Assembly: GCF_007997285.1 (NCBI RefSeq)
Contig: NZ_VORX01000002.1
Span: 62,001-126,000, forward strand
Reading direction: 5' to 3'
Origin: Gelidibacter salicanalis
GTDB taxonomy: Bacteria > Bacteroidota > Bacteroidia > Flavobacteriales > Flavobacteriaceae
DNA length: 64,000 nt
Shown here: piece after piece, positions 1-64,000 of the stretch
Layout: each line of letters begins with the position of its first letter
Numbering within the stretch: the first letter of the stretch is position 1
Notes under the pieces: generated by a model
Told to the model about the DNA's origin: nothing
Seen by the model: the letters and a program-made list of their open reading frames with translations, nothing else
Databases searched by the model: none
Made by a program: the position numbers and the translations under genes

Positions 1-40
1 TGGAGGCAGAGACTAATCATTTCATACCATTATACATTTA

Positions 41-77
41 AACCGGACACTCACTTTGTTGTTCGGTTTATTTTTTT
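41..77 (+). terminator. Rho-independent terminator of an upstream gene
   Basis: AACCGGACA and TGTTCGGTT pair across a short loop with one G-U pair, and a run of T follows. It must serve a plus-strand gene that ends before the window. Confidence 0.6.
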
Positions 78-116
78 GCCTATTTTTATCTCAATACAAA
101 CTTAACTTTTTAACTT

Positions 117-842
117 ATGGAACAACAGTCTTCTGAAACCAATTTGAGTCATTTGGATGCCAAATTATTGGTGCACACTTCTGATGCTGAACGGGTGGCC
201 TTCTATAAAAAGACCTATGCACACGTAGCAGTTGGTGTTCTGGTTTTTATCATTTTTGAATATTTATTGTTGCAGAGTGAGACGGTAGTCAATTTTGCAC
301 TTTCTATGACTGAAGGTTACAAGTGGTTAATCATGTTAGGAGGTTTTATGTTTATCACCAGTTATGCTGAACGAATGACCATGAAATCTACGGACAAGAA
401 TAAGCAATATTTGGCCTTCGGACTCTATATTTTGGCGCAAGCCTTTATCTTTGTGCCCTTAATTTATATTGCCGCCTTTTATATGGACTCTGGTCCGGAG
501 ATTTTAAATCAGGCCGCTATTGTTACCTTAGCGTTATTTACGGGTTTATCTGCAGTTGTATTTGTGACTAAAAAAGATTTCTCATTTTTAAGAACAGGAT
601 TAACCGTCGGTTTCTTTATAGCCCTGGGACTAATTGTGGCGGGAATTTTATTTGGTTTCAATCTCGGATTGTGGTTTTCAGTAGGGATGTGTCTTCTGGC
701 CGGTGGATCGATTCTATACCAAACTTCCAATTTAGTAAACAAGTACTCTACTGACGACTATATTCCTGCGGCATTAGGATTGTTTGCATCTTTAATGTTA
801 TTATTTTGGTATGTGCTTCAAATCTTTATGTCGAGAGATTAA
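117..842 (+). CDS. Bax inhibitor-1/YccA family membrane protein
   Basis: This 241-residue protein has about seven hydrophobic segments (roughly residues 35-55, 68-85, 98-120, 128-150, 160-182, 185-200 and 218-238) after a polar N-terminus of about 30 residues. The layout and the final DYIPAALGLFASLMLLFWYV stretch are those of the BI-1/YccA (TMBIM) family. Family members are inner-membrane proteins linked to calcium or proton leak and, in E. coli, to the FtsH protease; nothing here identifies the substrate. The gene stands alone. Behind it lies copy 1 of a dispersed 129-nt palindromic element, which separates it from a convergent Lrp gene. Confidence 0.88.
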   Translation: MEQQSSETNLSHLDAKLLVHTSDAERVAFYKKTYAHVAVGVLVFIIFEYLLLQSETVVNFALSMTEGYKWLIMLGGFMFITSYAERMTMKSTDKNKQYLAFGLYILAQAFIFVPLIYIAAFYMDSGPEILNQAAIVTLALFTGLSAVVFVTKKDFSFLRTGLTVGFFIALGLIVAGILFGFNLGLWFSVGMCLLAGGSILYQTSNLVNKYSTDDYIPAALGLFASLMLLFWYVLQIFMSRD

Positions 843-862
843 TTTGTTAATATAATGTCTAT

Positions 863-991
863 AAAAAAGAATGTGTCTCAATAGTTGTGCAACCTATCTG
901 AGAGTTGAATATTTGAGAACTATTCTCGAACAGCTGTCCGAGACATGAATATAAAAAAAGCCGTTTCAATTAGTTTTGAGACGGCTTCTTT
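863..991 (-). repeat. 129-nt palindrome-rich dispersed element, copy 1
   Basis: This stretch matches the reverse complement of 59032-59160 without gaps at about 118 of 129 positions. Read on the minus strand, from the end of the Lrp gene, it starts with a 12-bp hairpin (AAGCCGTCTCAA, loop, TTGAAACGGCTT), then the near-palindrome CGGACAGCTGTTCG, then GAGAATAGTTCTC, and ends in a T tract. The A/G difference in the first hairpin keeps a G-U pair. The hairpin can terminate Lrp. I do not recognise the element as a named family. Confidence 0.85.
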
Positions 992-1007
992 TCATTTATA
1001 GAAGTTA

Positions 1008-1478
1008 CTATATCTGAATCTGTCGGTCAATTTGCTGATTTAAGGAAATAAACGTTTCTGTTCTTGAGACACCTGCAATAGATTGAATTTCCTTATTGAG
1101 CAAATGCATTAGATGTTCATTGTCTTTACATAGAATTTTAATTAGAATACTCCAATTTCCGGTAGTGTAATGGCATTCTAAAACTTCCGGAATTTTTTGT
1201 AATTGTTTTACCGCTTCAGGATTGCTCATGGCCTTATCTAGGTATATACCAACAAAAGCCATGGTAGTATAACCTAATACCTTTGGATTGATCACGAATT
1301 TTGATCCTGAGATCAATCCAGATTTTTCCAATTTTCTCAGGCGTTGATGAATAGCGGCACCAGAAATCCCCACGCTTCGCGCTATTTCCAAAATGGGTGT
1401 TCGCGCATCTTCCATTAAGGCCCGAAGGATCTTTTTATCAATCCCGTCAATTTGTATGTTTTGATTGACTATTTTCAT
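1008..1478 (-). CDS. Lrp/AsnC family transcriptional regulator
   Basis: This 156-residue protein has an N-terminal winged helix-turn-helix (about residues 12-62, with GISGAAIHQRLRKLEKSGLI) and a C-terminal RAM ligand-binding domain (about 75-150) containing the typical HYTTGNWSILIKI stretch. Lrp/AsnC proteins form octamers that sense amino acids. The gene follows the saccharopine dehydrogenase gene on the same strand after 71 nt, which suggests that it responds to lysine or a related amino acid and controls that gene. This target is inferred from position only. A strong hairpin inside the 129-nt repeat follows the stop codon. Confidence 0.9.
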   Translation of the reverse strand: MKIVNQNIQIDGIDKKILRALMEDARTPILEIARSVGISGAAIHQRLRKLEKSGLISGSKFVINPKVLGYTTMAFVGIYLDKAMSNPEAVKQLQKIPEVLECHYTTGNWSILIKILCKDNEHLMHLLNKEIQSIAGVSRTETFISLNQQIDRQIQI

Positions 1479-1549
1479 GTCGATTATTCCCCACTGACGG
1501 GAATTTATTTACTTAATTAATGGGAGGTTGCAATCGCAATTTTTGGACC

Positions 1550-2914
1550 CTAAACATTTAATGGATTGTAACCCAAATATGGGACTTCTTTTTCAGTAAA
1601 CTTGATGTCGAATGCTTCCAATTCTGAAAGGATCGGACCATAAACTTCTTTGGTGATTGGGATTTGGACACCAGGAGTGACAATCTTTCCATTTAAGATC
1701 GCCAAGGTGGCCATAGCAACCGGCAATCCCACGGTCTTAGCCATTGCGGTATAGGTCATATCTTCGCCTAAGGCTACCATAGTGGAATCAATTTGATGCA
1801 TCTTGCCTTCTAATTCGTAGCCAAACTTGTGGTACATAACCAACATGTCCTTATCATGATCATGAAGCATCCAGCTGTCCATTAATATTTTTTGCAGGAT
1901 TTCGGCAGGAGTAGCTTTTTTAAGGCCCACCATTTTGTTGCGATTAAAAATGTCCAACTCTTCAAATTTTTCCCAAATAATATCATCTTGATCAATTTTA
2001 AGGGACAATCTAAATTTCAATTCTACGGAATCTGTAGTGCTATATGGTAAAAATGCATTTACAAAGTCACGGTAGCTCATGTTTTCACTATCATCTATCG
2101 TGTAACTATCATCAGTCATGCCTAATTGCACAAAAACATTCCATGCTCTACTAAAACCAACGCGTCGCATGGTGCCTCTGTATAAGGTTTTTATGTGGTC
2201 TAATCCATAAACACTTTGGTACTTTAACGAATCTCTATTGGCATACGCCTCAAATCGGCCGTAGCCATCAACGTCTAAAAATTCAGTTCTTCTAAACAAG
2301 CGGTGGTAAGGAATGTATTTATAATTGCCTTCTTGAATAAATTTTGCAGCACTTCCTTGTCCGGCAACCACCACATTTCGCGGGTTCCAAGTAAATTTAT
2401 AGTTCCATAGATTATTATCGCTTTCTGGCGCAACCAATCCACCCGCAAATGATTCAAATAATACCATTTTTCCGCCTTTAGCCCTAATACTATCAATAAC
2501 CTTCATGGCGCTCATATGATCAATACCAGGATCTACCCCAATTTCATTCATAAACACCAAGCCTTTATTTTTAGCCGCTTGGTCAAGGTCTTCCATTTCC
2601 TTGCTGACGTAAGAAGCGGTAACCATATTTTTGCCGTACGTAATACAATCTTTAGCCACTTCAATGTGATATCTTGCCGGCAGCATAGATATTACAATGT
2701 CGGCATTTTCAATAGCACTCTGTCGGGATTGCTTATCAAAAACATCTAAGTTAATGGCATGGGCATGCTCGTGATTATTGATGAGTTTGTTTGCATTTTG
2801 GAGATTGATGTCTCCTATTATAATATGTAGATTTTCAGATTCTGATTTTTCTAATAAATATTTGATGAGGTATGAAGAAGATTTTCCTGAACCTATGACT
2901 AAAATTTTTCGCAT
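1550..2914 (-). CDS. Saccharopine dehydrogenase family protein
   Basis: This 454-residue protein begins with a Rossmann dinucleotide site (ILVIGSGKSSSYLIKYLL, residues 4-21). The NEIGVDPGIDHMSAM motif and a C-terminal saccharopine dehydrogenase domain follow. The family oxidises saccharopine to glutamate and 2-aminoadipate semialdehyde, or performs related amino-acid oxidations, so a role in lysine breakdown is likely. The length and motifs fit the glutamate-forming (LYS9-like) type. It is followed by an Lrp gene on the same strand and diverges from DUF423, with an 84-nt gap that holds an inverted repeat (2930-2952). Confidence 0.85.
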   Translation of the reverse strand: MRKILVIGSGKSSSYLIKYLLEKSESENLHIIIGDINLQNANKLINNHEHAHAINLDVFDKQSRQSAIENADIVISMLPARYHIEVAKDCITYGKNMVTASYVSKEMEDLDQAAKNKGLVFMNEIGVDPGIDHMSAMKVIDSIRAKGGKMVLFESFAGGLVAPESDNNLWNYKFTWNPRNVVVAGQGSAAKFIQEGNYKYIPYHRLFRRTEFLDVDGYGRFEAYANRDSLKYQSVYGLDHIKTLYRGTMRRVGFSRAWNVFVQLGMTDDSYTIDDSENMSYRDFVNAFLPYSTTDSVELKFRLSLKIDQDDIIWEKFEELDIFNRNKMVGLKKATPAEILQKILMDSWMLHDHDKDMLVMYHKFGYELEGKMHQIDSTMVALGEDMTYTAMAKTVGLPVAMATLAILNGKIVTPGVQIPITKEVYGPILSELEAFDIKFTEKEVPYLGYNPLNV

Positions 2915-2929
2915 AATGGGAATTCTTGA

Positions 2930-2952
2930 GTAGTTTTGTGTTTATTAACTAC
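2930..2952. promoter_or_regulatory. Inverted repeat between divergent genes
   Basis: GTAGTT and AACTAC form an inverted repeat with an 11-nt spacer, just upstream of the saccharopine dehydrogenase start. It could be an operator for the linked Lrp protein. The short arms make chance a real alternative. Confidence 0.3.
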
Positions 2953-2998
2953 GAATTTACTAAATAACTCTTGGTTATTGAAGGCATAATTTAATTAT

Positions 2999-3394
2999 AT
3001 GAACAGAACAATTTTAATAACAGCTGCTGCTTTGGGGATCATTGCCATAGCACTGGGCGCCTTTGGGGCACACGGTTTAAAGCAATTGATTTCAGTTGAG
3101 GCGCAACAAACTTTTGAAACGGGAGTGCGCTACCAAATGTACCATGCTTTATTATTGTTATTTGTTGGTTCTACTACGCTTATAAAAGCGAAATCTAAAA
3201 CCATAATTTATTATCTGGTTGTAGTGGGCGTATTGTTTTTCTCTGGATCTATCTATGGCCTGGCGACGATGGATGTTACAAATATCAACTTTAAAAGCAT
3301 TGGATTTATTACCCCATTAGGTGGTTTATTATTGCTGACGGCTTGGGTAATAATGATGGTAGGATTTTTTAAGGAAAAACGTTATAATTCTTAA
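2999..3394 (+). CDS. DUF423 family membrane protein
   Basis: This 131-residue protein is mostly four transmembrane helices. It has the DUF423 hallmark LGAFGAHGLK near residue 20 and the conserved RYQMYHALLLL and FSGSIYGL segments. It is the YgdD-like family of small inner-membrane proteins of unknown function. The gene runs toward pckA, with 61 nt between them that contain a TAATTTTG promoter element, so pckA probably has its own start. Confidence 0.88.
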   Translation: MNRTILITAAALGIIAIALGAFGAHGLKQLISVEAQQTFETGVRYQMYHALLLLFVGSTTLIKAKSKTIIYYLVVVGVLFFSGSIYGLATMDVTNINFKSIGFITPLGGLLLLTAWVIMMVGFFKEKRYNS

Positions 3395-3422
3395 AAAGAA
3401 GTGCATACTTTAAAATAATTGC

Positions 3423-3430
3423 TAATTTTG
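3423..3430 (+). promoter_or_regulatory. Bacteroidota -7 promoter element of pckA
   Basis: TAATTTTG fits the TAnnTTTG consensus 26 nt before the pckA start codon. No clear -33 TTTG is present. Confidence 0.5.
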
Positions 3431-3455
3431 TAGCCACAAACAACACAATATTATT

Positions 3456-5072
3456 ATGGCCAATAACACCCAAACTACGAAATCGATTTCGTTAGATGAT
3501 TACGGTATTAAAAATGCCGAAGTACATTACCAATTACATCCAGATCGTCTTCATGACATTGCTATTGCCAAAGGGCATGGCGTTGAAGCCTCTTCTGGCG
3601 CGTTGGCAGTCAACACCGGAGAATTTACAGGACGGTCGCCTCAGGATCGATTTATTGTAAAGGATGAGGTTACTAAAGACCGTGTATGGTGGGGAAATGT
3701 AAATATTGCATTTGATCCGGACGACTTTCAGAAATTGTACGATAAGGTGACGGAGTATCTGTCAGGGAAAGAGCTTTTTGTAAGGGATAGTTACGCTTGC
3801 GCGGACGAAAATTACAAATTAAATATTAGGGTAATTACAGAATATGCTTGGAGTAACCAGTTTGCATATAATATGTTTTTACGTCCAACCGAAAAAGAGT
3901 TGGAAAACTTTACACCAGAGTGGACTATTGTCAATGCTCCTGGATTTATGGCTGATCCTAAAGTGGATAAAACACGCCAACACAACTTTGCAATCCTTGA
4001 TTTTACCAGAAAAATAGCCTTAATCGGCGGTACCGGTTATACAGGCGAAATTAAAAAAGGAATTTTTTCTGCGTTAAATTTTATTTTGCCTGTATTTAAA
4101 AACACCTTGCCAATGCACTGCAGTGCGAATATTGGTAAAGATGATGATACAGCTATTTTCTTCGGATTATCGGGTACAGGAAAAACCACCTTATCTGCAG
4201 ATCCAGGCAGACGTCTTATTGGAGACGATGAACATGGCTGGACAAAAGAAAACACGGTCTTTAATTTTGAAGGAGGCTGTTATGCTAAAGTCATCAACCT
4301 TTGTGAAGAGAACGAACCAGATATTTTTAAAGCCATCAAAAAAGGTGCAATTTTAGAGAACGTTATCTTGCATGCAGACGGAAAAGTTGATTTTGACGAT
4401 GTTTCTATCACCCAAAACACCCGTGTCAGTTACCCGTTAGATCATATTGAGAATACCGTTATGCCATCCATTGGCGACAATCCTAAAAATATTTTCTTTT
4501 TAACAGCAGATGCTTTTGGTGTTTTGCCTCCAATTTCTAAATTGACTCCAAGTCAGGCAGCCTACCATTTTATTTCTGGCTATACTGCTAAAGTTGCGGG
4601 TACGGAAGCTGGAGTTGTTGAACCTACACCAAATTTCTCAGCGTGTTTTGGCGCGCCATTTATGCCATTACATCCAGCAAAATATGCTGAAATGTTGAGT
4701 AGTAAAATACAGGATACAGGTGTTAATGTTTGGTTAGTAAATACCGGTTGGACTGGTGGGCCTTACGGTGTAGGGACACGTATGAAATTGAAATATACCC
4801 GAGCAATGATCAATGCGGTATTAAACGGTGATTTAAAAGATTATACGTATGAAGATTATCATATCCATTCCGTGTTTGGAGTAGCACAACCAAGATCCTG
4901 TCCGGGCGTTCCAACAGAAGTCTTGAGTCCAAGAACAACATGGAATGATGATCAGGCTTACTATACTACAGCTTTTAAACTAGCGAATTCGTTCCGAGAA
5001 AACTTTAAGAAATTTGAAAGTTTTGCGAGTGAAGAAATTAGAAGAGGTGGCCCACAACGTTACGCGTTTTAA
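3456..5072 (+). CDS. pckA: Phosphoenolpyruvate carboxykinase (ATP)
   Basis: This 538-residue enzyme converts oxaloacetate and ATP to phosphoenolpyruvate, CO2 and ADP, the entry step of gluconeogenesis. It shows the PEPCK signature features: GRSPQDRFIV near residue 58, the kinase-1a loop GLSGTGKTTLS near 236, the metal-binding LIGDDEHGW just after, FFLTADAFGVLPP, and NTGWTGGPYGVG in the C-terminal half. The length is normal for the ATP-dependent class. It is preceded by its own -7 element, and a two-way terminator follows before the convergent hemD gene. Confidence 0.97.
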   Translation: MANNTQTTKSISLDDYGIKNAEVHYQLHPDRLHDIAIAKGHGVEASSGALAVNTGEFTGRSPQDRFIVKDEVTKDRVWWGNVNIAFDPDDFQKLYDKVTEYLSGKELFVRDSYACADENYKLNIRVITEYAWSNQFAYNMFLRPTEKELENFTPEWTIVNAPGFMADPKVDKTRQHNFAILDFTRKIALIGGTGYTGEIKKGIFSALNFILPVFKNTLPMHCSANIGKDDDTAIFFGLSGTGKTTLSADPGRRLIGDDEHGWTKENTVFNFEGGCYAKVINLCEENEPDIFKAIKKGAILENVILHADGKVDFDDVSITQNTRVSYPLDHIENTVMPSIGDNPKNIFFLTADAFGVLPPISKLTPSQAAYHFISGYTAKVAGTEAGVVEPTPNFSACFGAPFMPLHPAKYAEMLSSKIQDTGVNVWLVNTGWTGGPYGVGTRMKLKYTRAMINAVLNGDLKDYTYEDYHIHSVFGVAQPRSCPGVPTEVLSPRTTWNDDQAYYTTAFKLANSFRENFKKFESFASEEIRRGGPQRYAF

Positions 5073-5376
5073 AAACTTAGTTTAGGTATCATTAGTGTGC
5101 GGTAAATATATATTAATTAACAAGCTCCTTTAGATCAAGAGACATTAGTAGATTCGAAATGATATTTTACTTTTTAAAATCTTTTTCTACCAAGAGTGAT
5201 TGGATCATTTGAATTTAAATGATCGTAGTTTGTCAGTTCGTTGCAAGCGAGTCTTTATTCTTTATTCTAACAGCGCAGCGATCTAGATTCTTTATTGGAC
5301 AAAACTGTTTAGTTATATAGAAAAAGGCGATTCAATTTACTGAATCGCCTTTTTTATGTTTTAAAAAATTTAAGAT
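5073..5376. other. Convergent intergenic gap, 304 nt
   Basis: The gap separates the 3' ends of pckA and hemD. Apart from the terminator at 5321-5355 I see only AT-rich sequence, including TCTTTAT twice in tandem near 5250. No open frame or RNA gene is supported. Confidence 0.5.
5321..5355. terminator. Bidirectional terminator between pckA and hemD
   Basis: AAAAAGGCGATTCA and TGAATCGCCTTTTT form a perfect stem with a 6-nt loop, with A and T tracts on the two sides, so it can act on both converging genes. Confidence 0.85.
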
Positions 5377-6126
5377 TTATTTGCCTTTATTTACTTTCTC
5401 AATATATTTCTCCAAAGCCATAGTCATGGATGGCGTTTCAGGTGTAGGCGCTAAGATGTCAACACGTAAGCCGTGTTCTTCAACCGCCTTGGCCGTTGTA
5501 TTCCCAAAAACAGCAATACGGGTGTCGTTTTGCTTAAAATCTGGAAAATTATGAAACAATGATTCAATTCCTGATGGACTAAAGAATACTAAAATATCGT
5601 AATATACATCCGCTAAATCAGAAAGATCACTAATGACGGTCTTATAAAAAACACCTTCCTTCCACTTAATATTTAAAGCATTAAGGGTAGCCGGAACTTC
5701 ATCTTTTAATTTGTCAGTCGTCGGTAGCAGAAAGCTTTCGTCTTTATATTTTTTAATTAAAGGGGAAAGGTCTTCAAAATTACGTTTTCCAACATAAATC
5801 TTTCGTTTTCTATAGACAACGTATTTTTGCAGATAGAAAGCGACCGCTTCACTCTGACAAAAATATTTTAAAGTATCTGGTACTTTAAAGCGCATTTCGT
5901 CTGCCACTCTAAAAAAATGATCCACAGAATTTCTGCTGGTTAAAATAATGGCAGTATATTGTGTTAAATCTACTTTTTGGTGTCTGACGTCTTTGGCGGC
6001 AACACCTTCTACATGAATAAATGGGCGAAAGTCAATCTTTACTTTTTGCTTTTCTTGGAGATCGAAGTAAGGCGAATTTTCGATTTTAGGTTCAGGTTGT
6101 GACACTAAAATTGTTTTCACTTTCAT
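5377..6126 (-). CDS. hemD: Uroporphyrinogen-III synthase
   Basis: This 249-residue protein fits the HemD family, which cyclises hydroxymethylbilane to uroporphyrinogen III in haem synthesis. Two alternating Rossmann-like lobes are visible. They include AIILTSRNSVDHFF in the first half and DILVFFSPSGIESLF with IAVFGNTTAKAVEEHGL in the second, which are the usual conserved positions of this poorly conserved family. It lies 15 nt downstream of a DUF4271 gene on the same strand, a pairing common in Bacteroidota. I could see no other haem genes nearby. Confidence 0.85.
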   Translation of the reverse strand: MKVKTILVSQPEPKIENSPYFDLQEKQKVKIDFRPFIHVEGVAAKDVRHQKVDLTQYTAIILTSRNSVDHFFRVADEMRFKVPDTLKYFCQSEAVAFYLQKYVVYRKRKIYVGKRNFEDLSPLIKKYKDESFLLPTTDKLKDEVPATLNALNIKWKEGVFYKTVISDLSDLADVYYDILVFFSPSGIESLFHNFPDFKQNDTRIAVFGNTTAKAVEEHGLRVDILAPTPETPSMTMALEKYIEKVNKGK

Positions 6127-6141
6127 AGGCTTGGGATGGTT

Positions 6142-6795
6142 TTAAGCTTTATATTCTACAATTATTTTATACAAAATCAGATAAGGCCCAATTTCAAGTG
6201 TGCAAAGATACAAAATAAAATAGAATATGTTGTTAATCACAGTCTTTTGATGATTTTTAAAAGACGTGATGAACCCTACTACAGAGATCACAATAAGAAG
6301 CAAAATAACTGCAATAATTAAGATTTTTGACGGCTGCAATGTGTACAATAACAACGCATTAATGGGGAGCAGGATCAATCCTGCAAAGTTTTTATAACTG
6401 ATTTTTTGAAAGAGGTAAGCATCAATTATTTTGTCAATTTCAAACACACTTCCTATAAGTCGTTCTATTAAAATTTTGATGAGCGAAAGGGTGCCAACAC
6501 CAAAAATAAACTTCAAAAACACCGCCAACTCAAAGGTTTTCGTAGCTTCCAAAGTGAGGTAAGAAAGGTAGGAAAATACTGAAATTGAAATTACCAGATT
6601 TAAAAATAGGAGCCCGTCAAAAACATCAATAAATTTTTGTTCCTTGGTATAAATCTTTAAATATTTTGAATTCCCAAATACACCGAGGAAATCTATAAAC
6701 CGATTGGTGAAGGTGACCTTGGCAATGGTGATGAAAATCAATCCCAAAACCAAAAAAATGGTAAACCATTCGTAAGATATGACCTCTCTTAGCAT
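6142..6795 (-). CDS. DUF4271 membrane protein
   Basis: This 217-residue protein has five or six hydrophobic helices separated by short loops. It fits DUF4271, a Bacteroidota family of unknown function usually found directly before hemD, as here. The conserved region around KFIFGVGTLSLIKILIERLIG and the C-terminal FILYLCTLEIGPYLILYK support this. An inner-membrane location is expected. Co-transcription with hemD is likely, since the genes are 15 nt apart, but the function cannot be read from the sequence. Confidence 0.8.
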   Translation of the reverse strand: MLREVISYEWFTIFLVLGLIFITIAKVTFTNRFIDFLGVFGNSKYLKIYTKEQKFIDVFDGLLFLNLVISISVFSYLSYLTLEATKTFELAVFLKFIFGVGTLSLIKILIERLIGSVFEIDKIIDAYLFQKISYKNFAGLILLPINALLLYTLQPSKILIIAVILLLIVISVVGFITSFKNHQKTVINNIFYFILYLCTLEIGPYLILYKIIVEYKA

Positions 6796-6859
6796 GCCGC
6801 TAAATTATAAAGAATATTTTATCTGTTCATTTCAATAAAATTAATCTTTTAAAAAAACT

Positions 6860-6867
6860 TACTTTTG
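6860..6867 (+). promoter_or_regulatory. -7 promoter element of the mannosyltransferase operon
   Basis: TACTTTTG matches TAnnTTTG 16 nt before the start codon. No strict -33 motif is visible. Confidence 0.45.
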
Positions 6868-6883
6868 CTAAAATTTTTCTCTG

Positions 6884-7606
6884 ATGAAAGACGCTGTTGT
6901 CATCATTCCAACATACAATGAAATTGAAAACATTGAAGCCATTATCATTGCGGTTTTTGCGCAAGATAAAGCCTTTGATGTGCTTGTGGTAGATGACAAT
7001 TCGCCCGATTTAACCGCAGAAAAAGTAGAATCTTTACAAAAGGAATTCCCAGACCGTTTATTTTTGCTAAAACGGAAGACTAAGACTGGTTTAGGGACGG
7101 CCTATATTGACGGATTTAAATGGTGTTTGGCCAAAGATTATGCGTATATTTTTGAGATGGACGCTGACTTTTCCCATAATCCAGACGATTTAGTTAAACT
7201 TTATAAGGCCTGTGCCACAGATGGGGCTGATGTTGCAATTGGTTCGCGATACATTACAGGGGTGAATGTGGTCAATTGGCCCATGAACCGGATTCTGTTG
7301 TCTTATTTTGCCTCCAAGTATGTCCGATTTATTACCCAAATGGACATTCAGGACACTACAGCGGGGTTTGTATGTTATAAAAATAAAGTGTTGCAGACCA
7401 TTGATTTGGATGCCATAAAATTTGTGGGCTACGCGTTTCAAATTGAAATGAAATTTAAGGCGCATTTAAAAGGGTTCAACATTGTAGAAATTCCCGTAAT
7501 TTTCACAGATCGGGCAAAAGGAAAATCGAAAATGAGCAGTGGGATTATCTCAGAAGCCATTTTTGGAGTTATAAACATGAAATTTAAAAGCCTATTTGGC
7601 AAGTAA
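6884..7606 (+). CDS. Polyprenol monophosphomannose synthase (GT2)
   Basis: This 240-residue GT2 enzyme has the dolichol-phosphate mannosyltransferase pattern: VVIIPTYNEIENI at the N-terminus, VLVVDDNSPDLT near residue 40, the metal-binding FEMDADFSHNPDDL near 90, and IGSRYITGVNVVNWP. It probably transfers mannose from GDP-mannose to a polyprenyl phosphate at the inner membrane for later glycan or glycoprotein synthesis. There is no C-terminal transmembrane domain, so it is a soluble or peripheral form. It leads an operon with dihydroorotase and DUF4296. Confidence 0.88.
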   Translation: MKDAVVIIPTYNEIENIEAIIIAVFAQDKAFDVLVVDDNSPDLTAEKVESLQKEFPDRLFLLKRKTKTGLGTAYIDGFKWCLAKDYAYIFEMDADFSHNPDDLVKLYKACATDGADVAIGSRYITGVNVVNWPMNRILLSYFASKYVRFITQMDIQDTTAGFVCYKNKVLQTIDLDAIKFVGYAFQIEMKFKAHLKGFNIVEIPVIFTDRAKGKSKMSSGIISEAIFGVINMKFKSLFGK

Positions 7607-7697
7607 TATGAAACGAGCATGCTAAAAAATTCACCACCCAAGGGAATGATTAATTGCGAACACCATGTGTCCGTTAAAAAACAATAGAAATAAACAC

Positions 7698-9044
7698 ATG
7701 AAAGCAAGAACGGTACTTATTAAAAATGCTAAAATTGTTAATGAAGGACACATCTTTGAAGGCGATATTTTAATTGAAGGCGAATTTATAAAAGAAATAG
7801 ACACATCCATCAGCGCTAAAACGGCCGATGTTGTAGTGATAGATGTAGAAGGTAATTATGTGTTTCCTGGGGTTATTGATGATCAAGTGCATTTTAGAGA
7901 ACCAGGTTTGACGCACAAAGCAACTATCGAATCTGAATCGAGAGCCGCTGTGGCAGGAGGCATCACTTCGTTTATTGAAATGCCCAATACGGTACCGCAA
8001 ACCACAACTATTGAAAAGTTGGACGAAAAATTTGCTATTGCTGCAGAGTCGTCTTACGCCAACTATTCCTTTATGTTTGGAGGCACCAACACCAACCTGG
8101 ACGAAGTCTTAAAAGTGGATTCTAAAAATGTGGCCGGTCTTAAATTATTCTTAGGCTCATCAACTGGAGATATGTTGGTGGATAATACAGAAGTTTTGGA
8201 AAAGATTTTTAGAAGTACAGATTTGTTAATCTCTGTGCATTGTGAAGATGAAGCCACCATTAAAAAGAACCTTGAAGCACATATTGAAAAATACGGAAAT
8301 GATATTCCTATGGAATGCCATCCGGATATTAGAAGCGCTGAAGCTTGCTACATTTCATCGTCTAAAGCCATTGAATTAGCTAAGAAAACTGGCGCTCGTT
8401 TACATATATTTCATGTGTCCACCGCTAAGGAGACGAAACTGTTTAGTAATAAAATCCCTTTAAAGGACAAAAAAATCACTGCGGAAGTTTGTATTCACCA
8501 TCTATGGTTCAGCGATGAAGATTACAAGAAAAAGGGAACTTTGATCAAATGGAATCCTGCAGTAAAAACGACTAAAGATCGTGACGCCTTGTGGAAAGCT
8601 TTGTTAGATGGTCGTATTGATGTGGTAGCTACGGATCACGCGCCACATACCTTAGAAGAAAAGAAAAACATTTACACGGAAGCTCCTTCTGGTGGGCCTT
8701 TGGTGCAACATGCTTTAGTGGCTATGATTGAAGCGTATCATCAAGGAAAAATCAGCTTAGAGAAAATTGCGGAAAAAATGTGTCATAACCCCGCCATGCT
8801 CTTTCAAGTAGAAAAAAGAGGCTATATAAAAAAAGGGTATTATGCTGATTTGGCCATTGTAGATATCAACAACCCTTGGACGGTTAAAAAGGATAACATT
8901 CTATACAAATGTGGCTGGTCTCCTTTTGAAAATATGCTTTTTAAATCGAGAATTACCCACACCTTTGTAAATGGTTCCCTAGTCTATAAAAATTTCAAGT
9001 TTATGAATATTAAAGCTGGGAAACGCTTAACTTTTAAAAGATGA
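7698..9044 (+). CDS. Dihydroorotase, first zinc His replaced by Gln
   Basis: This amidohydrolase makes dihydroorotate from carbamoyl-aspartate in pyrimidine synthesis. I start it at 7698 (448 residues), because the extra 11 upstream residues have no family match. The metal motif that is usually DxHxH reads DDQVHFREPG (residues 61-70), so the first ligand is Gln63 while His65 is kept. Later residues are present in LISVHCEDE, LHIFHVSTAKE and DVVATDHAPHT. The same Q variant is, as far as I recall, widespread in Bacteroidota dihydroorotases, so it is probably a clade feature. The DUF4296 gene overlaps its stop by 4 nt. Confidence 0.88.
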   Translation: MKARTVLIKNAKIVNEGHIFEGDILIEGEFIKEIDTSISAKTADVVVIDVEGNYVFPGVIDDQVHFREPGLTHKATIESESRAAVAGGITSFIEMPNTVPQTTTIEKLDEKFAIAAESSYANYSFMFGGTNTNLDEVLKVDSKNVAGLKLFLGSSTGDMLVDNTEVLEKIFRSTDLLISVHCEDEATIKKNLEAHIEKYGNDIPMECHPDIRSAEACYISSSKAIELAKKTGARLHIFHVSTAKETKLFSNKIPLKDKKITAEVCIHHLWFSDEDYKKKGTLIKWNPAVKTTKDRDALWKALLDGRIDVVATDHAPHTLEEKKNIYTEAPSGGPLVQHALVAMIEAYHQGKISLEKIAEKMCHNPAMLFQVEKRGYIKKGYYADLAIVDINNPWTVKKDNILYKCGWSPFENMLFKSRITHTFVNGSLVYKNFKFMNIKAGKRLTFKR

Positions 9045-9469
9045 AACACCTTTTCTACAGTTTAATTTTGGTCATGGTTTTGGGATGTAGTGGGATTGAT
9101 AAGCCCAAAAAACCTAAGAATTTAATCAGCAAGGATAAAATGTCAGAAATCATGTATGACTTGTATATGTTGAATGCTGCCAAGGGAATCAATCGAAAAA
9201 TATTAGAAGCTAACGGCATTATGCCCCTAGAGTACCTTTACAAAAAATACAGTATAGATAGTTTGCAATTTGCAGAAAGTAACACTTTCTACGCCTATGA
9301 TTCTAAAGCTTATTCCGCTATTATAGAGAAAGTCAAAAAGAATTTAGAGAAACATAAAGATCTTTACGAAACAATGAACCTGGCTGAACAGAAAACCAAA
9401 GATTCGATTAATCTGGCGAATAAGAAAGCCAAGGATACACTTAAGGTTAAAGAGCCGACTTTACCTTAA
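9041..9469 (+). CDS. DUF4296 lipoprotein
   Basis: This 142-residue protein begins with a lipoprotein signal (hydrophobic LILVMVLGC, lipid-attachment Cys at about residue 16), followed by a charged helical body with the DUF4296 core SKDKMSEIMYDLYMLNAAKG. The family is restricted to Bacteroidota and has no known function. It overlaps the dihydroorotase stop by 4 nt and is the last gene of that operon. Its own stop overlaps the 3' end of the convergent epimerase gene by 4 nt. The C-terminal third is lysine-rich and looks like a coiled coil. Confidence 0.8.
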   Translation: MKHLFYSLILVMVLGCSGIDKPKKPKNLISKDKMSEIMYDLYMLNAAKGINRKILEANGIMPLEYLYKKYSIDSLQFAESNTFYAYDSKAYSAIIEKVKKNLEKHKDLYETMNLAEQKTKDSINLANKKAKDTLKVKEPTLP

Positions 9470-10494
9470 GAAGTCGGTTTATTCAAATCGTCCAAATAGC
9501 GCATTGCGGTTTCTTTAATAGATATTTCCATAGGCTTAAACTCAAAACCCAGAGCGTTTTTCAATTTTGAAGCATCATATCTCGTAATATTCCGTGCACT
9601 TTTAGTCATATGTTTGGACAGTCTACGGCGTCTTCCGGTAAACAAACGGTGCAGCCAATCCAATCGCCAACCTACTGCCAGCATGGTATTTGTAGCCTTT
9701 TTTGACGGCGGTTTCACATTCAGTGCCAATGCCGTTTGCTGCAGGAATGCTTTAAATGATAAGTTTTCTGAAATGATAATAAACCTCTCATTTTTTATGT
9801 TGCTCTCCATCAGCAACAGCATCGCTTTTACCACATCATCCACATCTACATAACCAGTGACGCCGGTCGTAAAATAGGGCATGCCTTTATATACCTTGTT
9901 TATAAGGCTACTGCTGCCGCCGCTTTTCCAAAAACCTGGTCCTATAATGATTCCGGGGTTTAAGATTACGGCATCAACACCTTCTTGGGTGCCCCGCCAA
10001 ACTTCAATTTCAGCACCATATTTTGTGATGGCATAAATGCTGTTATCATCATCCTGATTCCAATGCGTTTCTTCAGTAATTAGTTGTTCCGAATTTTGAT
10101 GGTGGCCAATGGTAGCAATGGAGCTAACGTAACACAGTTTTTTAATCTGGTGAGAAATACAAAGGTTCACCACATTTGCAGTGCCTATAATATTAATTTT
10201 GCGGAGTTGAGGATATTTGTCAGGTTCAAAACTTACAAATGCGGCACAGTGGTATACATAATCCACATTTTTAAAAGCCTCTTCTAAAGCCGGAACGTCA
10301 GTGATGTCCGCTTCAATCCAATCAATCCTTTGGTAATACGATGCAACATCATCAGTGTAATATGAAAATACTTTTTTTACCAGGGCTAATTTCTCTTCCC
10401 TTCTGTAAATCGCTTTTACAGTGGCATTGGTTTCCAGTAATTTAAAAAGCAAATGTGAACCCACTAAACCTGTACCTCCTGTAACTAATATCAT
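9466..10494 (-). CDS. NAD-dependent epimerase/dehydratase family protein
   Basis: This 342-residue extended short-chain dehydrogenase starts with the GGTGLVGSHLL nucleotide-binding loop and has the catalytic YAITKYGAE motif (YxxxK) near the middle, with VSSIATIGH carrying the catalytic Ser/Thr. The family modifies nucleotide sugars, flavonoids or sterols; the closest feel is the dihydroflavonol-reductase-like group. The substrate cannot be assigned. The gene lies alone between DUF4296 (convergent) and tyrS (divergent). Confidence 0.82.
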   Translation of the reverse strand: MILVTGGTGLVGSHLLFKLLETNATVKAIYRREEKLALVKKVFSYYTDDVASYYQRIDWIEADITDVPALEEAFKNVDYVYHCAAFVSFEPDKYPQLRKINIIGTANVVNLCISHQIKKLCYVSSIATIGHHQNSEQLITEETHWNQDDDNSIYAITKYGAEIEVWRGTQEGVDAVILNPGIIIGPGFWKSGGSSSLINKVYKGMPYFTTGVTGYVDVDDVVKAMLLLMESNIKNERFIIISENLSFKAFLQQTALALNVKPPSKKATNTMLAVGWRLDWLHRLFTGRRRRLSKHMTKSARNITRYDASKLKNALGFEFKPMEISIKETAMRYLDDLNKPTS

Positions 10495-10547
10495 GTGACT
10501 AAATTAAAGAATTATTACATAATAATTCCTAATTCTCTAGTGATGTT

Positions 10548-10555
10548 TATCTTTG
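10548..10555 (+). promoter_or_regulatory. -7 promoter element of tyrS
   Basis: TATCTTTG matches TAnnTTTG exactly 32 nt before the tyrS start codon. A -33 TTG at the right distance is not seen. Confidence 0.5.
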
Positions 10556-10587
10556 CAGCCTAGATTAAAAATTAATAAAAAGAACAC

Positions 10588-11898
10588 ATGACAAATGCAT
10601 TTGTAGAAGATTTACGTTGGAGAGGAATGGTCCACGATATTATGCCCGGAACCGAAGAACAACTTAGTAAAGGGATGACAAGTGCTTATATTGGGTTTGA
10701 TCCTACTTCAGATTCTTTGCATATTGGGAGTTTAGTTCCTATTATTCTGTTAGTTCATTTAGAAAAAGCGGGTCATAAACCGTATGCGCTCGTTGGTGGT
10801 GCTACAGGAATGATTGGTGATCCTTCTGGTAAGAGCGATGAACGTAATTTGCTTGATGAAGTAGCATTGGCTAAAAATGTTGCAGGAATTAAATCAGTAT
10901 TGTCCCGATTCTTAAATTTTGATTCTACCGAAAAGAATGCACCACGGTTGGTGAATAATTATGATTGGATGAAAAATTTCTCTTTCATAGATTTCGCCAG
11001 AGATGTTGGTAAACGCATTACCGTTAACTACATGATGTCTAAAGACTCCGTAAAGAAACGGTTTTCAGGAGAAGAAGGGAGTGTTGGGATGTCTTTTACA
11101 GAATTTACTTATCAACTGATTCAAGGTTACGATTTTTACCATTTATACAAACATGAAAATGTCATCTTACAAATGGGTGGCAGTGACCAATGGGGAAACA
11201 TCACCACCGGAACTGAATTAGTAAGACGTATGAATGTTGGTGAAGAAGCAAAAGCTTATGCTATGACCTGCCCGTTAATTACAAAGGCTGATGGTTCAAA
11301 ATTCGGAAAAAGTGAAGGTGGCAATATTTGGTTAGATCCAGATAAAACATCAGTGTATAAATTCTACCAGTTTTGGTTGAATACAAGTGATGAAGATGCT
11401 GAAAAATACATTAAGATATTTACATTTTTAGATAAGGAGGCAATTGAGACCTTAATTGCTGAGCATCAAGATGCACCACACTTACGTAATTTACAAAAGC
11501 GTTTAGCTGAAGAAGTGACCACGTTTGTGCACTCAAAAGACGATTTTGAAAATGCTGAACGCGCCTCTAATATTTTATTTAGTAGCAGTTTTAAGCAAGA
11601 TATAAAGACCTTAAACGAAACCATGTTTCTAGAGGTTTTTGAAGGGGTGCCACTTGCTGAAATTTCTAAGTCAGAATTTGAAGAAGGAGTTGACATGATT
11701 GCGGCGCTTGCTGCCAAAACCAATTTCCTAAATTCTAATGGTGAAGCCCGTCGTGCGTTAAAGGAGAATTCAATTTCAGTGAATAAGGAAAAAGTGGGAG
11801 AAGACCATATTCTATCTGCTGACGATCTTATAAATGGTAAATACATCATTTTAAATAAGGGCAAAAAAAACACTTACATTATTAAAGTAACGGCTTAA
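10588..11898 (+). CDS. tyrS: Tyrosine--tRNA ligase
   Basis: This 436-residue class I synthetase charges tRNA-Tyr. The HIGH motif is HIGS at about residues 48-51 and the KMSKS motif is KFGKS at about 238-242. The tyrosine-binding strand has [15 protein letters not shown], and the C-terminus (about 370-436) is an S4-like RNA-binding domain. The length is that of the long bacterial TyrRS. It has its own promoter element and faces a LuxE-like gene, with a strong hairpin between the two. Confidence 0.97.
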
Positions 11899-11947
11899 TT
11901 ACAATCAGCTAGCGCATTCAAATCGATTTTAAAAAGCTTCCAATAAA

Positions 11948-11981
11948 AAACGCCTGTCGAAGTAAACTTCGAACAGGCGTT
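11948..11981 (-). terminator. Terminator of the LuxE-like gene
   Basis: AACGCCTGTCGAAG and CTTCGAACAGGCGTT form a 14-bp stem with one bulged A and a TAAA loop. The T tract follows on the minus strand; on the plus strand an A tract follows, so it may be less effective for tyrS. Confidence 0.75.
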
Positions 11982-12119
11982 AAAAAAACCAACCAATCAA
12001 CTTAAAAACTTTTCTTCTTCAATTATAGAATACTTTTTCTGGTTTCCCAGAACGTCAGTTTTTTTAAGTATTGATTTAGTCGTCTGTACTTCAATAGCAT
12101 TACAGACTTTAACATACAT

Positions 12120-13091
12120 TTATAATACCATAAGGTTACATCCTCTAATGTCCGAATTATCGAAGCGTCCAATAATCTCAAATTGATTATCAGGTAATAC
12201 TTTGCCTAAATCTTGTGTGGCGATGAAGGCGCAAGCATTGATATTTGCCAAATCAATGACGTTTATGCCACCGGTCTTGTTTTTTGGGAGAATGGTCAAT
12301 GCATCTTCCGGGTCTCTGGTGATGATGCCCATCCATTTCGGGCATTCAAAAACGCCGTGACCTTTAGAATAGGCTTGGCTCAGCAATTCTGTCATCCCAT
12401 ATTCACTATGGATGGCGGATACGCCAAATCCTTGTTGTAAAATAGCGTGGAGCTCGGCTCTTACCAATTCTTTCCGGCGTCCTTTCATACCTCCGGTTTC
12501 CATTACAATGGTGTTTTTGAGTTGAAATTGATAGGCCTCCACAAGATCTAAAAGGGCGAATGAAACGCCAATAAGCAATACTTTCTGTCCTTGTGTATCT
12601 AAGGAAATCAAGACGTCTTTTAATTCTGCTAAATTGTCAAGATAAAATCCGCTTTCTGGATGTTGCGACTGTTTTATCATGTCATCAACCATATAAATTA
12701 GGGATGAACCTTCGCGTTCCAAATAGGAAGGCAACAGGGCTAACACCACGTAGTCTTCTATTGGTCCATAAAAATGGGAAAAAGCGCGCCTGAAACTCTC
12801 TTCGTATACGGAGAGGTTAGTAACCTGATGTTTACTAGTTAAGGTTCCTGTGGTTCCTGAGCTTGTAAAAATCCGTTCAATTGGAGCCACGCTGCTCAAG
12901 ACATCGTGAGATTTAAAGAATTGTATGGGCAAAAATGGAATATCCTCCAGTGTGGTCACCTCACTTGGGTGTTTATAGAGCAAATCACAAAACGATCGGT
13001 ATACTCGATTGTTTTCAAACTGATATCTGAACACTTCCAGACATGCGGAATCAAACTCAGCGGGTGTTTGAATATTAAAAATGGTCTCCAT
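12120..13091 (-). CDS. LuxE-like acyl-protein synthetase/acyl transferase
   Basis: This protein of about 323 residues (start placed at the second Met) matches the LuxE/PaaK adenylate-forming family. It shows IFTSSGTTGTLTSKH near residue 78 (the phosphate-binding signature) and the later HSEYGMTELLSQAYS and IGRFDNSDIRGCNLM segments. LuxE activates a fatty acid in bioluminescence, but the lux genes are not here. In Bacteroidota such single genes are common and may activate an acyl or aryl acid for another pathway. The substrate is unknown. It is followed by its own terminator. Confidence 0.8.
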   Translation of the reverse strand: METIFNIQTPAEFDSACLEVFRYQFENNRVYRSFCDLLYKHPSEVTTLEDIPFLPIQFFKSHDVLSSVAPIERIFTSSGTTGTLTSKHQVTNLSVYEESFRRAFSHFYGPIEDYVVLALLPSYLEREGSSLIYMVDDMIKQSQHPESGFYLDNLAELKDVLISLDTQGQKVLLIGVSFALLDLVEAYQFQLKNTIVMETGGMKGRRKELVRAELHAILQQGFGVSAIHSEYGMTELLSQAYSKGHGVFECPKWMGIITRDPEDALTILPKNKTGGINVIDLANINACAFIATQDLGKVLPDNQFEIIGRFDNSDIRGCNLMVL

Positions 13092-13119
13092 CCTAATCAT
13101 GCTGCAAAAATATAGAAAA

Positions 13120-13156
13120 TAAAAAAAGCGCTACTTAAATAAAGTAACGCTTTTCC
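13120..13156 (-). terminator. Hairpin terminator after the T9SS mini-protein
   Basis: GCGCTACTT and AAGTAACGC pair with one mismatch, and the minus strand continues into a T-rich run, which fits termination of the gene at 13177-13512. Confidence 0.6.
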
Positions 13157-13176
13157 AATATTATCGGTAGGAATGC

Positions 13177-13512
13177 TTAACGCACCACTAATTTTCGTGT
13201 AGCAGAGTTAGTGCCTTCCTGAATTTTTAAAATGTAAATGCCTGGAGTGAGTCTGGAAATATTCAGTTCCTTGCCAAACAGTGTATTGGAGACTATCTTT
13301 TTGCCTAAAACATCATAAATTTCCACCAGTTTGCTCAAGTTTTGCTTTGTGGTAATATAGATTTTGCCATTGCTGACCGGATTTGGATAAATCACCAAGT
13401 CTATTATTTCATTTGAAGTGACTATTTTAGACGGCAGCGATTGGGCTGAAACAGTTGCTCCAAATCCAAGGCTTAATGTCAAAACAAGAATAAAAAGGTA
13501 GTTTTTCATCAC
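13177..13512 (-). CDS. Minimal T9SS type A sorting-domain protein
   Basis: This 111-residue protein has a signal peptide (cleavage near VSAQS, residue 23-24) followed almost at once by a type A T9SS C-terminal sorting domain: IDLVIYPNPVSNGKIYI, LVEIYDVLGKKI, LTPGIYILKI and RKLVVR. Sorting domains normally sit at the end of large cargo, yet here the passenger is only about 15 residues. It would be exported by Sec and then T9SS to the cell surface. It may be a real tiny surface protein or the remains of a larger one. No broken upstream frame was found before its start. Confidence 0.82.
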   Translation of the reverse strand: MMKNYLFILVLTLSLGFGATVSAQSLPSKIVTSNEIIDLVIYPNPVSNGKIYITTKQNLSKLVEIYDVLGKKIVSNTLFGKELNISRLTPGIYILKIQEGTNSATRKLVVR

Positions 13513-13702
13513 ATAGAAATGTTTTTAATAAAAGTAATAAATTATTACAAAACCCGTACCAAAAACATATTAAACAATTTAAATTAGAAACTCGTGTGTC
13601 TACAGTATGTCTAGAGTGTATCCTCTGCGTTATGATACTGTTATGAATATCCTAGTTTTTTCATCTGTCTGTTAATAATCCTATCTTTACCATGTAAATA
13701 TT

Positions 13703-14395
13703 ATGATTCATATGAAGAAGAAGGACATAAAAATACTGTTGGTTGATGACGAGCCAGATATTTTAGAAATTATTGGTTACAATCTCTCCACGGAGGGGTA
13801 TCAAATAATTACCGCAGAAAATGGTGTCCAAGCTGTTAAAAAGGCTAAAAAGGAGCGTCCGCATCTCATTATTTTGGATGTGATGATGCCTGAAATGGAT
13901 GGCATTGAGGCCTGCGAGCAGATTCGGAAGATTCCAGAACTCAGCAATACCATCATTACATTTTTAACCGCAAGAGGAGAAGATTATTCACAGATGGCTG
14001 GTTTTGATGTTGGTGCTGATGATTATATTACCAAACCAATCAAACCAAAAGTGTTGACCAGTAAGGTGAAAGCGCTCTTGCGACGTGTGAAAGAAGAAGA
14101 AGATTCAGAAGCGATACTACAAATTGGCGGACTCATTATCAACCGTGAAGAGTATAAAATCACTAATAAAGGTGAGGAAATTGTGTTGCCCAGAAAAGAG
14201 TTCGAATTGTTATCTTTGTTAGCAACGAAGCCCAATAAGGTATTTAAACGCGAAGAAATCCTCGAGAAAGTTTGGGGGAATGAAGTCGTGGTGGGTGGAC
14301 GCACCATTGATGTGCACATCCGAAAGCTCCGAGAGAAAATTGGCGACGACTGCTTTAAAACTGTTAAAGGGGTGGGCTATAAGTTTGTAGACTAA
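13703..14395 (+). CDS. OmpR/PhoB-type response regulator
   Basis: This 230-residue protein has a receiver domain (residues about 8-125; acidic pair in VDDEPD, phosphoacceptor Asp59 in LDVMMPEMDG, TKP Lys) and a winged-helix DNA-binding domain (about 140-230, ending RKLREKIGDDCFKTVKGVGY). It is paired with the histidine kinase that starts on its last base (TAATG overlap). The pair resembles PhoB/PhoR, but no phosphate gene lies near. A second Met (13712) could be the start. A TATCTTTA box at 13682 may be its -7 element. Confidence 0.92.
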   Translation: MIHMKKKDIKILLVDDEPDILEIIGYNLSTEGYQIITAENGVQAVKKAKKERPHLIILDVMMPEMDGIEACEQIRKIPELSNTIITFLTARGEDYSQMAGFDVGADDYITKPIKPKVLTSKVKALLRRVKEEEDSEAILQIGGLIINREEYKITNKGEEIVLPRKEFELLSLLATKPNKVFKREEILEKVWGNEVVVGGRTIDVHIRKLREKIGDDCFKTVKGVGYKFVD

Positions 14396-15438
14396 TGAAA
14401 AAAGTCATCAAGAAATCTTACAAATTTGCGATTAAAACTGCATTTTACATCACCCTAGTCATCTCGGTGCTTATCGCAGCCGTGCTATTGGTGTCTAATG
14501 TGTTTCATGTTGGCATTGTATTAGGGTTTTCGGCATTTTGTTACATCACATCCTTTTTAATTATCCAATACCGGGTAGAACGGTTTATTTACAGACGCGT
14601 AAAGAAAATTTATGACGATTTGACACTGCTGGAGTCGGCCTCTTTGAGAAGACAACCCATCACTACAGATATGGCTACCCTAACCCAAGAGATTGACAAG
14701 TTTGCCAAAGATAAAAAGCTCGAAATTGAAACCCTTAAGGTGCGGGAAGAATACCGCAAGGAGTTTATAGGAAATGTCTCCCACGAATTGAAAACGCCAT
14801 TATTTACCGTACAAGGTTATGTATTGACCTTGTTGGATGGGGCGATGAACAACGAGAAACTACGAGAACAATATTTAGAGAGAGCCAATAAAGGTGTGGA
14901 GCGTTTAATTTATATCGTTCAAGATTTAGATATGATTACCAAGTTGGAAGTAGGTGATTTAAGTTTGAATATTGAAACTTTTGATATTGTAGAGTTGGTG
15001 GCCAGTGTGTTTGATTTATTGGAAATGAAGTCGGCAAAGAAAAAAATCACTTTAACTTTTGACATGTTTTATGCTGATCCCATTATGGTGAAAGCCGATA
15101 AAGAACGCATCCGCCAAGTGTTGACCAATCTTGTGGTCAATTCCATTAAATACGGTCGGATTAAGGGGACTACTGAAATCAGCATCGAAAATTTAATAAA
15201 AAATAAGGTGATTGTGAGGGTTACAGATAATGGCGAAGGCATTGCAAAAGCTAATATTCCACGGCTTTTTGAGCGTTTTTACCGCATAGATAAAAGCGGG
15301 TCACGCAAGGAAGGTGGTTCAGGTTTGGGCTTAGCGATCGTGAAACACATCATTGAGGCCCACGATGAAAAAATTTATATTGAAAGTGAATTGAGCGTGG
15401 GAAGTGAATTTTCATTTACGCTCGAAAAGGCGAAATAA
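14395..15438 (+). CDS. PhoR-like sensor histidine kinase
   Basis: This 347-residue kinase has two N-terminal transmembrane helices (about residues 12-34 and 38-58), a short linker, a HisKA domain with His130 in GNVSHELKTPL, and a HATPase domain with the N box VLTNLVVNSIKYG, the G1 box VTDNGEGIA and the G2 box GGSGLGLAIVKH. There is almost no periplasmic loop, so it probably senses a membrane or partner-protein signal. It shares one base with its response regulator. Its last 27 nt overlap the convergent glycosyltransferase gene. Confidence 0.9.
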   Translation: MKKVIKKSYKFAIKTAFYITLVISVLIAAVLLVSNVFHVGIVLGFSAFCYITSFLIIQYRVERFIYRRVKKIYDDLTLLESASLRRQPITTDMATLTQEIDKFAKDKKLEIETLKVREEYRKEFIGNVSHELKTPLFTVQGYVLTLLDGAMNNEKLREQYLERANKGVERLIYIVQDLDMITKLEVGDLSLNIETFDIVELVASVFDLLEMKSAKKKITLTFDMFYADPIMVKADKERIRQVLTNLVVNSIKYGRIKGTTEISIENLIKNKVIVRVTDNGEGIAKANIPRLFERFYRIDKSGSRKEGGSGLGLAIVKHIIEAHDEKIYIESELSVGSEFSFTLEKAK

Positions 15439-16467
15439 TTCTGCAAAATTGGCTGTGTCATCCCTGCTTTTAAAACCTGCGTAGCGGTCTACTATTCCTA
15501 ATTTATCTAAGGTGAACTCTTCTTGGCGGCAAAATGCCGCATAGTTATGTTGCAGCATGAGTTGTGCTAAATACATCTGTTCTGGTTGGCCCGGTGTGGG
15601 AATAAAAAAGGCTTTCTTCTCCAACTTTGCCAAATCCATGATTGTGGTGTATCCAGAACGTGCGACTATTAATTTGCTTACGTTGAGAGAATGTTCAAGC
15701 ATGGGGGTCGTCATGTAATTGTAAATCGTGATATTTTTAATCGTGCGGCAAGTTTGTTCACTTTCTACAACGCCTCTCACAAAAAGAACTTTCCCATTAT
15801 ATTTTTCAAAGGCCGTGAGCAAAATCGTTTCTAAAATTTCACGTTGCGGTTCTGGTCCGGACAAAAGCACCATCACATCAAATTCATATGGAATGACTTG
15901 TTTCTCAAAACGGCTCAATGGCCCTAGGTAATGGATTTTAAAAATAGCGTTTTTAGCCTGTCCCATAATTCCGCTGAGCTGTGGCGCATCATTATAATCC
16001 GGAACCCAACACGCATCAAACTTCTTTATGATTCGCTGATGTAATCTCGTGCTGAGCCATGTGGTCGTGCCGCTTAAAACCTGCAATTGATGGGTTATAA
16101 ATACCGAAGGAAATCCTTTATGATACATCCCAAATCGGTTATCAGAAATAATCCCGTCAATGTGATGGGTTTTTACAATCGTTTCTAATGCGCGTTTTTC
16201 TGCACTGATGGCTTTTATGATTTTGGGTCCATCTAACAGGAGTTTCAGCTTTAAGAAATTTCCGTTTTTGGTATAGGTAATATTATAGCTTGGCAATTCG
16301 ATGGCCTCCAATTCTGGAAATTCTTTTTTTAAAAGGGCTAACGCGGCGCCATCGCTAGCCAGTATGGGCGTGTAATTACAGATTAAAAGTGACCTTATTA
16401 TTGGGATGCATCGTGTGGCGTGACCCAATCCCCAGTTGAGAGGTGCAATTAATATCTTTTGTTTCAT
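15412..16467 (-). CDS. MurG-like glycosyltransferase family protein
   Basis: This 351-residue protein begins ILIAPLNWGLGHATRCIPII, the glycine- and histidine-bearing N-terminal loop of GT28/GT1 (GT-B fold) enzymes. A C-terminal nucleotide-sugar site includes LIVARSGYTTIMDLAKL and PTPGQPEQMYLAQLM. The UDP-sugar-binding pattern resembles MurG and diacylglycerol glucosyltransferases, but it is not MurG itself. The acceptor is unknown; it may be a cell-envelope lipid. The 3' end overlaps the histidine kinase gene by 27 nt on the opposite strand. Confidence 0.78.
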   Translation of the reverse strand: MKQKILIAPLNWGLGHATRCIPIIRSLLICNYTPILASDGAALALLKKEFPELEAIELPSYNITYTKNGNFLKLKLLLDGPKIIKAISAEKRALETIVKTHHIDGIISDNRFGMYHKGFPSVFITHQLQVLSGTTTWLSTRLHQRIIKKFDACWVPDYNDAPQLSGIMGQAKNAIFKIHYLGPLSRFEKQVIPYEFDVMVLLSGPEPQREILETILLTAFEKYNGKVLFVRGVVESEQTCRTIKNITIYNYMTTPMLEHSLNVSKLIVARSGYTTIMDLAKLEKKAFFIPTPGQPEQMYLAQLMLQHNYAAFCRQEEFTLDKLGIVDRYAGFKSRDDTANFAELFRLFERK

Positions 16468-16608
16468 CTGCTACTAAGTCGGCAATCTTTTTCGAAATAC
16501 TGAGTTGTCAGGAAGGCAAAGAATCTTAAGCAATCTGAAATAAAATTTCCTTTGAAAACTTCTGATAACATTCAAAGATAAGAATATAATGTCTTCCATA
16601 TATTTCCT

Positions 16609-16616
16609 TAATTTTG
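16609..16616 (+). promoter_or_regulatory. -7 promoter element of trmB
   Basis: TAATTTTG matches TAnnTTTG and lies 77 nt before the trmB start, which leaves a 5' leader of about 70 nt. Confidence 0.45.
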
Positions 16617-16693
16617 CCAACTCTTAAAGAACGAGTGTTTTGAATAAAGTTCATGCTCGAAACCTTCAATAGAAAACCTGAAACAATTACAAA

Positions 16694-17368
16694 GTGGGAA
16701 GTAAAAATAAGCTCAAAAGATTTAGAGAAAATGAAACGTTTTCCAACGTTTATCAGCCAACACGAGATGAGTTGGTTACTAGTGAGTTTCCAATAAAAGG
16801 CAATTGGAATACAGATGTGTTTAAAAATGACCATCCGCTAGTGTTGGAACTTGGTTGTGGTAAGGGCGAGTATACTATTGAACTGGCCAAACGTTATCCT
16901 CATAAAAATTTCATCGGTATTGATATTAAAGGTGCACGATTTTGGAGAGGTGCAAAGACAGCGGTTGAAGACGGCATTCCTAATGCGGCCTTTTTAAGAA
17001 CGCAAATAGAGCTTATTGATCATGCTTTTGGCGAACATGAAGTGGATGAAATTTGGATTACCTTTCCAGATCCGCAAATAAAATACAAGCGAACGAAACA
17101 CCGTATGACCAATGCAGCGTTTTTAGAACGTTACAAATCCATCTTAAAACCTGAAGGTGTGGTGCATTTAAAAACGGACAGCGAATTTATGCATGGCTAC
17201 ACTTTAGGCTTGCTCCACGGGGCAGGGCACGAGGTGCTTTACGCCAATCACAATGTCTATAAGCAAGAAGGAAGCCCTGCTGAAGTTACTGAAATACAAA
17301 CCTATTATGAAGGTCAGTACTTAGAAAAGAATAAAGCAATTACCTATATTAGGTTTAAAATCAAATAA
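16694..17368 (+). CDS. trmB: tRNA (guanine-N7-)-methyltransferase
   Basis: This 224-residue enzyme adds the N7 methyl group to G46 of tRNA from S-adenosylmethionine. The SAM site LELGCGKGEYTIELA is at about residues 52-66, followed by IGIDIKGARFWRGA and the TrmB signature WITFPDPQIKYKRTKHRM. The start codon is GTG, chosen because the MGSKNKLKRFRENETF start is the usual one. LysE follows after 2 nt with a TTG start, so trmB, lysE and the ATL gene form one operon. Confidence 0.94.
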   Translation: MGSKNKLKRFRENETFSNVYQPTRDELVTSEFPIKGNWNTDVFKNDHPLVLELGCGKGEYTIELAKRYPHKNFIGIDIKGARFWRGAKTAVEDGIPNAAFLRTQIELIDHAFGEHEVDEIWITFPDPQIKYKRTKHRMTNAAFLERYKSILKPEGVVHLKTDSEFMHGYTLGLLHGAGHEVLYANHNVYKQEGSPAEVTEIQTYYEGQYLEKNKAITYIRFKIK

Positions 17369-17370
17369 TT

Positions 17371-18000
17371 TTGAATATTACTGTCATATTTATTCTCGGG
17401 ATGATCATCGCCCTTGTTGGTGTGATCCCTCCGGGATTACTGAATATGACTGCTGCAAAAATTAGTCTCAAAGAGGGTCATGTTAGAGGCATTATGTTTT
17501 CTATTGGTGTTTGTGTAATTGTTTTTGCTCAAACCTATATTGCCGCCATGTTTGCGCGGTATCTCACCTATCACCCAGATGTTGTCAAAGTGCTGCATCG
17601 GGTTGCATTGGTGATTTTTATACTGATTACGGTGTATTATTTACTGATTGCCAAAGCGACTTCCAAATCGGAAATTGATCGGGAATCCAAAAGTAAGCAT
17701 AGCCGATTTTTCCACGGTATGTTTCTTTCTGCCATCAATGTATTCCCAATTCCCTATCAAGCTTATATGACCATCACCCTAGCCTCATTTGGATGGCTGG
17801 AATTTAATACCGGAATGATTATTTCGTATGTTTTTGGAGCAGTATGCGGCACTTTTGTAATGTTGTATATGTACATTTTCTTCTTCGATAAAATCAAAAA
17901 TAAAAATTTGACCTCGCAACGGAATATGAACTACATTATCGGCTCCATCACGGGAATTATCGCCATTGTGACCTTAATCAATATTTTAAGGGAAATATGA
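17371..18000 (+). CDS. LysE family transporter
   Basis: This 209-residue protein has six hydrophobic helices, starting with LGMIIALVGVIPPGLLNMTAA, the LysE/RhtB exporter N-terminal motif (GxxPGP-like). The family exports amino acids, and the substrate is unknown. It starts with TTG two bases after trmB and overlaps the next gene by 4 nt (ATGA). The LysE and ATL pair is tightly coupled here, but I see no shared pathway. Confidence 0.82.
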   Translation: MNITVIFILGMIIALVGVIPPGLLNMTAAKISLKEGHVRGIMFSIGVCVIVFAQTYIAAMFARYLTYHPDVVKVLHRVALVIFILITVYYLLIAKATSKSEIDRESKSKHSRFFHGMFLSAINVFPIPYQAYMTITLASFGWLEFNTGMIISYVFGAVCGTFVMLYMYIFFFDKIKNKNLTSQRNMNYIIGSITGIIAIVTLINILREI

Positions 18001-18326
18001 AGCCGGAAACCCTAAACTTCTTTGATAAAGTTTATGCCGTAGCAAAGCAAATTCCTTTCGGACGCGTGACCAGCTATGGTGCCATTGCCAATTATTTAGG
18101 AGCAGCCAGAAGTGCGAGAATGGTAGGGTATGCCTTAATTGGTTCAGTCTCAAAGGATGTCCCTGCCCATCGTGTCGTAAATAGAAAAGGATTGTTGACC
18201 GGTAAACATCATTTTGAAGGTACAAATTTGATGCAGCAACTGTTAGAAAGTGAAGGGATTGTTGTAGAAGAAAATCAAGTGCAACAATTTGAGGCCGTAT
18301 TTTGGGATCCACGCAAAGAGTTATAG
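17997..18326 (+). CDS. Alkyltransferase-like protein (catalytic Cys absent)
   Basis: This 109-residue protein is the DNA-binding domain of the O6-alkylguanine-DNA alkyltransferase family. It has IPFGRVTSYGAIA, ARSARMVGYAL and LLTGKHHFEG. The active-site PCHR is PAHR (Ala57), so it cannot transfer an alkyl group to itself. Alkyltransferase-like proteins instead bind O6-alkylguanine and flag it for nucleotide excision repair. E. coli and yeast ATLs have Trp at this place; here it is Ala. It overlaps lysE by 4 nt. Confidence 0.9.
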   Translation: MKPETLNFFDKVYAVAKQIPFGRVTSYGAIANYLGAARSARMVGYALIGSVSKDVPAHRVVNRKGLLTGKHHFEGTNLMQQLLESEGIVVEENQVQQFEAVFWDPRKEL

Positions 18327-18449
18327 GAATTCAAGCTTCTGAATTTTAGTAGTGTAGTGTCGTGTCAGTTTAGATATAATCGATAGAATTCCTCAATCTT
18401 CCCATTGAAATCTTCGCGCTTCTAACTTCCTTCTTCCATCTATATTAAT

Positions 18450-18457
18450 TATATTTG
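18450..18457 (+). promoter_or_regulatory. -7 promoter element of the mrp operon
   Basis: TATATTTG matches TAnnTTTG and predicts a transcript that starts near 18464, leaving a leader of about 90 nt. A perfect AGAAT-G-ATTCT palindrome (18464-18474) sits at the expected start. Confidence 0.5.
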
Positions 18458-18484
18458 CACTTTAGAATGATTCTTAATTAATAT

Positions 18485-18538
18485 AATGAAAGCACTTCAA
18501 AACGAATTGAAATAGCGTTTTTTGAGCTTTCATTTTTT
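18485..18538 (+). promoter_or_regulatory. Terminator-like hairpin in the mrp leader
   Basis: AATGAAAGC pairs with GCTTTCATT around an inner weaker stem, and TTTT follows, 15 nt before the start codon of mrp. The same stretch can be read as a 9-codon frame (MKALQNELK, 18487-18516). This has the form of an attenuator, but no regulation is proven. Confidence 0.45.
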
Positions 18539-18553
18539 AGCATCTCAGAACAC

Positions 18554-19690
18554 ATGAAATTACACAAACAAGATATATATAAAGCGTTAGAAAGTATTAC
18601 TGTTCCTGGTGAAGGTCAGAATATGGTAGAAAGCGGAGCGGTGAAAAACGTGGTTACTTTTGCTGACGAGGTTATTGTTGATATTACTATAAACAATCCG
18701 ACACTTCAAGCTAAAAAGAAAACGGAAGTTGAAATCATGCGCGCCATTCATGAGAAGGTTTATGAAAAAGCCAAGATTACAGTTAATATTAAAGTGGATG
18801 CACCTGCAAAATCTTTAGCCAATAGCATCAAAGGGAAAGCCATTCCTGGCATTCAAAATATCGTGGCGGTTGCCTCTGGTAAAGGCGGTGTTGGGAAATC
18901 GACCGTAACTGCAAACTTGGCAGTGACTCTGTCTCAAATGGGGTTCAAAGTTGGTATTCTTGATGCCGATATATACGGGCCTTCGATTCCTATCATGTTT
19001 GATGTCGAAAAAGAGCGTCCTATGGCCGTCACTATTGAGGGGAAATCTAAAATGAAACCAGTTGAAAACTATGGGGTAAAGATTTTATCTATAGGGTTCT
19101 TTACACAACCTGACCAAGCGGTGGTTTGGCGTGGACCAATGGCTGCAAAAGCATTAAATCAAATGATATTTGATGCGCATTGGGGAGAATTGGACTTTAT
19201 GTTGATCGATTTGCCACCAGGAACCGGAGATATTCACTTAAGTATCATGCAATCCTTGCCTATAACCGGAGCAGTCATTGTCAGTACACCTCAAAACGTC
19301 GCGCTAGCTGATGCTAAGAAGGGTGTTGCCATGTTTCAGCAGGAAAGCATTAATGTTCCTGTGTTAGGAATCATTGAAAATATGGCCTATTTTACCCCTG
19401 AAGAATTGCCAGAAAACAAATATTATATCTTTGGGAAAGAAGGTGCCAAACACTTGGCTGAAGACTTAAAAGTGCCCTTCTTAGGCGAAATTCCTTTGGT
19501 ACAAAGTATTCGGGAGGCTGGGGATGTTGGTCGTCCTGCAGCCATGCAAACCGCGACACCGTTGCAAGCCGCTTTTGAAAAAATAACCCAAAATGTTGTG
19601 CAGGAAGTCGTGAGACGTAATGACGATTTGCCACCTACCGAAGCAATTAAAATTACTACAATGGCTGGTTGTTCAGCAGTAAAGAAATAA
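18554..19690 (+). CDS. Mrp/NBP35-type iron-sulfur carrier ATPase
   Basis: This 378-residue protein has an N-terminal DUF59/MIP18 domain (about residues 1-90), then a ParA-like ATPase with deviant Walker A VASGKGGVGKSTV near 112, Walker B-like FMLIDLPPGTGDIHLS and GIIENMAYF. Mrp proteins carry or insert [4Fe-4S] clusters. The usual CxxC of ApbC/Mrp is not obvious; a single C-terminal Cys (MAGCSAVKK) remains, so the cluster site is uncertain. The gene is followed after 38-47 nt by a NifU-type protein. Confidence 0.9.
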   Translation: MKLHKQDIYKALESITVPGEGQNMVESGAVKNVVTFADEVIVDITINNPTLQAKKKTEVEIMRAIHEKVYEKAKITVNIKVDAPAKSLANSIKGKAIPGIQNIVAVASGKGGVGKSTVTANLAVTLSQMGFKVGILDADIYGPSIPIMFDVEKERPMAVTIEGKSKMKPVENYGVKILSIGFFTQPDQAVVWRGPMAAKALNQMIFDAHWGELDFMLIDLPPGTGDIHLSIMQSLPITGAVIVSTPQNVALADAKKGVAMFQQESINVPVLGIIENMAYFTPEELPENKYYIFGKEGAKHLAEDLKVPFLGEIPLVQSIREAGDVGRPAAMQTATPLQAAFEKITQNVVQEVVRRNDDLPPTEAIKITTMAGCSAVKK

Positions 19691-19737
19691 ACGACAAAAC
19701 TGAAATATAGTTTTGTTACTACCTTAAAATGATAAAC

Positions 19738-19980
19738 ATGACAACTGAAGAATTGAGATTAAATGTTGAAAAGGCACTTGATGAAATACGTCCTTTTCTT
19801 CAAAGTGATGGTGGCGATATTGCCTTGTTGTCCATTGAAAATGACAATCTGGTCAGAGTGCAGTTAGAAGGTGCTTGTGTAGGGTGTTCCGTCAACCAAA
19901 TGACCTTAAAGTCGGGCGTTGAAATGACCATCAAAAAATACGCGCCACAAATTGAGCACGTCATCAATGTGGAAGCTTAA
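19738..19980 (+). CDS. NifU C-terminal domain iron-sulfur scaffold
   Basis: This 80-residue protein (start at the second Met, MTTEEL) is the NifU C-terminal domain, with IRPFLQSDGGDIALL and the cluster-binding CVGC in EGACVGCSVNQMT. It is the Nfu-type carrier that delivers Fe-S clusters. It lies directly behind Mrp, which suggests a cluster-handling pair. A longer reading from 19729 adds only three residues. Confidence 0.9.
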   Translation: MTTEELRLNVEKALDEIRPFLQSDGGDIALLSIENDNLVRVQLEGACVGCSVNQMTLKSGVEMTIKKYAPQIEHVINVEA

Positions 19981-20038
19981 TTTTTATCGTTTTATTGGAT
20001 GAATTAAGGAGCTTCGCAGCAATCCGATTTAATACTCA

Positions 20039-20056
20039 ATATGATTAATATCATAT
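20039..20056. promoter_or_regulatory. FNR/CRP-type inverted repeat
   Basis: ATATGAT-TAAT-ATCATAT contains TGAT-N4-ATCA, the core of FNR/CRP-family operators, 82 nt before the ferredoxin-NADP reductase gene. The regulator is not in the window. Confidence 0.4.
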
Positions 20057-20137
20057 CATTTAAACCGCATTAATTGGATTTTTGTGTACTAAAATGAAGT
20101 TGAATTAAATGAGTTACCCATTTTTTGGGTCTATTAT

Positions 20138-21199
20138 ATGATTAAAACAGACATACTTATTATAGGTGCCGGACCAACAGGTTTGTTCGCTGTATTTGAA
20201 GCCGGATTATTAAAATTAAAATGCCATCTTATTGATGCCTTACCCCAAATTGGAGGGCAATGTTCAGAACTCTATCCTAAAAAACCAATTTACGATATTC
20301 CAGGGTTTCCTGAGATTTTGGCGGGGGACCTGACCAATAATCTCATGGAGCAATGTAAACAGTTTGAACCTGGATTTACCTTGGGAGAGCGTGCAGAAAC
20401 AATTGAAAAACAAGACGACGGTAGTTTTATTGTGACGACGAACAAAGGCACCAAACACCAGGCGCCAGTAGTTGCAATTGCAGGTGGTTTAGGGAGTTTT
20501 GAACCGCGCAAGCCCTTAATTGACAACATTGGTTCTTTTGAGGACAAAGGTGTGGAGTATTTTATAAAGGATCCTGAAATGTATCGCGACAAACGTGTGG
20601 TGATTTCTGGTGGTGGCGATTCTGCTTTAGATTGGAGCATCTTTTTATCCAATATCGCTTCTGAGGTCACACTGATCCATCGTCGTAATGAATTTAGAGG
20701 GGCTTTAGATTCTGTGGACAAAGTTCAGGAACTTAAAAACCAAGGTAAAATAAATCTGATTACCCCAGCTGAAGTGATCAATATTGTAGGAGATCATAAA
20801 GTGGAAGCAGTGGTTGTGGCGCAATCTAAAAATATCGAAAAGGAATTTGAGGTGGCGTGTGATCACTTTATCCCATTGTTCGGATTGTCTCCTAAATTGG
20901 GACCTATTGGCAATTGGGGACTTGAAATAGAAAAGAATGCCATCGTGGTCAATAACGCTTTAGATTATCAAACAAATATTCCAGGGATCTTCGCCATTGG
21001 CGATGTGAACACTTATCCGGGGAAATTGAAATTGATTCTGTGCGGCTTTCATGAGGCAACCTTAATGTGCCAAGCGGCTTATCAGATTATCAATCCGGGT
21101 AAAAAATATGTGTTAAAATACACCACCGTTAGTGGAGTCAATGGATTTGATGGGACGCGTAAAGAAGCGCCAAAGCAAGTGGTTAAAGCAATCGATTAA
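20138..21199 (+). CDS. Ferredoxin--NADP reductase, thioredoxin-reductase-like
   Basis: This 353-residue flavoprotein has the FAD site IIGAGPTGLFAVFEAGL at residues 6-22, IDALPQIGGQCSELYP, an NADP site with VVISGGGDSALDWSIFL near 160, and the second FAD motif FAIGDVNTYPGKLKLI. There is no CxxC pair, so it is the thioredoxin-reductase-like ferredoxin-NADP reductase type, not a thioredoxin reductase. It moves electrons between NADPH and ferredoxin. The ferredoxin gene starts 2 nt after its stop, a strong hint that the two are partners. Confidence 0.93.
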   Translation: MIKTDILIIGAGPTGLFAVFEAGLLKLKCHLIDALPQIGGQCSELYPKKPIYDIPGFPEILAGDLTNNLMEQCKQFEPGFTLGERAETIEKQDDGSFIVTTNKGTKHQAPVVAIAGGLGSFEPRKPLIDNIGSFEDKGVEYFIKDPEMYRDKRVVISGGGDSALDWSIFLSNIASEVTLIHRRNEFRGALDSVDKVQELKNQGKINLITPAEVINIVGDHKVEAVVVAQSKNIEKEFEVACDHFIPLFGLSPKLGPIGNWGLEIEKNAIVVNNALDYQTNIPGIFAIGDVNTYPGKLKLILCGFHEATLMCQAAYQIINPGKKYVLKYTTVSGVNGFDGTRKEAPKQVVKAID

Positions 21200-21201
21200 A
21201 A

Positions 21202-21534
21202 ATGGAACAAGATATTAGTATAAAAATCACGGATAGGGAGGGTGTTGTACATGCTATTGACGCACCTACCGATATGGCTATGAATCTCATGGAAGTGGTT
21301 AGAAGCTACGAACTCGCTCCTGAAGGCACTATCGGTGTTTGCGGCGGAATGGCCATGTGCGCTTCTTGCCAATGTTATGTGGTGAGTGATACCGTACTTC
21401 CAGAAATGCAAGATGATGAAGAAGCCATGCTGTCTGAAGCATTTTATGTAAAGGACAATTCTAGATTAGGCTGTCAAATTCAGATGACTCCTGAAATGCA
21501 GGGCTTAGAAGTGATATTGGCTCCTGAATCTTAG
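21202..21534 (+). CDS. Adrenodoxin-type [2Fe-2S] ferredoxin
   Basis: This 110-residue protein has the [2Fe-2S] ligand pattern Cys47, Cys53, Cys56 (in GVCGGMAMCASCQC) and Cys91 (RLGCQI), with the DDEEAMLSEA stretch typical of adrenodoxin-like ferredoxins. It accepts electrons from the reductase encoded 2 nt upstream and would feed a P450, a dioxygenase or Fe-S cluster assembly. Which of these is not shown. A strong two-way terminator follows. Confidence 0.93.
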   Translation: MEQDISIKITDREGVVHAIDAPTDMAMNLMEVVRSYELAPEGTIGVCGGMAMCASCQCYVVSDTVLPEMQDDEEAMLSEAFYVKDNSRLGCQIQMTPEMQGLEVILAPES

Positions 21535-21578
21535 AGGAACTAGTTGAAGTTAGGACTTTCCTATTTTATATTGAAATA

Positions 21579-21608
21579 AAAAATGCTTCTCTGATGAGAA
21601 GCATTTTT
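21579..21608. terminator. Bidirectional terminator between ferredoxin and acyl-CoA dehydrogenase
   Basis: AAAAATGCTTCTC and GAGAAGCATTTTT form a perfect 13-bp stem with a TGAT loop, with A and T tracts at the two ends. Confidence 0.85.
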
Positions 21609-21662
21609 AGTTTTATCCAAAGAGATTTTATTTAAATCAGCTAATTTCTAAGTTAACTACTT

Positions 21663-22841
21663 TTATTTAAAAGCGTTTAAGCCTGTAATATCCAATCCGG
21701 TAATTAATAAGTGGATGTCATGCGTACCTTCATAAGTAATCACACTTTCTAGATTCATAGAGTGGCGCATAATGCTGTATTCGCCAGTAATTCCCATCCC
21801 GCCTAACATCTGACGTGCATCACGTGCAATGGTGATCGCCATATCCACATTATTGCGTTTTGCCATGGAGATTTGGGCTGAGGTGGCAGTGCCGTTTTCT
21901 CTCATCACACCTAAGCGCCACGCTAATAATTGTGCTTTGGTGATTTCAGTAATCATTTCAGCCAATTTTTTTTGTTGCAATTGGAACTGGCCAATTGGTT
22001 TGCCAAATTGCATGCGTTCTTTACTGTATCTTAATGCTGTATCATAACAGTCCATCGCAGCGCCAATTGCTCCCCAAGCAATACCATAACGGGCAGAATC
22101 TAAGCAACCAAGTGGTGCGCCTAAGCCTGATTTGTTTGGCAATAAATTTTCTTTAGGAACTTTGACATTATCAAAAATGAGCTCGCCAGTTGACGAAGCT
22201 CTTAACGACCATTTGTTATGTGTTTCCGGAGTCGTAAAACCTTCCATACCGCGCTCTACAATTAAGCCGTGTATACGTCCTGATTCATCTTTAGCCCAAA
22301 CTACAGCAACTTGACAAAACGGCGCATTGGAAATCCACATTTTTGCACCATTTAAAAGGTAATGGTCGCCCATGTCTTTAAAATTGGTAGTCATTCCCGC
22401 AGGGTTGCTGCCGTGGTCAGGCTCCGTTAGTCCAAAACTGCCCATCCATTCGCCACTAGCCAACTTTGGTAAGAATTTTTGACGTTGTGCTTCGTCACCG
22501 TATTTCCAAATTGGATACATCACTAAAGAAGATTGAACGGAGGCCGTGCTTCTTACGCCAGAATCGCCACGCTCAATTTCTTGCATGATCAATCCGTAAG
22601 AAATTTGGTCAAGTCCGGCACCACCATATTCTGCAGGAATATAAGGTCCGAAGGCCCCAATTTCAGCAAGTCCGTTGATGATTTGTTTTGGGAATTCTGC
22701 TTTTTGGGCATATTCCTCAATAATTGGCGATACTTCGCGTTTTACCCATTCTCTTGCGGCATCACGTACCAAACGATGTTCATCATTTAGTAACTCATCA
22801 ATATTGTAATAATCTGGGGCTTGGAACAAATCTGGCTTCAT
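21663..22841 (-). CDS. Acyl-CoA dehydrogenase, glutaryl-CoA dehydrogenase-like
   Basis: This FAD enzyme (392 residues from the second Met) has SFGLTEPDHGSNPAGM, KMWISNAPFCQVAVVWAK, and ITYEGTHDIHLLITGLDITG with the catalytic Glu in YEGT. The last pattern and the GSDPAGM-like segment point to the glutaryl-CoA dehydrogenase group, which oxidises and decarboxylates glutaryl-CoA to crotonyl-CoA in lysine and tryptophan breakdown. A saccharopine-type gene near 2 kb would fit lysine use, but the two are 19 kb apart. I start at 22841 because the upstream 10 residues are not family-like. Confidence 0.85.
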   Translation of the reverse strand: MKPDLFQAPDYYNIDELLNDEHRLVRDAAREWVKREVSPIIEEYAQKAEFPKQIINGLAEIGAFGPYIPAEYGGAGLDQISYGLIMQEIERGDSGVRSTASVQSSLVMYPIWKYGDEAQRQKFLPKLASGEWMGSFGLTEPDHGSNPAGMTTNFKDMGDHYLLNGAKMWISNAPFCQVAVVWAKDESGRIHGLIVERGMEGFTTPETHNKWSLRASSTGELIFDNVKVPKENLLPNKSGLGAPLGCLDSARYGIAWGAIGAAMDCYDTALRYSKERMQFGKPIGQFQLQQKKLAEMITEITKAQLLAWRLGVMRENGTATSAQISMAKRNNVDMAITIARDARQMLGGMGITGEYSIMRHSMNLESVITYEGTHDIHLLITGLDITGLNAFK

Positions 22842-22907
22842 GCTATTAAGTTTAATTTTAGTCAAACACAAAAGTAACGAAATCGTTATCAGTTGCCAAT
22901 ATTAAAT

Positions 22908-23642
22908 TTACATTTTGAGATAGAAGTCCTCCGTTAGGGCAATATAATCTTCAGTGTACTGATGTCTGGCAGTTTCGATGATCAGTTCCTTAGGATGGAC
23001 AGTCGATTCCTCGAACGAAAATTCGATTAAACTGCGTTTTATTTCGGAGTCCGGCGTCCCTTTCACTCTTAGAATTCGTTGCGGGTAGAGGTGTTCTTTA
23101 GAAGCCAGCACTATAAAATTTTTCTCTTCTGAAAATGGAATGATTACAGAAAATCGGCCTTGTTCAGAAAGTATTTTTGCCACACTTTCGATAAGCTGTC
23201 TAAAGGGCAGGGCATCAGCAAACCGAGCCATATCGCGTTGTTCATCATCGCTTTTGTAAGTATCGGTGTAAAATGGCGGATTGGATATAATCAAATCATA
23301 AGTGTCATCCATCCCAGACTCTTCATCCAATAAATCTTCTACAAATTCATCTAAAGCCGCATGGTAGCAAAACAAGCGGTCAGCCCAAGGCGACTGTTCA
23401 AAATTGTCTACACATTGCTCATAGGCTGCGTCATCAATTTCAATGGCATCAATGAGTTCAGCTGAGCTCCGCTGAGCCATCATTAACGCAAGAACGCCGG
23501 TGCCTGCGCCAATATCTAGTATAGAAAATGGATTCGCTTCCAGAGAAGTCCACGCGCCCAGTAACACCGCATCAGTACCAATCTTCATGGCACACCGGTT
23601 TTGATTAATTGTGAATTGTTTGAATTTGAAAGTCATTTCCAT
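22908..23642 (-). CDS. tRNA1(Val) adenine(37)-N6-methyltransferase, TrmN6-type
   Basis: This 244-residue protein has a class I SAM fold with ILDIGAGTGVLALMMAQ near residue 40 and the N6-adenine methyltransferase motif NPPF in IISNPPFYTD near 118. It begins FKFKQFTINQNRCAMKIGTD, the usual TrmN6/YfiC start. The E. coli protein methylates A37 of tRNA-Val. It lies 27 nt downstream of rimM on the same strand, so both are RNA-maturation genes. Confidence 0.88.
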   Translation of the reverse strand: MEMTFKFKQFTINQNRCAMKIGTDAVLLGAWTSLEANPFSILDIGAGTGVLALMMAQRSSAELIDAIEIDDAAYEQCVDNFEQSPWADRLFCYHAALDEFVEDLLDEESGMDDTYDLIISNPPFYTDTYKSDDEQRDMARFADALPFRQLIESVAKILSEQGRFSVIIPFSEEKNFIVLASKEHLYPQRILRVKGTPDSEIKRSLIEFSFEESTVHPKELIIETARHQYTEDYIALTEDFYLKM

Positions 23643-23669
23643 TGGTCTTTGTTCTTGGCTCTTGCAGTT

Positions 23670-24197
23670 CTATTGAAGATAAAGATCAATTAAACCTTCA
23701 GGCGTGTCTACCACAATTAATTTTTGTTCTTTATTCACCTTTTTGATAAAAGCATCGTTAAGCGGAATCAAGATTTCGATACCATCACAATCAATTTCAA
23801 ATAGTGCTTGCGCCGTAGAATCATTCACAGATTTTACAATGCCCACCGTTCCAAAATTGACATCCTCAACGGTAAACCCTATAATTTCATGAAAATAAAA
23901 TTTATTGCCTTCAAGTTTTGGAAGAAATTCTAGAGGCAGATAAATGTCAGATTTTAATAGCGCATCCGCATCCTGCTCCGTATCTACATCTTCAAATTTT
24001 ATGCGGAGTAATTCTGATTTGTGCAACTGGGAAGATTCGATAAAAAAGGGTACCAAATTATTACGAAGCTCTACAAATACCGACTCCATATCTTCATAGA
24101 TTTCCGGTTCATCCGTATCTAGTTTTATCAATAATTCTCCTTTAAAACTGTATTTTTTTACAATTTTACCAACGTAGAAACAGTCTTTTTTTAACAT
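23670..24197 (-). CDS. rimM: Ribosome maturation factor RimM
   Basis: This 175-residue protein has an N-terminal RimM barrel (YVGKIVKKYSFKGELLIKLD) and a C-terminal PRC barrel with FYFHEIIGFTVED and ILIPLNDAFIKKVN. RimM binds S19 and helps mature the 30S head. The gene lies downstream of rpsP on the same strand, as in many bacteria, but a strong terminator at 24354-24380 separates the two. The trmN6 gene follows closely. Confidence 0.94.
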   Translation of the reverse strand: MLKKDCFYVGKIVKKYSFKGELLIKLDTDEPEIYEDMESVFVELRNNLVPFFIESSQLHKSELLRIKFEDVDTEQDADALLKSDIYLPLEFLPKLEGNKFYFHEIIGFTVEDVNFGTVGIVKSVNDSTAQALFEIDCDGIEILIPLNDAFIKKVNKEQKLIVVDTPEGLIDLYLQ

Positions 24198-24353
24198 GGA
24201 TCATTTATTTGTTAAGTCTTTCTTTTAATGCAAACAACAAAGTCCTTCTTATAAGAGAGACTGTGCAAAATTAATAATAAGTTCCCGCCAAAAGTCGGGA
24301 TTTGTTTAATTACGCCTTCTTTTTTCTTCAAAAAAGAATGCTATTTCACAAAA

Positions 24354-24380
24354 AAACTCCGATAGGTCATATCGGAGTTT
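24354..24380 (-). terminator. Terminator after rpsP
   Basis: AAACTCCGATA and TATCGGAGTTT form a perfect 11-bp stem with a GGTCA loop, and the minus strand continues into a T tract. It ends rpsP transcription before rimM. Confidence 0.9.
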
Positions 24381-24402
24381 AAAAGTATAAAAAATAAATT
24401 CT

Positions 24403-24972
24403 TTATTCTTCTGTTTTTGTTTCAGCGTCATCAGCTGGAGCTTCTTCAGTAGTAGCTTCAACATCTGTTGCTTCTTCAGCAGGAGCATTTGCAGCCGCAT
24501 CAGCAGCTTCCGCGTCAGCAACAAGCTTTGCAGCTTCAGCTTCACGCTTTGCATTTACTTCTTTTTCAGCCTCAAGAGCTTTAGCTTTAGCATCTGCTTG
24601 CACTTTTGCTAAACCGTCTTTCTTAGCGTTTACTTTGTTTGCTTTTTCATCTAACCAAGCTGCGAATTTCTCCTCTGCTTGCTCTTCAGTTAAAGCCCCT
24701 TTTCTGACACCACCTGCAAGATGATTTTTCAACATGGCACCCTTGTAAGACAAAATTGCTCTTGCCGTATCTGTAGGTTGTGCACCATTTTGAAGCCATT
24801 TCACAGCATCATCAACATTTAATTCAATGGTTGCTGGATTTGTGGTAGGATTGTAAGCACCGATTTTCTCTAAGTATTTACCATCTCTTTTTGATCGTGC
24901 ATCAGCTGCAACAATCCAGAAATAAGGTTTCCCTTTCTTTCCGCGTCTTTGTAATCTAATTTTTACTGCCAT
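24403..24972 (-). CDS. rpsP: 30S ribosomal protein S16 with long C-terminal tail
   Basis: The first 80 or so residues are S16 (VKIRLQRRGKKGKPYFWIV, RSKRDGKYLEKIGAYNPTT). The protein is 189 residues, about twice the usual 80-90. The extra part is rich in Ala, Glu, Lys and Asp, with many AEA/AAA runs, and is probably helical or disordered. Such tails occur in Flavobacteriia. The transcript appears to begin with a structured leader (25017-25051 and 24988-25002). A terminator follows. Confidence 0.95.
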   Translation of the reverse strand: MAVKIRLQRRGKKGKPYFWIVAADARSKRDGKYLEKIGAYNPTTNPATIELNVDDAVKWLQNGAQPTDTARAILSYKGAMLKNHLAGGVRKGALTEEQAEEKFAAWLDEKANKVNAKKDGLAKVQADAKAKALEAEKEVNAKREAEAAKLVADAEAADAAANAPAEEATDVEATTEEAPADDAETKTEE

Positions 24973-24987
24973 AAATAATTAATTAGT

Positions 24988-25051
24988 GAGGTTCGCGACC
25001 TCTATTATTAATAAGAGCCTGCCCGACATAAACAATTTATGTCCTTCAGGC
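24988..25051 (-). promoter_or_regulatory. Structured 5' leader of rpsP
   Basis: On the minus strand the leader starts with GCCTG-AAG-GACATAAA-TTG-TTTATGTC-GGG-CAGGC, a long hairpin with an 8-bp perfect upper stem and a 5-bp lower stem (25017-25051). A GAGGT-CGCGA-ACCTC hairpin (24988-25002) follows, 16 nt before the start codon. Position and form suit an S16 autoregulatory leader. A Flavobacteria S16 leader class has, as I recall, been proposed. Confidence 0.6.
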
Positions 25052-25056
25052 GGGCG

Positions 25057-25064
25057 CAAAGATA
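25057..25064 (-). promoter_or_regulatory. -7 promoter element of rpsP
   Basis: TATCTTTG on the minus strand matches TAnnTTTG. It places the transcript start just at the base of the leader hairpin. Confidence 0.55.
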
Positions 25065-25604
25065 CTATAAAATTTGTATTCTCGAATAGTTTATTGCAAA
25101 TAATGAAGCCTTAATATGAGGTTTTCATCGTGGGTAGGTCTGGGTCCTTTATTCATACAGCGCGCTTTAAATTAATAGGTTAGCTGAGATGGGAGGTTGG
25201 CAATCCGTCTGTAATTGGTAATTCTAGAGGGGTTCATTGCGGAAGGTATAGTTGAAACATATGTTCTTTACCTAAATTGTGTAACTGTTTAACTTGAATT
25301 GTTGATGGTGTTAAGGCATCACATTTATTCAAACTGTTCATAACTTTCATTTCAAAAAGGCGTTAATTATATGTAATTTTAAAAACTTTTCATTCGAAAA
25401 AAATTATATTTTAAAATTTTGATATTCAGTTGTATCCGTTACAGTCCATGTAAATTTTTCAACTTGGCACTCCATACAATAAGGTTTAATTAGCCTTTAC
25501 AGAAGCTACGTGTGCAAATATTATCAGATTGATTATAACTGTCAGATTTTACAGAAAGAAACGACCATACTATTTAATAATTCACAACTTACAGATTACA
25601 CCGC

Positions 25605-28600
25605 ATGTATTTAATTTTTGATACTGAAACCACAGGATTACCGAAACGTTGGGATGCACCCCTTAGTGATACTGACAATTGGCCAAGATGCATACAAATT
25701 GCTTGGCAATTGCATGATGACATGGGGAATTGTATAGAGCATCAAGATTATTTGGTAAAACCCGAAGGTTTTAATATTCCTTATGATGCGGAGAAAATCC
25801 ATGGTATTTCCACTGAACTTGCACAGCAACAGGGGGTGTCGTTGGCGGAAGTCTTAGAGAAATTTAATGCCGCCTTGGCCAAAACCAAATTTGTGGTGGG
25901 TCAGAATGTTGGGTTTGACTTGAATATCATGGGCGCGGAATTTCACCGTGAAAATCTTGACAACATTTTGCAGGACCTTCCCGTTTTGGATACTTGTACA
26001 GAACATACCGCAAGTTTGTGTCAATTGCCAGGAGGGCGTTACGGTAAATTTAAATTGCCAACTTTAACGGAACTGCACCAATTTTTGTTCCATCAACCTT
26101 TTGCAGAAGCACATAATGCCACTGCCGATGTGGAAGCAACCACGCGTTGTTTCTTAGAATTGGTCAGACGTGAAGAATATACCGTTGAACAATTAGATGC
26201 ACCGTCAGATTATTTCGAAAATTTCACTCGTGAAAATCCAGCAACCATTCAGCTAATTGGGTTAAAACATATCAATCTTAAGGCAGAAAGCGCTAAAATC
26301 AAAAAGCAGATTGAAGCCCTGCAAGAAGCAGATGAGCCGTCTAAAACGGAGATTGCTCAAAATATTAAAGAATTAAAAGAAGTTGAGTTCGCGCATTTGC
26401 ACAACCATTCTCAATTTTCTGTGTTACAATCTACCATTAGTATTGCTGATTTAGTGGCAGCTGCGGCAAAGGAGAACATGCCGGCGGTAGCATTGACAGA
26501 TCACGCCAATATGATGGGTGCTTTTCATTTTATGAAAGCGGTGAGTAACCATAATAGAGGGGTTGAAGTCCGGAATAAAACTGCTGAAGAACGGGGAGAA
26601 ACGCCAAAAGAAAAAATTATTAAACCTGTTTTGGGCTGCGAGTTCTTTGTGTGTGAAGATCATAAGGATAAAAGCAGAAAAGACAACGGGTATCAAATTG
26701 TGTTACTCGCAAAAAATAAAAGAGGCTACCATAATTTAGCAAAACTGTCCTCTCATGCCTTTGTGGATGGATTTTACTATCTGCCACGTATCGATAGAAA
26801 GTTGATTCAACAGTACAAAGAAGATTTAATTGTACTCACGGGGAACCTTTACGGAGAGGTGCCGAGCAAGATTTTGAATGTTGGTGAGAATCAAGCAGAA
26901 GAAGCATTGCTTTGGTGGAAAGCCGAATTTGGCGACGATCTCTATATTGAGTTAATGCGCCATAACCAAGAGGATGAAAATCGGGTGAACCCGGTTTTAA
27001 TCGATTTTGCCCGTAAACACGAGGTCAAGATGGTGGCTACCAACAATACCTATTATTGTAAGAAAGAAGACGCGAATGCGCACGATATTTTATTGTGTGT
27101 AAAAGACGGTGAAAAGCAAGCAACCCCAATAGGTCGTGGGCGTGGTTACCGTTACGGAATGCCTAATCAAGAGTACTATTTCAAGTCGTCTGAAGAGATG
27201 AAAAAACTCTTTAAGGACTTGCCGGATGCCATTTCTAATATTCAGGATGTGGTTGATAAGATTGAGCCTTTTGAATTGGCAAGAGATGTTTTATTACCTG
27301 CTTTTGATATTCCTGACGAATTTAAACATGAAGAAGATCTTCTTGATAAAGGGAAGCGCGGCGAAAACGCCTATTTGCGTCACCTGACCTATGAAGGCGC
27401 TAAAAAACGCTACCCAGAACTGACGGATGAGATTAAAGAACGTCTCGACTTCGAGTTAAGTGTAATTGAAAATACAGGCTATCCAGGATACTTCTTAATT
27501 GTTGAAGATTTTATACGGGAAGCCCGTAATATGGATGTGTCTGTAGGTCCCGGTCGTGGTTCAGCGGCGGGTTCCGTAGTAGCGTATTGTTTAAAGATTA
27601 CCAATATTGATCCCCTAAAGTACAATTTGCTTTTTGAGCGTTTCCTTAATCCGGATCGTGTTAGTATGCCAGATATTGATATTGATTTTGATGATGAAGG
27701 CCGAAGTAGGGTTATGGACTACGTGATCAAAAAGTACGGCAGTAGCCAAGTAGCGCAAATTATCACCTATGGTACCATGGCGGCAAAGTCGTCTATTAGA
27801 GACACTGCTAGAGTTTTAGATTTGCCGCTTTTTGATGCGGATAGGATTGCAAAACTCATCCCAACCATGTCCAAGTTGGGCAAAATTTTCGGGTATGACG
27901 AAAAGCAGTTAAGTAAGGCATTTAGATCAGAAGATTTAGAAAAAGTAAACGAGCTCCTCAATATCGCTGAAGGTACTGGCTTAGAGTCGGAAACGGTTAA
28001 TTTGGCGCGCATGCTGGAAGGTTCCGTACGTAATACGGGAATTCATGCCTGTGGAGTAATTATCACCCCAGATGATATTACAAAGTTTGTTCCGGTAGCA
28101 ACGGCCAAAGATTCTGATTTATATGTGACCCAGTTCGATAACTCCGTGGTGGAGGATGCCGGCTTGCTGAAAATGGATTTCTTAGGTTTAAAAACATTGA
28201 CCTTAATTAAGGATACGGTTAAAATCGTAAAGGCCAAGCACGATATTGTATTGGATCCGGATACCTTTCCTTTAGATGATGAACTCACTTACGAGCTTTT
28301 CCAGAAAGGGGAGACTGTAGGCGTTTTTCAGTACGAATCGCCGGGGATGCAAAAACACCTTAAGGAATTAAAACCAACAGTTTTTGAAGATTTAATTGCG
28401 ATGAACGCGCTCTACCGTCCTGGACCGATGGAGTATATTCCGAGTTTTACAAGACGTAAACATGGCGACGAAGAGATTGAATATGACCTTCCTGCCATGG
28501 AAGAATATCTAAAGGAAACCTACGGAATTACGGTCTACCAAGAGCAAGTGATGTTGCTGTCCCAAAAATTAGCAGGGTTTACTAAGGGTGAGGCCGACGT

Positions 28601-29993
28601 TTTGCGTAAGGCCATGGGTAAAAAGCAAATTGCGGTTTTGGACAAGATGAAACCTCAATTTATTACCCAAGCAGCTGCAAAGGGACACGATGCCAAAAAA
28701 TTAGAGAAAATTTGGAAAGACTGGGAAGCCTTTGCGAGTTATGCCTTTAATAAATCGCATTCCACCTGTTACGCATGGATTGCTTATCAAACGGCCTATT
28801 TAAAAGCGCATTACCCAGCAGAATATATGGCAGCGGTATTGAGTAATAATATGAACGACATCAAGCAGGTGACCTTTTTTATGGAGGAATGCAAGCGGAT
28901 GAAGTTGAATGTATTGGGGCCAGATGTTAACGAGTCCTATTATAAGTTCTCAGTAAATAAAGATTATGCGGTCAGATTTGGAATGGGCGCCATTAAAGGT
29001 GTTGGCCAAGGCGCCGTGATGACCATAGTAGAAAATAGAAGAAAAGATGGGAATTATAAGTCGATTTTCGACTTTGCCAAACGTGTCGATTTGAGGGCTG
29101 CCAATAAAAAGGCTTTTGAAAACCTAGCTTTGGCGGGTGGGTTTGATTGCTTTACCGATACGCATAGAGCCCAGTATTTTCAGGATGAAGGGGATGGCAT
29201 TACCTTTTTGGAAAAAGCGATTAAGTATGGCCATAAACATCAGGAAAATGAGAATTCTGCTCAAGTCAGTTTGTTTGGAGATGCAAGTGATGTTCAAATA
29301 GCCGAGCCTCTAGTGCCGCCCTGTGAAGAATGGGGCACCATGGAAAAATTAGCTCAAGAACGGGAAGTGGTCGGCATCTACATTTCCGGACATCCTTTGG
29401 ACGATTTTAGGATTGAAATGAAAACTTTTTGCAACGCTGCTTTGGCCCATTTCACAAACTTGGAACCTTACGTGAACCGTGAAATGACCTTTGGCGGGGT
29501 GGTAACTAATGTGGAGCATCGGGTGAGCAAACAGGGTAAGGGCTGGGCGATGTTTACTATTGAAGATTATACAGACAGTTTTGAGTTCCGAATCTTTGGA
29601 GAAGAGTATTTGAGGTTTAGACATTTTCTGGTCAGAAGTTCGTTTGTGTACGTCAAAGTATATGTCAAGGAAGGGTGGACCAATAAGGATACCGGAAAGA
29701 AGAGTGAGCCGAGGTTGCAGTTTACCAGTTTCCAATTGCTCCACGACGTGATGGATACCTACGCTAAAAAATTATCCATTCAATTGGAAATAAAAGATTT
29801 GAAAGAAAGTAAAATTAAAGCACTCGATGACGTTTTGCGAATGCACGAAGGCAATCACGCGTTAAACTTTGTAGTTTACGACAATGAAGAAAAGATGAAA
29901 TTGCATATGCCGAGTCGGAAACAGAAAGTAAAAATATCGCAAGAGTTATTGGACGAGTTGAATAATCAAAACGTATATTATAAACTGAATTAG
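25605..29993 (+). CDS. dnaE: DNA polymerase III alpha subunit with fused N-terminal exonuclease
   Basis: This 1462-residue replicative polymerase has three parts in order. The first is an N-terminal DEDDh exonuclease (about residues 1-200; FDTETTGLP with catalytic Asp/Glu, VVGQNVGFDLNIMG, HNATADVEAT). Next is a PHP domain (about 260-400; HLHNHSQFSVLQSTI). The polymerase core follows, with GPGRGSAAGS near 648 and the catalytic MPDIDIDFDD near 688. A C-terminal OB fold (about 1285-1360) follows helix-hairpin-helix sequence. The fused exonuclease removes the need for a separate DnaQ in the core. The start codon gives MYLIFDTETTGL directly. Confidence 0.96.
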   Translation: MYLIFDTETTGLPKRWDAPLSDTDNWPRCIQIAWQLHDDMGNCIEHQDYLVKPEGFNIPYDAEKIHGISTELAQQQGVSLAEVLEKFNAALAKTKFVVGQNVGFDLNIMGAEFHRENLDNILQDLPVLDTCTEHTASLCQLPGGRYGKFKLPTLTELHQFLFHQPFAEAHNATADVEATTRCFLELVRREEYTVEQLDAPSDYFENFTRENPATIQLIGLKHINLKAESAKIKKQIEALQEADEPSKTEIAQNIKELKEVEFAHLHNHSQFSVLQSTISIADLVAAAAKENMPAVALTDHANMMGAFHFMKAVSNHNRGVEVRNKTAEERGETPKEKIIKPVLGCEFFVCEDHKDKSRKDNGYQIVLLAKNKRGYHNLAKLSSHAFVDGFYYLPRIDRKLIQQYKEDLIVLTGNLYGEVPSKILNVGENQAEEALLWWKAEFGDDLYIELMRHNQEDENRVNPVLIDFARKHEVKMVATNNTYYCKKEDANAHDILLCVKDGEKQATPIGRGRGYRYGMPNQEYYFKSSEEMKKLFKDLPDAISNIQDVVDKIEPFELARDVLLPAFDIPDEFKHEEDLLDKGKRGENAYLRHLTYEGAKKRYPELTDEIKERLDFELSVIENTGYPGYFLIVEDFIREARNMDVSVGPGRGSAAGSVVAYCLKITNIDPLKYNLLFERFLNPDRVSMPDIDIDFDDEGRSRVMDYVIKKYGSSQVAQIITYGTMAAKSSIRDTARVLDLPLFDADRIAKLIPTMSKLGKIFGYDEKQLSKAFRSEDLEKVNELLNIAEGTGLESETVNLARMLEGSVRNTGIHACGVIITPDDITKFVPVATAKDSDLYVTQFDNSVVEDAGLLKMDFLGLKTLTLIKDTVKIVKAKHDIVLDPDTFPLDDELTYELFQKGETVGVFQYESPGMQKHLKELKPTVFEDLIAMNALYRPGPMEYIPSFTRRKHGDEEIEYDLPAMEEYLKETYGITVYQEQVMLLSQKLAGFTKGEADVLRKAMGKKQIAVLDKMKPQFITQAAAKGHDAKKLEKIWKDWEAFASYAFNKSHSTCYAWIAYQTAYLKAHYPAEYMAAVLSNNMNDIKQVTFFMEECKRMKLNVLGPDVNESYYKFSVNKDYAVRFGMGAIKGVGQGAVMTIVENRRKDGNYKSIFDFAKRVDLRAANKKAFENLALAGGFDCFTDTHRAQYFQDEGDGITFLEKAIKYGHKHQENENSAQVSLFGDASDVQIAEPLVPPCEEWGTMEKLAQEREVVGIYISGHPLDDFRIEMKTFCNAALAHFTNLEPYVNREMTFGGVVTNVEHRVSKQGKGWAMFTIEDYTDSFEFRIFGEEYLRFRHFLVRSSFVYVKVYVKEGWTNKDTGKKSEPRLQFTSFQLLHDVMDTYAKKLSIQLEIKDLKESKIKALDDVLRMHEGNHALNFVVYDNEEKMKLHMPSRKQKVKISQELLDELNNQNVYYKLN

Positions 29994-30194
29994 GTAATTT
30001 AGTTAAACGTTACACAAGGGTTTGCAGTGGTATCCTATTTGGTGCACCCTTTGCAATTATAAGACCCGCTTTAATAGACGGGCAAGTAAGGCGGAAAGGC
30101 AAGTAAATGAACCCATTAGTTTATCATAAGCATCACACATCCAACGATAACCAAAACAAATGTTAAGCGTGTAAGGATTGCTGAAAATTTTGAC

Positions 30195-30202
30195 TAATTT
30201 TG
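30195..30202 (+). promoter_or_regulatory. -7 promoter element of trxA
   Basis: TAATTTTG matches TAnnTTTG 40 nt before trxA. A TTG lies 14 nt upstream, which is shorter than the usual spacing. Confidence 0.4.
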
Positions 30203-30242
30203 TATATTAAACTGAAGTAAAACAAATTAAAGCATAGAAAAT

Positions 30243-30560
30243 ATGGCATTAGAAATAACAGATGCAAACTTTGAAGAAATGGTTTTAAAAAGTGATAAAC
30301 CAGTCATGGTAGATTTTTGGGCAGCTTGGTGCGGACCTTGCAGAATGGTTGGCCCGATCATTGACCAAATTAGTGAAGAGTATGAAGGTAAAGCTTTAGT
30401 TGGAAAAGTTGACGTAGATGCAAATCAAGAATTTGCTGCCAAGTATGGTGTGCGTAACATCCCAACAGTATTAGTATTCCAAAACGGAGAAGTTGTAGGA
30501 AGACAAGTAGGTGTAGCGCCAAAAAATGCTTACACTGATGCAATTGACGGACTTTTATAG
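30243..30560 (+). CDS. trxA: Thioredoxin
   Basis: This 105-residue single-domain thioredoxin has the active site WCGPC in DFWAAWCGPCRMVGP near residue 32 and the cis-Pro loop RNIPTVLVF. It is a cytosolic disulfide reductase. It stands between dnaE and clpP with its own -7 element and its own terminator. Confidence 0.95.
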   Translation: MALEITDANFEEMVLKSDKPVMVDFWAAWCGPCRMVGPIIDQISEEYEGKALVGKVDVDANQEFAAKYGVRNIPTVLVFQNGEVVGRQVGVAPKNAYTDAIDGLL

Positions 30561-30670
30561 ATCGTTTTTTAACAGATTAAACATTTGTTGTAAAGGCCGG
30601 ATTACTGAGGTAATAGTTTATACATGAATAGATTTCTGTTAGTCCGAATAGAATAATCAGATAAAATGAT

Positions 30671-30702
30671 AAAAGGTTTGCTGTAATGGTAAACCTTTTT
30701 TT
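30671..30702 (+). terminator. Terminator after trxA
   Basis: AAAAGGTTT and AAACCTTTT form a stem around an 11-nt loop followed by T residues, just before the clpP start. Confidence 0.7.
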
Positions 30703-30725
30703 AATTTAGATAAAAAATTTAAACA

Positions 30726-31271
30726 ATGAGCGATAAGAAGAAAATACAAGATGCTATTGACAGCAAATTGATAGAAGAACGTAAAGTGTTCCTCTGGGGA
30801 CAAGTGGATGACAAATCAGCCAAACATGTTATTGACCGTTTGATGTATTTGGATGCCATCGATACTAAGGACATTCATTTATACATTAACAGTCCGGGAG
30901 GTTATGTCACTTCAGGATTTGCTATTTATGACTGTATGAAATCTTTAAAAAGTGAGGTGTCTACAATTTGCACTGGTTTTGCAGCTTCAATGGGATCCAT
31001 TTTATTATCTGCAGGCGAAAAAGGAAAGCGTTTTATCCAACCTCACGCCCGTGTCATGATTCACCAGCCAAGTGGTGGTGCACGCGGACCGGCAAGTGAT
31101 ATTGAAATAACAGCTCAGGAAATTCTGAAAACGAAAGAATTAAGCGCGCGTTTATTAGCTGAAAACTGTGGGCAAACGGTGGAAAAAGTGATGAAAGACT
31201 TTAACCGCGACCATTGGATGGGTGCAGATGAATCTGTGGCTTATGGCATTGTCGACGAAATTTTGAAATAA
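30726..31271 (+). CDS. clpP: ClpP-family serine protease
   Basis: This 181-residue ClpP has the full catalytic triad: Ser88 in FAASMGSILL, His113 in MIHQPSGG and Asp162 in DFNRDHWM. It would form the 14-mer protease ring. It starts SDKKKIQDAIDSKLIEERKVFL and is slightly shorter than the usual 190-210 residues. In many Bacteroidota clpP lies beside tig and clpX; neither is next to this copy, so it may be a second ClpP. Its partner ATPase cannot be told from here. A perfect terminator follows. Confidence 0.88.
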   Translation: MSDKKKIQDAIDSKLIEERKVFLWGQVDDKSAKHVIDRLMYLDAIDTKDIHLYINSPGGYVTSGFAIYDCMKSLKSEVSTICTGFAASMGSILLSAGEKGKRFIQPHARVMIHQPSGGARGPASDIEITAQEILKTKELSARLLAENCGQTVEKVMKDFNRDHWMGADESVAYGIVDEILK

Positions 31272-31361
31272 TATACATTGGAGTATTTATTCCGAAATGG
31301 ACCATTTTAAATATATTTTGGGAATCTATAGGTGAAAATCAAAGATTCCTGATAAATTTTC

Positions 31362-31388
31362 AAATACCCTGCTCTTTGCAGGGTATTT
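31362..31388 (+). terminator. Terminator after clpP
   Basis: AAATACCCTGC and GCAGGGTATTT form a perfect 11-bp stem with a 5-nt loop. Confidence 0.85.
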
Positions 31389-31528
31389 AAAAACACTCGA
31401 TTTGACATTTTTATCTTTCATTTGAAAATGCAGTAAAATAACTTCTGATTAATACCTAGCAGGTTGTTAACGCCACATCCATTCTTAATACTTAATACTA
31501 AAAGCAAAGCGGTCTAACATCTAATCCA

Positions 31529-32458
31529 ATGAACTTACAGGCAGAACTCAATAAAACAGGAGGATTTAAAAACCTCGAACTCTTGGCCAAGCAGGTCGTG
31601 GAAGGTTTTATTGCGGGGATGCATAAGAGTCCGTTCCACGGCTTTTCGGCAGAATTTGCGGAACACAAAATCTATAATCAAGGCGAAAGTACCAAGCATA
31701 TCGATTGGAAGCTCTATGCAAAAACGGATAGGCTTTATACCAAACGTTATGATGAGGAAACCAATTTGCGCTGCCATTTGATTATTGACAACAGCAGTTC
31801 TATGCATTATCCGGAAATGACCTCATTTTCGATCGCTAAGCTGAACAAAATTGCATTTGCAGTCCTAGCATCAGCAAGCCTAATGCACATCCTTAAAAAG
31901 CAGCGCGATGCGGTTGGGATGAGTATTTATAGTGATGCTTATGATTATTATGCACCAGAAAAGGGAAGTGAACGGCATCATCAGATGTTGTTGAGCGAAT
32001 TAAGTAAAACCGTTGCTGAGAAACCACTACAAAAACAAACGGATACCTATACCTATTTACATCAGATTGCCGAAAAAATTCATAGAAGATCTTTGATATT
32101 CTTTTTTACGGATATGTTCCAAACAGGTACGGATGACAGCAAGCTTTTTGAAGCGCTACGGCATTTAAAGCATAAAAAACACGAAGTGGTGTTGTTTCAT
32201 GTGTTTGATAAAGAAAAGGAAGTCACCTTCAGTTTTGATAATACGCCTAAAAAGTTTGTTGATGTGGAAACTGGAGCATTCATCAACATGTATCCTGAAA
32301 CGATAAAAGAAGCTTACGAAGCGGCAGTAAGTTCTTATTTTGACACGCTACGTCTGAAATGTGGCCAATATCAAATAAAATATGTGGAGGCAGATATCAA
32401 CAAAAATTTTGATAAGATCCTGACAACATACATGGTAGAGCGTGGGAAATTTAAGTGA
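31529..32458 (+). CDS. DUF58 domain-containing protein
   Basis: This 309-residue cytosolic protein has the DUF58 pattern: GFSAEFAEHKIYNQGESTKHIDWKLYAKT near residues 40-65, then a vWA-like domain with DNSSSM (metal-site-like) near residue 91. DUF58 proteins normally act with a MoxR ATPase and vWA proteins in a membrane-stress or complex-assembly system, but no MoxR gene lies beside it. The gene is isolated, followed by tRNA-Asp. Confidence 0.86.
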   Translation: MNLQAELNKTGGFKNLELLAKQVVEGFIAGMHKSPFHGFSAEFAEHKIYNQGESTKHIDWKLYAKTDRLYTKRYDEETNLRCHLIIDNSSSMHYPEMTSFSIAKLNKIAFAVLASASLMHILKKQRDAVGMSIYSDAYDYYAPEKGSERHHQMLLSELSKTVAEKPLQKQTDTYTYLHQIAEKIHRRSLIFFFTDMFQTGTDDSKLFEALRHLKHKKHEVVLFHVFDKEKEVTFSFDNTPKKFVDVETGAFINMYPETIKEAYEAAVSSYFDTLRLKCGQYQIKYVEADINKNFDKILTTYMVERGKFK

Positions 32459-32490
32459 TGAAAAAATTATTTAAAAAATTGCATAAAACA

Positions 32491-32521
32491 TTTGCGATAT
32501 TGAAAATGCAGTGTATATTTG
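32491..32521 (+). promoter_or_regulatory. Bacteroidota promoter of tRNA-Asp
   Basis: TTTG (32491-32494) and TATATTTG (32514-32521) are separated by 19 nt, a full match to the TTTG-N19-TAnnTTTG promoter. The tRNA begins 19 nt after it. Confidence 0.75.
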
Positions 32522-32539
32522 CACTCGCATTAACGCAAC

Positions 32540-32613
32540 GGTCTGGTAGTTCAGTTGGTTAGAATGCCGCCCTGTCACGGCGGAGGTCGCGGGTTCGAGT
32601 CCCGTCCAGACCG
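32540..32613 (+). tRNA. tRNA-Asp (GTC)
   Basis: The 74-nt sequence folds as a cloverleaf: acceptor GGTCTGG with CCAGACC, D arm GTTC-AGTTGGTTA-GAAT, anticodon stem CCGCC with GGCGG, anticodon GTC at 32574-32576, and T arm GCGGG-TTCGAGT-CCCGT. The discriminator base is G and CCA is not encoded. A terminator follows at once. Confidence 0.97.
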
Positions 32614-32626
32614 CAATAATGCTAAG

Positions 32627-32655
32627 AAGCTCTAAAGAAATTTGGGGCTTTTTTT
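32627..32655 (+). terminator. Terminator of tRNA-Asp
   Basis: AAGCTC and GGGCTT pair (with one G-U) around a 12-nt loop and are followed by seven T. Confidence 0.7.
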
Positions 32656-32946
32656 GGCGAGATTCCCATCGTCATGGGAACAATAAGAAGTTGTGTTGTT
32701 TTATCTAAATGAAAGTTTAGGTAAACGTAGTGATACCAGAGCAATTTGGTATTCCGATGAGAAGCTTTCCTTTTCTGTTTATAGCAGAATCGGGATGCTT
32801 TTTTGTTTTAGGGGTGGTTTTTGCTATTTTAGAAACTCTAAAAACGGATCAAGTCGAAAAGTTGTGGGATTTTAGGATTATGCATAAATTGTTGTTTGTC
32901 TACATAGAAAGAATTCTAAGTTCCTGACCCCTCTGATCCCGATAGC

Positions 32947-33063
32947 TCATGGGAGTGTCCTAAAAGCTTTTATTTTGGCATTAAACGATTCTGCAAAGGC
33001 ATTGGTGCTTCTATTGTCAAAGTAGTTCAGTATGTTTTGATAATGGATTGAAATGGTTTCTTT
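32947..33063 (-). pseudogene. ISAon1-type transposase remnant, C-terminal end
   Basis: On the minus strand the frame reads about 38 residues including HYQNILNYFDNRSTNAFAES and FNAKIKAFR before an early stop (TCA at 32947-32949 on the plus strand). NRSTNAxAESFNAKIKAFR is the hallmark of the C-terminal part of ISAon1/ISL3-type transposases of Bacteroidota. The last 20 or so residues normally after KAFR are missing, and upstream the frame meets stops. No terminal repeats are visible, so this is an old fragment. Confidence 0.8.
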
Positions 33064-33192
33064 TTTCCTTCCCTTTTTGAGACTATTTTAAATTTCTAAG
33101 TATTCGTTTCTCTAGTTTTCTTTCCTAAAATCCTTGCAATTTTAAACGCCCGTGCATTTTATCGAAAATATAGTATTTTTCTGTCATATATT

Positions 33193-33222
33193 TTTGTTAA
33201 TAACTTTATAGCAATATATTTG
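33193..33222 (+). promoter_or_regulatory. Promoter of the small secreted peptide gene
   Basis: TTTG (33193-33196) and TATATTTG (33215-33222), 18 nt apart, fit the Bacteroidota promoter. The start codon of the peptide gene is about 200 nt downstream, which leaves a long leader. Confidence 0.6.
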
Positions 33223-33424
33223 CATTTCTGTAAGAGTTATCAATGAGCTTAAATACAGAGTTTTGATCCATTTTTCCTTGAGATTTTATTTTAAGATCTC
33301 AAATCTCCCTCAACAGTAGTGGTGTAACACCCCCAAATTAATAATCCATTCTTCCCTCGAATGGCATTTTTTATGCCCAATTATTAATATCAAAAACTGT
33401 AAATAACTCCTAAAATTAATTAAA

Positions 33425-33604
33425 ATGAAAACTCTAAAAATCACTTTAGTACTCGCCTTATTTTTAACTGTTTCTAGCCAAACAGATAAGACACCTCAAA
33501 AAACTGACCTTCAGAAAGAAGTCAATACTCTAGATACCACAAAACCTTATTATGATTTGTTGGCGCACTCTAGAGATCAGTTTGTAGTTCCTACCAGAGG
33601 ATAA
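33425..33604 (+). CDS. Small secreted peptide, 59 residues
   Basis: The frame reads 59 codons. A signal peptide (MKTLKITLVLALFLTVSS, cleavage near residue 18-19) is followed by a 40-residue polar part ending HSRDQFVVPTRG. The frame has its own promoter and a perfect terminator at 33628-33657, and it is the only gene in the gap before the TPR histidine kinase. I do not recognise a family. It could be a secreted signal peptide, or a small exported protein of other use; the sequence does not decide. Confidence 0.65.
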   Translation: MKTLKITLVLALFLTVSSQTDKTPQKTDLQKEVNTLDTTKPYYDLLAHSRDQFVVPTRG

Positions 33605-33627
33605 ACTTAATGATAATATTGAATAAC

Positions 33628-33657
33628 AGCTCTTACTTTAAATGGTAAGAGCTTTTG
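33628..33657 (+). terminator. Terminator of the small peptide gene
   Basis: AGCTCTTAC and GTAAGAGCT form a perfect 9-bp stem with an 8-nt loop followed by TTT. Confidence 0.8.
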
Positions 33658-33750
33658 TTGTTATAAACCTTGAATTTTCAATTAAATTGAGAAGAGATTC
33701 TATGGATTTAGAATATTTATTCTAAATTTAAAACCTAATCAACCTATCCC

Positions 33751-35781
33751 GTGTTTAGACTCCTAGCTCTTCTGCTACTATTTTATCTTCCATCTGTGTC
33801 TACTTATGCGCAAGACGTTCTAAAATCATCATCTTATAAACGTGTTTTAGAAGCTCGTAAGTTAGCTGAAAATAATTCGCTCTCTCTAGAAAATCGCCTT
33901 AAGTATGCTACTCTTGCGGCTGAGCTGTCAAAAAGATTGGAAGTGGATAGTCTTCTGGTAAATAGTAACAGAATTTTGTCTACGGCCTATTTGTATATGG
34001 GAGATTATGATGCATTCGCAAAAATCAATCATAATAATCTTACGATTTCCAAAAGAATTAAGGATACCTTGGTTATTGGTATCGCCAATCATAATCTTGG
34101 TTTCTATCATTCCACTAAAATGCAAAATGATAGTGCTTATTTTTACTATACCAATGCCATTGATACTTATGAGAAAATTGGTGAGGTTTCAAGAAAGATT
34201 GAGGCAATGGCTAACCTTTCCCTAATTCAATACATTGAGCGCGATTATTTTGGCAGTGAAGAATTATGTATTAGAGCGCTAAGGTCGTTAGATGACCTCC
34301 CAGGTGATGACACTAATTTTTCAATGCGTTGGATATTATATAATAGGTTAGGAAATATCTCCTTGGATTTAGGATATTATGATAAGTCTTTAGAATATCA
34401 TGAAAAAGCGATCGCCGTAAGTAACAAAATGAAGGACGGAAGATCAAATTATTACAATTCAATCCACAATAAAGCTTTCGTACTGAGGAAATTGGGGAAT
34501 ACGTCAGAAGCATTAAAACTTTATAACCAAATTTTAGCCAATAAGGATTTATTTATTAATGACCCAAGTTTCTATCCATTGATTCTTGAAAATATTGCGT
34601 TTACAAAATTTGCTGCAAATGACAAGGATTACAAAGGCATAGAACAAATGTTTAAGCAAGCTTACCATTTGAGTGATAGTTTGGATGATGCCAGGACCAA
34701 ATTGGCAGTAGCGATAGATTTTGCTAAATTCTATAAGGGGATGGAAAAAACGGAGCAGGCCTTACAATATGCGGAAGAGTCTTACGCAATAGCCAAAAGT
34801 ATTTCCTCTAATGATATCTTATTGGAGTCTATGTTAATCCTTTCTGAACTAAAATCTGGAGAGGAAGCCAAGGCGTATTTGCATCAACATATTAGGTTGA
34901 GTGACAGCCTCTTAAATCATGAACGTGGCATCCGGAATAAATTTGCTCGGGTAAAATTTGAAACAGATCAAATAGAATTAGAAAATGAGCGGATGGCTAC
35001 TGAAAAAATGTGGTGGATTATCAGCTCCATAGTGTTGCTTCTGACGTCCATAATGGTGTATATCATCATTACGCAACGGAACAAGAATAAGGAATTGAAA
35101 TTCAGACAAGTGCAGCAACAAGTGAATGAAGAAATTTACAATCTCATGTTGTCCCAGCAGGACAAAGTTGATGGTGCGCGTGCGGAAGAAAAAAAGCGGA
35201 TTTCCCAAGAGTTGCATGACGGGGTGTTGGGACGCTTGTTTGGCACCCGCTTAAGTTTAGATAGTTATAATTTTAACCAAGGGAAAGAAGCCGTGCAAGT
35301 CCGATCTAAGTACATTACTGAGCTCAAAACTATTGAAGATGACATCCGAAAAATATCACACGATTTAAATACGGATTTCGTATCTGGATCTGGTTTTATA
35401 GATATATTATCTGAACTGATTGACAACCAAACCCAAGCTTATCAAATGAACTGCGAATTTAATTTCACAGATGATATCAATTGGGAAGCTGTGTCCAATA
35501 AAACCAAAATCAATCTGTATAGAATGGTGCAGGAATCACTTCAGAATATTTATAAGCACGCCAAAGCAAAGCAGGTAAATATTAGTATGGCTCTTAAAAA
35601 AGCTGTAATTTGCGTATCCATTACTGATGACGGTATTGGCTTTGATGTACAAAAAAGCAAAAAAGGCATAGGCCTTAAGAACATTACTTCAAGAGTAAAA
35701 GAACTAAACGGAACAGTCCAATTTCAGTCAGAGATTCATAAAGGCACAACAACCCTAATAAAAATTCCCTATACAACTTAA
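33751..35781 (+). CDS. TPR sensor histidine kinase (HisKA_3 type)
   Basis: This 676-residue protein has a signal peptide, an extracytoplasmic tetratricopeptide-repeat region (about residues 50-380), one transmembrane helix (about 419-440), a coiled segment, and a HisKA_3 domain (His near 488 in RISQELHDGVLGRLFG). A HATPase domain follows (VQESLQNIYKHAKAKQ, DDGIGF, KGIGLKNI). This is the NarL/DesK type of kinase with a periplasmic TPR sensor that is common in Bacteroidota. The start codon is GTG, since an ATG that gives the signal peptide is missing. Its regulator gene begins 6 nt after its stop. Confidence 0.9.
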   Translation: MFRLLALLLLFYLPSVSTYAQDVLKSSSYKRVLEARKLAENNSLSLENRLKYATLAAELSKRLEVDSLLVNSNRILSTAYLYMGDYDAFAKINHNNLTISKRIKDTLVIGIANHNLGFYHSTKMQNDSAYFYYTNAIDTYEKIGEVSRKIEAMANLSLIQYIERDYFGSEELCIRALRSLDDLPGDDTNFSMRWILYNRLGNISLDLGYYDKSLEYHEKAIAVSNKMKDGRSNYYNSIHNKAFVLRKLGNTSEALKLYNQILANKDLFINDPSFYPLILENIAFTKFAANDKDYKGIEQMFKQAYHLSDSLDDARTKLAVAIDFAKFYKGMEKTEQALQYAEESYAIAKSISSNDILLESMLILSELKSGEEAKAYLHQHIRLSDSLLNHERGIRNKFARVKFETDQIELENERMATEKMWWIISSIVLLLTSIMVYIIITQRNKNKELKFRQVQQQVNEEIYNLMLSQQDKVDGARAEEKKRISQELHDGVLGRLFGTRLSLDSYNFNQGKEAVQVRSKYITELKTIEDDIRKISHDLNTDFVSGSGFIDILSELIDNQTQAYQMNCEFNFTDDINWEAVSNKTKINLYRMVQESLQNIYKHAKAKQVNISMALKKAVICVSITDDGIGFDVQKSKKGIGLKNITSRVKELNGTVQFQSEIHKGTTTLIKIPYTT

Positions 35782-35787
35782 AAAGCT

Positions 35788-36456
35788 ATGCAACACATTC
35801 ATATTTTAATGGTAGATGATCATCCTATTATTATTGAAGGTTACGAAAACACACTCATGGCCACCAAGCATGACGATCAAATTTTGCAAATAGAAACTGC
35901 AAACGATTGTGATACCGCCCAAGAACTGTTGCAACGCGCTTCTAATGAGAAACCTTATGATATTTGCTTTTTTGATATAAGTTTGCCCAGTTCAGCGGAT
36001 GGGAAAATAACCTCTGGTGAAGATCTGGCCAAGTTGACCCGTGACCTGATGCCCAATGCCAAGGTGGTCATTTTGACCATGTTTAATGAATCGTATAGGG
36101 TGCACAACATCATAAAAGAAATCAACCCAGACGGCTTCTTGATTAAAAGCGATTTGACTTCAAGCGAATTGGCCGAGGCTTTTCAGCATATTTTAACTTC
36201 ACCGCCCTATTATAGTAATACGGTGAGCAATTATCTTAAAAAATCCATTTCTACAGATATTTATGTAGATGATATCAACAGGAAAATTCTGCATTTGCTT
36301 TCCCAAGGTATTCGGACCATTACCTTGCGGGAACACATCAATTTATCGATGAGTGCCATTGAAAAACGCAAACGCCAACTCAAACTTTTGTTTTCTGTTG
36401 AAGATGGGAAAGATGAAACCTTGATTGAAGAAGCTAAAAAGATGGGCTTTCTGTAA
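35788..36456 (+). CDS. Response regulator with C-terminal HTH
   Basis: This 222-residue protein has a receiver domain (residues about 1-130; DDHP near residue 10, phosphoacceptor Asp63 in CFFDISLP) and a C-terminal helix-turn-helix of LuxR-like type (about 160-222, SQGIRTITLREHINLSMSAI). The linker is long and the HTH is divergent. It is the partner of the TPR kinase 6 nt upstream, a frequent Bacteroidota pair. The targets are unknown. Confidence 0.87.
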   Translation: MQHIHILMVDDHPIIIEGYENTLMATKHDDQILQIETANDCDTAQELLQRASNEKPYDICFFDISLPSSADGKITSGEDLAKLTRDLMPNAKVVILTMFNESYRVHNIIKEINPDGFLIKSDLTSSELAEAFQHILTSPPYYSNTVSNYLKKSISTDIYVDDINRKILHLLSQGIRTITLREHINLSMSAIEKRKRQLKLLFSVEDGKDETLIEEAKKMGFL

Positions 36457-36657
36457 TATAGCGTGTTAAATGTCATCTTTTGTTGGGCTCAAGAAATTCG
36501 ATTACCCCTCTGTGCGACTCAGTATTACGGTTTTGACGTATAAAGATTACGGATATCCCGTAACTTAAAGTCATTTCCTTTACTTAAATTTATCCAGTCA
36601 ACAGCAATTAATTAATCCCTCTTAGTCCTTTTTTTGCCTTAATAGCATAAGACCCTC

Positions 36658-36702
36658 AACCTAATAACCGTCCACATTGGAGCGTTATTAGGTTTTCTTT
36701 TT
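36658..36702 (+). terminator. Terminator upstream of the blaI operator region
   Basis: AACCTAATAAC and GTTATTAGGTT form an 11-bp perfect stem with a 15-nt loop followed by TTCTTTTTT. Confidence 0.8.
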
Positions 36703-36736
36703 TATATGAAAAATCCGTCTCTCATTTAAAATTTAC

Positions 36737-36770
36737 AACTAAAAAATTAGTTAGAACTAATATTTTAGTT
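36737..36770. promoter_or_regulatory. Two tandem AACTAA-N4-TTAGTT operators
   Basis: Two perfect inverted repeats, AACTAA-AAAA-TTAGTT (36737-36752) and AACTAA-TATT-TTAGTT (36755-36770), lie with centres 18 bp apart. A third, related TTAGTTCTAA is found at 36829-36838. They lie upstream of the BlaI gene and probably overlap its promoter. BlaI repressors bind similar short palindromes. Confidence 0.65.
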
Positions 36771-36887
36771 ATATTAGCGTCAGGAAGTTAATGAGTTGCA
36801 TAAATTCAACCCTTAATTTCTATATCTTTTAGTTCTAATTAAAACCCCTGCAATAAAGTTTGTCCACCGACAAGCGCAGTTATAAAA

Positions 36888-37250
36888 ATGAAACAACTTA
36901 CAAAAGCAGAAGAAGAGATTATGCATGTGCTCTGGCAATTAAAAAAAGCCAATGTAAAAGAGGTAATTGAGGAGTTGCCAGACCCAAAACCCGCCTATAA
37001 CACCGTATCTACCATTGTGCGCATTTTAGAAAGTAAAAGTTTTGTAGATTATGAGAAGCAAGGCAAGGGGCATCTGTACTTCCCCATTGTTTCAAAAACG
37101 GAATATAGCAACCAGAGCATCACGATGTTGGTGGATAATTACTTTCAAGGATCGTTTAAAAGTATGGTGTCCTTTTTTGTGAAGAAGAATGACCTCAGCT
37201 TAAAGGAAATGGAATCCATCCTCAAGGAAATCAACTCTAAAGAAGATTAA
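36888..37250 (+). CDS. BlaI/MecI/CopY-family transcriptional repressor
   Basis: This 120-residue protein has a winged helix-turn-helix (about residues 1-75) with QLTKAEEEIMHVLWQLKKA and PAYNTVSTIVRILESKSFV, and a C-terminal dimerisation part. In the Bla/Mec systems the repressor is cut after a membrane protease senses a signal. Here the membrane protease gene is the next gene, 2 nt downstream. Tandem operators upstream suggest autorepression. Confidence 0.93.
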   Translation: MKQLTKAEEEIMHVLWQLKKANVKEVIEELPDPKPAYNTVSTIVRILESKSFVDYEKQGKGHLYFPIVSKTEYSNQSITMLVDNYFQGSFKSMVSFFVKKNDLSLKEMESILKEINSKED

Positions 37251-37252
37251 TT

Positions 37253-39922
37253 ATGCTGCATTATATCTTACAGACCGTCGCGTTTCAGATGTTCTTCCTG
37301 ATCATTTATGACCTCTTCTTAAAGAAGGAAACTTTTTTTAATTGGAATCGGGCCTATTTACTTGGTACTGCGCTATTATCTATGCTCTTGCCCTTTCTGA
37401 AATTCGAAAGTTTTAGAGCCATTGTTCCGGAACCGGCGGTGGTCAGATTGCCTGAAGTTATTATTGGCGACGTGTCATCCAACTTTAATGATGCCACCTT
37501 AATGATGCCGGCAGTGGAAATTTCTAATCAGGCCATGAGTTTCTCTTGGACGTATGTTTGGGGGCTTGGCATCCTATTGGCGACACTACTTTTAATCGTT
37601 AAGATTGTTAAAATCAGTAGGCTCTACTATCAAAATCCACAACGATGGGAGGGAGACGCATTAATTGTGTATCTATTAAATAGTACTGCAGCCTTTTCAT
37701 TTTTTCACTACATCTTTCTAGGGACCGCAATTGAACCTGACAAAAAAGAACATATTGTACAGCATGAGCTTGTTCATGTTAAGGAGAAACACAGCATCGA
37801 TTTGCTGATTTTGGAAGTTTTGCGCATCGTGTTTTGGTTTAATCCACTAGTGTATATGTACCAAAGTCGCGTATCTACCCTGCACGAATTTATTGCCGAT
37901 GCCAAAGCTGTAAAATATAAAGGCAAATCAGCCTATTACCAAAGTCTGCTGTCTCAGGTTTTTGAGACTCAGCACATTTCCTTCATCAATCCCTTTTTCA
38001 AACAATCATTAATCAAAAAACGAATCGTCATGTTAAGCAAAACAAAATCAAAACAGATCCATCTTATTAAATACGCTCTTTTAATTCCGATGGTCATAGG
38101 CATGTTGTTGTATACTTCATCTTATGCAAGTGAAATTAAGGAAGTATTGCCTCTAGATCAAAATGATTTGGTAGTCCAGGAGACGCCATTTCCAGAACTT
38201 GTAAATCACTACTACAATGCTGTTAAAGACCTAAGCGAACTTCCAGAGGATTACTACAAGGCCTATAAAAATTATGGTGACATCGGAGAGGATTATATGC
38301 AGAGTAAGCAAGACGTTGCCAAAGCCCAAGCGCTTTTAAGATACAAGCACACCAAATTAATGGAGAAACAAAAGGTAAAAGGAAAACTTAGTGCCGATGA
38401 GGAACGTGATTTGGAATTTTATGGGCAAAAACAATACAACTATGAGGAGTATATAGCCTATAAAAAAACTCAAAAAGCGAAAGATGCTTGGGAGAATTCC
38501 GCAGGTAACGGAGAACTTCGTTTGGTTGTAGAGGATATAAATGATTTATCAGATGCAGAACAAAAGAAGCGGAAGCAAAAAATAGCTTCTATAGTTAACA
38601 GGAATGAATTGAAGGTGCTGAAAATTACAGATGGCAACACGACTACACTATTAGATGCCACTGATGCTGTAATACAAAAGACTAATCAAAATGTTGCTTC
38701 TGAAGATGTTGAAGTGCCTTTTGTAACTCTCGATGAAATCCCAATTTTTGCCGGTGCATCTAACACCGGATCAAAGGAAGCTAACATGCAAAATACACGA
38801 GATAGTATATCGACTTTTGTGGCTCGAAACTTTAATACGACTATTGCAGATGAACATAATTTAACAGGGAGACAACGTATTAGTGTCATCTTTAAAATAA
38901 ATACACTAGGTAAAGTTGTCGATGTTTATGCAAGAGCGCCACATCCGGCTTTAGAAGCGGAAGCTATAAGAGTTATACAGTCTTTACCTGATTTTAAGCC
39001 AGGAAAATATAAAGGCAAAACGGTAACTGTGCCTTATAGTTTGCCTATCCTGTTTACACTTAAGGAAGATGAAAAAGATGTTAATGAAGTGGAGTCAGAG
39101 CGAATTATATATCCGGAAGGTGCTGAAGTGCCTTTTGCCCATGTAGACGAAGCGCCGTTTTTTCCAGCTTGTAGTGACACTAGCACTGAGAAAGAGCGAA
39201 AAACTTGCATCTCAAATGAAATAAGTCAATTTGTCAATAAAAATTTCAACATTAATTTGGCCGATGAATTGGGACTAAAAGGGAGACAACGTATCAGTGT
39301 GATTTTTAAAATTGGTAAAGACGGTGCAATAACAGATATAAAAGCGAGAGCGCCACACCCAGAATTGGAGAAAGAGGCAATCCGTGTGATAAAAGAATTA
39401 CCTAAAATGACACCCGGAAAACACAATGGGAAAGCAGTAGTGGTGCCTTACAGTTTACCAATTTTATTCCAGGTTCAAAATGATGTGGGAGATAGTAATG
39501 ACCTTGAAGAACTGCGCGAGATGCCTTCAAAAGAGTTGTTTGAAGTTCCTTATGCCGTAATTGAAGAACCGCCATATTTTCCATCATGTAACAGCATCCG
39601 TTCTAGGGAAGAGCGTAAGCAATGTACCTCAGATGAAATTAGTCAATTTGTCAACAAAAATTTTAATGTTAATCTAGCTGAGGATTTGGGTCTTGAAGGA
39701 AGACAACGTCTCATGGTGATATTTAAAATTGGTCAGGACGGCATTATTAGAGATATAAAAGCTAAAGGAACACACCCAGAGATGGAGAAAGAAGCGATTC
39801 GTGTCATTGGACTATTGCCAAAAATGAAACCGGGCAAACAAAGAGGGAAAGCGGTAATTGTACCTTATAGTTTACCAATTTTATTTCAAGTAAATGTAAC
39901 CACACCTAAAGCTAAAAATTAA
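37253..39922 (+). CDS. M56 membrane peptidase with three TonB-C-like domains
   Basis: This 889-residue protein begins with a BlaR1/MecR1-like M56 peptidase with about four helices and the zinc motif HELVH near residue 171. A helical stretch follows (about 300-450). Three tandem domains of about 115 residues then start near residues 486, 624 and 763. Each has a GRQR(I/L) strand, a VIFKI strand, HP-E-EAIRVI and a final VPYSLPILF. These are TonB C-terminal-like domains. It probably senses the envelope and cleaves the BlaI repressor, which is inferred from the family. The triple C-terminal part is unusual. Confidence 0.88.
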   Translation: MLHYILQTVAFQMFFLIIYDLFLKKETFFNWNRAYLLGTALLSMLLPFLKFESFRAIVPEPAVVRLPEVIIGDVSSNFNDATLMMPAVEISNQAMSFSWTYVWGLGILLATLLLIVKIVKISRLYYQNPQRWEGDALIVYLLNSTAAFSFFHYIFLGTAIEPDKKEHIVQHELVHVKEKHSIDLLILEVLRIVFWFNPLVYMYQSRVSTLHEFIADAKAVKYKGKSAYYQSLLSQVFETQHISFINPFFKQSLIKKRIVMLSKTKSKQIHLIKYALLIPMVIGMLLYTSSYASEIKEVLPLDQNDLVVQETPFPELVNHYYNAVKDLSELPEDYYKAYKNYGDIGEDYMQSKQDVAKAQALLRYKHTKLMEKQKVKGKLSADEERDLEFYGQKQYNYEEYIAYKKTQKAKDAWENSAGNGELRLVVEDINDLSDAEQKKRKQKIASIVNRNELKVLKITDGNTTTLLDATDAVIQKTNQNVASEDVEVPFVTLDEIPIFAGASNTGSKEANMQNTRDSISTFVARNFNTTIADEHNLTGRQRISVIFKINTLGKVVDVYARAPHPALEAEAIRVIQSLPDFKPGKYKGKTVTVPYSLPILFTLKEDEKDVNEVESERIIYPEGAEVPFAHVDEAPFFPACSDTSTEKERKTCISNEISQFVNKNFNINLADELGLKGRQRISVIFKIGKDGAITDIKARAPHPELEKEAIRVIKELPKMTPGKHNGKAVVVPYSLPILFQVQNDVGDSNDLEELREMPSKELFEVPYAVIEEPPYFPSCNSIRSREERKQCTSDEISQFVNKNFNVNLAEDLGLEGRQRLMVIFKIGQDGIIRDIKAKGTHPEMEKEAIRVIGLLPKMKPGKQRGKAVIVPYSLPILFQVNVTTPKAKN

Positions 39923-39933
39923 GTCATACCCCT

Positions 39934-41070
39934 ATGCCCAAGGTTCTTAACTTATGTAGTGTGATGTTGCTCACGTGGTCGTTTCAGGCGCAAGACGTCA
40001 GTTTAAAACTTGCGGACAGTTTGTATGCACATGGCAATTATGCGCAGGCTATCACCGTCTTTAAGTCGTTTGAGCAGCAAGAGCATGTCTATGAAAAATT
40101 GGCCAAAGCCTACATGGCACTTGGTAATTACGACGAGGCTTTAAAAAATTATAAAAGTGCCTCGCAGACGTTTCCTGAGGATGCACTTCTTAAATATGAT
40201 TACGCAAAATTACTGGCCCGAAACAAAAAGTTAAAAGCCGCTGAGGACCTATTTAACGCGTTGGTGTATCTAGACTATAAAAATCCAAATTACCATTATG
40301 AACTTGGATTGGTATTAGAACAGCAAGGAGATTCTACTGCCATGAATCGGTTTCAGTCTGCTTTTCAACTCGACTCTACCCATCAAAAAGCGATTCATAA
40401 AATTGCCAAGCAACTGTTAATCAAGCGCAATCATGAAAAATCACTGTATTATATTGATGTCGGATTGGCGAGTTATGCCAATAATCCAGAACTTATCAGT
40501 TTAAAAGCGCTCAATTTCTATTGGCAGCAGGAGTATAAAATCGCCATACAATGGTTTGAAAAGTTGTTGGCTTTAGGCGAGAATTCTCAATTTATTCACG
40601 AAAAACTAAGTTTCTGTTATGCCGAAAACCTACACTATGAAAACGCGATTCTTCATGCCAAGCAAGCTGTAAATTTTGATGTCAAGAACGCAACCAACCT
40701 TTATATTTTGGGCCAATTGTATGAAAAGGTAAACGATTTCGCGGCCGCAGAAAAATGGCTTACCGAGGCACTGCTGCTTTTAGATCAGCCGTTAAATGTA
40801 GAATATACCACCTTGGCAACGGTGTTGAATCAGCAGAAAAAATACAAGGAAGCCATAGCTGTGTTGCAAAAAGCAATCCTTGAGGATCCCAAAGATGATC
40901 GGGCAAATTTTTTCTTAGCCCGTACAAAGGACCAGTATTTTGCAGATCGGGATGCCAAAATTAAGGCCTATGAGGTGTTTAGAGAGCGCTTTCCTAAAAG
41001 TGTGTTTGTCCACTTCGCTGATAGCAGGTTACGGGAGCTTAGAGAAGAAAAATTCATGAATTCAGAATAG
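39934..41070 (+). CDS. Secreted tetratricopeptide repeat protein
   Basis: This 378-residue protein has a signal peptide (SVMLLTWSFQAQD, cleavage near residue 20) and about nine TPR motifs with the usual pattern (for example AKAYMALGNYDEALKNYKSA). It probably acts as a periplasmic or outer-membrane scaffold. It lies 11 nt behind the M56 gene and may belong to the same operon, possibly as a partner of the sensor. This role is inferred. Confidence 0.82.
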   Translation: MPKVLNLCSVMLLTWSFQAQDVSLKLADSLYAHGNYAQAITVFKSFEQQEHVYEKLAKAYMALGNYDEALKNYKSASQTFPEDALLKYDYAKLLARNKKLKAAEDLFNALVYLDYKNPNYHYELGLVLEQQGDSTAMNRFQSAFQLDSTHQKAIHKIAKQLLIKRNHEKSLYYIDVGLASYANNPELISLKALNFYWQQEYKIAIQWFEKLLALGENSQFIHEKLSFCYAENLHYENAILHAKQAVNFDVKNATNLYILGQLYEKVNDFAAAEKWLTEALLLLDQPLNVEYTTLATVLNQQKKYKEAIAVLQKAILEDPKDDRANFFLARTKDQYFADRDAKIKAYEVFRERFPKSVFVHFADSRLRELREEKFMNSE

Positions 41071-41167
41071 TTTTGGGGCTGCTTGCTAGAAAATGTATAA
41101 CACAACCCGCCGAAGTGAATAAATTCACTAAAAATATTGTATTTTTCAGCTTCAGTAACATCATTAA

Positions 41168-41641
41168 ATGAAGCCATTTTTACTTGTTTTCCTTATCCTA
41201 CTGACGTCTTGTGATTCTTTTCAATCTAAAAAGGTGTCGACAGAACAACTTCTTGAAGAAGAGATGCAAGCCATCAATTGGAATGATGTAGATGACTATC
41301 CCACCTTTTCTGATTGTAATAGCGCAAACACTACGCAAGAAAAGAAAGCCTGCTTTGAAGGCTATCTGCACAATGTGTTGGCCTCACACTTAAGCAATCA
41401 GAAGATTGTTGTGACTGACGATGTTTCAGATACTGTGGTATTAAAAATTCACATCGATAAAAAAGGTCAGTTTTCCATCAAAACTATAGATATGGATTCG
41501 ATGACGCAAGCACAGATTCCGCAATTGGATAGTATTTTAAGACATAGTTTTGATTCGCTTCCTAAAATTTATCCAGCCATCAAACGGAGTCAACAAGTGG
41601 CTACCGAATTTAGTTTGCCGGTTATTGTAAATATCAATTAG
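41168..41641 (+). CDS. TonB-C-like lipoprotein
   Basis: This 157-residue protein has a lipoprotein signal (LVFLILLTSC, Cys15). The rest resembles the M56-attached TonB-C-like domains: a Cys-containing DYPTFSDCNS stretch, an ending similar to FSLPVIV, and VVLKIHIDKKGQFSIKTI in the place of VIFKIG. It looks like a free, diverged copy of the domain repeated in the M56 protein. It belongs to the blaI-M56-TPR group. Confidence 0.7.
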   Translation: MKPFLLVFLILLTSCDSFQSKKVSTEQLLEEEMQAINWNDVDDYPTFSDCNSANTTQEKKACFEGYLHNVLASHLSNQKIVVTDDVSDTVVLKIHIDKKGQFSIKTIDMDSMTQAQIPQLDSILRHSFDSLPKIYPAIKRSQQVATEFSLPVIVNIN

Positions 41642-41663
41642 CCAATGTTATAATGTTAAGTAT

Positions 41664-42797
41664 CTATTGACGATAGGCTCTATCCTTCCACTGATAACCT
41701 TTAAATACCGCAATAATGACTACATACACGCTAAATAACGGATAGCAGAAAGCGGCTACTGCATAATATTTGAGTTGCTTTTTTTGATCAAAAAATGCGG
41801 CCGCTTTATAAATGAGCAGTCCATCGATACAGGCTTTCACCAGAAAAATCGCGACGAGTACTTCCAATTTGAATTCACCAATCAGAACCAAGCACAGCCC
41901 AACGATGAGTAGTGCATTTTGTGCAAACACAATACTCCCCACAATTTTGCCAATTCTTGTATTGTAAGTCGTCGCCTTGGCCGCCCAACGTACTCTTTGA
42001 TGAATTAACTCGGACACGGAACTTAGTGCTGAGGTCGTCACCACCGTGGAGGGATTTTTTAAATAATGGACGTATTCCGGGAAGTGTGTGGTTGCCTTTT
42101 CCAAAAGAAACACATCATCGCCACTCGCCACATCAGAATTGCCTTCAAAGCCATTAACCGAATTAAAAAGGTGTTGGGTATAGGCTAAATTGGCACCATT
42201 ACATAAAAAGGGTTTTTGTATGCCAAAGCCTCCAATGGTGGCCCCTTGCAAACCTAATACATCCAATAATTGAAAATTTTCTAGAAATCCTTTTGGATTA
42301 TGATAGGTTAAAGGCGCCACAATCATTCTCGGGTGTTGGTTTTGGATGTAGGCATCAAAACTGTCCAACCAGAAAATGGGGAGCACACTGTCGGCGTCGG
42401 TGGTTACAATCCATTCATTGGATGCCTGCGAAATGGCCAAAGTAATCGCATCTTTTTTGGGCGATTTTGTACGGCGTACCGTAGTAATTACCCTAATATG
42501 TGCTGTGCTGACCTCGTCCGATTTTAATAATTGCTTAATAAGGGCTAGAGAAGTATCTTCAGAATGGTCATCCACAAGTATCACTTCAAAGAGCGATTTA
42601 GGATAATTCAATTTCAAAATAGACGATAATAAAGCGGGCAGTTGCAGTGCTTCATTTCGAAACGGAATAACGATGGTAAAACGCGTTTTTGGAATTTCAC
42701 GAGGCAAAACGTTAGTTTCTACACGTTCAAAACCCCAGCAGAAACTTCCAATCAGCAAAACATACAACGCGGTAATTATGAGACTAATGATCATCAT
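41664..42797 (-). CDS. GT2 family glycosyltransferase with membrane helices
   Basis: This 377-residue enzyme has one N-terminal helix, a GT-A domain with FTIVIPFRNEALQLP, VDDHSEDTS, TDADSVLP and the QRVRWAAKA (QxxRW) motif of processive GT2 enzymes, and two or three C-terminal helices. It makes or extends a glycan or glycolipid at the membrane. The stop codon region of the flippase-like gene overlaps its start by 4 nt, so the two are one operon. Confidence 0.85.
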   Translation of the reverse strand: MMIISLIITALYVLLIGSFCWGFERVETNVLPREIPKTRFTIVIPFRNEALQLPALLSSILKLNYPKSLFEVILVDDHSEDTSLALIKQLLKSDEVSTAHIRVITTVRRTKSPKKDAITLAISQASNEWIVTTDADSVLPIFWLDSFDAYIQNQHPRMIVAPLTYHNPKGFLENFQLLDVLGLQGATIGGFGIQKPFLCNGANLAYTQHLFNSVNGFEGNSDVASGDDVFLLEKATTHFPEYVHYLKNPSTVVTTSALSSVSELIHQRVRWAAKATTYNTRIGKIVGSIVFAQNALLIVGLCLVLIGEFKLEVLVAIFLVKACIDGLLIYKAAAFFDQKKQLKYYAVAAFCYPLFSVYVVIIAVFKGYQWKDRAYRQ

Positions 42798-43762
42798 GCT
42801 TCGCTCTTTGGTAATTTAAATTGAAGCACATGGTAACTGCCTATCAAACTCGGTAACACCACATTTAGAATCCACATTGCGGTTACCACAGTTAATACTA
42901 CAGGTTGGGAAATGCCCAACATCCCAAAAATGGTGATGGCAATACCCCCTTTAACCACCACATCAAAAAGAAATATGGAAGGCACGATAGAAGCCAATAG
43001 ATACATTGTGGAGATGGCGGACATAGTTTCCAAATAAGCCAGTTCACTCCCAATAAGAACGAGTAACAAATAAAATTGATGTGAAAAAATAAGATATCGC
43101 GCTACCGAAAAAGTACATGACTTTACCATTGTTTTTTTGGGAATATTGGTTATAAAATTGACCAGTCTTTGAAATGATTGAAAGTACTTTCTGAAGAGGT
43201 TGGCATTCATGATCCATACAATCAGAACACCTGTGACTAACATTCCCAGCCCCGCAATTGCCATGCTCTCATACTTAAAAATTGGTCGAAAATTTAAGCT
43301 AAAGTAAATAAGACCAAGGCCGCCAAATACTGATGTTACTAACATTTGTGCTGCGTTTCCCACCAAATTGAGCAACATAATTTGGCTGCGAAGAGAAGTT
43401 GGGTAATACATGGCCTTGGCACCGTATTCTCCGATGCGGTTAGGCGTCCATAAGGAGGCGGTAAGTGCCCCTAAACTTTGAGCCTTTGCTTTTTTAAAGG
43501 AGATTTTAGAGACCGCAGTTACTAAGGTTTGCCATTTTAAAATCTCAAAATACCAATTGAAATAACTTAAAAGCAACAAGAAAATTACAGAAATGAGTGA
43601 TAATGAGGTGGAATTAGAGATAATTCGATAAAATGCAGAAAAACTGAAGGCTGAGTTATGAAATATTTTATGGTATATAAGATAAAATGCGCCAACAACT
43701 ATTCCTATTTTTAAAAGTAGAAGTGAGAATTGCTTAGATTTGTAGGAGATAGCCGTTAACAT
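42794..43762 (-). CDS. Lysylphosphatidylglycerol synthase/flippase-like membrane protein
   Basis: This 322-residue protein has about eight transmembrane helices and the domain pattern of the UPF0104/AglD-type (TIGR00374-like) family, with GALTASLWTPNRIGEYGAKA near residue 95 and IVPSIFLFDVVVKGG. Members flip lipid-linked sugars or attach lysine to lipid; the second is unlikely without the synthase domain. It works with the GT2 gene that follows with a 4-nt overlap. Confidence 0.83.
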   Translation of the reverse strand: MLTAISYKSKQFSLLLLKIGIVVGAFYLIYHKIFHNSAFSFSAFYRIISNSTSLSLISVIFLLLLSYFNWYFEILKWQTLVTAVSKISFKKAKAQSLGALTASLWTPNRIGEYGAKAMYYPTSLRSQIMLLNLVGNAAQMLVTSVFGGLGLIYFSLNFRPIFKYESMAIAGLGMLVTGVLIVWIMNANLFRKYFQSFQRLVNFITNIPKKTMVKSCTFSVARYLIFSHQFYLLLVLIGSELAYLETMSAISTMYLLASIVPSIFLFDVVVKGGIAITIFGMLGISQPVVLTVVTAMWILNVVLPSLIGSYHVLQFKLPKSEA

Positions 43763-43789
43763 GGCTACAAATTAAACGATATTTAGCTT

Positions 43790-44431
43790 ATGGCAACTTA
43801 TTTTAAAACACAAAACTTAATTTGGGTCTTAGCGTTAACCCTGTTGACCACCAGTTTGAGTACAGCACAGAGGGCTGAGGAAAGATGGAAACTTCAGGCC
43901 AGTTTAGGACTTAATAATCCTATTGATGTTGATGATCGTGATGGCTATTTTTCAGAATATGTCAATTTTCCCACAATTAATTTGGGCGTACAACACATGT
44001 TTTCAAACAATTTAGGGGCAAAGCTTGATTTAGGCTACAACAGATCGAAGTCGGCGGATAGATCTAAAGAATTTAAATTGAATTACACCCGCATCAACGC
44101 ACAACTCGTTTATGATTTTAAAGACATCCTCAACTTTTTACCAGCTCCCATAGGTGCGGTAGGTCATGCGGGTCCGGGAATCAGTATGACCACACCTTTA
44201 GGCGCTGATACCAATAATACTTATACTTATCCAAATGTCTTGGGCGGATTGGAATTGCATTACAGAGTGTCAGAAACATTGTCGGTATTTGTAGATGGCT
44301 CTTATGCGCTCTCGCTTTCTGGAAAAGATAAATACAGGCCCGCTGTAGATGGCTATTCATTTAATGGCGATTTAATGTATGTGGCCATCGGGGTATCCGT
44401 ATCTTTGAGCGGATGCAACTATTGTTATTAG
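43790..44431 (+). CDS. Outer-membrane beta-barrel protein
   Basis: This 213-residue protein has a signal peptide (LALTLLTTSLSTAQ) and alternating beta strands in the pattern of small OprF/OmpA-type barrels (WKLQASLGLNNPIDVD, GAKLDLGYNRSKSAD, YVAIGVSVSLSG). It ends SGCNYCY rather than in a typical aromatic strand. A porin-like or adhesin role is possible. The next gene, ruvC, starts with no gap after it. Confidence 0.72.
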   Translation: MATYFKTQNLIWVLALTLLTTSLSTAQRAEERWKLQASLGLNNPIDVDDRDGYFSEYVNFPTINLGVQHMFSNNLGAKLDLGYNRSKSADRSKEFKLNYTRINAQLVYDFKDILNFLPAPIGAVGHAGPGISMTTPLGADTNNTYTYPNVLGGLELHYRVSETLSVFVDGSYALSLSGKDKYRPAVDGYSFNGDLMYVAIGVSVSLSGCNYCY

Positions 44432-44986
44432 ATGACTAAAGAACGAATTATTTTAGGGATAGATCCAGGAACCACTATTATGGGTTTCGGACTGATAAAA
44501 GTGGTAGGTAAATCCATGTCATTCCTTCAGATGAATGAGCTCGACCTCAAAAAATACGACGATCATTATTTAAAGTTAAAACTGATTTTTGAGCGTACCA
44601 TCGAGCTCATTGACACCCACCATCCCGATGAAATTGCCATTGAAGCGCCCTTTTTTGGTAAAAATGTACAAAGCATGCTGAAACTCGGCCGGGCGCAAGG
44701 TGTGGCGATGGCCGCTGGCTTAAGTCGGGAAATCCCCATCACCGAATATTCTCCAAAAAAGATAAAAATGGCCATTACCGGCAGCGGAAATGCGAGTAAA
44801 GAACAGGTTGCCAAAATGTTGCAAAGTGCCCTCGGATTAAAAACATTGCCTAAAAATCTTGATGCTACTGACGGATTGGCGGCAGCGGTTTGTCACCATT
44901 ACAACGAAGGTCGTGTGGAAATCGGGAAAAATTATACCGGTTGGGACGCGTTTGTGAAACAGAATGAAAGTAGGGTTAAGAAATAG
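44432..44986 (+). CDS. ruvC: Crossover junction endodeoxyribonuclease RuvC
   Basis: This 184-residue Holliday-junction resolvase has the catalytic residues in order: Asp11 in GIDPGT, Glu in AIEAPFF near 70, and Asp near the C-terminus in LDATDGLAAAVCHH. It acts with RuvAB in recombination. It begins exactly at the base after the stop of the outer-membrane protein gene. The sequence after it carries repeats and then a heptamer array. Confidence 0.95.
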   Translation: MTKERIILGIDPGTTIMGFGLIKVVGKSMSFLQMNELDLKKYDDHYLKLKLIFERTIELIDTHHPDEIAIEAPFFGKNVQSMLKLGRAQGVAMAAGLSREIPITEYSPKKIKMAITGSGNASKEQVAKMLQSALGLKTLPKNLDATDGLAAAVCHHYNEGRVEIGKNYTGWDAFVKQNESRVKK

Positions 44987-44988
44987 GC

Positions 44989-45020
44989 GGTTTCTGTTGT
45001 TTCAGGTTTCTGTTGTTTCA
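44989..45020 (+). repeat. Tandem 16-nt repeat, two copies
   Basis: GGTTTCTGTTGTTTCA occurs twice in tandem just after the ruvC stop codon, followed by a partial third GGTTTTAGG. Two copies are too few to say more. Confidence 0.7.
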
Positions 45021-45091
45021 GGTTTTAGGTTGATATGTTTTTAAAACTTTGAGAGCGTTTAAGAGGTTGTTCTGAGTTCATTTTTTATTTT

Positions 45092-45217
45092 CGTTATTCG
45101 TTATTCGTTATTCGTTATTCGTTATTCGTTATTCGTTATTCGTTATTCGTTATTCGTTATTCGTTATTCGTTATTCGTTATTCGTTATTCGTTATTCGTT
45201 ATTCGTTATTCGTTATT
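45092..45217 (+). repeat. Heptanucleotide array CGTTATT, 18 perfect copies
   Basis: The 7-nt unit CGTTATT is repeated 18 times without mismatch over 126 nt. The array ends 8 nt before the hemW start codon. Such an array is expected to vary in length by slippage. Confidence 0.97.
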
Positions 45218-45225
45218 CAAATTAA

Positions 45226-46371
45226 ATGTCCGGAATTTACATTCATATCCCTTTTTGCAAACAAGCCTGTCACTACTGCGATTTTCATTTTTCGACCTCT
45301 TTGAAGAAAAAGGACCTTTTAGTCAGTGCTCTGGTTAAAGAATTGGAATTGCGCAAAGGCGAATTTAAACATCAGGTCATCCAAACCATTTATTTTGGTG
45401 GTGGAACCCCTTCGTTATTGTCGATTGAAGAGTTAAGATTGTTGATTGAAGAAGTGTATAAGCATTACATAGTTGCCGCAAATCCTGAAATAACCCTGGA
45501 AGCCAATCCGGACGATTTATTAGATGATTCTTCCAAATCTATATTTAAGGCTTATAAAAGTATCGGCATCAACCGTCTCTCCATCGGCATTCAATCTTTT
45601 TTTGAAGAAGATTTAAAATTAATGAATCGCGCGCATAATTCAGAAGAAGCGAAAATATGTTTAGAAGAAGCGACTCAGTATTTTGATAATATTTCCATCG
45701 ATTTAATCTACGGAATTCCCGGAATGACTAGTAAACGATGGCTTCAGAATATAGAAACTGCATTGGCATTTAATATTCCGCACATCTCTAGTTATGCCTT
45801 AACGGTAGAACCTAAAACGGCTTTGGATACCTTCATTAAAAAAGGCCTTATAAAAAACGTTGATGATGATTTGGCGCAAGAGCAATTCCATATTCTAATT
45901 GAAAAATTAGAAGCGGCGGGATTTATACATTATGAACTTTCTAATTTTGGAAAGCCGGGATATTTCAGTAGAAACAATTCGGCGTACTGGCAAGGAAAAC
46001 GTTATTTAGGCATTGGTCCTTCAGCACATTCTTTTGATGGCGAACACCGTGGTTGGAATGTTCGGAACAATACGAAATACATCAATGCATTAGAGCAAAA
46101 CGTTGTGCCTATTGAGACAGAAACCCTCTCCACAACTGACAAGTACAACGAGTATGTGATGACGGGCTTACGGACCATTTGGGGCGTTTCATTAGAAAAA
46201 GTGGAAACTGATTTTGGACTGGGCTACAAAAAATACCTTTTGGAGCAGTCACAAAAACATATTCTTGAACATTTATTGTATCTTGAGGATGACAAATTAC
46301 TGGTCACCACCAAGGGTAAATTCCTGAGTGACGGTATTGCCTCTGATCTATTTAAAATTAATGCATCTTGA
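45226..46371 (+). CDS. hemW: HemW, radical SAM haem chaperone
   Basis: This 381-residue protein has the radical SAM cluster CxxxCxxC at Cys11, Cys15 and Cys18 (IPFCKQACHYCDF), IYFGGGTPSLL near 60 and the HemW-type C-terminus. HemW binds haem and helps load it into respiratory proteins; it is not a coproporphyrinogen oxidase. The heptamer array lies right before its start codon. The cyclase gene begins with TTG overlapping its stop. Confidence 0.92.
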   Translation: MSGIYIHIPFCKQACHYCDFHFSTSLKKKDLLVSALVKELELRKGEFKHQVIQTIYFGGGTPSLLSIEELRLLIEEVYKHYIVAANPEITLEANPDDLLDDSSKSIFKAYKSIGINRLSIGIQSFFEEDLKLMNRAHNSEEAKICLEEATQYFDNISIDLIYGIPGMTSKRWLQNIETALAFNIPHISSYALTVEPKTALDTFIKKGLIKNVDDDLAQEQFHILIEKLEAAGFIHYELSNFGKPGYFSRNNSAYWQGKRYLGIGPSAHSFDGEHRGWNVRNNTKYINALEQNVVPIETETLSTTDKYNEYVMTGLRTIWGVSLEKVETDFGLGYKKYLLEQSQKHILEHLLYLEDDKLLVTTKGKFLSDGIASDLFKINAS

Positions 46372-47117
46372 AAACAACCATTACCCACCATTCCAAAACA
46401 TTCCAGATAGACCTGTCACAACCACTCGATATTTCCATTCCGCTGCGCGCGGAAAAGGACAACGTCAATGCGTGGTATATTGGGCCGCCTACGATTGAAC
46501 CGGTAAAAAATGAAGATTGGATTGGAAGCGTCAAATCGGGGGCTGATGTCAATTTTAATAATATTTACTTTAATCCGCACGCACACGGCACGCACACAGA
46601 GTGCATTGGACACATCACCGAAGAATTCCACTCCATCAATAACAATTTAAAGCAGTTTATCTTTACGGCGGAATTGATATCTGTAGCTCCTGAAAATTAT
46701 TTTAAGGATACGGTCATCTCTAAAAAACAAATTGAATCGTTGTTGAAAGGGCAAACTCCTGAAGCATTGGTCATCCGCACCCTGCCAAATACCAAAGACA
46801 AAAGAAGCAGGCAGTATTCTGAAAGCAATTGGACTTACCTAACGGAAGAAGCGATGGTGTTCCTCAGAGAATTAGGTGTTCAGCATGTGTTGATAGATTT
46901 ACCAAGTGTAGACCGCGAGCACGATGGTGGAAAATTACTCGCGCACAAAGCCTTTTGGGATTATGATGGCGAACGTCGTATGCACTGTACTATAACCGAG
47001 TTCATCTATGTAAAGAATAAGATAAAGGATGGTAGTTATATGTTAAATCTACAAATTGCACCATTTGAGAATGATGCAACACCTAGTAAGCCGATACTTT
47101 ATGAAGTTATAGGGTAA
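46368..47117 (+). CDS. Cyclase family protein, kynurenine formamidase-like
   Basis: This 249-residue metal-dependent hydrolase has the signature HAHGTHTECIGHI near residue 68 (HxGTHxDxxxH with D to E), and TVISKKQIESLL and IDLPSVDREHDGGKLLAHKAFW in the second half. The family splits formyl-kynurenine or related lactones and amides. No other tryptophan genes are near. It starts with TTG in a 4-nt overlap with hemW, so they are co-transcribed. Confidence 0.85.
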   Translation: MKTTITHHSKTFQIDLSQPLDISIPLRAEKDNVNAWYIGPPTIEPVKNEDWIGSVKSGADVNFNNIYFNPHAHGTHTECIGHITEEFHSINNNLKQFIFTAELISVAPENYFKDTVISKKQIESLLKGQTPEALVIRTLPNTKDKRSRQYSESNWTYLTEEAMVFLRELGVQHVLIDLPSVDREHDGGKLLAHKAFWDYDGERRMHCTITEFIYVKNKIKDGSYMLNLQIAPFENDATPSKPILYEVIG

Positions 47118-47347
47118 GTTGAATTGTCAATCTTCAAAGTTCATCGAGACTCATTTCGTAAGTAATCCGACGTGATTTAAAACAGTCTCCCTTACATGTA
47201 ATTTTATTTTATAGTATATTTATATGTTAACCGACTCGTTTCTATGAGGATAGCTTGATTCTATATTGCTTTAATCGCTTAAATTTTGTTGACTAAATTA
47301 GTATTGATAGGCTAATACTTTATGCAAACTGGTGTGAATCACATCAA

Positions 47348-50300
47348 ATGAATACGCCATTACATATAAAAAGGTTCCATACGTTTTGTGCTTATGTTAT
47401 GGTATGCGCTTTTAGTGTAGTTCAGGTATTTGGCCAATCTCACGTTTCATTTAGGCAACTATCAGTTAATGATGGTCTTTCTCAAAATAGTGTGATCTCG
47501 GTTACGCAAGACAGTATTGGCTATTTGTGGTTAGCAACACAGGATGGTCTCAATAAGTTTGACGGTAATAAATTTGATGTTTATAAATCGCTTTTTGTAG
47601 ATATTACCCGACCTAATTATAGTTATTTAGGGCAAGTATATACGGATAGAAGAGGTAATATTATTAGCATTCCTATTTCCAAAAAACCTCAGATTTATAA
47701 TCGTCAGGAGCAGCGTTTTATGCCCTTTACTGATTTGGAAGATGTGAGTGTCGTCTTTCAGGATAGCAAAAACAGCTATTGGTTTGGCACTTATGAATCT
47801 GGCCTGTACAGAAAAGGCGAAAGCACTACACAATTGGTGCTTTCTGCCGAGAGGATCAAGACGGTTTTTTCTATCACCGAGGATGTTGATGGAACCATTT
47901 GGGTGTCGAGTCTCGGGAAAATTATGAGCATTGATTCTTCCGATAATAGATCAACATTTTATCCAGATAATAATCTCCAGTCAACCGTTAATTATAGCAA
48001 ACTCATTAGTGATGCTCAAGGGACGCTTTGGCTAGGAACTTACGGTAACGGGTTGTGGCTTAAGCACCCTCATGAAAACACTTTTAAACGTGCAATTTTC
48101 CCTGAATCTGAGTTGGCTGCACTGCCTAATGATTTAAATATTTTGGCGATGCATTTGGATAAAAAAAACCGATTGTGGGTGGGCACTTTTGGGGATGGTC
48201 TTTATAAAATCAGATTAAGCACTAATGAAATTCTACATTATCAGGTGCGAAAACACAATCCGAGGGCCATTCATTACAATGATATATTGTGCATTTATGA
48301 AGATTATACAGGGACACTTTGGTTTGGGACCGATGGAGCCGGCGTTAGCTTTTACGATGAATATCTCGAAAAATTTAATTACACTAACAACAGTCAAACG
48401 CCAGAGGGTATCAATATTGACTTGGTTAGGGCAATAACAGTTGATGCGGAAAATAACGTTTGGATCGGTACCAGTGGAAAAGGATTATCCCGATACACGC
48501 CCAAAACAAATGCCTGGAAAACCTATACTGCATCCAAAAATGGATTGACCAGTAATAGGATTGTCAGTTTATTTTTGGATGATGATGAAGCGCTGTGGAT
48601 TGGGACACAGGATGGAGGCTTAAATATTTTGGAACCTAATGGGCAACTGCAACACTATCACAAAAATTCTAAAATTCAAATGCCCTCAGAAACCATTTGG
48701 AGTATTGTTAAGGATGATGCACAACATATTTGGCTTTCAACCCGAGATCACGGACTTATATTATTTGATAAAAATCTAGGTGTTTTAAAGCAATTTGGCA
48801 TTTCAAATGGCTTGCCAACCAATACGATTAGAATCACCATCCAAGGCGAGAAAGATCAACTTTTTATAGGCACGGAAGAGAATGGGTTGTATGCCCTAGA
48901 TACCAAAACTGACAAGATTACCAATGTTTTAAAGGAATTTAAAGTTACCGATAAGAGTGGGTTTAACAAAATAAAATCACTCTACTTTGATGGGCAAAAT
49001 CTATTATGGGTAGGTACAAATGGTGATGGTTTATTGCGGTTCGATTTTAAAAATAAAACATTTAAGAACTATACCAGCACAGACGGCTTGCCAAATAATG
49101 TCATTTATGCTATCCTCCCGGATGCAGCGCATAATTTGTGGCTCAGCTCTAATCGAGGGATCAGCATGATTGTGCCACCAAAAGATGTTAATAAGGCTCC
49201 GGAAATCGTAAACTATGACAATTATGATGGTTTGGCCACTGAATTTAATACAGGTGCCTATTTTAAAGCAACTGATAATACCCTCTATTTTGGAGGATTG
49301 GAAGGCTATTATTGGTTTAATCCCGCAGATATATTAAAGAACGAGGTGATCCCGAAAACGGTGATTACCGGATTTGAGGTTTATAATAAACCATTCCCTT
49401 TGGTAAAAAATACAAGATTAAATTACAAACAGAATACGGTAAGTTTTATTTTTTCGAGTTTACAGTTTTCTCTTCCAAAAAAGCACAATTATACCTATAA
49501 ATTAGAAAACCATGACGAGGCTTGGATAGATTCTAAAAACGCTAATAGTGTCAGATACACGAATTTGCCTTCAGGAAATTATACATTTTTGGTAAAATCG
49601 AGCAATTATGATGGCGTATGGAATGAAACTCCTGAAAGTTTTTCCTTTACAATTTTAAGACCTTGGTATTTGAGCAACTGGATGTTTGTGTTTTACGCTT
49701 TATTTACTATGGGGTTGGTAGTATTAACTTACTATTATTTTAAATGGCGTTGGAAAATGACTTTAGACTTAAAACATGAGAAGGAGGAGTCTGTGCGGTT
49801 AAAGCGATTAGATGAATATAAAACGAAACTTTATACCAATTTAGCCCATGAATTTAGATCGCCTTTGACTCTGATTTCAGCACCGGTTAAAAAGCAATTG
49901 CTGAACAGTGAGTTAAACCCAGCCTCAAAAAATGATTTGCAATTAGTGGAGCGCAACACCAATCAGCTCTTGAATTTAGTGGATCAGCTTTTAGAATTAT
50001 CGAAATTGGAATCCGGCAATCTGCGATTGAAAGTGAAGCAAAAAGATTTAGGTTTACATTTAAAATTACTTACGGAATCCTTTGAGTTTTTAGCTGAGCA
50101 ACATGATTTACAACTCACAGCCTCCATACCTGATATTGGCGACGCTTGGTTTGATCCGGAGATTGTGGAGAAAATTGTGAATAATCTGTTTTCCAATGCT
50201 ATTAAATACACGTCCAAAGGTGGAAACATTTCTTTTAAAGTTGAAATTGAAGATTCTAAGAAGGTGCATATGACCTTCATTAACGCGATTGACGGCATTG

Positions 50301-51325
50301 TTGAAGAAAACATATCGAAAATATTCAACCGATTTTACCAAATTAATGATACTTCAGAAGGGTCAGGGATAGGTCTCTCTTTGGTGAAAGAGCTCATTAC
50401 CTTATCTCATGGTATCATTGAGGCGTCATATTTAGGCACTACTAAAATGAAGTTTGTGGTGAAGCTGCCAATTGTGCGAAGTGCATTTTTAGAAGCAGAA
50501 ATTGATACTTCAACTTCTTATAAAGCTGAAATTCCAGCTATAGAAATAGAGGAGGCTAGCACTGACAATGGCTCAAAACCAATTGCTTTAATTGTAGATG
50601 ATCATCGGGACATCAGAACATTTATTAAATCATTATTAGTACAAGACTTTAAAGTGATTGAGGCCAAAAACGGATTGGATGGCATAACAAAAGCCCTGAA
50701 AGTCATCCCTGACATCATCATTTCAGACGTGATGATGCCCGTAACCAATGGTTATGAATTGTGTAAAACTTTAAAACAGGACGAAAAAACTTCCCATATT
50801 CCCATTATTCTACTCACAGGAAAAATTGAAGAATCTGACGAAATATTAGGCTTAAACACAGGGGCTGACGATTATATCACCAAACCCTTTAATCCGCAAG
50901 CATTCCAAATTAAAGTCTATAATATTATTGAAAATAGAAATATACGACACAAACGCTACCAGCAAAATGATCAATTCAGGCCAAAAGAAATTGCCGTAAC
51001 GTCAGCCGATGAGGTTTTTTTACAGAAAGTACAGTTGGTTTTAGACCAACATTTAAATGACCCTGAATTTAATGCGGAATCGTTTAGCAAATATGTGGGG
51101 ATGAGCAGAATGCAATTGCATCGGAAAATGTTAGCCTTTACGGGACTTTCTACATCTAATTTTATACGATCGCAACGCTTAAAACAAGCAGCGGCTATAT
51201 TACAATCTTCCCAATATACCATTAATGAAGTGGCCTATATGGTGGGTTTCAGTACGCCTTCTTACTTCATTAAATGTTTTAAAGAAACGTATGGTAAAAC
51301 ACCTCAGGAATACCAGCACCAATAG
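47348..51325 (+). CDS. Hybrid two-component sensor and AraC regulator (HTCS)
   Basis: This 1325-residue protein has a signal peptide (residues 1-29), about 14 two-component-regulator propeller repeats (30-690, with VSFRQLSVNDGLSQNSVISV at the start), a Y_Y_Y domain (about 700-770), and one transmembrane helix (about 780-803). The cytosolic part has HisKA (His near 834 in LAHEFRSPLTL), HATPase, a receiver (Asp near 1127 in SDVMMPVTNG) and an AraC HTH at the end (about 1225-1322). HTCS proteins sense breakdown sugars and switch on SusCD clusters. No SusCD gene follows here; OmpA and lipoprotein genes do. Confidence 0.95.
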   Translation: MNTPLHIKRFHTFCAYVMVCAFSVVQVFGQSHVSFRQLSVNDGLSQNSVISVTQDSIGYLWLATQDGLNKFDGNKFDVYKSLFVDITRPNYSYLGQVYTDRRGNIISIPISKKPQIYNRQEQRFMPFTDLEDVSVVFQDSKNSYWFGTYESGLYRKGESTTQLVLSAERIKTVFSITEDVDGTIWVSSLGKIMSIDSSDNRSTFYPDNNLQSTVNYSKLISDAQGTLWLGTYGNGLWLKHPHENTFKRAIFPESELAALPNDLNILAMHLDKKNRLWVGTFGDGLYKIRLSTNEILHYQVRKHNPRAIHYNDILCIYEDYTGTLWFGTDGAGVSFYDEYLEKFNYTNNSQTPEGINIDLVRAITVDAENNVWIGTSGKGLSRYTPKTNAWKTYTASKNGLTSNRIVSLFLDDDEALWIGTQDGGLNILEPNGQLQHYHKNSKIQMPSETIWSIVKDDAQHIWLSTRDHGLILFDKNLGVLKQFGISNGLPTNTIRITIQGEKDQLFIGTEENGLYALDTKTDKITNVLKEFKVTDKSGFNKIKSLYFDGQNLLWVGTNGDGLLRFDFKNKTFKNYTSTDGLPNNVIYAILPDAAHNLWLSSNRGISMIVPPKDVNKAPEIVNYDNYDGLATEFNTGAYFKATDNTLYFGGLEGYYWFNPADILKNEVIPKTVITGFEVYNKPFPLVKNTRLNYKQNTVSFIFSSLQFSLPKKHNYTYKLENHDEAWIDSKNANSVRYTNLPSGNYTFLVKSSNYDGVWNETPESFSFTILRPWYLSNWMFVFYALFTMGLVVLTYYYFKWRWKMTLDLKHEKEESVRLKRLDEYKTKLYTNLAHEFRSPLTLISAPVKKQLLNSELNPASKNDLQLVERNTNQLLNLVDQLLELSKLESGNLRLKVKQKDLGLHLKLLTESFEFLAEQHDLQLTASIPDIGDAWFDPEIVEKIVNNLFSNAIKYTSKGGNISFKVEIEDSKKVHMTFINAIDGIVEENISKIFNRFYQINDTSEGSGIGLSLVKELITLSHGIIEASYLGTTKMKFVVKLPIVRSAFLEAEIDTSTSYKAEIPAIEIEEASTDNGSKPIALIVDDHRDIRTFIKSLLVQDFKVIEAKNGLDGITKALKVIPDIIISDVMMPVTNGYELCKTLKQDEKTSHIPIILLTGKIEESDEILGLNTGADDYITKPFNPQAFQIKVYNIIENRNIRHKRYQQNDQFRPKEIAVTSADEVFLQKVQLVLDQHLNDPEFNAESFSKYVGMSRMQLHRKMLAFTGLSTSNFIRSQRLKQAAAILQSSQYTINEVAYMVGFSTPSYFIKCFKETYGKTPQEYQHQ

Positions 51326-51463
51326 CATTCTGCTCTCATTTTAGTGGCCATGTTACAATAGTTCTACAACTTGTTACATATTACCTATCCATTCTATAAT
51401 TACAACCTTAATTTTGTTTTAGCACTGATACACAGTGTGATATGAATTGTAAAATTAGGCGTT

Positions 51464-52746
51464 ATGAAAACCAAATATGTCATCAAATCATTAGTCATTT
51501 TGTTGTTAGTATATCAATCTGCGCAAGCTCATGTCAAAAAAAAGTTGAGCTCCTATTAGATCAGATACCCACAGTACAAAAAACTGGAGCGGAAACCTCT
51601 CAAACTTCGGATTCCATTTATGTGGATGCAACTCGTAAAATGGACAACAATGCATCTTCTAACCGAAGTTATGATAAAGGAAAAAGCGGCACGGCTGCGG
51701 ACGCTCTAAAACCGTCTAGTGTAAAACAAGAATTTGGAGTATATAGCAAGTTCACATTTATTCCGGGAAATAAGCTGATATTTTATGACGATTTTGAGAA
51801 GGATGCCATTGGCGATTTTCCCGCACATTGGGAAACTGGAGGCTCGGGGGAGGTTGTAAAAATTAGTGGCTCTGAAAATAAATGGCTGTCCATCGTAAGA
51901 CGGTCTGGCTATTTACCGAGTATGGAACAAACGCTTCCTGAAAATTACACGATAGAGTTTGATTTGATTACCAATGGCTACACTAAAGATAGTAAAAGCA
52001 GTAAGCTCGCATTTCTATTCATTAGCAAAAAATCTTACGCCGGAGGCAGTGGCGGGACCTTAGCGGACGTGGAACTCTTATTATCCCGCAACGGTTTTAA
52101 TGTGAGAAATGTTTCAAATTTTGGTGGTGAAGTTGCGGTGAGAGTGGCGAATAGTATCGATAGAGAATTTCCAGAATATTTAAATAACACGGTACATATA
52201 TCTATGGCGGTTAATAAGAAGCGATTGCGGATGTGGGTAAATCAAGAAAAGTTGGTGGATTCTCCCAATTTGATTCAGGCCAACATTGGCAAATATTTTA
52301 TTGTTGAAGCAATGGATGTTTTACCTGAGCAAGGACATTTTGTGGGAATTTCCAATTTTAGGATCGCTGAGTCTACTAACGATTTACGCTCGCAACTTTT
52401 AAAGGACGGAAAGTTTAGCACCACAGGCATTTATTTTGATACGGCGGCCGCTAAGGTTAAAAGACAATCCTACGGTTTACTGTCAGATATCGCTACTATA
52501 CTTCGCGACAATTCTGAGGTCAGCTTAAAAATCGTGGGGCATACGGACAATCAGGGAGATGAAGCCTACAATCAAACCCTTTCAGAACAAAGAGCAGCAG
52601 CCATGAGAGATATCCTGGTCAACGAATTCGGAATTGCGGAAGTACGCTTGCAGTTCACTGGGAAAGGTGAATCTGACCCGCTAGCAGATAATGCTACTGA
52701 AAATGGAAAGGCAAATAATAGAAGGGTGGAATTTGTCAAAATTTAA
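51464..52746 (+). CDS. OmpA-family outer-membrane protein, frameshift at an A8 site
   Basis: The C-terminal part (last 110 residues) is an OmpA peptidoglycan-binding domain with GIYFDTAAAKVKRQS and GHTDNQGDEAYNQTLSEQRA. Before it is a laminin-like beta domain. The natural start is the Met at 51464, which opens a signal peptide MKTKYVIKSLVILLLVYQ very like that of the next gene (MKAKYVYTTIVVFLLMFQ). That frame stops at 51557 unless the ribosome slips -1 at A_AAA_AAG (51538-51544), or one A is added. A frame from 51442 reads through but lacks a good signal peptide. Confidence 0.8.
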
Positions 52747-52781
52747 AGTACAAAAATAAGAAATTTTAAAAACTAGAAATT

Positions 52782-53597
52782 ATGAAAGCTAAATATGTAT
52801 ACACCACAATCGTCGTTTTTTTGTTAATGTTTCAATCTGCAGAAGCTCAATTTCTGAAAAAACTCAAGAAGCGAGTAGAACAAAAAGTCGAAAATGCGGT
52901 CATTGAGAAAACGGCCAATAAAGCTGCAGAAAAAGCAACAAAATCAATGGATAAGGTTTTTGAAGGCAATCCTTTGGGCGGTCTTGGCGGTGGAAAGAAG
53001 GGAGATCCATCGTTGGTTGCAGATACCTATGATTTTACATGGAAATATTCTCTAAAAATGAGTACCAAAGATGGAGAAATCGTTTTTGATTATTTTCTGA
53101 AACCTGGGGCAAGTTATTTCGGATTCACTTCAGCAATGATGACAGATATATTTACCGTGATGGATAATACAAAGAAAATTACTGCTATGTATATGAAGTC
53201 TGACAACAATAATAATATAGGCATGGTAACCCAAATGCCTGACGTTATTGATTTGGAGGATGTCAAGGATATATCGGCGGAATTCTCTTATGAATCCCTG
53301 CCTGATAAAACCGTCAACGGATTCCATTGTAAAGGCGTAAAAGCGACAAGTTCTGAATATGAAATGGTCATGTATTTTACGAATGAGGCAGAGGTGAGTT
53401 TTGACGATATCTACAGAAATAGTAATGCTAAAATTCCTATACAGCTCAAAGATTATTTTGATCCCAATGACAAGGTGCTCATGATATCCATGGATATGAC
53501 TGACCTGAAAAGCAAAAAGAACAGTGCTACTATGGAGTGTATTGGATTGGAAGAAGTGAAATTCAGCATCCATAAGTCAGACTATAAATTTATGTAA
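52782..53597 (+). CDS. DUF4412 domain-containing secreted protein
   Basis: This 271-residue protein has a signal peptide (VVFLLMFQSAEAQ, cleavage near residue 23), a lysine-rich linker, a Gly-rich patch (GGLGGGKKG), and a DUF4412-type domain (GEIVFDYFLKPGASYFGF, YFTNEAEV). DUF4412 is a Bacteroidota family of unknown function. Its N-terminus is nearly the same as that hidden in the OmpA gene upstream. It probably belongs to one secreted-protein operon below the HTCS gene. Confidence 0.82.
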   Translation: MKAKYVYTTIVVFLLMFQSAEAQFLKKLKKRVEQKVENAVIEKTANKAAEKATKSMDKVFEGNPLGGLGGGKKGDPSLVADTYDFTWKYSLKMSTKDGEIVFDYFLKPGASYFGFTSAMMTDIFTVMDNTKKITAMYMKSDNNNNIGMVTQMPDVIDLEDVKDISAEFSYESLPDKTVNGFHCKGVKATSSEYEMVMYFTNEAEVSFDDIYRNSNAKIPIQLKDYFDPNDKVLMISMDMTDLKSKKNSATMECIGLEEVKFSIHKSDYKFM

Positions 53598-53689
53598 CAA
53601 AAGTCATCCTCTTTGCAATTTCTGAGGCCCTGTGATTGTAGCTAAATGATAAACTTCCTTAGCTCGAAATTTTGTAAAAAATCAAAATC

Positions 53690-54253
53690 ATGAAACACCA
53701 TATAAAAATTCTGATGTTTTTAGTTATCGTGTCTTGTCAAGAAAATAAAACTGTGATTCCTGAATCCATTGCATCTCATAAAGCTGCCGTTGCGTCCAAT
53801 AAGTCGACTATAAATACTTCCGATAGCGAGGCTTCTGAAACAAAGTTAACTAAAGAGCAGTTCATAGATTTTTTTCCGAACCAAATTGATGATTATAAAT
53901 TGATAGATGTATCCGTGTCCCTGGCCAGTGCGATGTATGTAATAGATAACAATTATAACGCTAGTATGACCTATAGTTTATAAGATGGGAATAGAAAAGG
54001 TTCGGCTAGAATCAGAAACTTTCACGATTCTTACAAGATTAAAGATTATGGTCCAAAAGGCACGGCGTATATTTATGAGGAACGTGACGGTTATAAAACC
54101 ATTGCTTTTATGCAGCCTAAAATTAAACGTAATAACATTGGGTTTGTATATAACAACCGGTTTAGAATTGACATAGAAGGTGCCGCCAATGTAGCAACCT
54201 TATGGAAGTATGCAAAATCAGGAAATTTAGAACAGTTAGAAATTTATAAATAA
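53690..54253 (+). pseudogene. Lipoprotein gene interrupted by an in-frame TAA
   Basis: From ATG at 53690 the frame encodes a lipoprotein signal (ILMFLVIVSC, Cys16) and a Ser/Thr-rich start, then stops at TAA 53981-53983. The same frame goes on without a break for 90 more codons to TAA at 54251, giving YGPKGTAYIYEER, FVYNNRFRIDIEG and VATLWKYAKSGNLEQL. The C-terminal part matches that of the gene at 55572 (RFYVTLEG, VEQLWNSINSNDL). I read it as one 187-residue gene with a nonsense codon. Confidence 0.75.
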
Positions 54254-54314
54254 AACGATAAGATTAAATTGATTGAAGACGACACTTCATAGGGTAATAA
54301 CCAAATAAGATATC

Positions 54315-54743
54315 ATGTTTACCAGCTTAACACAAATTCAAATTTCGGGGATATTGGCTTTGCTGGTGGCAACCCCCTTTTTGATAAAGTCTGTGCGCAA
54401 TTTATACTTCACAACAATTTCCAAACAATGGCCAAAAATCAGTGGCACGATTAAAGAAGTGTCGGATTTTGGGGTCAAACACAGGTTGTTGTATGAATAT
54501 ACGGTAAATAGAGCTACTTATAAAAGTACAAACATCTGCTATACAAATACCAATTCGCCAAAGCACAAAAATGCTAGGGAATTTGAAAAGAGATATACTT
54601 TAAATCAAATTGTAGATGTTTTTTATAATCCCAATAAACCAAATCAAGCGGTTTTAGAGCCAGGAAGAAAAGATGATCTTGTTTTTGCTATTTTAATGTT
54701 GAGTGTACTATTTGTGGGAGGTTGGGTAGCTGTATTTCAGTAA
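54315..54743 (+). CDS. DUF3592 domain-containing membrane protein
   Basis: This 142-residue protein has one helix at each end (about residues 12-30 and 122-140) and a central domain with SKQWPKISGTIKEVS and FYNPNKPNQAVLEPGRK, the pattern of DUF3592. The family has no known job. It lies among broken lipoprotein genes but is itself intact. Confidence 0.78.
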   Translation: MFTSLTQIQISGILALLVATPFLIKSVRNLYFTTISKQWPKISGTIKEVSDFGVKHRLLYEYTVNRATYKSTNICYTNTNSPKHKNAREFEKRYTLNQIVDVFYNPNKPNQAVLEPGRKDDLVFAILMLSVLFVGGWVAVFQ

Positions 54744-54847
54744 TTCTTTAATGAATGGAGCGATAGAACTTTCAAGCCGTAGGTACTATATAAAATGGAC
54801 TAAACACGATTCTCGATTTACAACACAACAAACTAAAAGCATGTTTT

Positions 54848-55423
54848 ATGAAAAATCTTCTGTTTTTATCAATTTGAATTGTGCTTTTTTCTTGCAAAGG
54901 AAATGGACAATCGACTGAAATTGGCCTAAAAAATAACGCAATTGAGGCTGATAGTAATGTTCCGTTTAGCGGAGATTACAATGATTTATTGACACTGGAA
55001 TTGGCATCTCAAATTACCAGTTTCGATCCTGAACAAGCACAAAAGATGCACACCATGAAAGGCATGCTTGGTGAAATGCTACGATATTATTGGGAGAATG
55101 GCAGAGAAAGACATAGGGAAGCCTCTACGCCAAACAGGAAAAATACTAAAATGACAGCGACTGATCTTGTTCAGATAAAGTGGGTGGATGATGAAGCGGA
55201 TATGGAATCTTTCTTAAATTTTATAGATCTCAAAGCGCATCCAGAATTAGTGGAAGTTAACGGCGTGGGTGACAACGCGTATTGGAATTCCAAAAAGCAG
55301 CTTCTAGAGGTGTATTATCATGGCGTTTCATTCACATTACAGGTCGATATGTCTAATGATGAAGCCGTGAATAAAGAAAAAACAATTGCATTGGCAAAAC
55401 TAATGATAAGTGAAAAATTGTAG
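54848..55423 (+). pseudogene. Lipoprotein gene with TGA in the signal peptide
   Basis: ATG at 54848 opens MKNLLFLSI, then TGA (54875-54877), then IVLFSCKGNGQ in the same frame. With the stop read through, this is a typical lipoprotein signal. The rest (FSGDYNDLLTLELASQITSFD, VNGVGDNAYWNS, VYYHGVSFTLQVDMSNDEAV) runs unbroken to 55423. The mature part may still be made from the GTG at 54881 with a cut-down signal. I could not name the family. A G to A change in TGG would explain the stop. Confidence 0.65.
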
Positions 55424-55571
55424 TGCTGTGTAGCATTCGTAAACAGATTATAAGGTATGACCTTCTCCCTTGGTGGATATTATCTCATAAAATCTAATAT
55501 CAATCGCTATAACAACTGTCAAGTCATTAAGCATTCTAAATGAGCAAACTAAGTTTCTAAAATAAAAAATC

Positions 55572-56208
55572 ATGAAAAATTTAATAAACCTAACGCTTGC
55601 AATATTGCTTTTAGCCTCTTGCAAGGACTCTCCAGAATCCTCATCCTCTAAAAATGCTAGAATAGTGGAAGGGGTTATGAACGAAGTCACCGGTAAGAAT
55701 GATCATATTAATGAGACCTATGATGTATTGTTGGTGGATTTAAGGGCTAAAACACCATTAACTGAAAAACAATTACTAGAGGCATTTCCGAAAACAAATA
55801 AAAAAGCTAAGTATTGGTACGAATGGCGATGATAGCGATGGACCTAAAATTATTGGAAGGCAACTTGTGGCTGGAACTTTTGGGGATGGGACTGTAAGGA
55901 AGGAGGTTTTAGATGCTGCAGACGAAAAAGCCACCGGCGCGATAATTCCACTAAAAATGTTGCATCTCAATACGATAAAGTCAGAAATGAACAATACTAT
56001 TCGCTATTCTAAAAAAGAGCGCAAAGGCATATTAACCTTTGGGACAGATCGCGATGCTGATACTAAAGCCGATTATCAAGCTGAACTTAGGTTTCTTTAC
56101 GACAATCGTTTCTATGTCACCTTAGAAGGGAAAGCGATGGATGTGGAGCAACTGTGGAACTCCATAAATAGTAATGATTTGAATGGTTTTAAAGCATATA
56201 ATACATAA
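55572..56208 (+). pseudogene. Lipoprotein gene with +1 frameshift at an A6 run
   Basis: The first part (55572-55832) encodes a lipoprotein signal (LAILLLASC, Cys17) and then LTEKQLLEAFP; it goes out of frame near 55800-55805 (six A). The +1 frame continues with SIGTNGDDSDGPKIIGRQLV and ends with RFYVTLEGKAMDVEQLWNSI and SNDLNGFKAYNT at 56208. Removing one A restores a protein of about 211 residues. Its C-terminus matches the gene at 53690, so the two are paralogues, both broken. Confidence 0.75.
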
Positions 56209-56255
56209 TAACTAAAAAAAAAAAGATTCACTAATCCTTAAAAAACAGAGAACCT

Positions 56256-56984
56256 ATGAAAAATATACTTATACTTTTGACCTTATTTTCGATTCAAATG
56301 AGTATGGCACAGCCTCTTGTTAAAGTTGAAAATCACACCTTGAATGCTATGGATTTGGTCCTATTCTCTTTTGGCATGGATCAGCCTATTTCCATAGGTA
56401 CCATTTCTAATACAGGCGAACTGCATTTTAATTTTCCAAAAGATTATAACTTTTTAACTGATGAGGTGACGGCAAATTATATGAATGATGCGGCTTATAC
56501 CTTATTTTCTAAATGTGATAATTTTTATGACATGCTCTCTGAAGATGAAAATATAAAATCTGCTGTTGGAGGCTATATATCTTTAAGTTCAAAAGATAAT
56601 CCATATGAGGGTCTGTTATTTATGGTTACAGATGAAAATATGGTGCCTTGGCTTGAGTCTGACGGTGCTATTGACGCGATTCTCGGATCCTATTTTGAAT
56701 TGGTGTATGTGGAATCTGAGTTTAATTATCAGGGAGATTGTTCCGCTACAGTCACCTATACGGACGATGATCCCCTAGTGACCACATACAGTTATAATTT
56801 GCATTTAAATCCTGGCTTTAATTTTATTGAATATAAAATTGAAAGTGTCGAGGAGCAAAACATTCCAAGCATGTATGAAGAAAATAAAATTGATAAAATT
56901 AAGAAGCCTACTAAAATAGCTGTGTCTTCATCTCAGTCTTCTGCGCCTAATGCAAAGTGGATTGGCAAGTACTTTTATAATTAG
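56256..56984 (+). CDS. Secreted hypothetical protein, paralogue A
   Basis: This 242-residue protein has a signal peptide (LILLTLFSIQMSMAQ) and a beta-rich body with PISIGTISNTGELHFNFP and a C-terminal segment LHLNPGFNFIEYKIE. I do not recognise a family. The next gene shares the plan GxIxxxGxIxLN and LNFKxGWNLVK, so the two are tandem paralogues. They lie at the end of the secreted-protein run below the HTCS gene. The genes touch (56984/56985). Confidence 0.65.
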   Translation: MKNILILLTLFSIQMSMAQPLVKVENHTLNAMDLVLFSFGMDQPISIGTISNTGELHFNFPKDYNFLTDEVTANYMNDAAYTLFSKCDNFYDMLSEDENIKSAVGGYISLSSKDNPYEGLLFMVTDENMVPWLESDGAIDAILGSYFELVYVESEFNYQGDCSATVTYTDDDPLVTTYSYNLHLNPGFNFIEYKIESVEEQNIPSMYEENKIDKIKKPTKIAVSSSQSSAPNAKWIGKYFYN

Positions 56985-57911
56985 ATGCTTATGAAACCGT
57001 ATAATCAAATTCTCGTCCTGTTGATGCTCATCCTAGGACACGCCACTATCGGTCAAACTCCGGAGCAACAAAAAATGATAGACAAAGCAACCAGAATGCG
57101 CGATAGTCTGATGGAATGTATCAATCTTGATGAGGTGATGCAGCAAGCTGAAGCTCAACAAAAAAGAATGGAGATGGATATAATTAAGACTGATAAAAGT
57201 AAGAATGCCAATGTTGTCACTGCAAAAAACAACGTGATATCTAGCACCAACAATAAAAAATTGGCCAACTGGAACCTTGGAGTTGCAGACCTCGTATTCA
57301 ATCATGGCTACGATGTTAGAAAAGATAAAGTCAATTTTGTTAAGGTTGGACTTATAGAAGCCGATGGTACAATTGTGCTGAATCCGTCGGAAAGGGTGCC
57401 AGATTTAAAACCTTTAAATAACTTTAAAAACAGCAATATATTTTATGATATCCATAACCCGGATGTGTATCAGTATACCAATGGAGAGACCGGGTTTAAA
57501 CTCAATTCATATCTGTTAGTGTACCAAGATGACCAAAAAATAGGAATGCTGACGATAGGAAATTCCGAGAAAGTAACCTTGAATTTAATAACTCCTGGGA
57601 ACTTGTATTTTGGTGACGAAGGGTATATGATGTCATGGGTTTATGTGGAAAAAGACTGTGCCATAAAAGCTAGTGAAGACTGGAAAGGCGATTTAAGCAA
57701 TACCAGTATACCATTAATTGTAGCAACCAATGTGAACTATGACTTAAATTTTAAAGCAGGTTGGAATTTGGTTAAAACGGAAGTTATCGGAACCTATCAT
57801 TTTCCAGAGGCACCAGAAGAGGATCGGTCCCGTTATAAAAAACACAGACATACTAGTGTTGCTGCTATTCCCAAGGATGCCACGTATTTCTTTAGATCTT
57901 CGTCCTATTAA
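56985..57911 (+). CDS. Secreted hypothetical protein, paralogue B
   Basis: This 308-residue protein has a signal peptide (ILVLLMLILGHATIGQ), a helical lysine- and glutamine-rich stretch to about residue 85, then a domain like that of paralogue A (VGLIEADGTIVLNPS, LNFKAGWNLVKTEVIG). The start may be 56985 or the second Met at 56991. The family is unknown to me. The run of secreted genes ends here, before yjbR. Confidence 0.65.
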   Translation: MLMKPYNQILVLLMLILGHATIGQTPEQQKMIDKATRMRDSLMECINLDEVMQQAEAQQKRMEMDIIKTDKSKNANVVTAKNNVISSTNNKKLANWNLGVADLVFNHGYDVRKDKVNFVKVGLIEADGTIVLNPSERVPDLKPLNNFKNSNIFYDIHNPDVYQYTNGETGFKLNSYLLVYQDDQKIGMLTIGNSEKVTLNLITPGNLYFGDEGYMMSWVYVEKDCAIKASEDWKGDLSNTSIPLIVATNVNYDLNFKAGWNLVKTEVIGTYHFPEAPEEDRSRYKKHRHTSVAAIPKDATYFFRSSSY

Positions 57912-57996
57912 TATTGATGCATTTAAGAACTACCTTAGTTCCATAAATTTATTAATTTTAAGCACGTTCAACCATTTAGTTTGAACTTATCCACAT

Positions 57997-58359
57997 ATGA
58001 ACATTGAACAACTCCGTCACTATTGCCTGAACAAAAAAGCGGTCACCGAAGATTTTCCTTTTGATGCGGATACCCTGGTGTTTAAAGTGATGGGAAAGAT
58101 GTACGCTTTAATCGGGTTGCGAAAATGGGAAGCAGGTGACAAATCCATTAATCTAAAATGTGATCCGGAGTATGCTGACGAATTGCGGGCAGCCTATGCC
58201 GCCATTCAACCTGGTTACCACATGAGCAAAAAACATTGGAACACCATCAACTTAACTTCAGATGAAGTCTCTCCAAAATTACTTTTCCAACTCATCGATC
58301 ATTCTTACGATATGGTAGTTAAAGGGATGCCTAAAAAGTTGCAGGATTCTCTCCATTAA
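57997..58359 (+). CDS. MmcQ/YjbR family protein
   Basis: This 120-residue protein has the YjbR pattern: MNIEQLRHYCLNKKAVTEDF, VFKVMGKMYALIGLRKWEA, KCDPEYADELRAAY and PGYHMSKKHWNTINL. It has a CyaY-like fold, and the function is poorly known although DNA binding has been suggested. It is an ordinary single gene in front of the heptamer array of phnA. Confidence 0.9.
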   Translation: MNIEQLRHYCLNKKAVTEDFPFDADTLVFKVMGKMYALIGLRKWEAGDKSINLKCDPEYADELRAAYAAIQPGYHMSKKHWNTINLTSDEVSPKLLFQLIDHSYDMVVKGMPKKLQDSLH

Positions 58360-58388
58360 AAGAGTATGTTTGTAACAAATATTTTTTT

Positions 58389-58430
58389 CAACAATCAACA
58401 ATCAACAATCAACAATCAACAATCAACAAT
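58389..58430 (+). repeat. Heptanucleotide array CAACAAT, six perfect copies
   Basis: The unit CAACAAT is repeated six times over 42 nt and ends 3 nt before the phnA start codon. It has the same unit length and position as the array before hemW, but a different sequence. Confidence 0.95.
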
Positions 58431-58433
58431 CCC

Positions 58434-59012
58434 ATGAGCGTTCTTCAAATGCTTCAAGATAGAAGCAACAATACTTGCGAACTGTGTGGTTCCAAAGAAA
58501 ATTTATCACAATATACCATTCCACCATCATTGAATGAAAATGTAGCCAATGATGTTTTGGTTTGTAAAACCTGTCTCGACCAAATAGAAGGTACTGTTGA
58601 CATGGACACTAACCATTGGCGTTGTTTAAATGACAGTATGTGGAATGAAAATGTGGCTGTGCAAATAATGGCTTGGCGCATGTTGCAGAGGATGCGTGCC
58701 GAAGGGTGGCCAAAAGATTTGGTAGACATGATGTATCTTGATGAGGAAGCATTAGCCTTAGCTCGGGCAACCGGTGAGCATGAAGATGAAGCTAACAAAA
58801 TTATCCATCGTGATGTGAATGGTGTGGTTTTAGAGCATGGAGATTCTGTAGTCCTCATCAAAGATTTAAAAGTAAAAGGATCCAGCATGGTAGCAAAACA
58901 AGGTACAGCAGTGCGTAATATCCGTTTGGATCATGAAAATGCGGAATATATTGAAGGCCGAGTAGATGGACAAAACATTGTTATCATTACGAAATATGTA
59001 AAGAAGTCATAA
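58434..59012 (+). CDS. PhnA domain-containing zinc-ribbon protein
   Basis: This 192-residue protein has an N-terminal zinc ribbon (CELCG near residue 14, VCKTC near 45) and a C-terminal PhnA domain with DVNGVVLEHGDSVVLIKDL, KVKGSSMVAKQGTAVRN and YIEGRVDGQNIVIITKYVKK. The longer N-terminus is typical of Bacteroidota PhnA-like proteins. Despite the name it is not proven to be part of phosphonate use. The heptamer array touches its start, and the 129-nt element follows its stop after 19 nt. Confidence 0.9.
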   Translation: MSVLQMLQDRSNNTCELCGSKENLSQYTIPPSLNENVANDVLVCKTCLDQIEGTVDMDTNHWRCLNDSMWNENVAVQIMAWRMLQRMRAEGWPKDLVDMMYLDEEALALARATGEHEDEANKIIHRDVNGVVLEHGDSVVLIKDLKVKGSSMVAKQGTAVRNIRLDHENAEYIEGRVDGQNIVIITKYVKKS

Positions 59013-59336
59013 CACTTCAACCAATACTTACAAAGAAGCCGTTTCAAAACTAATTGAAACGGCTTTTTTTATGTTTTTCTATCGGACAGCTGTCCGAGAA
59101 TAGTTCTCAAATATTCAACTCTCAGATAGGTTGTATACGTATTGAGACACATTCTTTTTTTTTTTTTTTTTCTTCTTCAATAAACCTGTAATTATCAACT
59201 AATTGAAGGTTTTTTTTTGTACATTTAACTCTCTCCACAACATGCCTATGCCTTTAAAATAAAGGCTCTTAACGATTGTCCTAAATCTTGGTTTTAAAAT
59301 TTGTAATTAATTTAAATTAACCAAAATTCAATTATT
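59013..59336. other. Gap of 324 nt behind phnA
   Basis: It holds copy 2 of the 129-nt element (59032-59160), a 17-nt T run that joins its end (59155-59171), and a weak AAACCT/AGGTTT hairpin with a T tract (about 59182-59218). The remaining 120 nt before the next gene are AT-rich, and I see no gene in them. Confidence 0.6.
59032..59160 (+). repeat. 129-nt palindrome-rich dispersed element, copy 2
   Basis: This copy runs in the sense of phnA: first AAGCCGTTTCAA-AACTAA-TTGAAACGGCTT, then the perfect palindrome CGGACAGCTGTCCG, then GAGAATAGTTCTC, and then a T tract. It is the reverse complement of 863-991 with about 11 substitutions and no gaps. The first hairpin with its T run can end phnA transcription. 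Confidence 0.88.
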
Positions 59337-60155
59337 ATGAAAACAATTAATAGATTTTTCGTGGTTTTGGCAATAGCGCTATTACTCAGCAACACTTCAA
59401 CTATTGCTCAAGAACAAACAAGGCCTGAATTTGTAACCATAACGACCATGCATTGGAATATGGACAATAAGGATTTTAAAATGGAGGATTGGAAAGCTGT
59501 AGAAAAGGAATTCTTAGATAAAATCACCATGAAGAATGAATATATAGCTGCTTCTTCTTTCTATTTACATCGCATGACGCCTGATAACACGGAGGTTGTA
59601 TACGTTCAGTCCTATCCTTCTTGGGAGGCTATAGGTGAGGCAGCTAAAAGAAACGCCGAACTTGCTAAGACCGCTTGGCCAGATGAAAACGCTAGGAAAG
59701 CATTTTTTAAGAAAAGAGATGCCTATTATTCGCCAATGCATTCTGATGAAATTTATGCAACCATGCCCAACGCTAAAACAATGACCGCAAAACCAACCAA
59801 AGATATGATATGCTATGTAAGAAAAGGACATTTTGCATATGGTGAAGGTGCCGACGAGGAATTTGATGCCACTTCAAAAGAGTATTTTGATAATGTGACC
59901 AATAAAAATGAATTTGTCAAAGCCTATTATCCAATGGCGCATGCATGGGGTTCAGACCGTACAGAGTTCCTTGAGGCTTTTTTTTTCGATTCTATGGCTG
60001 ATTTAGAGAGCATGTTCGATAGGGATACGGAATTATTTGAAGCCCATTGGAAGGATGAAGCTTCCCGAAAAAGTATGGGAGAAAAAGGGGCCAAATATTT
60101 TGATAATAGACATGGTGATTATATATACACCTATGTAGCAGGGCTTGCTAAATAA
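59337..60155 (+). CDS. Secreted protein with two duplicated dimeric alpha-beta halves
   Basis: This 272-residue protein has a signal peptide (VLAIALLLSNTSTIAQ). The body is two similar halves of about 110 residues: the first has EFLDKITMKNEYIAASSFYL and the second EYFDNVTNKNEFVKAYYPMA, each followed by a W/F-rich strand and a D(E/D)xxR helix. The pattern recalls antibiotic-biosynthesis-monooxygenase-type ferredoxin-like folds, but I cannot assign a function. It has a perfect terminator and stands alone. Confidence 0.7.
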   Translation: MKTINRFFVVLAIALLLSNTSTIAQEQTRPEFVTITTMHWNMDNKDFKMEDWKAVEKEFLDKITMKNEYIAASSFYLHRMTPDNTEVVYVQSYPSWEAIGEAAKRNAELAKTAWPDENARKAFFKKRDAYYSPMHSDEIYATMPNAKTMTAKPTKDMICYVRKGHFAYGEGADEEFDATSKEYFDNVTNKNEFVKAYYPMAHAWGSDRTEFLEAFFFDSMADLESMFDRDTELFEAHWKDEASRKSMGEKGAKYFDNRHGDYIYTYVAGLAK

Positions 60156-60571
60156 AATAAGAGCTTTCAAAACTTACAGACTTACTTTAATTAGTAAGTC
60201 TTTTTTTGTTTTTAAATTCTTCCGGACTTTATTACGTGACGGCTTTTAATTACCTGTTAAAGTTAGAGATATCATTGAAACTGGGCGCTTCAGCAATTGT
60301 AGAATCATTAGCTACTAACAAAAATCTGCTAGCATGTTCAAGTCGCAATTTATTTTGATTGAATTTTTTCCTGATGTTGCCTTCCATAAAATGCCCGTTT
60401 GGTTTTGGAATTTCAATTGGAAGGACTTTTACAACTCAGAAATAAGCAAATATTATTCGTTATGGTATCAAGTAAAGGTGAATATGATACTATAATATCA
60501 GTTTTGGATAAATCTCTATTGAATTTTTTAACCTCCGCCCTCTAAATTTACAGTATATAAAATTATAACTT
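60156..60571. other. Gap of 416 nt with terminator and possible gene remnant
   Basis: It contains the terminator at 60178-60207. On the minus strand, 60250-60435 is open for about 60 codons (LPIEIPKPNGHFMEGNIRKK, LEHASRFLLVANDSTIAEAP), and the +1 frame upstream is open too, so a decayed gene is possible. I do not recognise it. Confidence 0.4.
60178..60207 (+). terminator. Terminator after the duplicated secreted protein gene
   Basis: AGACTTACT and AGTAAGTCT form a perfect 9-bp stem with a 6-nt loop followed by seven T. Confidence 0.85.
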
Positions 60572-61486
60572 ATGAGCATTCAATGGAAGGGCATTATGCC
60601 AGCAGTCACAACCAAGTTCACTGATAACGATGAACTGGACTTAAAAAATTTCGAAATCAACATCAAAGCACAGTTGGATGCAGGTGTTCATGGTATTGTT
60701 CTGGGAGGAACTTTAGGTGAGGCGAGTACACTATCCGATCAAGAAAAACGAAAATTGACTACCGCCACGGTGGACATCGTTAAAGGCAAAGTTCCTGTGT
60801 TAATTAATATCGGAGAACAAACCACTACAAACGCCATTCTAGCTGCACAAAAAGCAGAGGAAGATGGCGCAAAAGGGTTGATGGTCTTGCCACCAATGCG
60901 TTATAAATCGGGAGATAGGGAGACTGTAGAGTACTTTAAAGCCATCGCCAATAATACGTCCTTACCTATTATGATTTACAATAATCCGGTAGACTATAAA
61001 ATTGAAGTGACTTTGGATATGTTTGAAGAACTGCTAAAATGTGATAATATTGAAGCGGTGAAAGAGTCTACCCGGAATATTACCAATGTGACACGAATCA
61101 AAAATCGTTTTGGCGACCGACTTAAAATAATGACTGGTGTGGATACAATAGCCCTGGAAAGTTTGATTATGGGAGCCGATGGTTGGGTAGCTGGTTTGGT
61201 TTGCGCTTTTCCAGCAGAAACTGTAGCGATATACGAACTTCAAAAGGCAGGTAAAATTAAAGAAGCCATTGAAATTTTTCGTTGGTTCATGCCTTTATTG
61301 GAGTTGGATATTATCCCTACATTAGTACAAAACATAAAATTAGCGGAAGTATATACAAATTTAGGCACTGAAAATGTTCGGGCGCCACGCTTGCCATTAG
61401 AGGGTGATGAACGCCAACACGTGATAAAGACCATTGAAGACGCCTTAAAAAACAGACCTACTCTTCCAGATTATAAAAACTTATAG
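60572..61486 (+). CDS. DapA-family lyase/dehydratase
   Basis: This 304-residue TIM-barrel protein has the DapA signature: GGTLGEASTLSDQEK near 45, MIYNNPVDY with the catalytic Tyr near 135, and EAVKESTRN with the Schiff-base Lys near 165. The next gene is an alpha-ketoglutarate-semialdehyde-type dehydrogenase. This pairing points to a catabolic dehydratase/deaminase, such as the pyrroline-4-hydroxy-2-carboxylate deaminase of hydroxyproline use, rather than lysine synthesis. The substrate is inferred from the pairing only. Confidence 0.85.
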   Translation: MSIQWKGIMPAVTTKFTDNDELDLKNFEINIKAQLDAGVHGIVLGGTLGEASTLSDQEKRKLTTATVDIVKGKVPVLINIGEQTTTNAILAAQKAEEDGAKGLMVLPPMRYKSGDRETVEYFKAIANNTSLPIMIYNNPVDYKIEVTLDMFEELLKCDNIEAVKESTRNITNVTRIKNRFGDRLKIMTGVDTIALESLIMGADGWVAGLVCAFPAETVAIYELQKAGKIKEAIEIFRWFMPLLELDIIPTLVQNIKLAEVYTNLGTENVRAPRLPLEGDERQHVIKTIEDALKNRPTLPDYKNL

Positions 61487-61578
61487 GATGCCTTATATAA
61501 AAGAGACGATAATAACACCACACATAAATATGGCATCGTAATAAGGGACATCAGGAATTAGGGCCAAAAAAAATAAGT

Positions 61579-63162
61579 ATGATTACAGGAAAAAACTATA
61601 TCGGAACGCAACACTCGGCCAAAGGCCATAAAACATATAAAACCTTCAATCCGCAGTTGAATCTCGAAAATGAATGGGATTTTTCAGAAGCTACATCAGA
61701 GGAAATTGACGCCGCTGTTGCCTTGGCTTCAGAAGCATTTGAAACCTATAAAACCATTTCAGGAGTTAAAAAGGCAGAATTCTTGAACAGCATTGCTGAT
61801 GAAATATTAGCCTTGGGCGAAACGCTCATAGAAACCTATTGTGCCGAATCTGGTTTGCCATCAGGGAGAGCTATCGGTGAGCGTGGCAGAACGATGGGGC
61901 AGTTAAAATCATTTGCAACAGCATTGACTGAAGGGTCTTGGGTAGAAGCGACTATTGACACTGCGCAACCAGAACGTGAGCCTATGCCAAAATCGGACCT
62001 TAGAAAAATGCTAATTCCAATCGGCCCGGTGGTCGTGTTTGGAGCGAGCAACTTTCCACTGGCATTTTCAACTGCAGGCGGAGATACGGCCTCAGCATTA
62101 GCGTCCGGTTGTCCGGTCATCGTGAAATCACATCCTATGCATTCGGGCACAGGAGAGTTGGTAGCTTCCGCTATTTTAAAAGCTGCAGAAAAAACAGGCA
62201 TGCCAAACGGTGTGTTCTCTAACCTTAATAGTAGTGGAATTGCCGTTGGAAAACAGCTGGTGCAACATCCAAACGTTAAAGCCGTTGGATTTACGGGCAG
62301 TTTTAAAGGGGGAAAATCATTATTTGATTTGGCAGCGCAACGCGAGGAACCTATTCCGGTATTTGCTGAAATGGGGACTGTCAACCCAGTAGTATTGCTT
62401 CCAGAAGCCTTAAAAACTAAAGGCGACTCTTTAGCTAAAACCTATGCGGGGTCTATAACTGTTGGGACAGGTCAATTTTGTACCAATCCCGGACTATTAT
62501 TGGGAATTAAAAGTGACGCGCTATCAACTTTTATAGAGCAGCTCTCTGATGAAATTCTAAAAATTGAACCTTCATGTATGTTGCATCCCAACATCTATGA
62601 CGCTTATAACAAAAATAAGAACTCAGCTATTTCTCAAAAAGGAATTAATGTTTCAGCCGATTATTCAACGGACACCCTTCCAAATTATGCCAAACAAACC
62701 GTAACTACTGTTGACGGCGCTACGTTTTTGAAGAATAGCACCTTACATCAAGAAGTATTTGGACCCTATTCCATTGTGGTGCAATGCGACAACATCAACC
62801 AATTAGAAGAAGTCATATTAAATTTGGAAGGTCAACTTACAGGAACCATCATGGCTAATACTACGGAGATTTCAAAGTATTCCAACATTACTTCAGCTTT
62901 GCAAAATAGAGTAGGGCGTATCATTTTCAACGGTGTACCCACTGGCGTTGAGGTCTGTCCGTCTATGATGCATGGTGGTCCGTTTCCCGCCTCTACGGAC
63001 AGCAGATTTACTGCCATCGGCGTACATGCCATAAAACGTTGGGTAAGGCCTTTTAGTTATCAAGATTGGCCAAAACAGTTGCTGCCAGATGCCTTAAAGG
63101 ATGATAATCCGTTGGGTATTATTCGTAATATTGATGGAATTCAAACTAAAAATAAATTATGA
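61579..63162 (+). CDS. Alpha-ketoglutaric semialdehyde dehydrogenase-like aldehyde dehydrogenase
   Basis: This 527-residue NAD(P) enzyme has IPIGPVVVFGASNFPLAFST, GFTGSFKGGKSLFDLAAQ, the general-base Glu in FAEMGTVNPV near residue 262 and the nucleophile Cys near 300 in GTGQFCTNPG. The length and these segments are those of the KGSA dehydrogenase (2,5-dioxovalerate dehydrogenase) group, which makes 2-oxoglutarate. It follows the DapA-like gene by 92 nt and overlaps the next gene by 4 nt (ATGA). Confidence 0.88.
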   Translation: MITGKNYIGTQHSAKGHKTYKTFNPQLNLENEWDFSEATSEEIDAAVALASEAFETYKTISGVKKAEFLNSIADEILALGETLIETYCAESGLPSGRAIGERGRTMGQLKSFATALTEGSWVEATIDTAQPEREPMPKSDLRKMLIPIGPVVVFGASNFPLAFSTAGGDTASALASGCPVIVKSHPMHSGTGELVASAILKAAEKTGMPNGVFSNLNSSGIAVGKQLVQHPNVKAVGFTGSFKGGKSLFDLAAQREEPIPVFAEMGTVNPVVLLPEALKTKGDSLAKTYAGSITVGTGQFCTNPGLLLGIKSDALSTFIEQLSDEILKIEPSCMLHPNIYDAYNKNKNSAISQKGINVSADYSTDTLPNYAKQTVTTVDGATFLKNSTLHQEVFGPYSIVVQCDNINQLEEVILNLEGQLTGTIMANTTEISKYSNITSALQNRVGRIIFNGVPTGVEVCPSMMHGGPFPASTDSRFTAIGVHAIKRWVRPFSYQDWPKQLLPDALKDDNPLGIIRNIDGIQTKNKL

Positions 63163-64000
63163 AAATATTAAAACCTTTGTTCATTGTAATGCTGTCACTT
63201 TTCGTAATGCCTTTTGGCCATTCTCAGAATGCGTCTAGCACCTTAGAAGAGTTGATTAAAACCTACGAACAGCACGAAGGATACGATAGGAAGCAGTTTC
63301 CTCTGGGTTTATATACCGAAGATTATTTTAAAGCAGAAGCAGATTTCGCCCAGCAAAATTTAACGAAATTATCTAAAATTGACACGTCACAATTGCCGGA
63401 AACCCAACGCATTTCTGCGGAACTGTTAGCGTTTGTCTTACAAGATCAAATTGATTATTACAAGTTTGAACACTTTTTAAATCCTTTACTTTCGGATTCC
63501 GGATTTCATAGTAGCTTAAATTATGGTGTGCGTCCGTTATCAAATTATGATCAAGTTAAATCCTATCTTAATAGTCTGAATTCCATTCCGGAGTTTGTCA
63601 ATCAAAATTTAAAAAACATACGCTTAGGATTGCAAAAGGGCGTATCCCAACCTTTGGTGATTTTTAAAGGCTACGAATCTACCTATGATGAACATATTGT
63701 AGCAGATTATAAAGAGAGTTTTTTCTACTCACCCTTCAGAAATTTACCAAATGATTTAAGTCCAACCCAAAAGGATTCTGTATTAAAAGTGGCGCAGCTT
63801 GCAATAAAAACAAATGTAACCCCGCAATTTAAACGCATTAAAACGTTTTTTGAAACCGAATACTTTCCAAAAACAAGAACAACTCTAGGGGTATCTGAAA
63901 CGCCAAACGGTAAAGAATTCTATCAAAATAGAATTAATTATTATACGACGAGTACCCAATACACGGCGGACGCCATTCATCAAATTGGCTTAAAGGAAGT
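63159..64000 (+). CDS. DUF885 domain-containing protein (partial at the window end)
   Basis: The frame has a signal peptide (MKILKPLFIVMLSLFVMPFG, cleavage near SQN) and a helical DUF885-type domain, with LPETQRISAELLAFVLQDQI and a following NYGVRPLSNYDQV segment. It is still open at the last base. DUF885 proteins are secreted, metallopeptidase-like enzymes that in some cases cleave peptides. It is coupled to the aldehyde dehydrogenase by a 4-nt overlap, so it may supply a hydroxyproline-containing or similar peptide product. This link is inferred. Confidence 0.8.
   Translation, partial: MKILKPLFIVMLSLFVMPFGHSQNASSTLEELIKTYEQHEGYDRKQFPLGLYTEDYFKAEADFAQQNLTKLSKIDTSQLPETQRISAELLAFVLQDQIDYYKFEHFLNPLLSDSGFHSSLNYGVRPLSNYDQVKSYLNSLNSIPEFVNQNLKNIRLGLQKGVSQPLVIFKGYESTYDEHIVADYKESFFYSPFRNLPNDLSPTQKDSVLKVAQLAIKTNVTPQFKRIKTFFETEYFPKTRTTLGVSETPNGKEFYQNRINYYTTSTQYTADAIHQIGLKE

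Follow-up and report, generated by a model that had tools for sequence, protein, structure and literature searches.

The window analyzed here, a 64,000-nt stretch of the Gelidibacter salicanalis draft genome (G000; 24 contigs), contains two inverted copies of a 129-nt element, at 863-991 and 59032-59160, which are 91% identical over 129 ungapped bases and constitute the longest inverted repeat listed for the window (E ~2e-47 within the genome). The ungapped inverted match of about 91% described in the first-pass annotation was recovered both by the repeat listing and by the genome search. One copy lies 16 nt past the stop codon of lrp (ORF 1008-1478, minus strand), and the other lies 19 nt past that of phnA (ORF 58434-59012, plus strand; distance corrected for 7 extra query bases), each in the sense of the gene ending before it, in agreement with the 16-19 nt spacing and the shared sense noted earlier. 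The gene products matched Lrp/AsnC and PhnA, respectively, in Pfam. The palindrome CGGACAGCTGTCCG and the GAGAA/TTCTC motif attributed to the element were likewise present. The two copies comprise the following features (window coordinates):

863..991, minus strand: element copy L008, with the element sense on the minus strand, downstream of lrp
954..991, minus strand: H1 of L008, terminator hairpin in which the left terminal repeat pairs with its inner complement
976..990, minus strand: left terminal inverted repeat of L008, AAGAAGCCGTCTCAA
925..942, minus strand: H2 of L008, inner palindrome, minus-strand CTCGGACAGCTGTTCGAG
867..881, plus strand: right terminal inverted repeat of L008, AAGAATGTGTCTCAA
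59032..59160, plus strand: element copy L001, downstream of phnA
59032..59069, plus strand: H1 of L001, terminator hairpin
59033..59047, plus strand: left terminal inverted repeat of L001, one mismatch to AAGAANNNGTCTCAA
59083..59096, plus strand: H2 of L001, palindrome CGGACAGCTGTCCG
59142..59156, minus strand: right terminal inverted repeat of L001, AAGAATGTGTCTCAA

Our genome-wide search (24 contigs, 3.78 Mb), a check that the first-pass annotation had proposed, revealed nine full, dispersed copies, including the two in the window, along with one further degenerate match on contig C5, mainly to the first hairpin; a simple two-copy duplication was thereby ruled out. Pairwise identity among the nine copies ranged from 82 to 96% (gaps counted), with sub-lineages formed by L006 and L007 (96%) and by L008 and L009 (95%), indicating that copies arose from copies. 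The flanking genes were unrelated to one another. Relative to ORFs predicted mechanically around each copy, seven of the nine started 6-30 nt past the stop of a same-sense gene, while L002 and L003 ended near a convergent gene, at 35 and 20 nt from its stop, respectively. In all nine cases, the stop codon of a gene read toward the element lay no more than 35 nt away. As a rough baseline only, 16% of the noncoding bases in the window occupy such stop-proximal positions.

Other repeats were also observed in the window. A tandem array of the heptamer TTCGTTA occupies 45090-45222, between two genes, and a CAACAATC-type heptamer stretch lies at 58387-58430, about 44 nt of which had many matches (91-100%) in this and other Gelidibacter genomes. 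Repeats spaced ~414-417 nt apart at 38702-39886 fall inside ORF 37253-39922 and reflect an internally repeated protein. At gathering score, Rfam matched the window at just two places, an S16-Flavobacteria ribosomal protein leader at 24978-25012 (minus strand) and a tRNA at 32540-32613 (plus strand).

Orthologous junctions in related species

Orthologous junctions were compared in eight congeneric genomes (G001-G008), covering 69 of the 72 combinations of site and genome, with both flanks aligned in 38 of the 69 loci. An automatic scan identified a terminator-like hairpin in 65 of the 69 (57/60 and 8/9), a count that includes four SPFH rows holding diverged element copies (G001, G003) or possible remnants (G005, G007). 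At eight of the nine sites, several relatives carried a convincing plain terminator, composed of an A-tract, a short stem-loop, and a T-tract, and at eight of nine sites the native stem-loop was absent from G. salicanalis, with the element in its place. No target-site duplications were seen by eye at the aligned junctions, so that the pattern, convincing at eight of nine sites, is the stem-loop replacement without target duplication known as the mode of IS1272.

The lrp site displayed a terminator in all seven relatives examined, six of which carried ACTCCTGA...TCAGGAGT. The neatest case was the L009 site, where only 45 nt (G004) or 47 nt (G006), with one hairpin inside, separated the matching flanks. 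The L002 site, compared on one flank only, revealed a clear terminator in G006 and a hairpin in G005 and G007; no hairpin was found there in G002, and the picks in G004 and G003 were unconvincing. Two other sites also had relatives in which the scan detected no hairpin, namely phnA (G001 and G002) and L006 (G005). Both neighbors of the phnA site were shared by G004 and G006 only, and the hairpins named by the scan at this site in G003, G005, and G007 were without a T-tract. A non-terminator hairpin was picked at L005 in G004 and G002, at L004 in G007, and at L001 in G008; at the L005 site in G004 and G002, a terminator was nevertheless present. A/T-rich 7-mers of the native arms also occurred in the G. 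salicanalis flanks in five rows of the 60-locus comparison, which we took as chance.

At the SPFH site, the G. salicanalis element lies in one orientation, a diverged copy lies in the other orientation in G001 and G003, plain terminators occupy the site in G002, G004, G006, and G008, and old element remnants may be present in G005 and G007. The occurrence of a terminator hairpin in relatives, together with the disappearance of the native stem from G. salicanalis, argues for replacement of native terminators by the element rather than addition beside them. The label of mobile terminator offered by the first-pass annotation is thus well supported: the element is dispersed in nine copies, all of them at the end of a gene, and their sites hold ordinary terminators in relatives (convincingly at eight of nine).

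Terminal repeats and relatives of the element

The consensus terminal repeat, AAAGAAGCCGTCTCAA, makes up the initial 16 nt of the consensus and is exact in four of the nine G. salicanalis copies. It recurs without a change at both ends of an intact ~1.75-kb insertion sequence of the IS1182 family in the sister species G008. The terminal repeats of the Gelidibacter element itself are imperfect (17/22 by eye). A comparable relationship was found outside the genus in G419, where an intact IS1182 transposase is present and the element has AAAGAGGCTGTCTGAAAAG (19 nt) in common with one end of the IS1182 element, the other end of that insertion sequence being a poorer match. When the G419 element was compared with plasmids by BLAST, it matched the end of an IS1182 element annotated in Bernardetia (E = 4e-6, 87% across 46 nt), whose transposase scored 449 bits against the NCBIfam model NF033551 (cut-off 270). 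Over 17 chosen genomes, the IS1182 transposase family had matches in 12 and exceeded the cut-off in 7. All eight folded ends of four IS1182 elements, a hand-chosen set, formed long hairpins. Four weak matches to our covariance model in G005 (E = 0.035) each lay 30 nt from one of four IS1182 transposase matches. That genome carries four ~1.74-kb IS1182 insertion sequences with equal scores on contigs C4, C6, and C23 (L367, L377, L384, L390); both ends of one copy folded into terminator-like hairpins, and a tRNA suspected to adjoin the insertion sequence was not found.

A profile search of the 24-contig G. salicanalis draft found no intact IS1182 transposase, and one remnant was located at C19:411014-411577 (L372), a 241-aa ORF corresponding to the C-terminal part of the family profile. 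The right-end motif, at zero or one mismatch, occurred in this genome only in the nine copies and at C18:11121. No autonomous copy was found in the G. salicanalis draft by end motif or by transposase. The element has several features of a MITE, being 129 nt long, multi-copy, devoid of a transposase gene, and equipped with terminal repeats shared with an autonomous IS1182 element, and its putative partner, recognized by end sequence, resides in the sister species and not in the same genome. A MITE can do without a partner in its own genome, as partners may be lost.

The covariance model, constructed from 15 Gelidibacter sequences only, identified clear copies elsewhere in the genus, five of them in G001 and a single one in each of G002, G003, G007, and G008. 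Across 397 Flavobacteriaceae genomes, searched with strict filters and at most eight candidates scored per genome, at least 13 had a match at E <= 5e-4 (G000 and G002 included); since the model derives from Gelidibacter alone, the numbers for other genera are minimum estimates. Matches at the family level that covered just the first hairpin were taken as ordinary terminators. Nine element-like matches were retained in five other genera (G180, G028, G342, G208, G419), and in eight of these the stop codon of an ORF of 80 aa or more lay 3-49 nt from one end. Single matches in G301, G334, G047, G415, G106, and G286 were terminator-like or doubtful and were not counted as the element, nor were 17 weak model matches (best E = 0.009) among 80 named SPFH loci. 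The elements in G028, G342, G208, and G419 measured 115-116 nt, with end repeats matching at 18-20 of 20 bp by eye in one copy of each (20/20 in G419, AAAGAGGCTGTCTGAAAAGT), and their terminator hairpin consists of the left repeat and its inner complement. Apart from the SPFH site, the genes at which four compared relatives carry the element differ from those at the nine G. salicanalis copies.

Diverged element-like stretches of similar sequence were observed 46 nt past a stop codon in G003 (C37:268007-268131, L192) and G007 (C2:161302-161440, L200), and they probably represent one old shared insertion. A stretch in G001 (C41:34697-34824, L190) has similarity to the second half of the element only, with no H1-like hairpin at its other end. 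Plasmids held no match to the Gelidibacter element or to the G342-type element, and viral contigs searched with a 17-nt end motif yielded none. Carriage by phage was dismissed, a single 35-nt phage match (E = 0.009) being taken as chance. A 42-letter pattern had no match in the genome contigs searched, a set that possibly excludes the genome of origin.

The first-pass annotation had also considered a REP-like element, a reading from which the terminal repeats and the relatives lead away, toward the IS1182 transposon family; the element ends point to a DDE transposase as the probable enzyme and not to RAYT (HUH). ERIC, REP/BIME, and Correia elements are short dispersed intergenic palindromic repeats that often lie near gene ends, and their terminal sequences and enzymes are other than those of IS1182. 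To our knowledge, there is no case of terminator replacement by any of them.

Short-patch illegitimate recombination, in which strands anneal at short shared tracts and the intervening stretch is replaced, could exchange terminators without a transposase if single-stranded element DNA annealed at shared A- or T-tracts and replaced the stem between them. The swap boundaries, which are often A- or T-tracts common to terminators, and the assembly devoid of an intact IS1182 transposase would suit such a process. However, it leaves unexplained why the terminal inverted repeats are identical to IS1182 ends, why end repeats of 18-20/20 bp (by eye) recur in other genera, and why one sequence multiplied instead of terminators being shuffled in general, and we regard it as improbable. 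Marginally less probable still is an ordinary insertion in or beside the native terminator, with the redundant hairpin then lost independently at each site: redundant terminators could decay, but no native stem was recognized in the G. salicanalis flanks at eight of the nine sites, and the copies are fairly young (up to 96% identity) within flanks that are otherwise well conserved.

Fold and covariation of the end hairpin

The terminator-like hairpin placed at the start of the element by the first-pass annotation was found in both window copies (shuffles gave 0.0 and 0.1). In each region, our terminator scan listed the plus strand only. At the lrp copy the facing gene lies on this strand, and the hairpin listed there has a T-rich tail; a T-run after the stem is also visible by sequence in the lrp sense. 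These two T-tracts would fit termination from both sides. The fold z-score was -6.6 for the whole element and -2.2 without the first hairpin.

A change in the stem that preserves pairing by G-U had been advanced as a hint of selection on RNA structure. Among the nine copies, this change is common to L008 and L009, which are mutual closest relatives (95%), and the argument therefore fails, the change being best read as one inherited variant that offers no evidence for selection. Covariation in H1 was evaluated in 15 hand-chosen hairpins from several genera, comprising 11 elements and 4 insertion-sequence ends and including the G334 hairpin, itself doubtful or terminator-like. Changes on both sides affected six of 13 pairs (10/500 shuffles reached this) and 15 cells (0/500 shuffles), and 92.6% of cells paired, compared with at most 64.2% when slid. 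Because pairs change on both sides while most cells still pair, the end hairpin appears to be conserved as a structure, either for termination or for the transposase. The covariation check suggested earlier thus bore out H1 across genera, but the number of further pair types was no higher than in shuffles (357/500), and the signal over 15 whole elements was weak (4 pairs, 24/500 shuffles), with 82.5% of cells paired (1/500 shuffles). RNAalifold on 15 sequences likewise gave only a weak structure.

A reading as a 3'-end RNA element or small RNA, maintained for the structure of its three hairpins, gains some color from the whole-element fold and the covariation of H1 across genera, but is the least probable of the alternatives, given the weak fold beyond H1, the unexceptional covariation of the whole element, the presence of the element at other genes in four relatives (SPFH site excepted), and the lack of any match to Rfam 15 at the element at gathering score in the window search. 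The small-RNA reading of the first-pass annotation lost its G-U argument, and nothing found indicates an independent RNA gene; a small or regulatory RNA was rejected in view of the unexceptional whole-element covariation and the weak RNAalifold structure.

Proposed terminator exchange and known systems

We conclude, with a probability of about 0.86, that the element is a non-autonomous IS1182 MITE whose end hairpin would act as a terminator and whose jumps would swap one terminator for another. An IS1182-type transposase, acting in trans, would recognize the terminal inverted repeats, and the element would be joined to the base of a stem-loop in the target, in the manner described for IS1272 and TnSha1. 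The stem-loop sequence would be lost in the same event, without target duplication, and the usual targets would be intrinsic terminators. The left end of the element, consisting of the terminal repeat, its inner complement, and a T-tract, would in turn terminate transcription in the cell. As this left end is itself a putative terminator, the host gene would lose one terminator and gain another.

Parts of this scheme have precedents. In Staphylococcus, Wan and colleagues compared strains and described IS1272 of the IS1182 family as replacing a target inverted repeat without duplication, both in three new insertions and in 19 sets from databases. In the model they proposed, an extruded stem-loop is joined at its 3' feet by the 3' ends of the element and is then lost; some older copies lie at targets other than inverted repeats (PMC5678879). 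Our element resembles IS1272 in stem-loop replacement, absence of duplication, and terminal inverted repeats, and we count the targets shown for IS1272, which are without sequence preference, as a further likeness. Unlike IS1272, which has its own transposase gene, it is gene-less and only 115-129 nt long, and its testable sites are terminators (PMC5678879). TnSha1, as reported by Furi and colleagues, integrates into hairpins, five of seven sequenced targets being terminators by RNA-seq, with deletion of hairpin sequence and with both orientations found at one terminator (PMC4923244). TnSha1 and TnSha2 share with our element the integration into hairpins with hairpin deletion and the two orientations at one site, whereas they are larger, carry IS1272 and sh-fabI, delete the hairpin partially, and include targets that are not terminators (PMC4923244). 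Two IS1182-type MITEs of Methanosarcina acetivorans, with ISMac2 as partner, measure 160 and 169 bp and number 14 and 7 copies (PMC3852290). They are likewise non-autonomous IS1182 derivatives of similar size, but are archaeal, with direct repeats of 4 and 0 in our reading of the table columns, and the word "terminator" is absent from the text of that article (PMC3852290). A large survey listed IS1182 among the families over-represented between convergent genes (PMC9208149).

As far as the sources consulted extend, IS1182 MITEs (M. acetivorans, PMC3852290) and stem-loop replacement (staphylococci) are thus already known. Among the literature matches listed, a set outside which subscription papers and ISfinder fall, there was no report of terminator-replacing MITEs; nor did the matches listed contain a report combining an IS1182 MITE with stem-loop replacement or describing such elements in Flavobacteriaceae. 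On our best reading, what is new here is a gene-less mobile unit with a terminator at its end, so that the host gene keeps a terminator.

An inner core of approximately yTCAAATAnnCAAnTCTCA is shared between genera (by eye), and the ends appear to change along with the local insertion sequences. A broader proposal, to which we would assign somewhat less than even odds, is a Flavobacteriaceae-wide lineage of IS1182 MITEs for which the terminator serves as both landing site and end structure, whose neutral swaps overwrite the terminators of many genes, and whose inner core has a function of its own.

These results provide comparative, site-by-site evidence that bacterial transcription terminators can be replaced by a transposon without genes, which brings a new terminator with it, and they offer a natural system for stem-loop-replacing transposition outside staphylococci. 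They also caution that the terminator of a gene is not necessarily ancestral to that gene. The supply of a terminator would explain how the element could spread harmlessly between genes.
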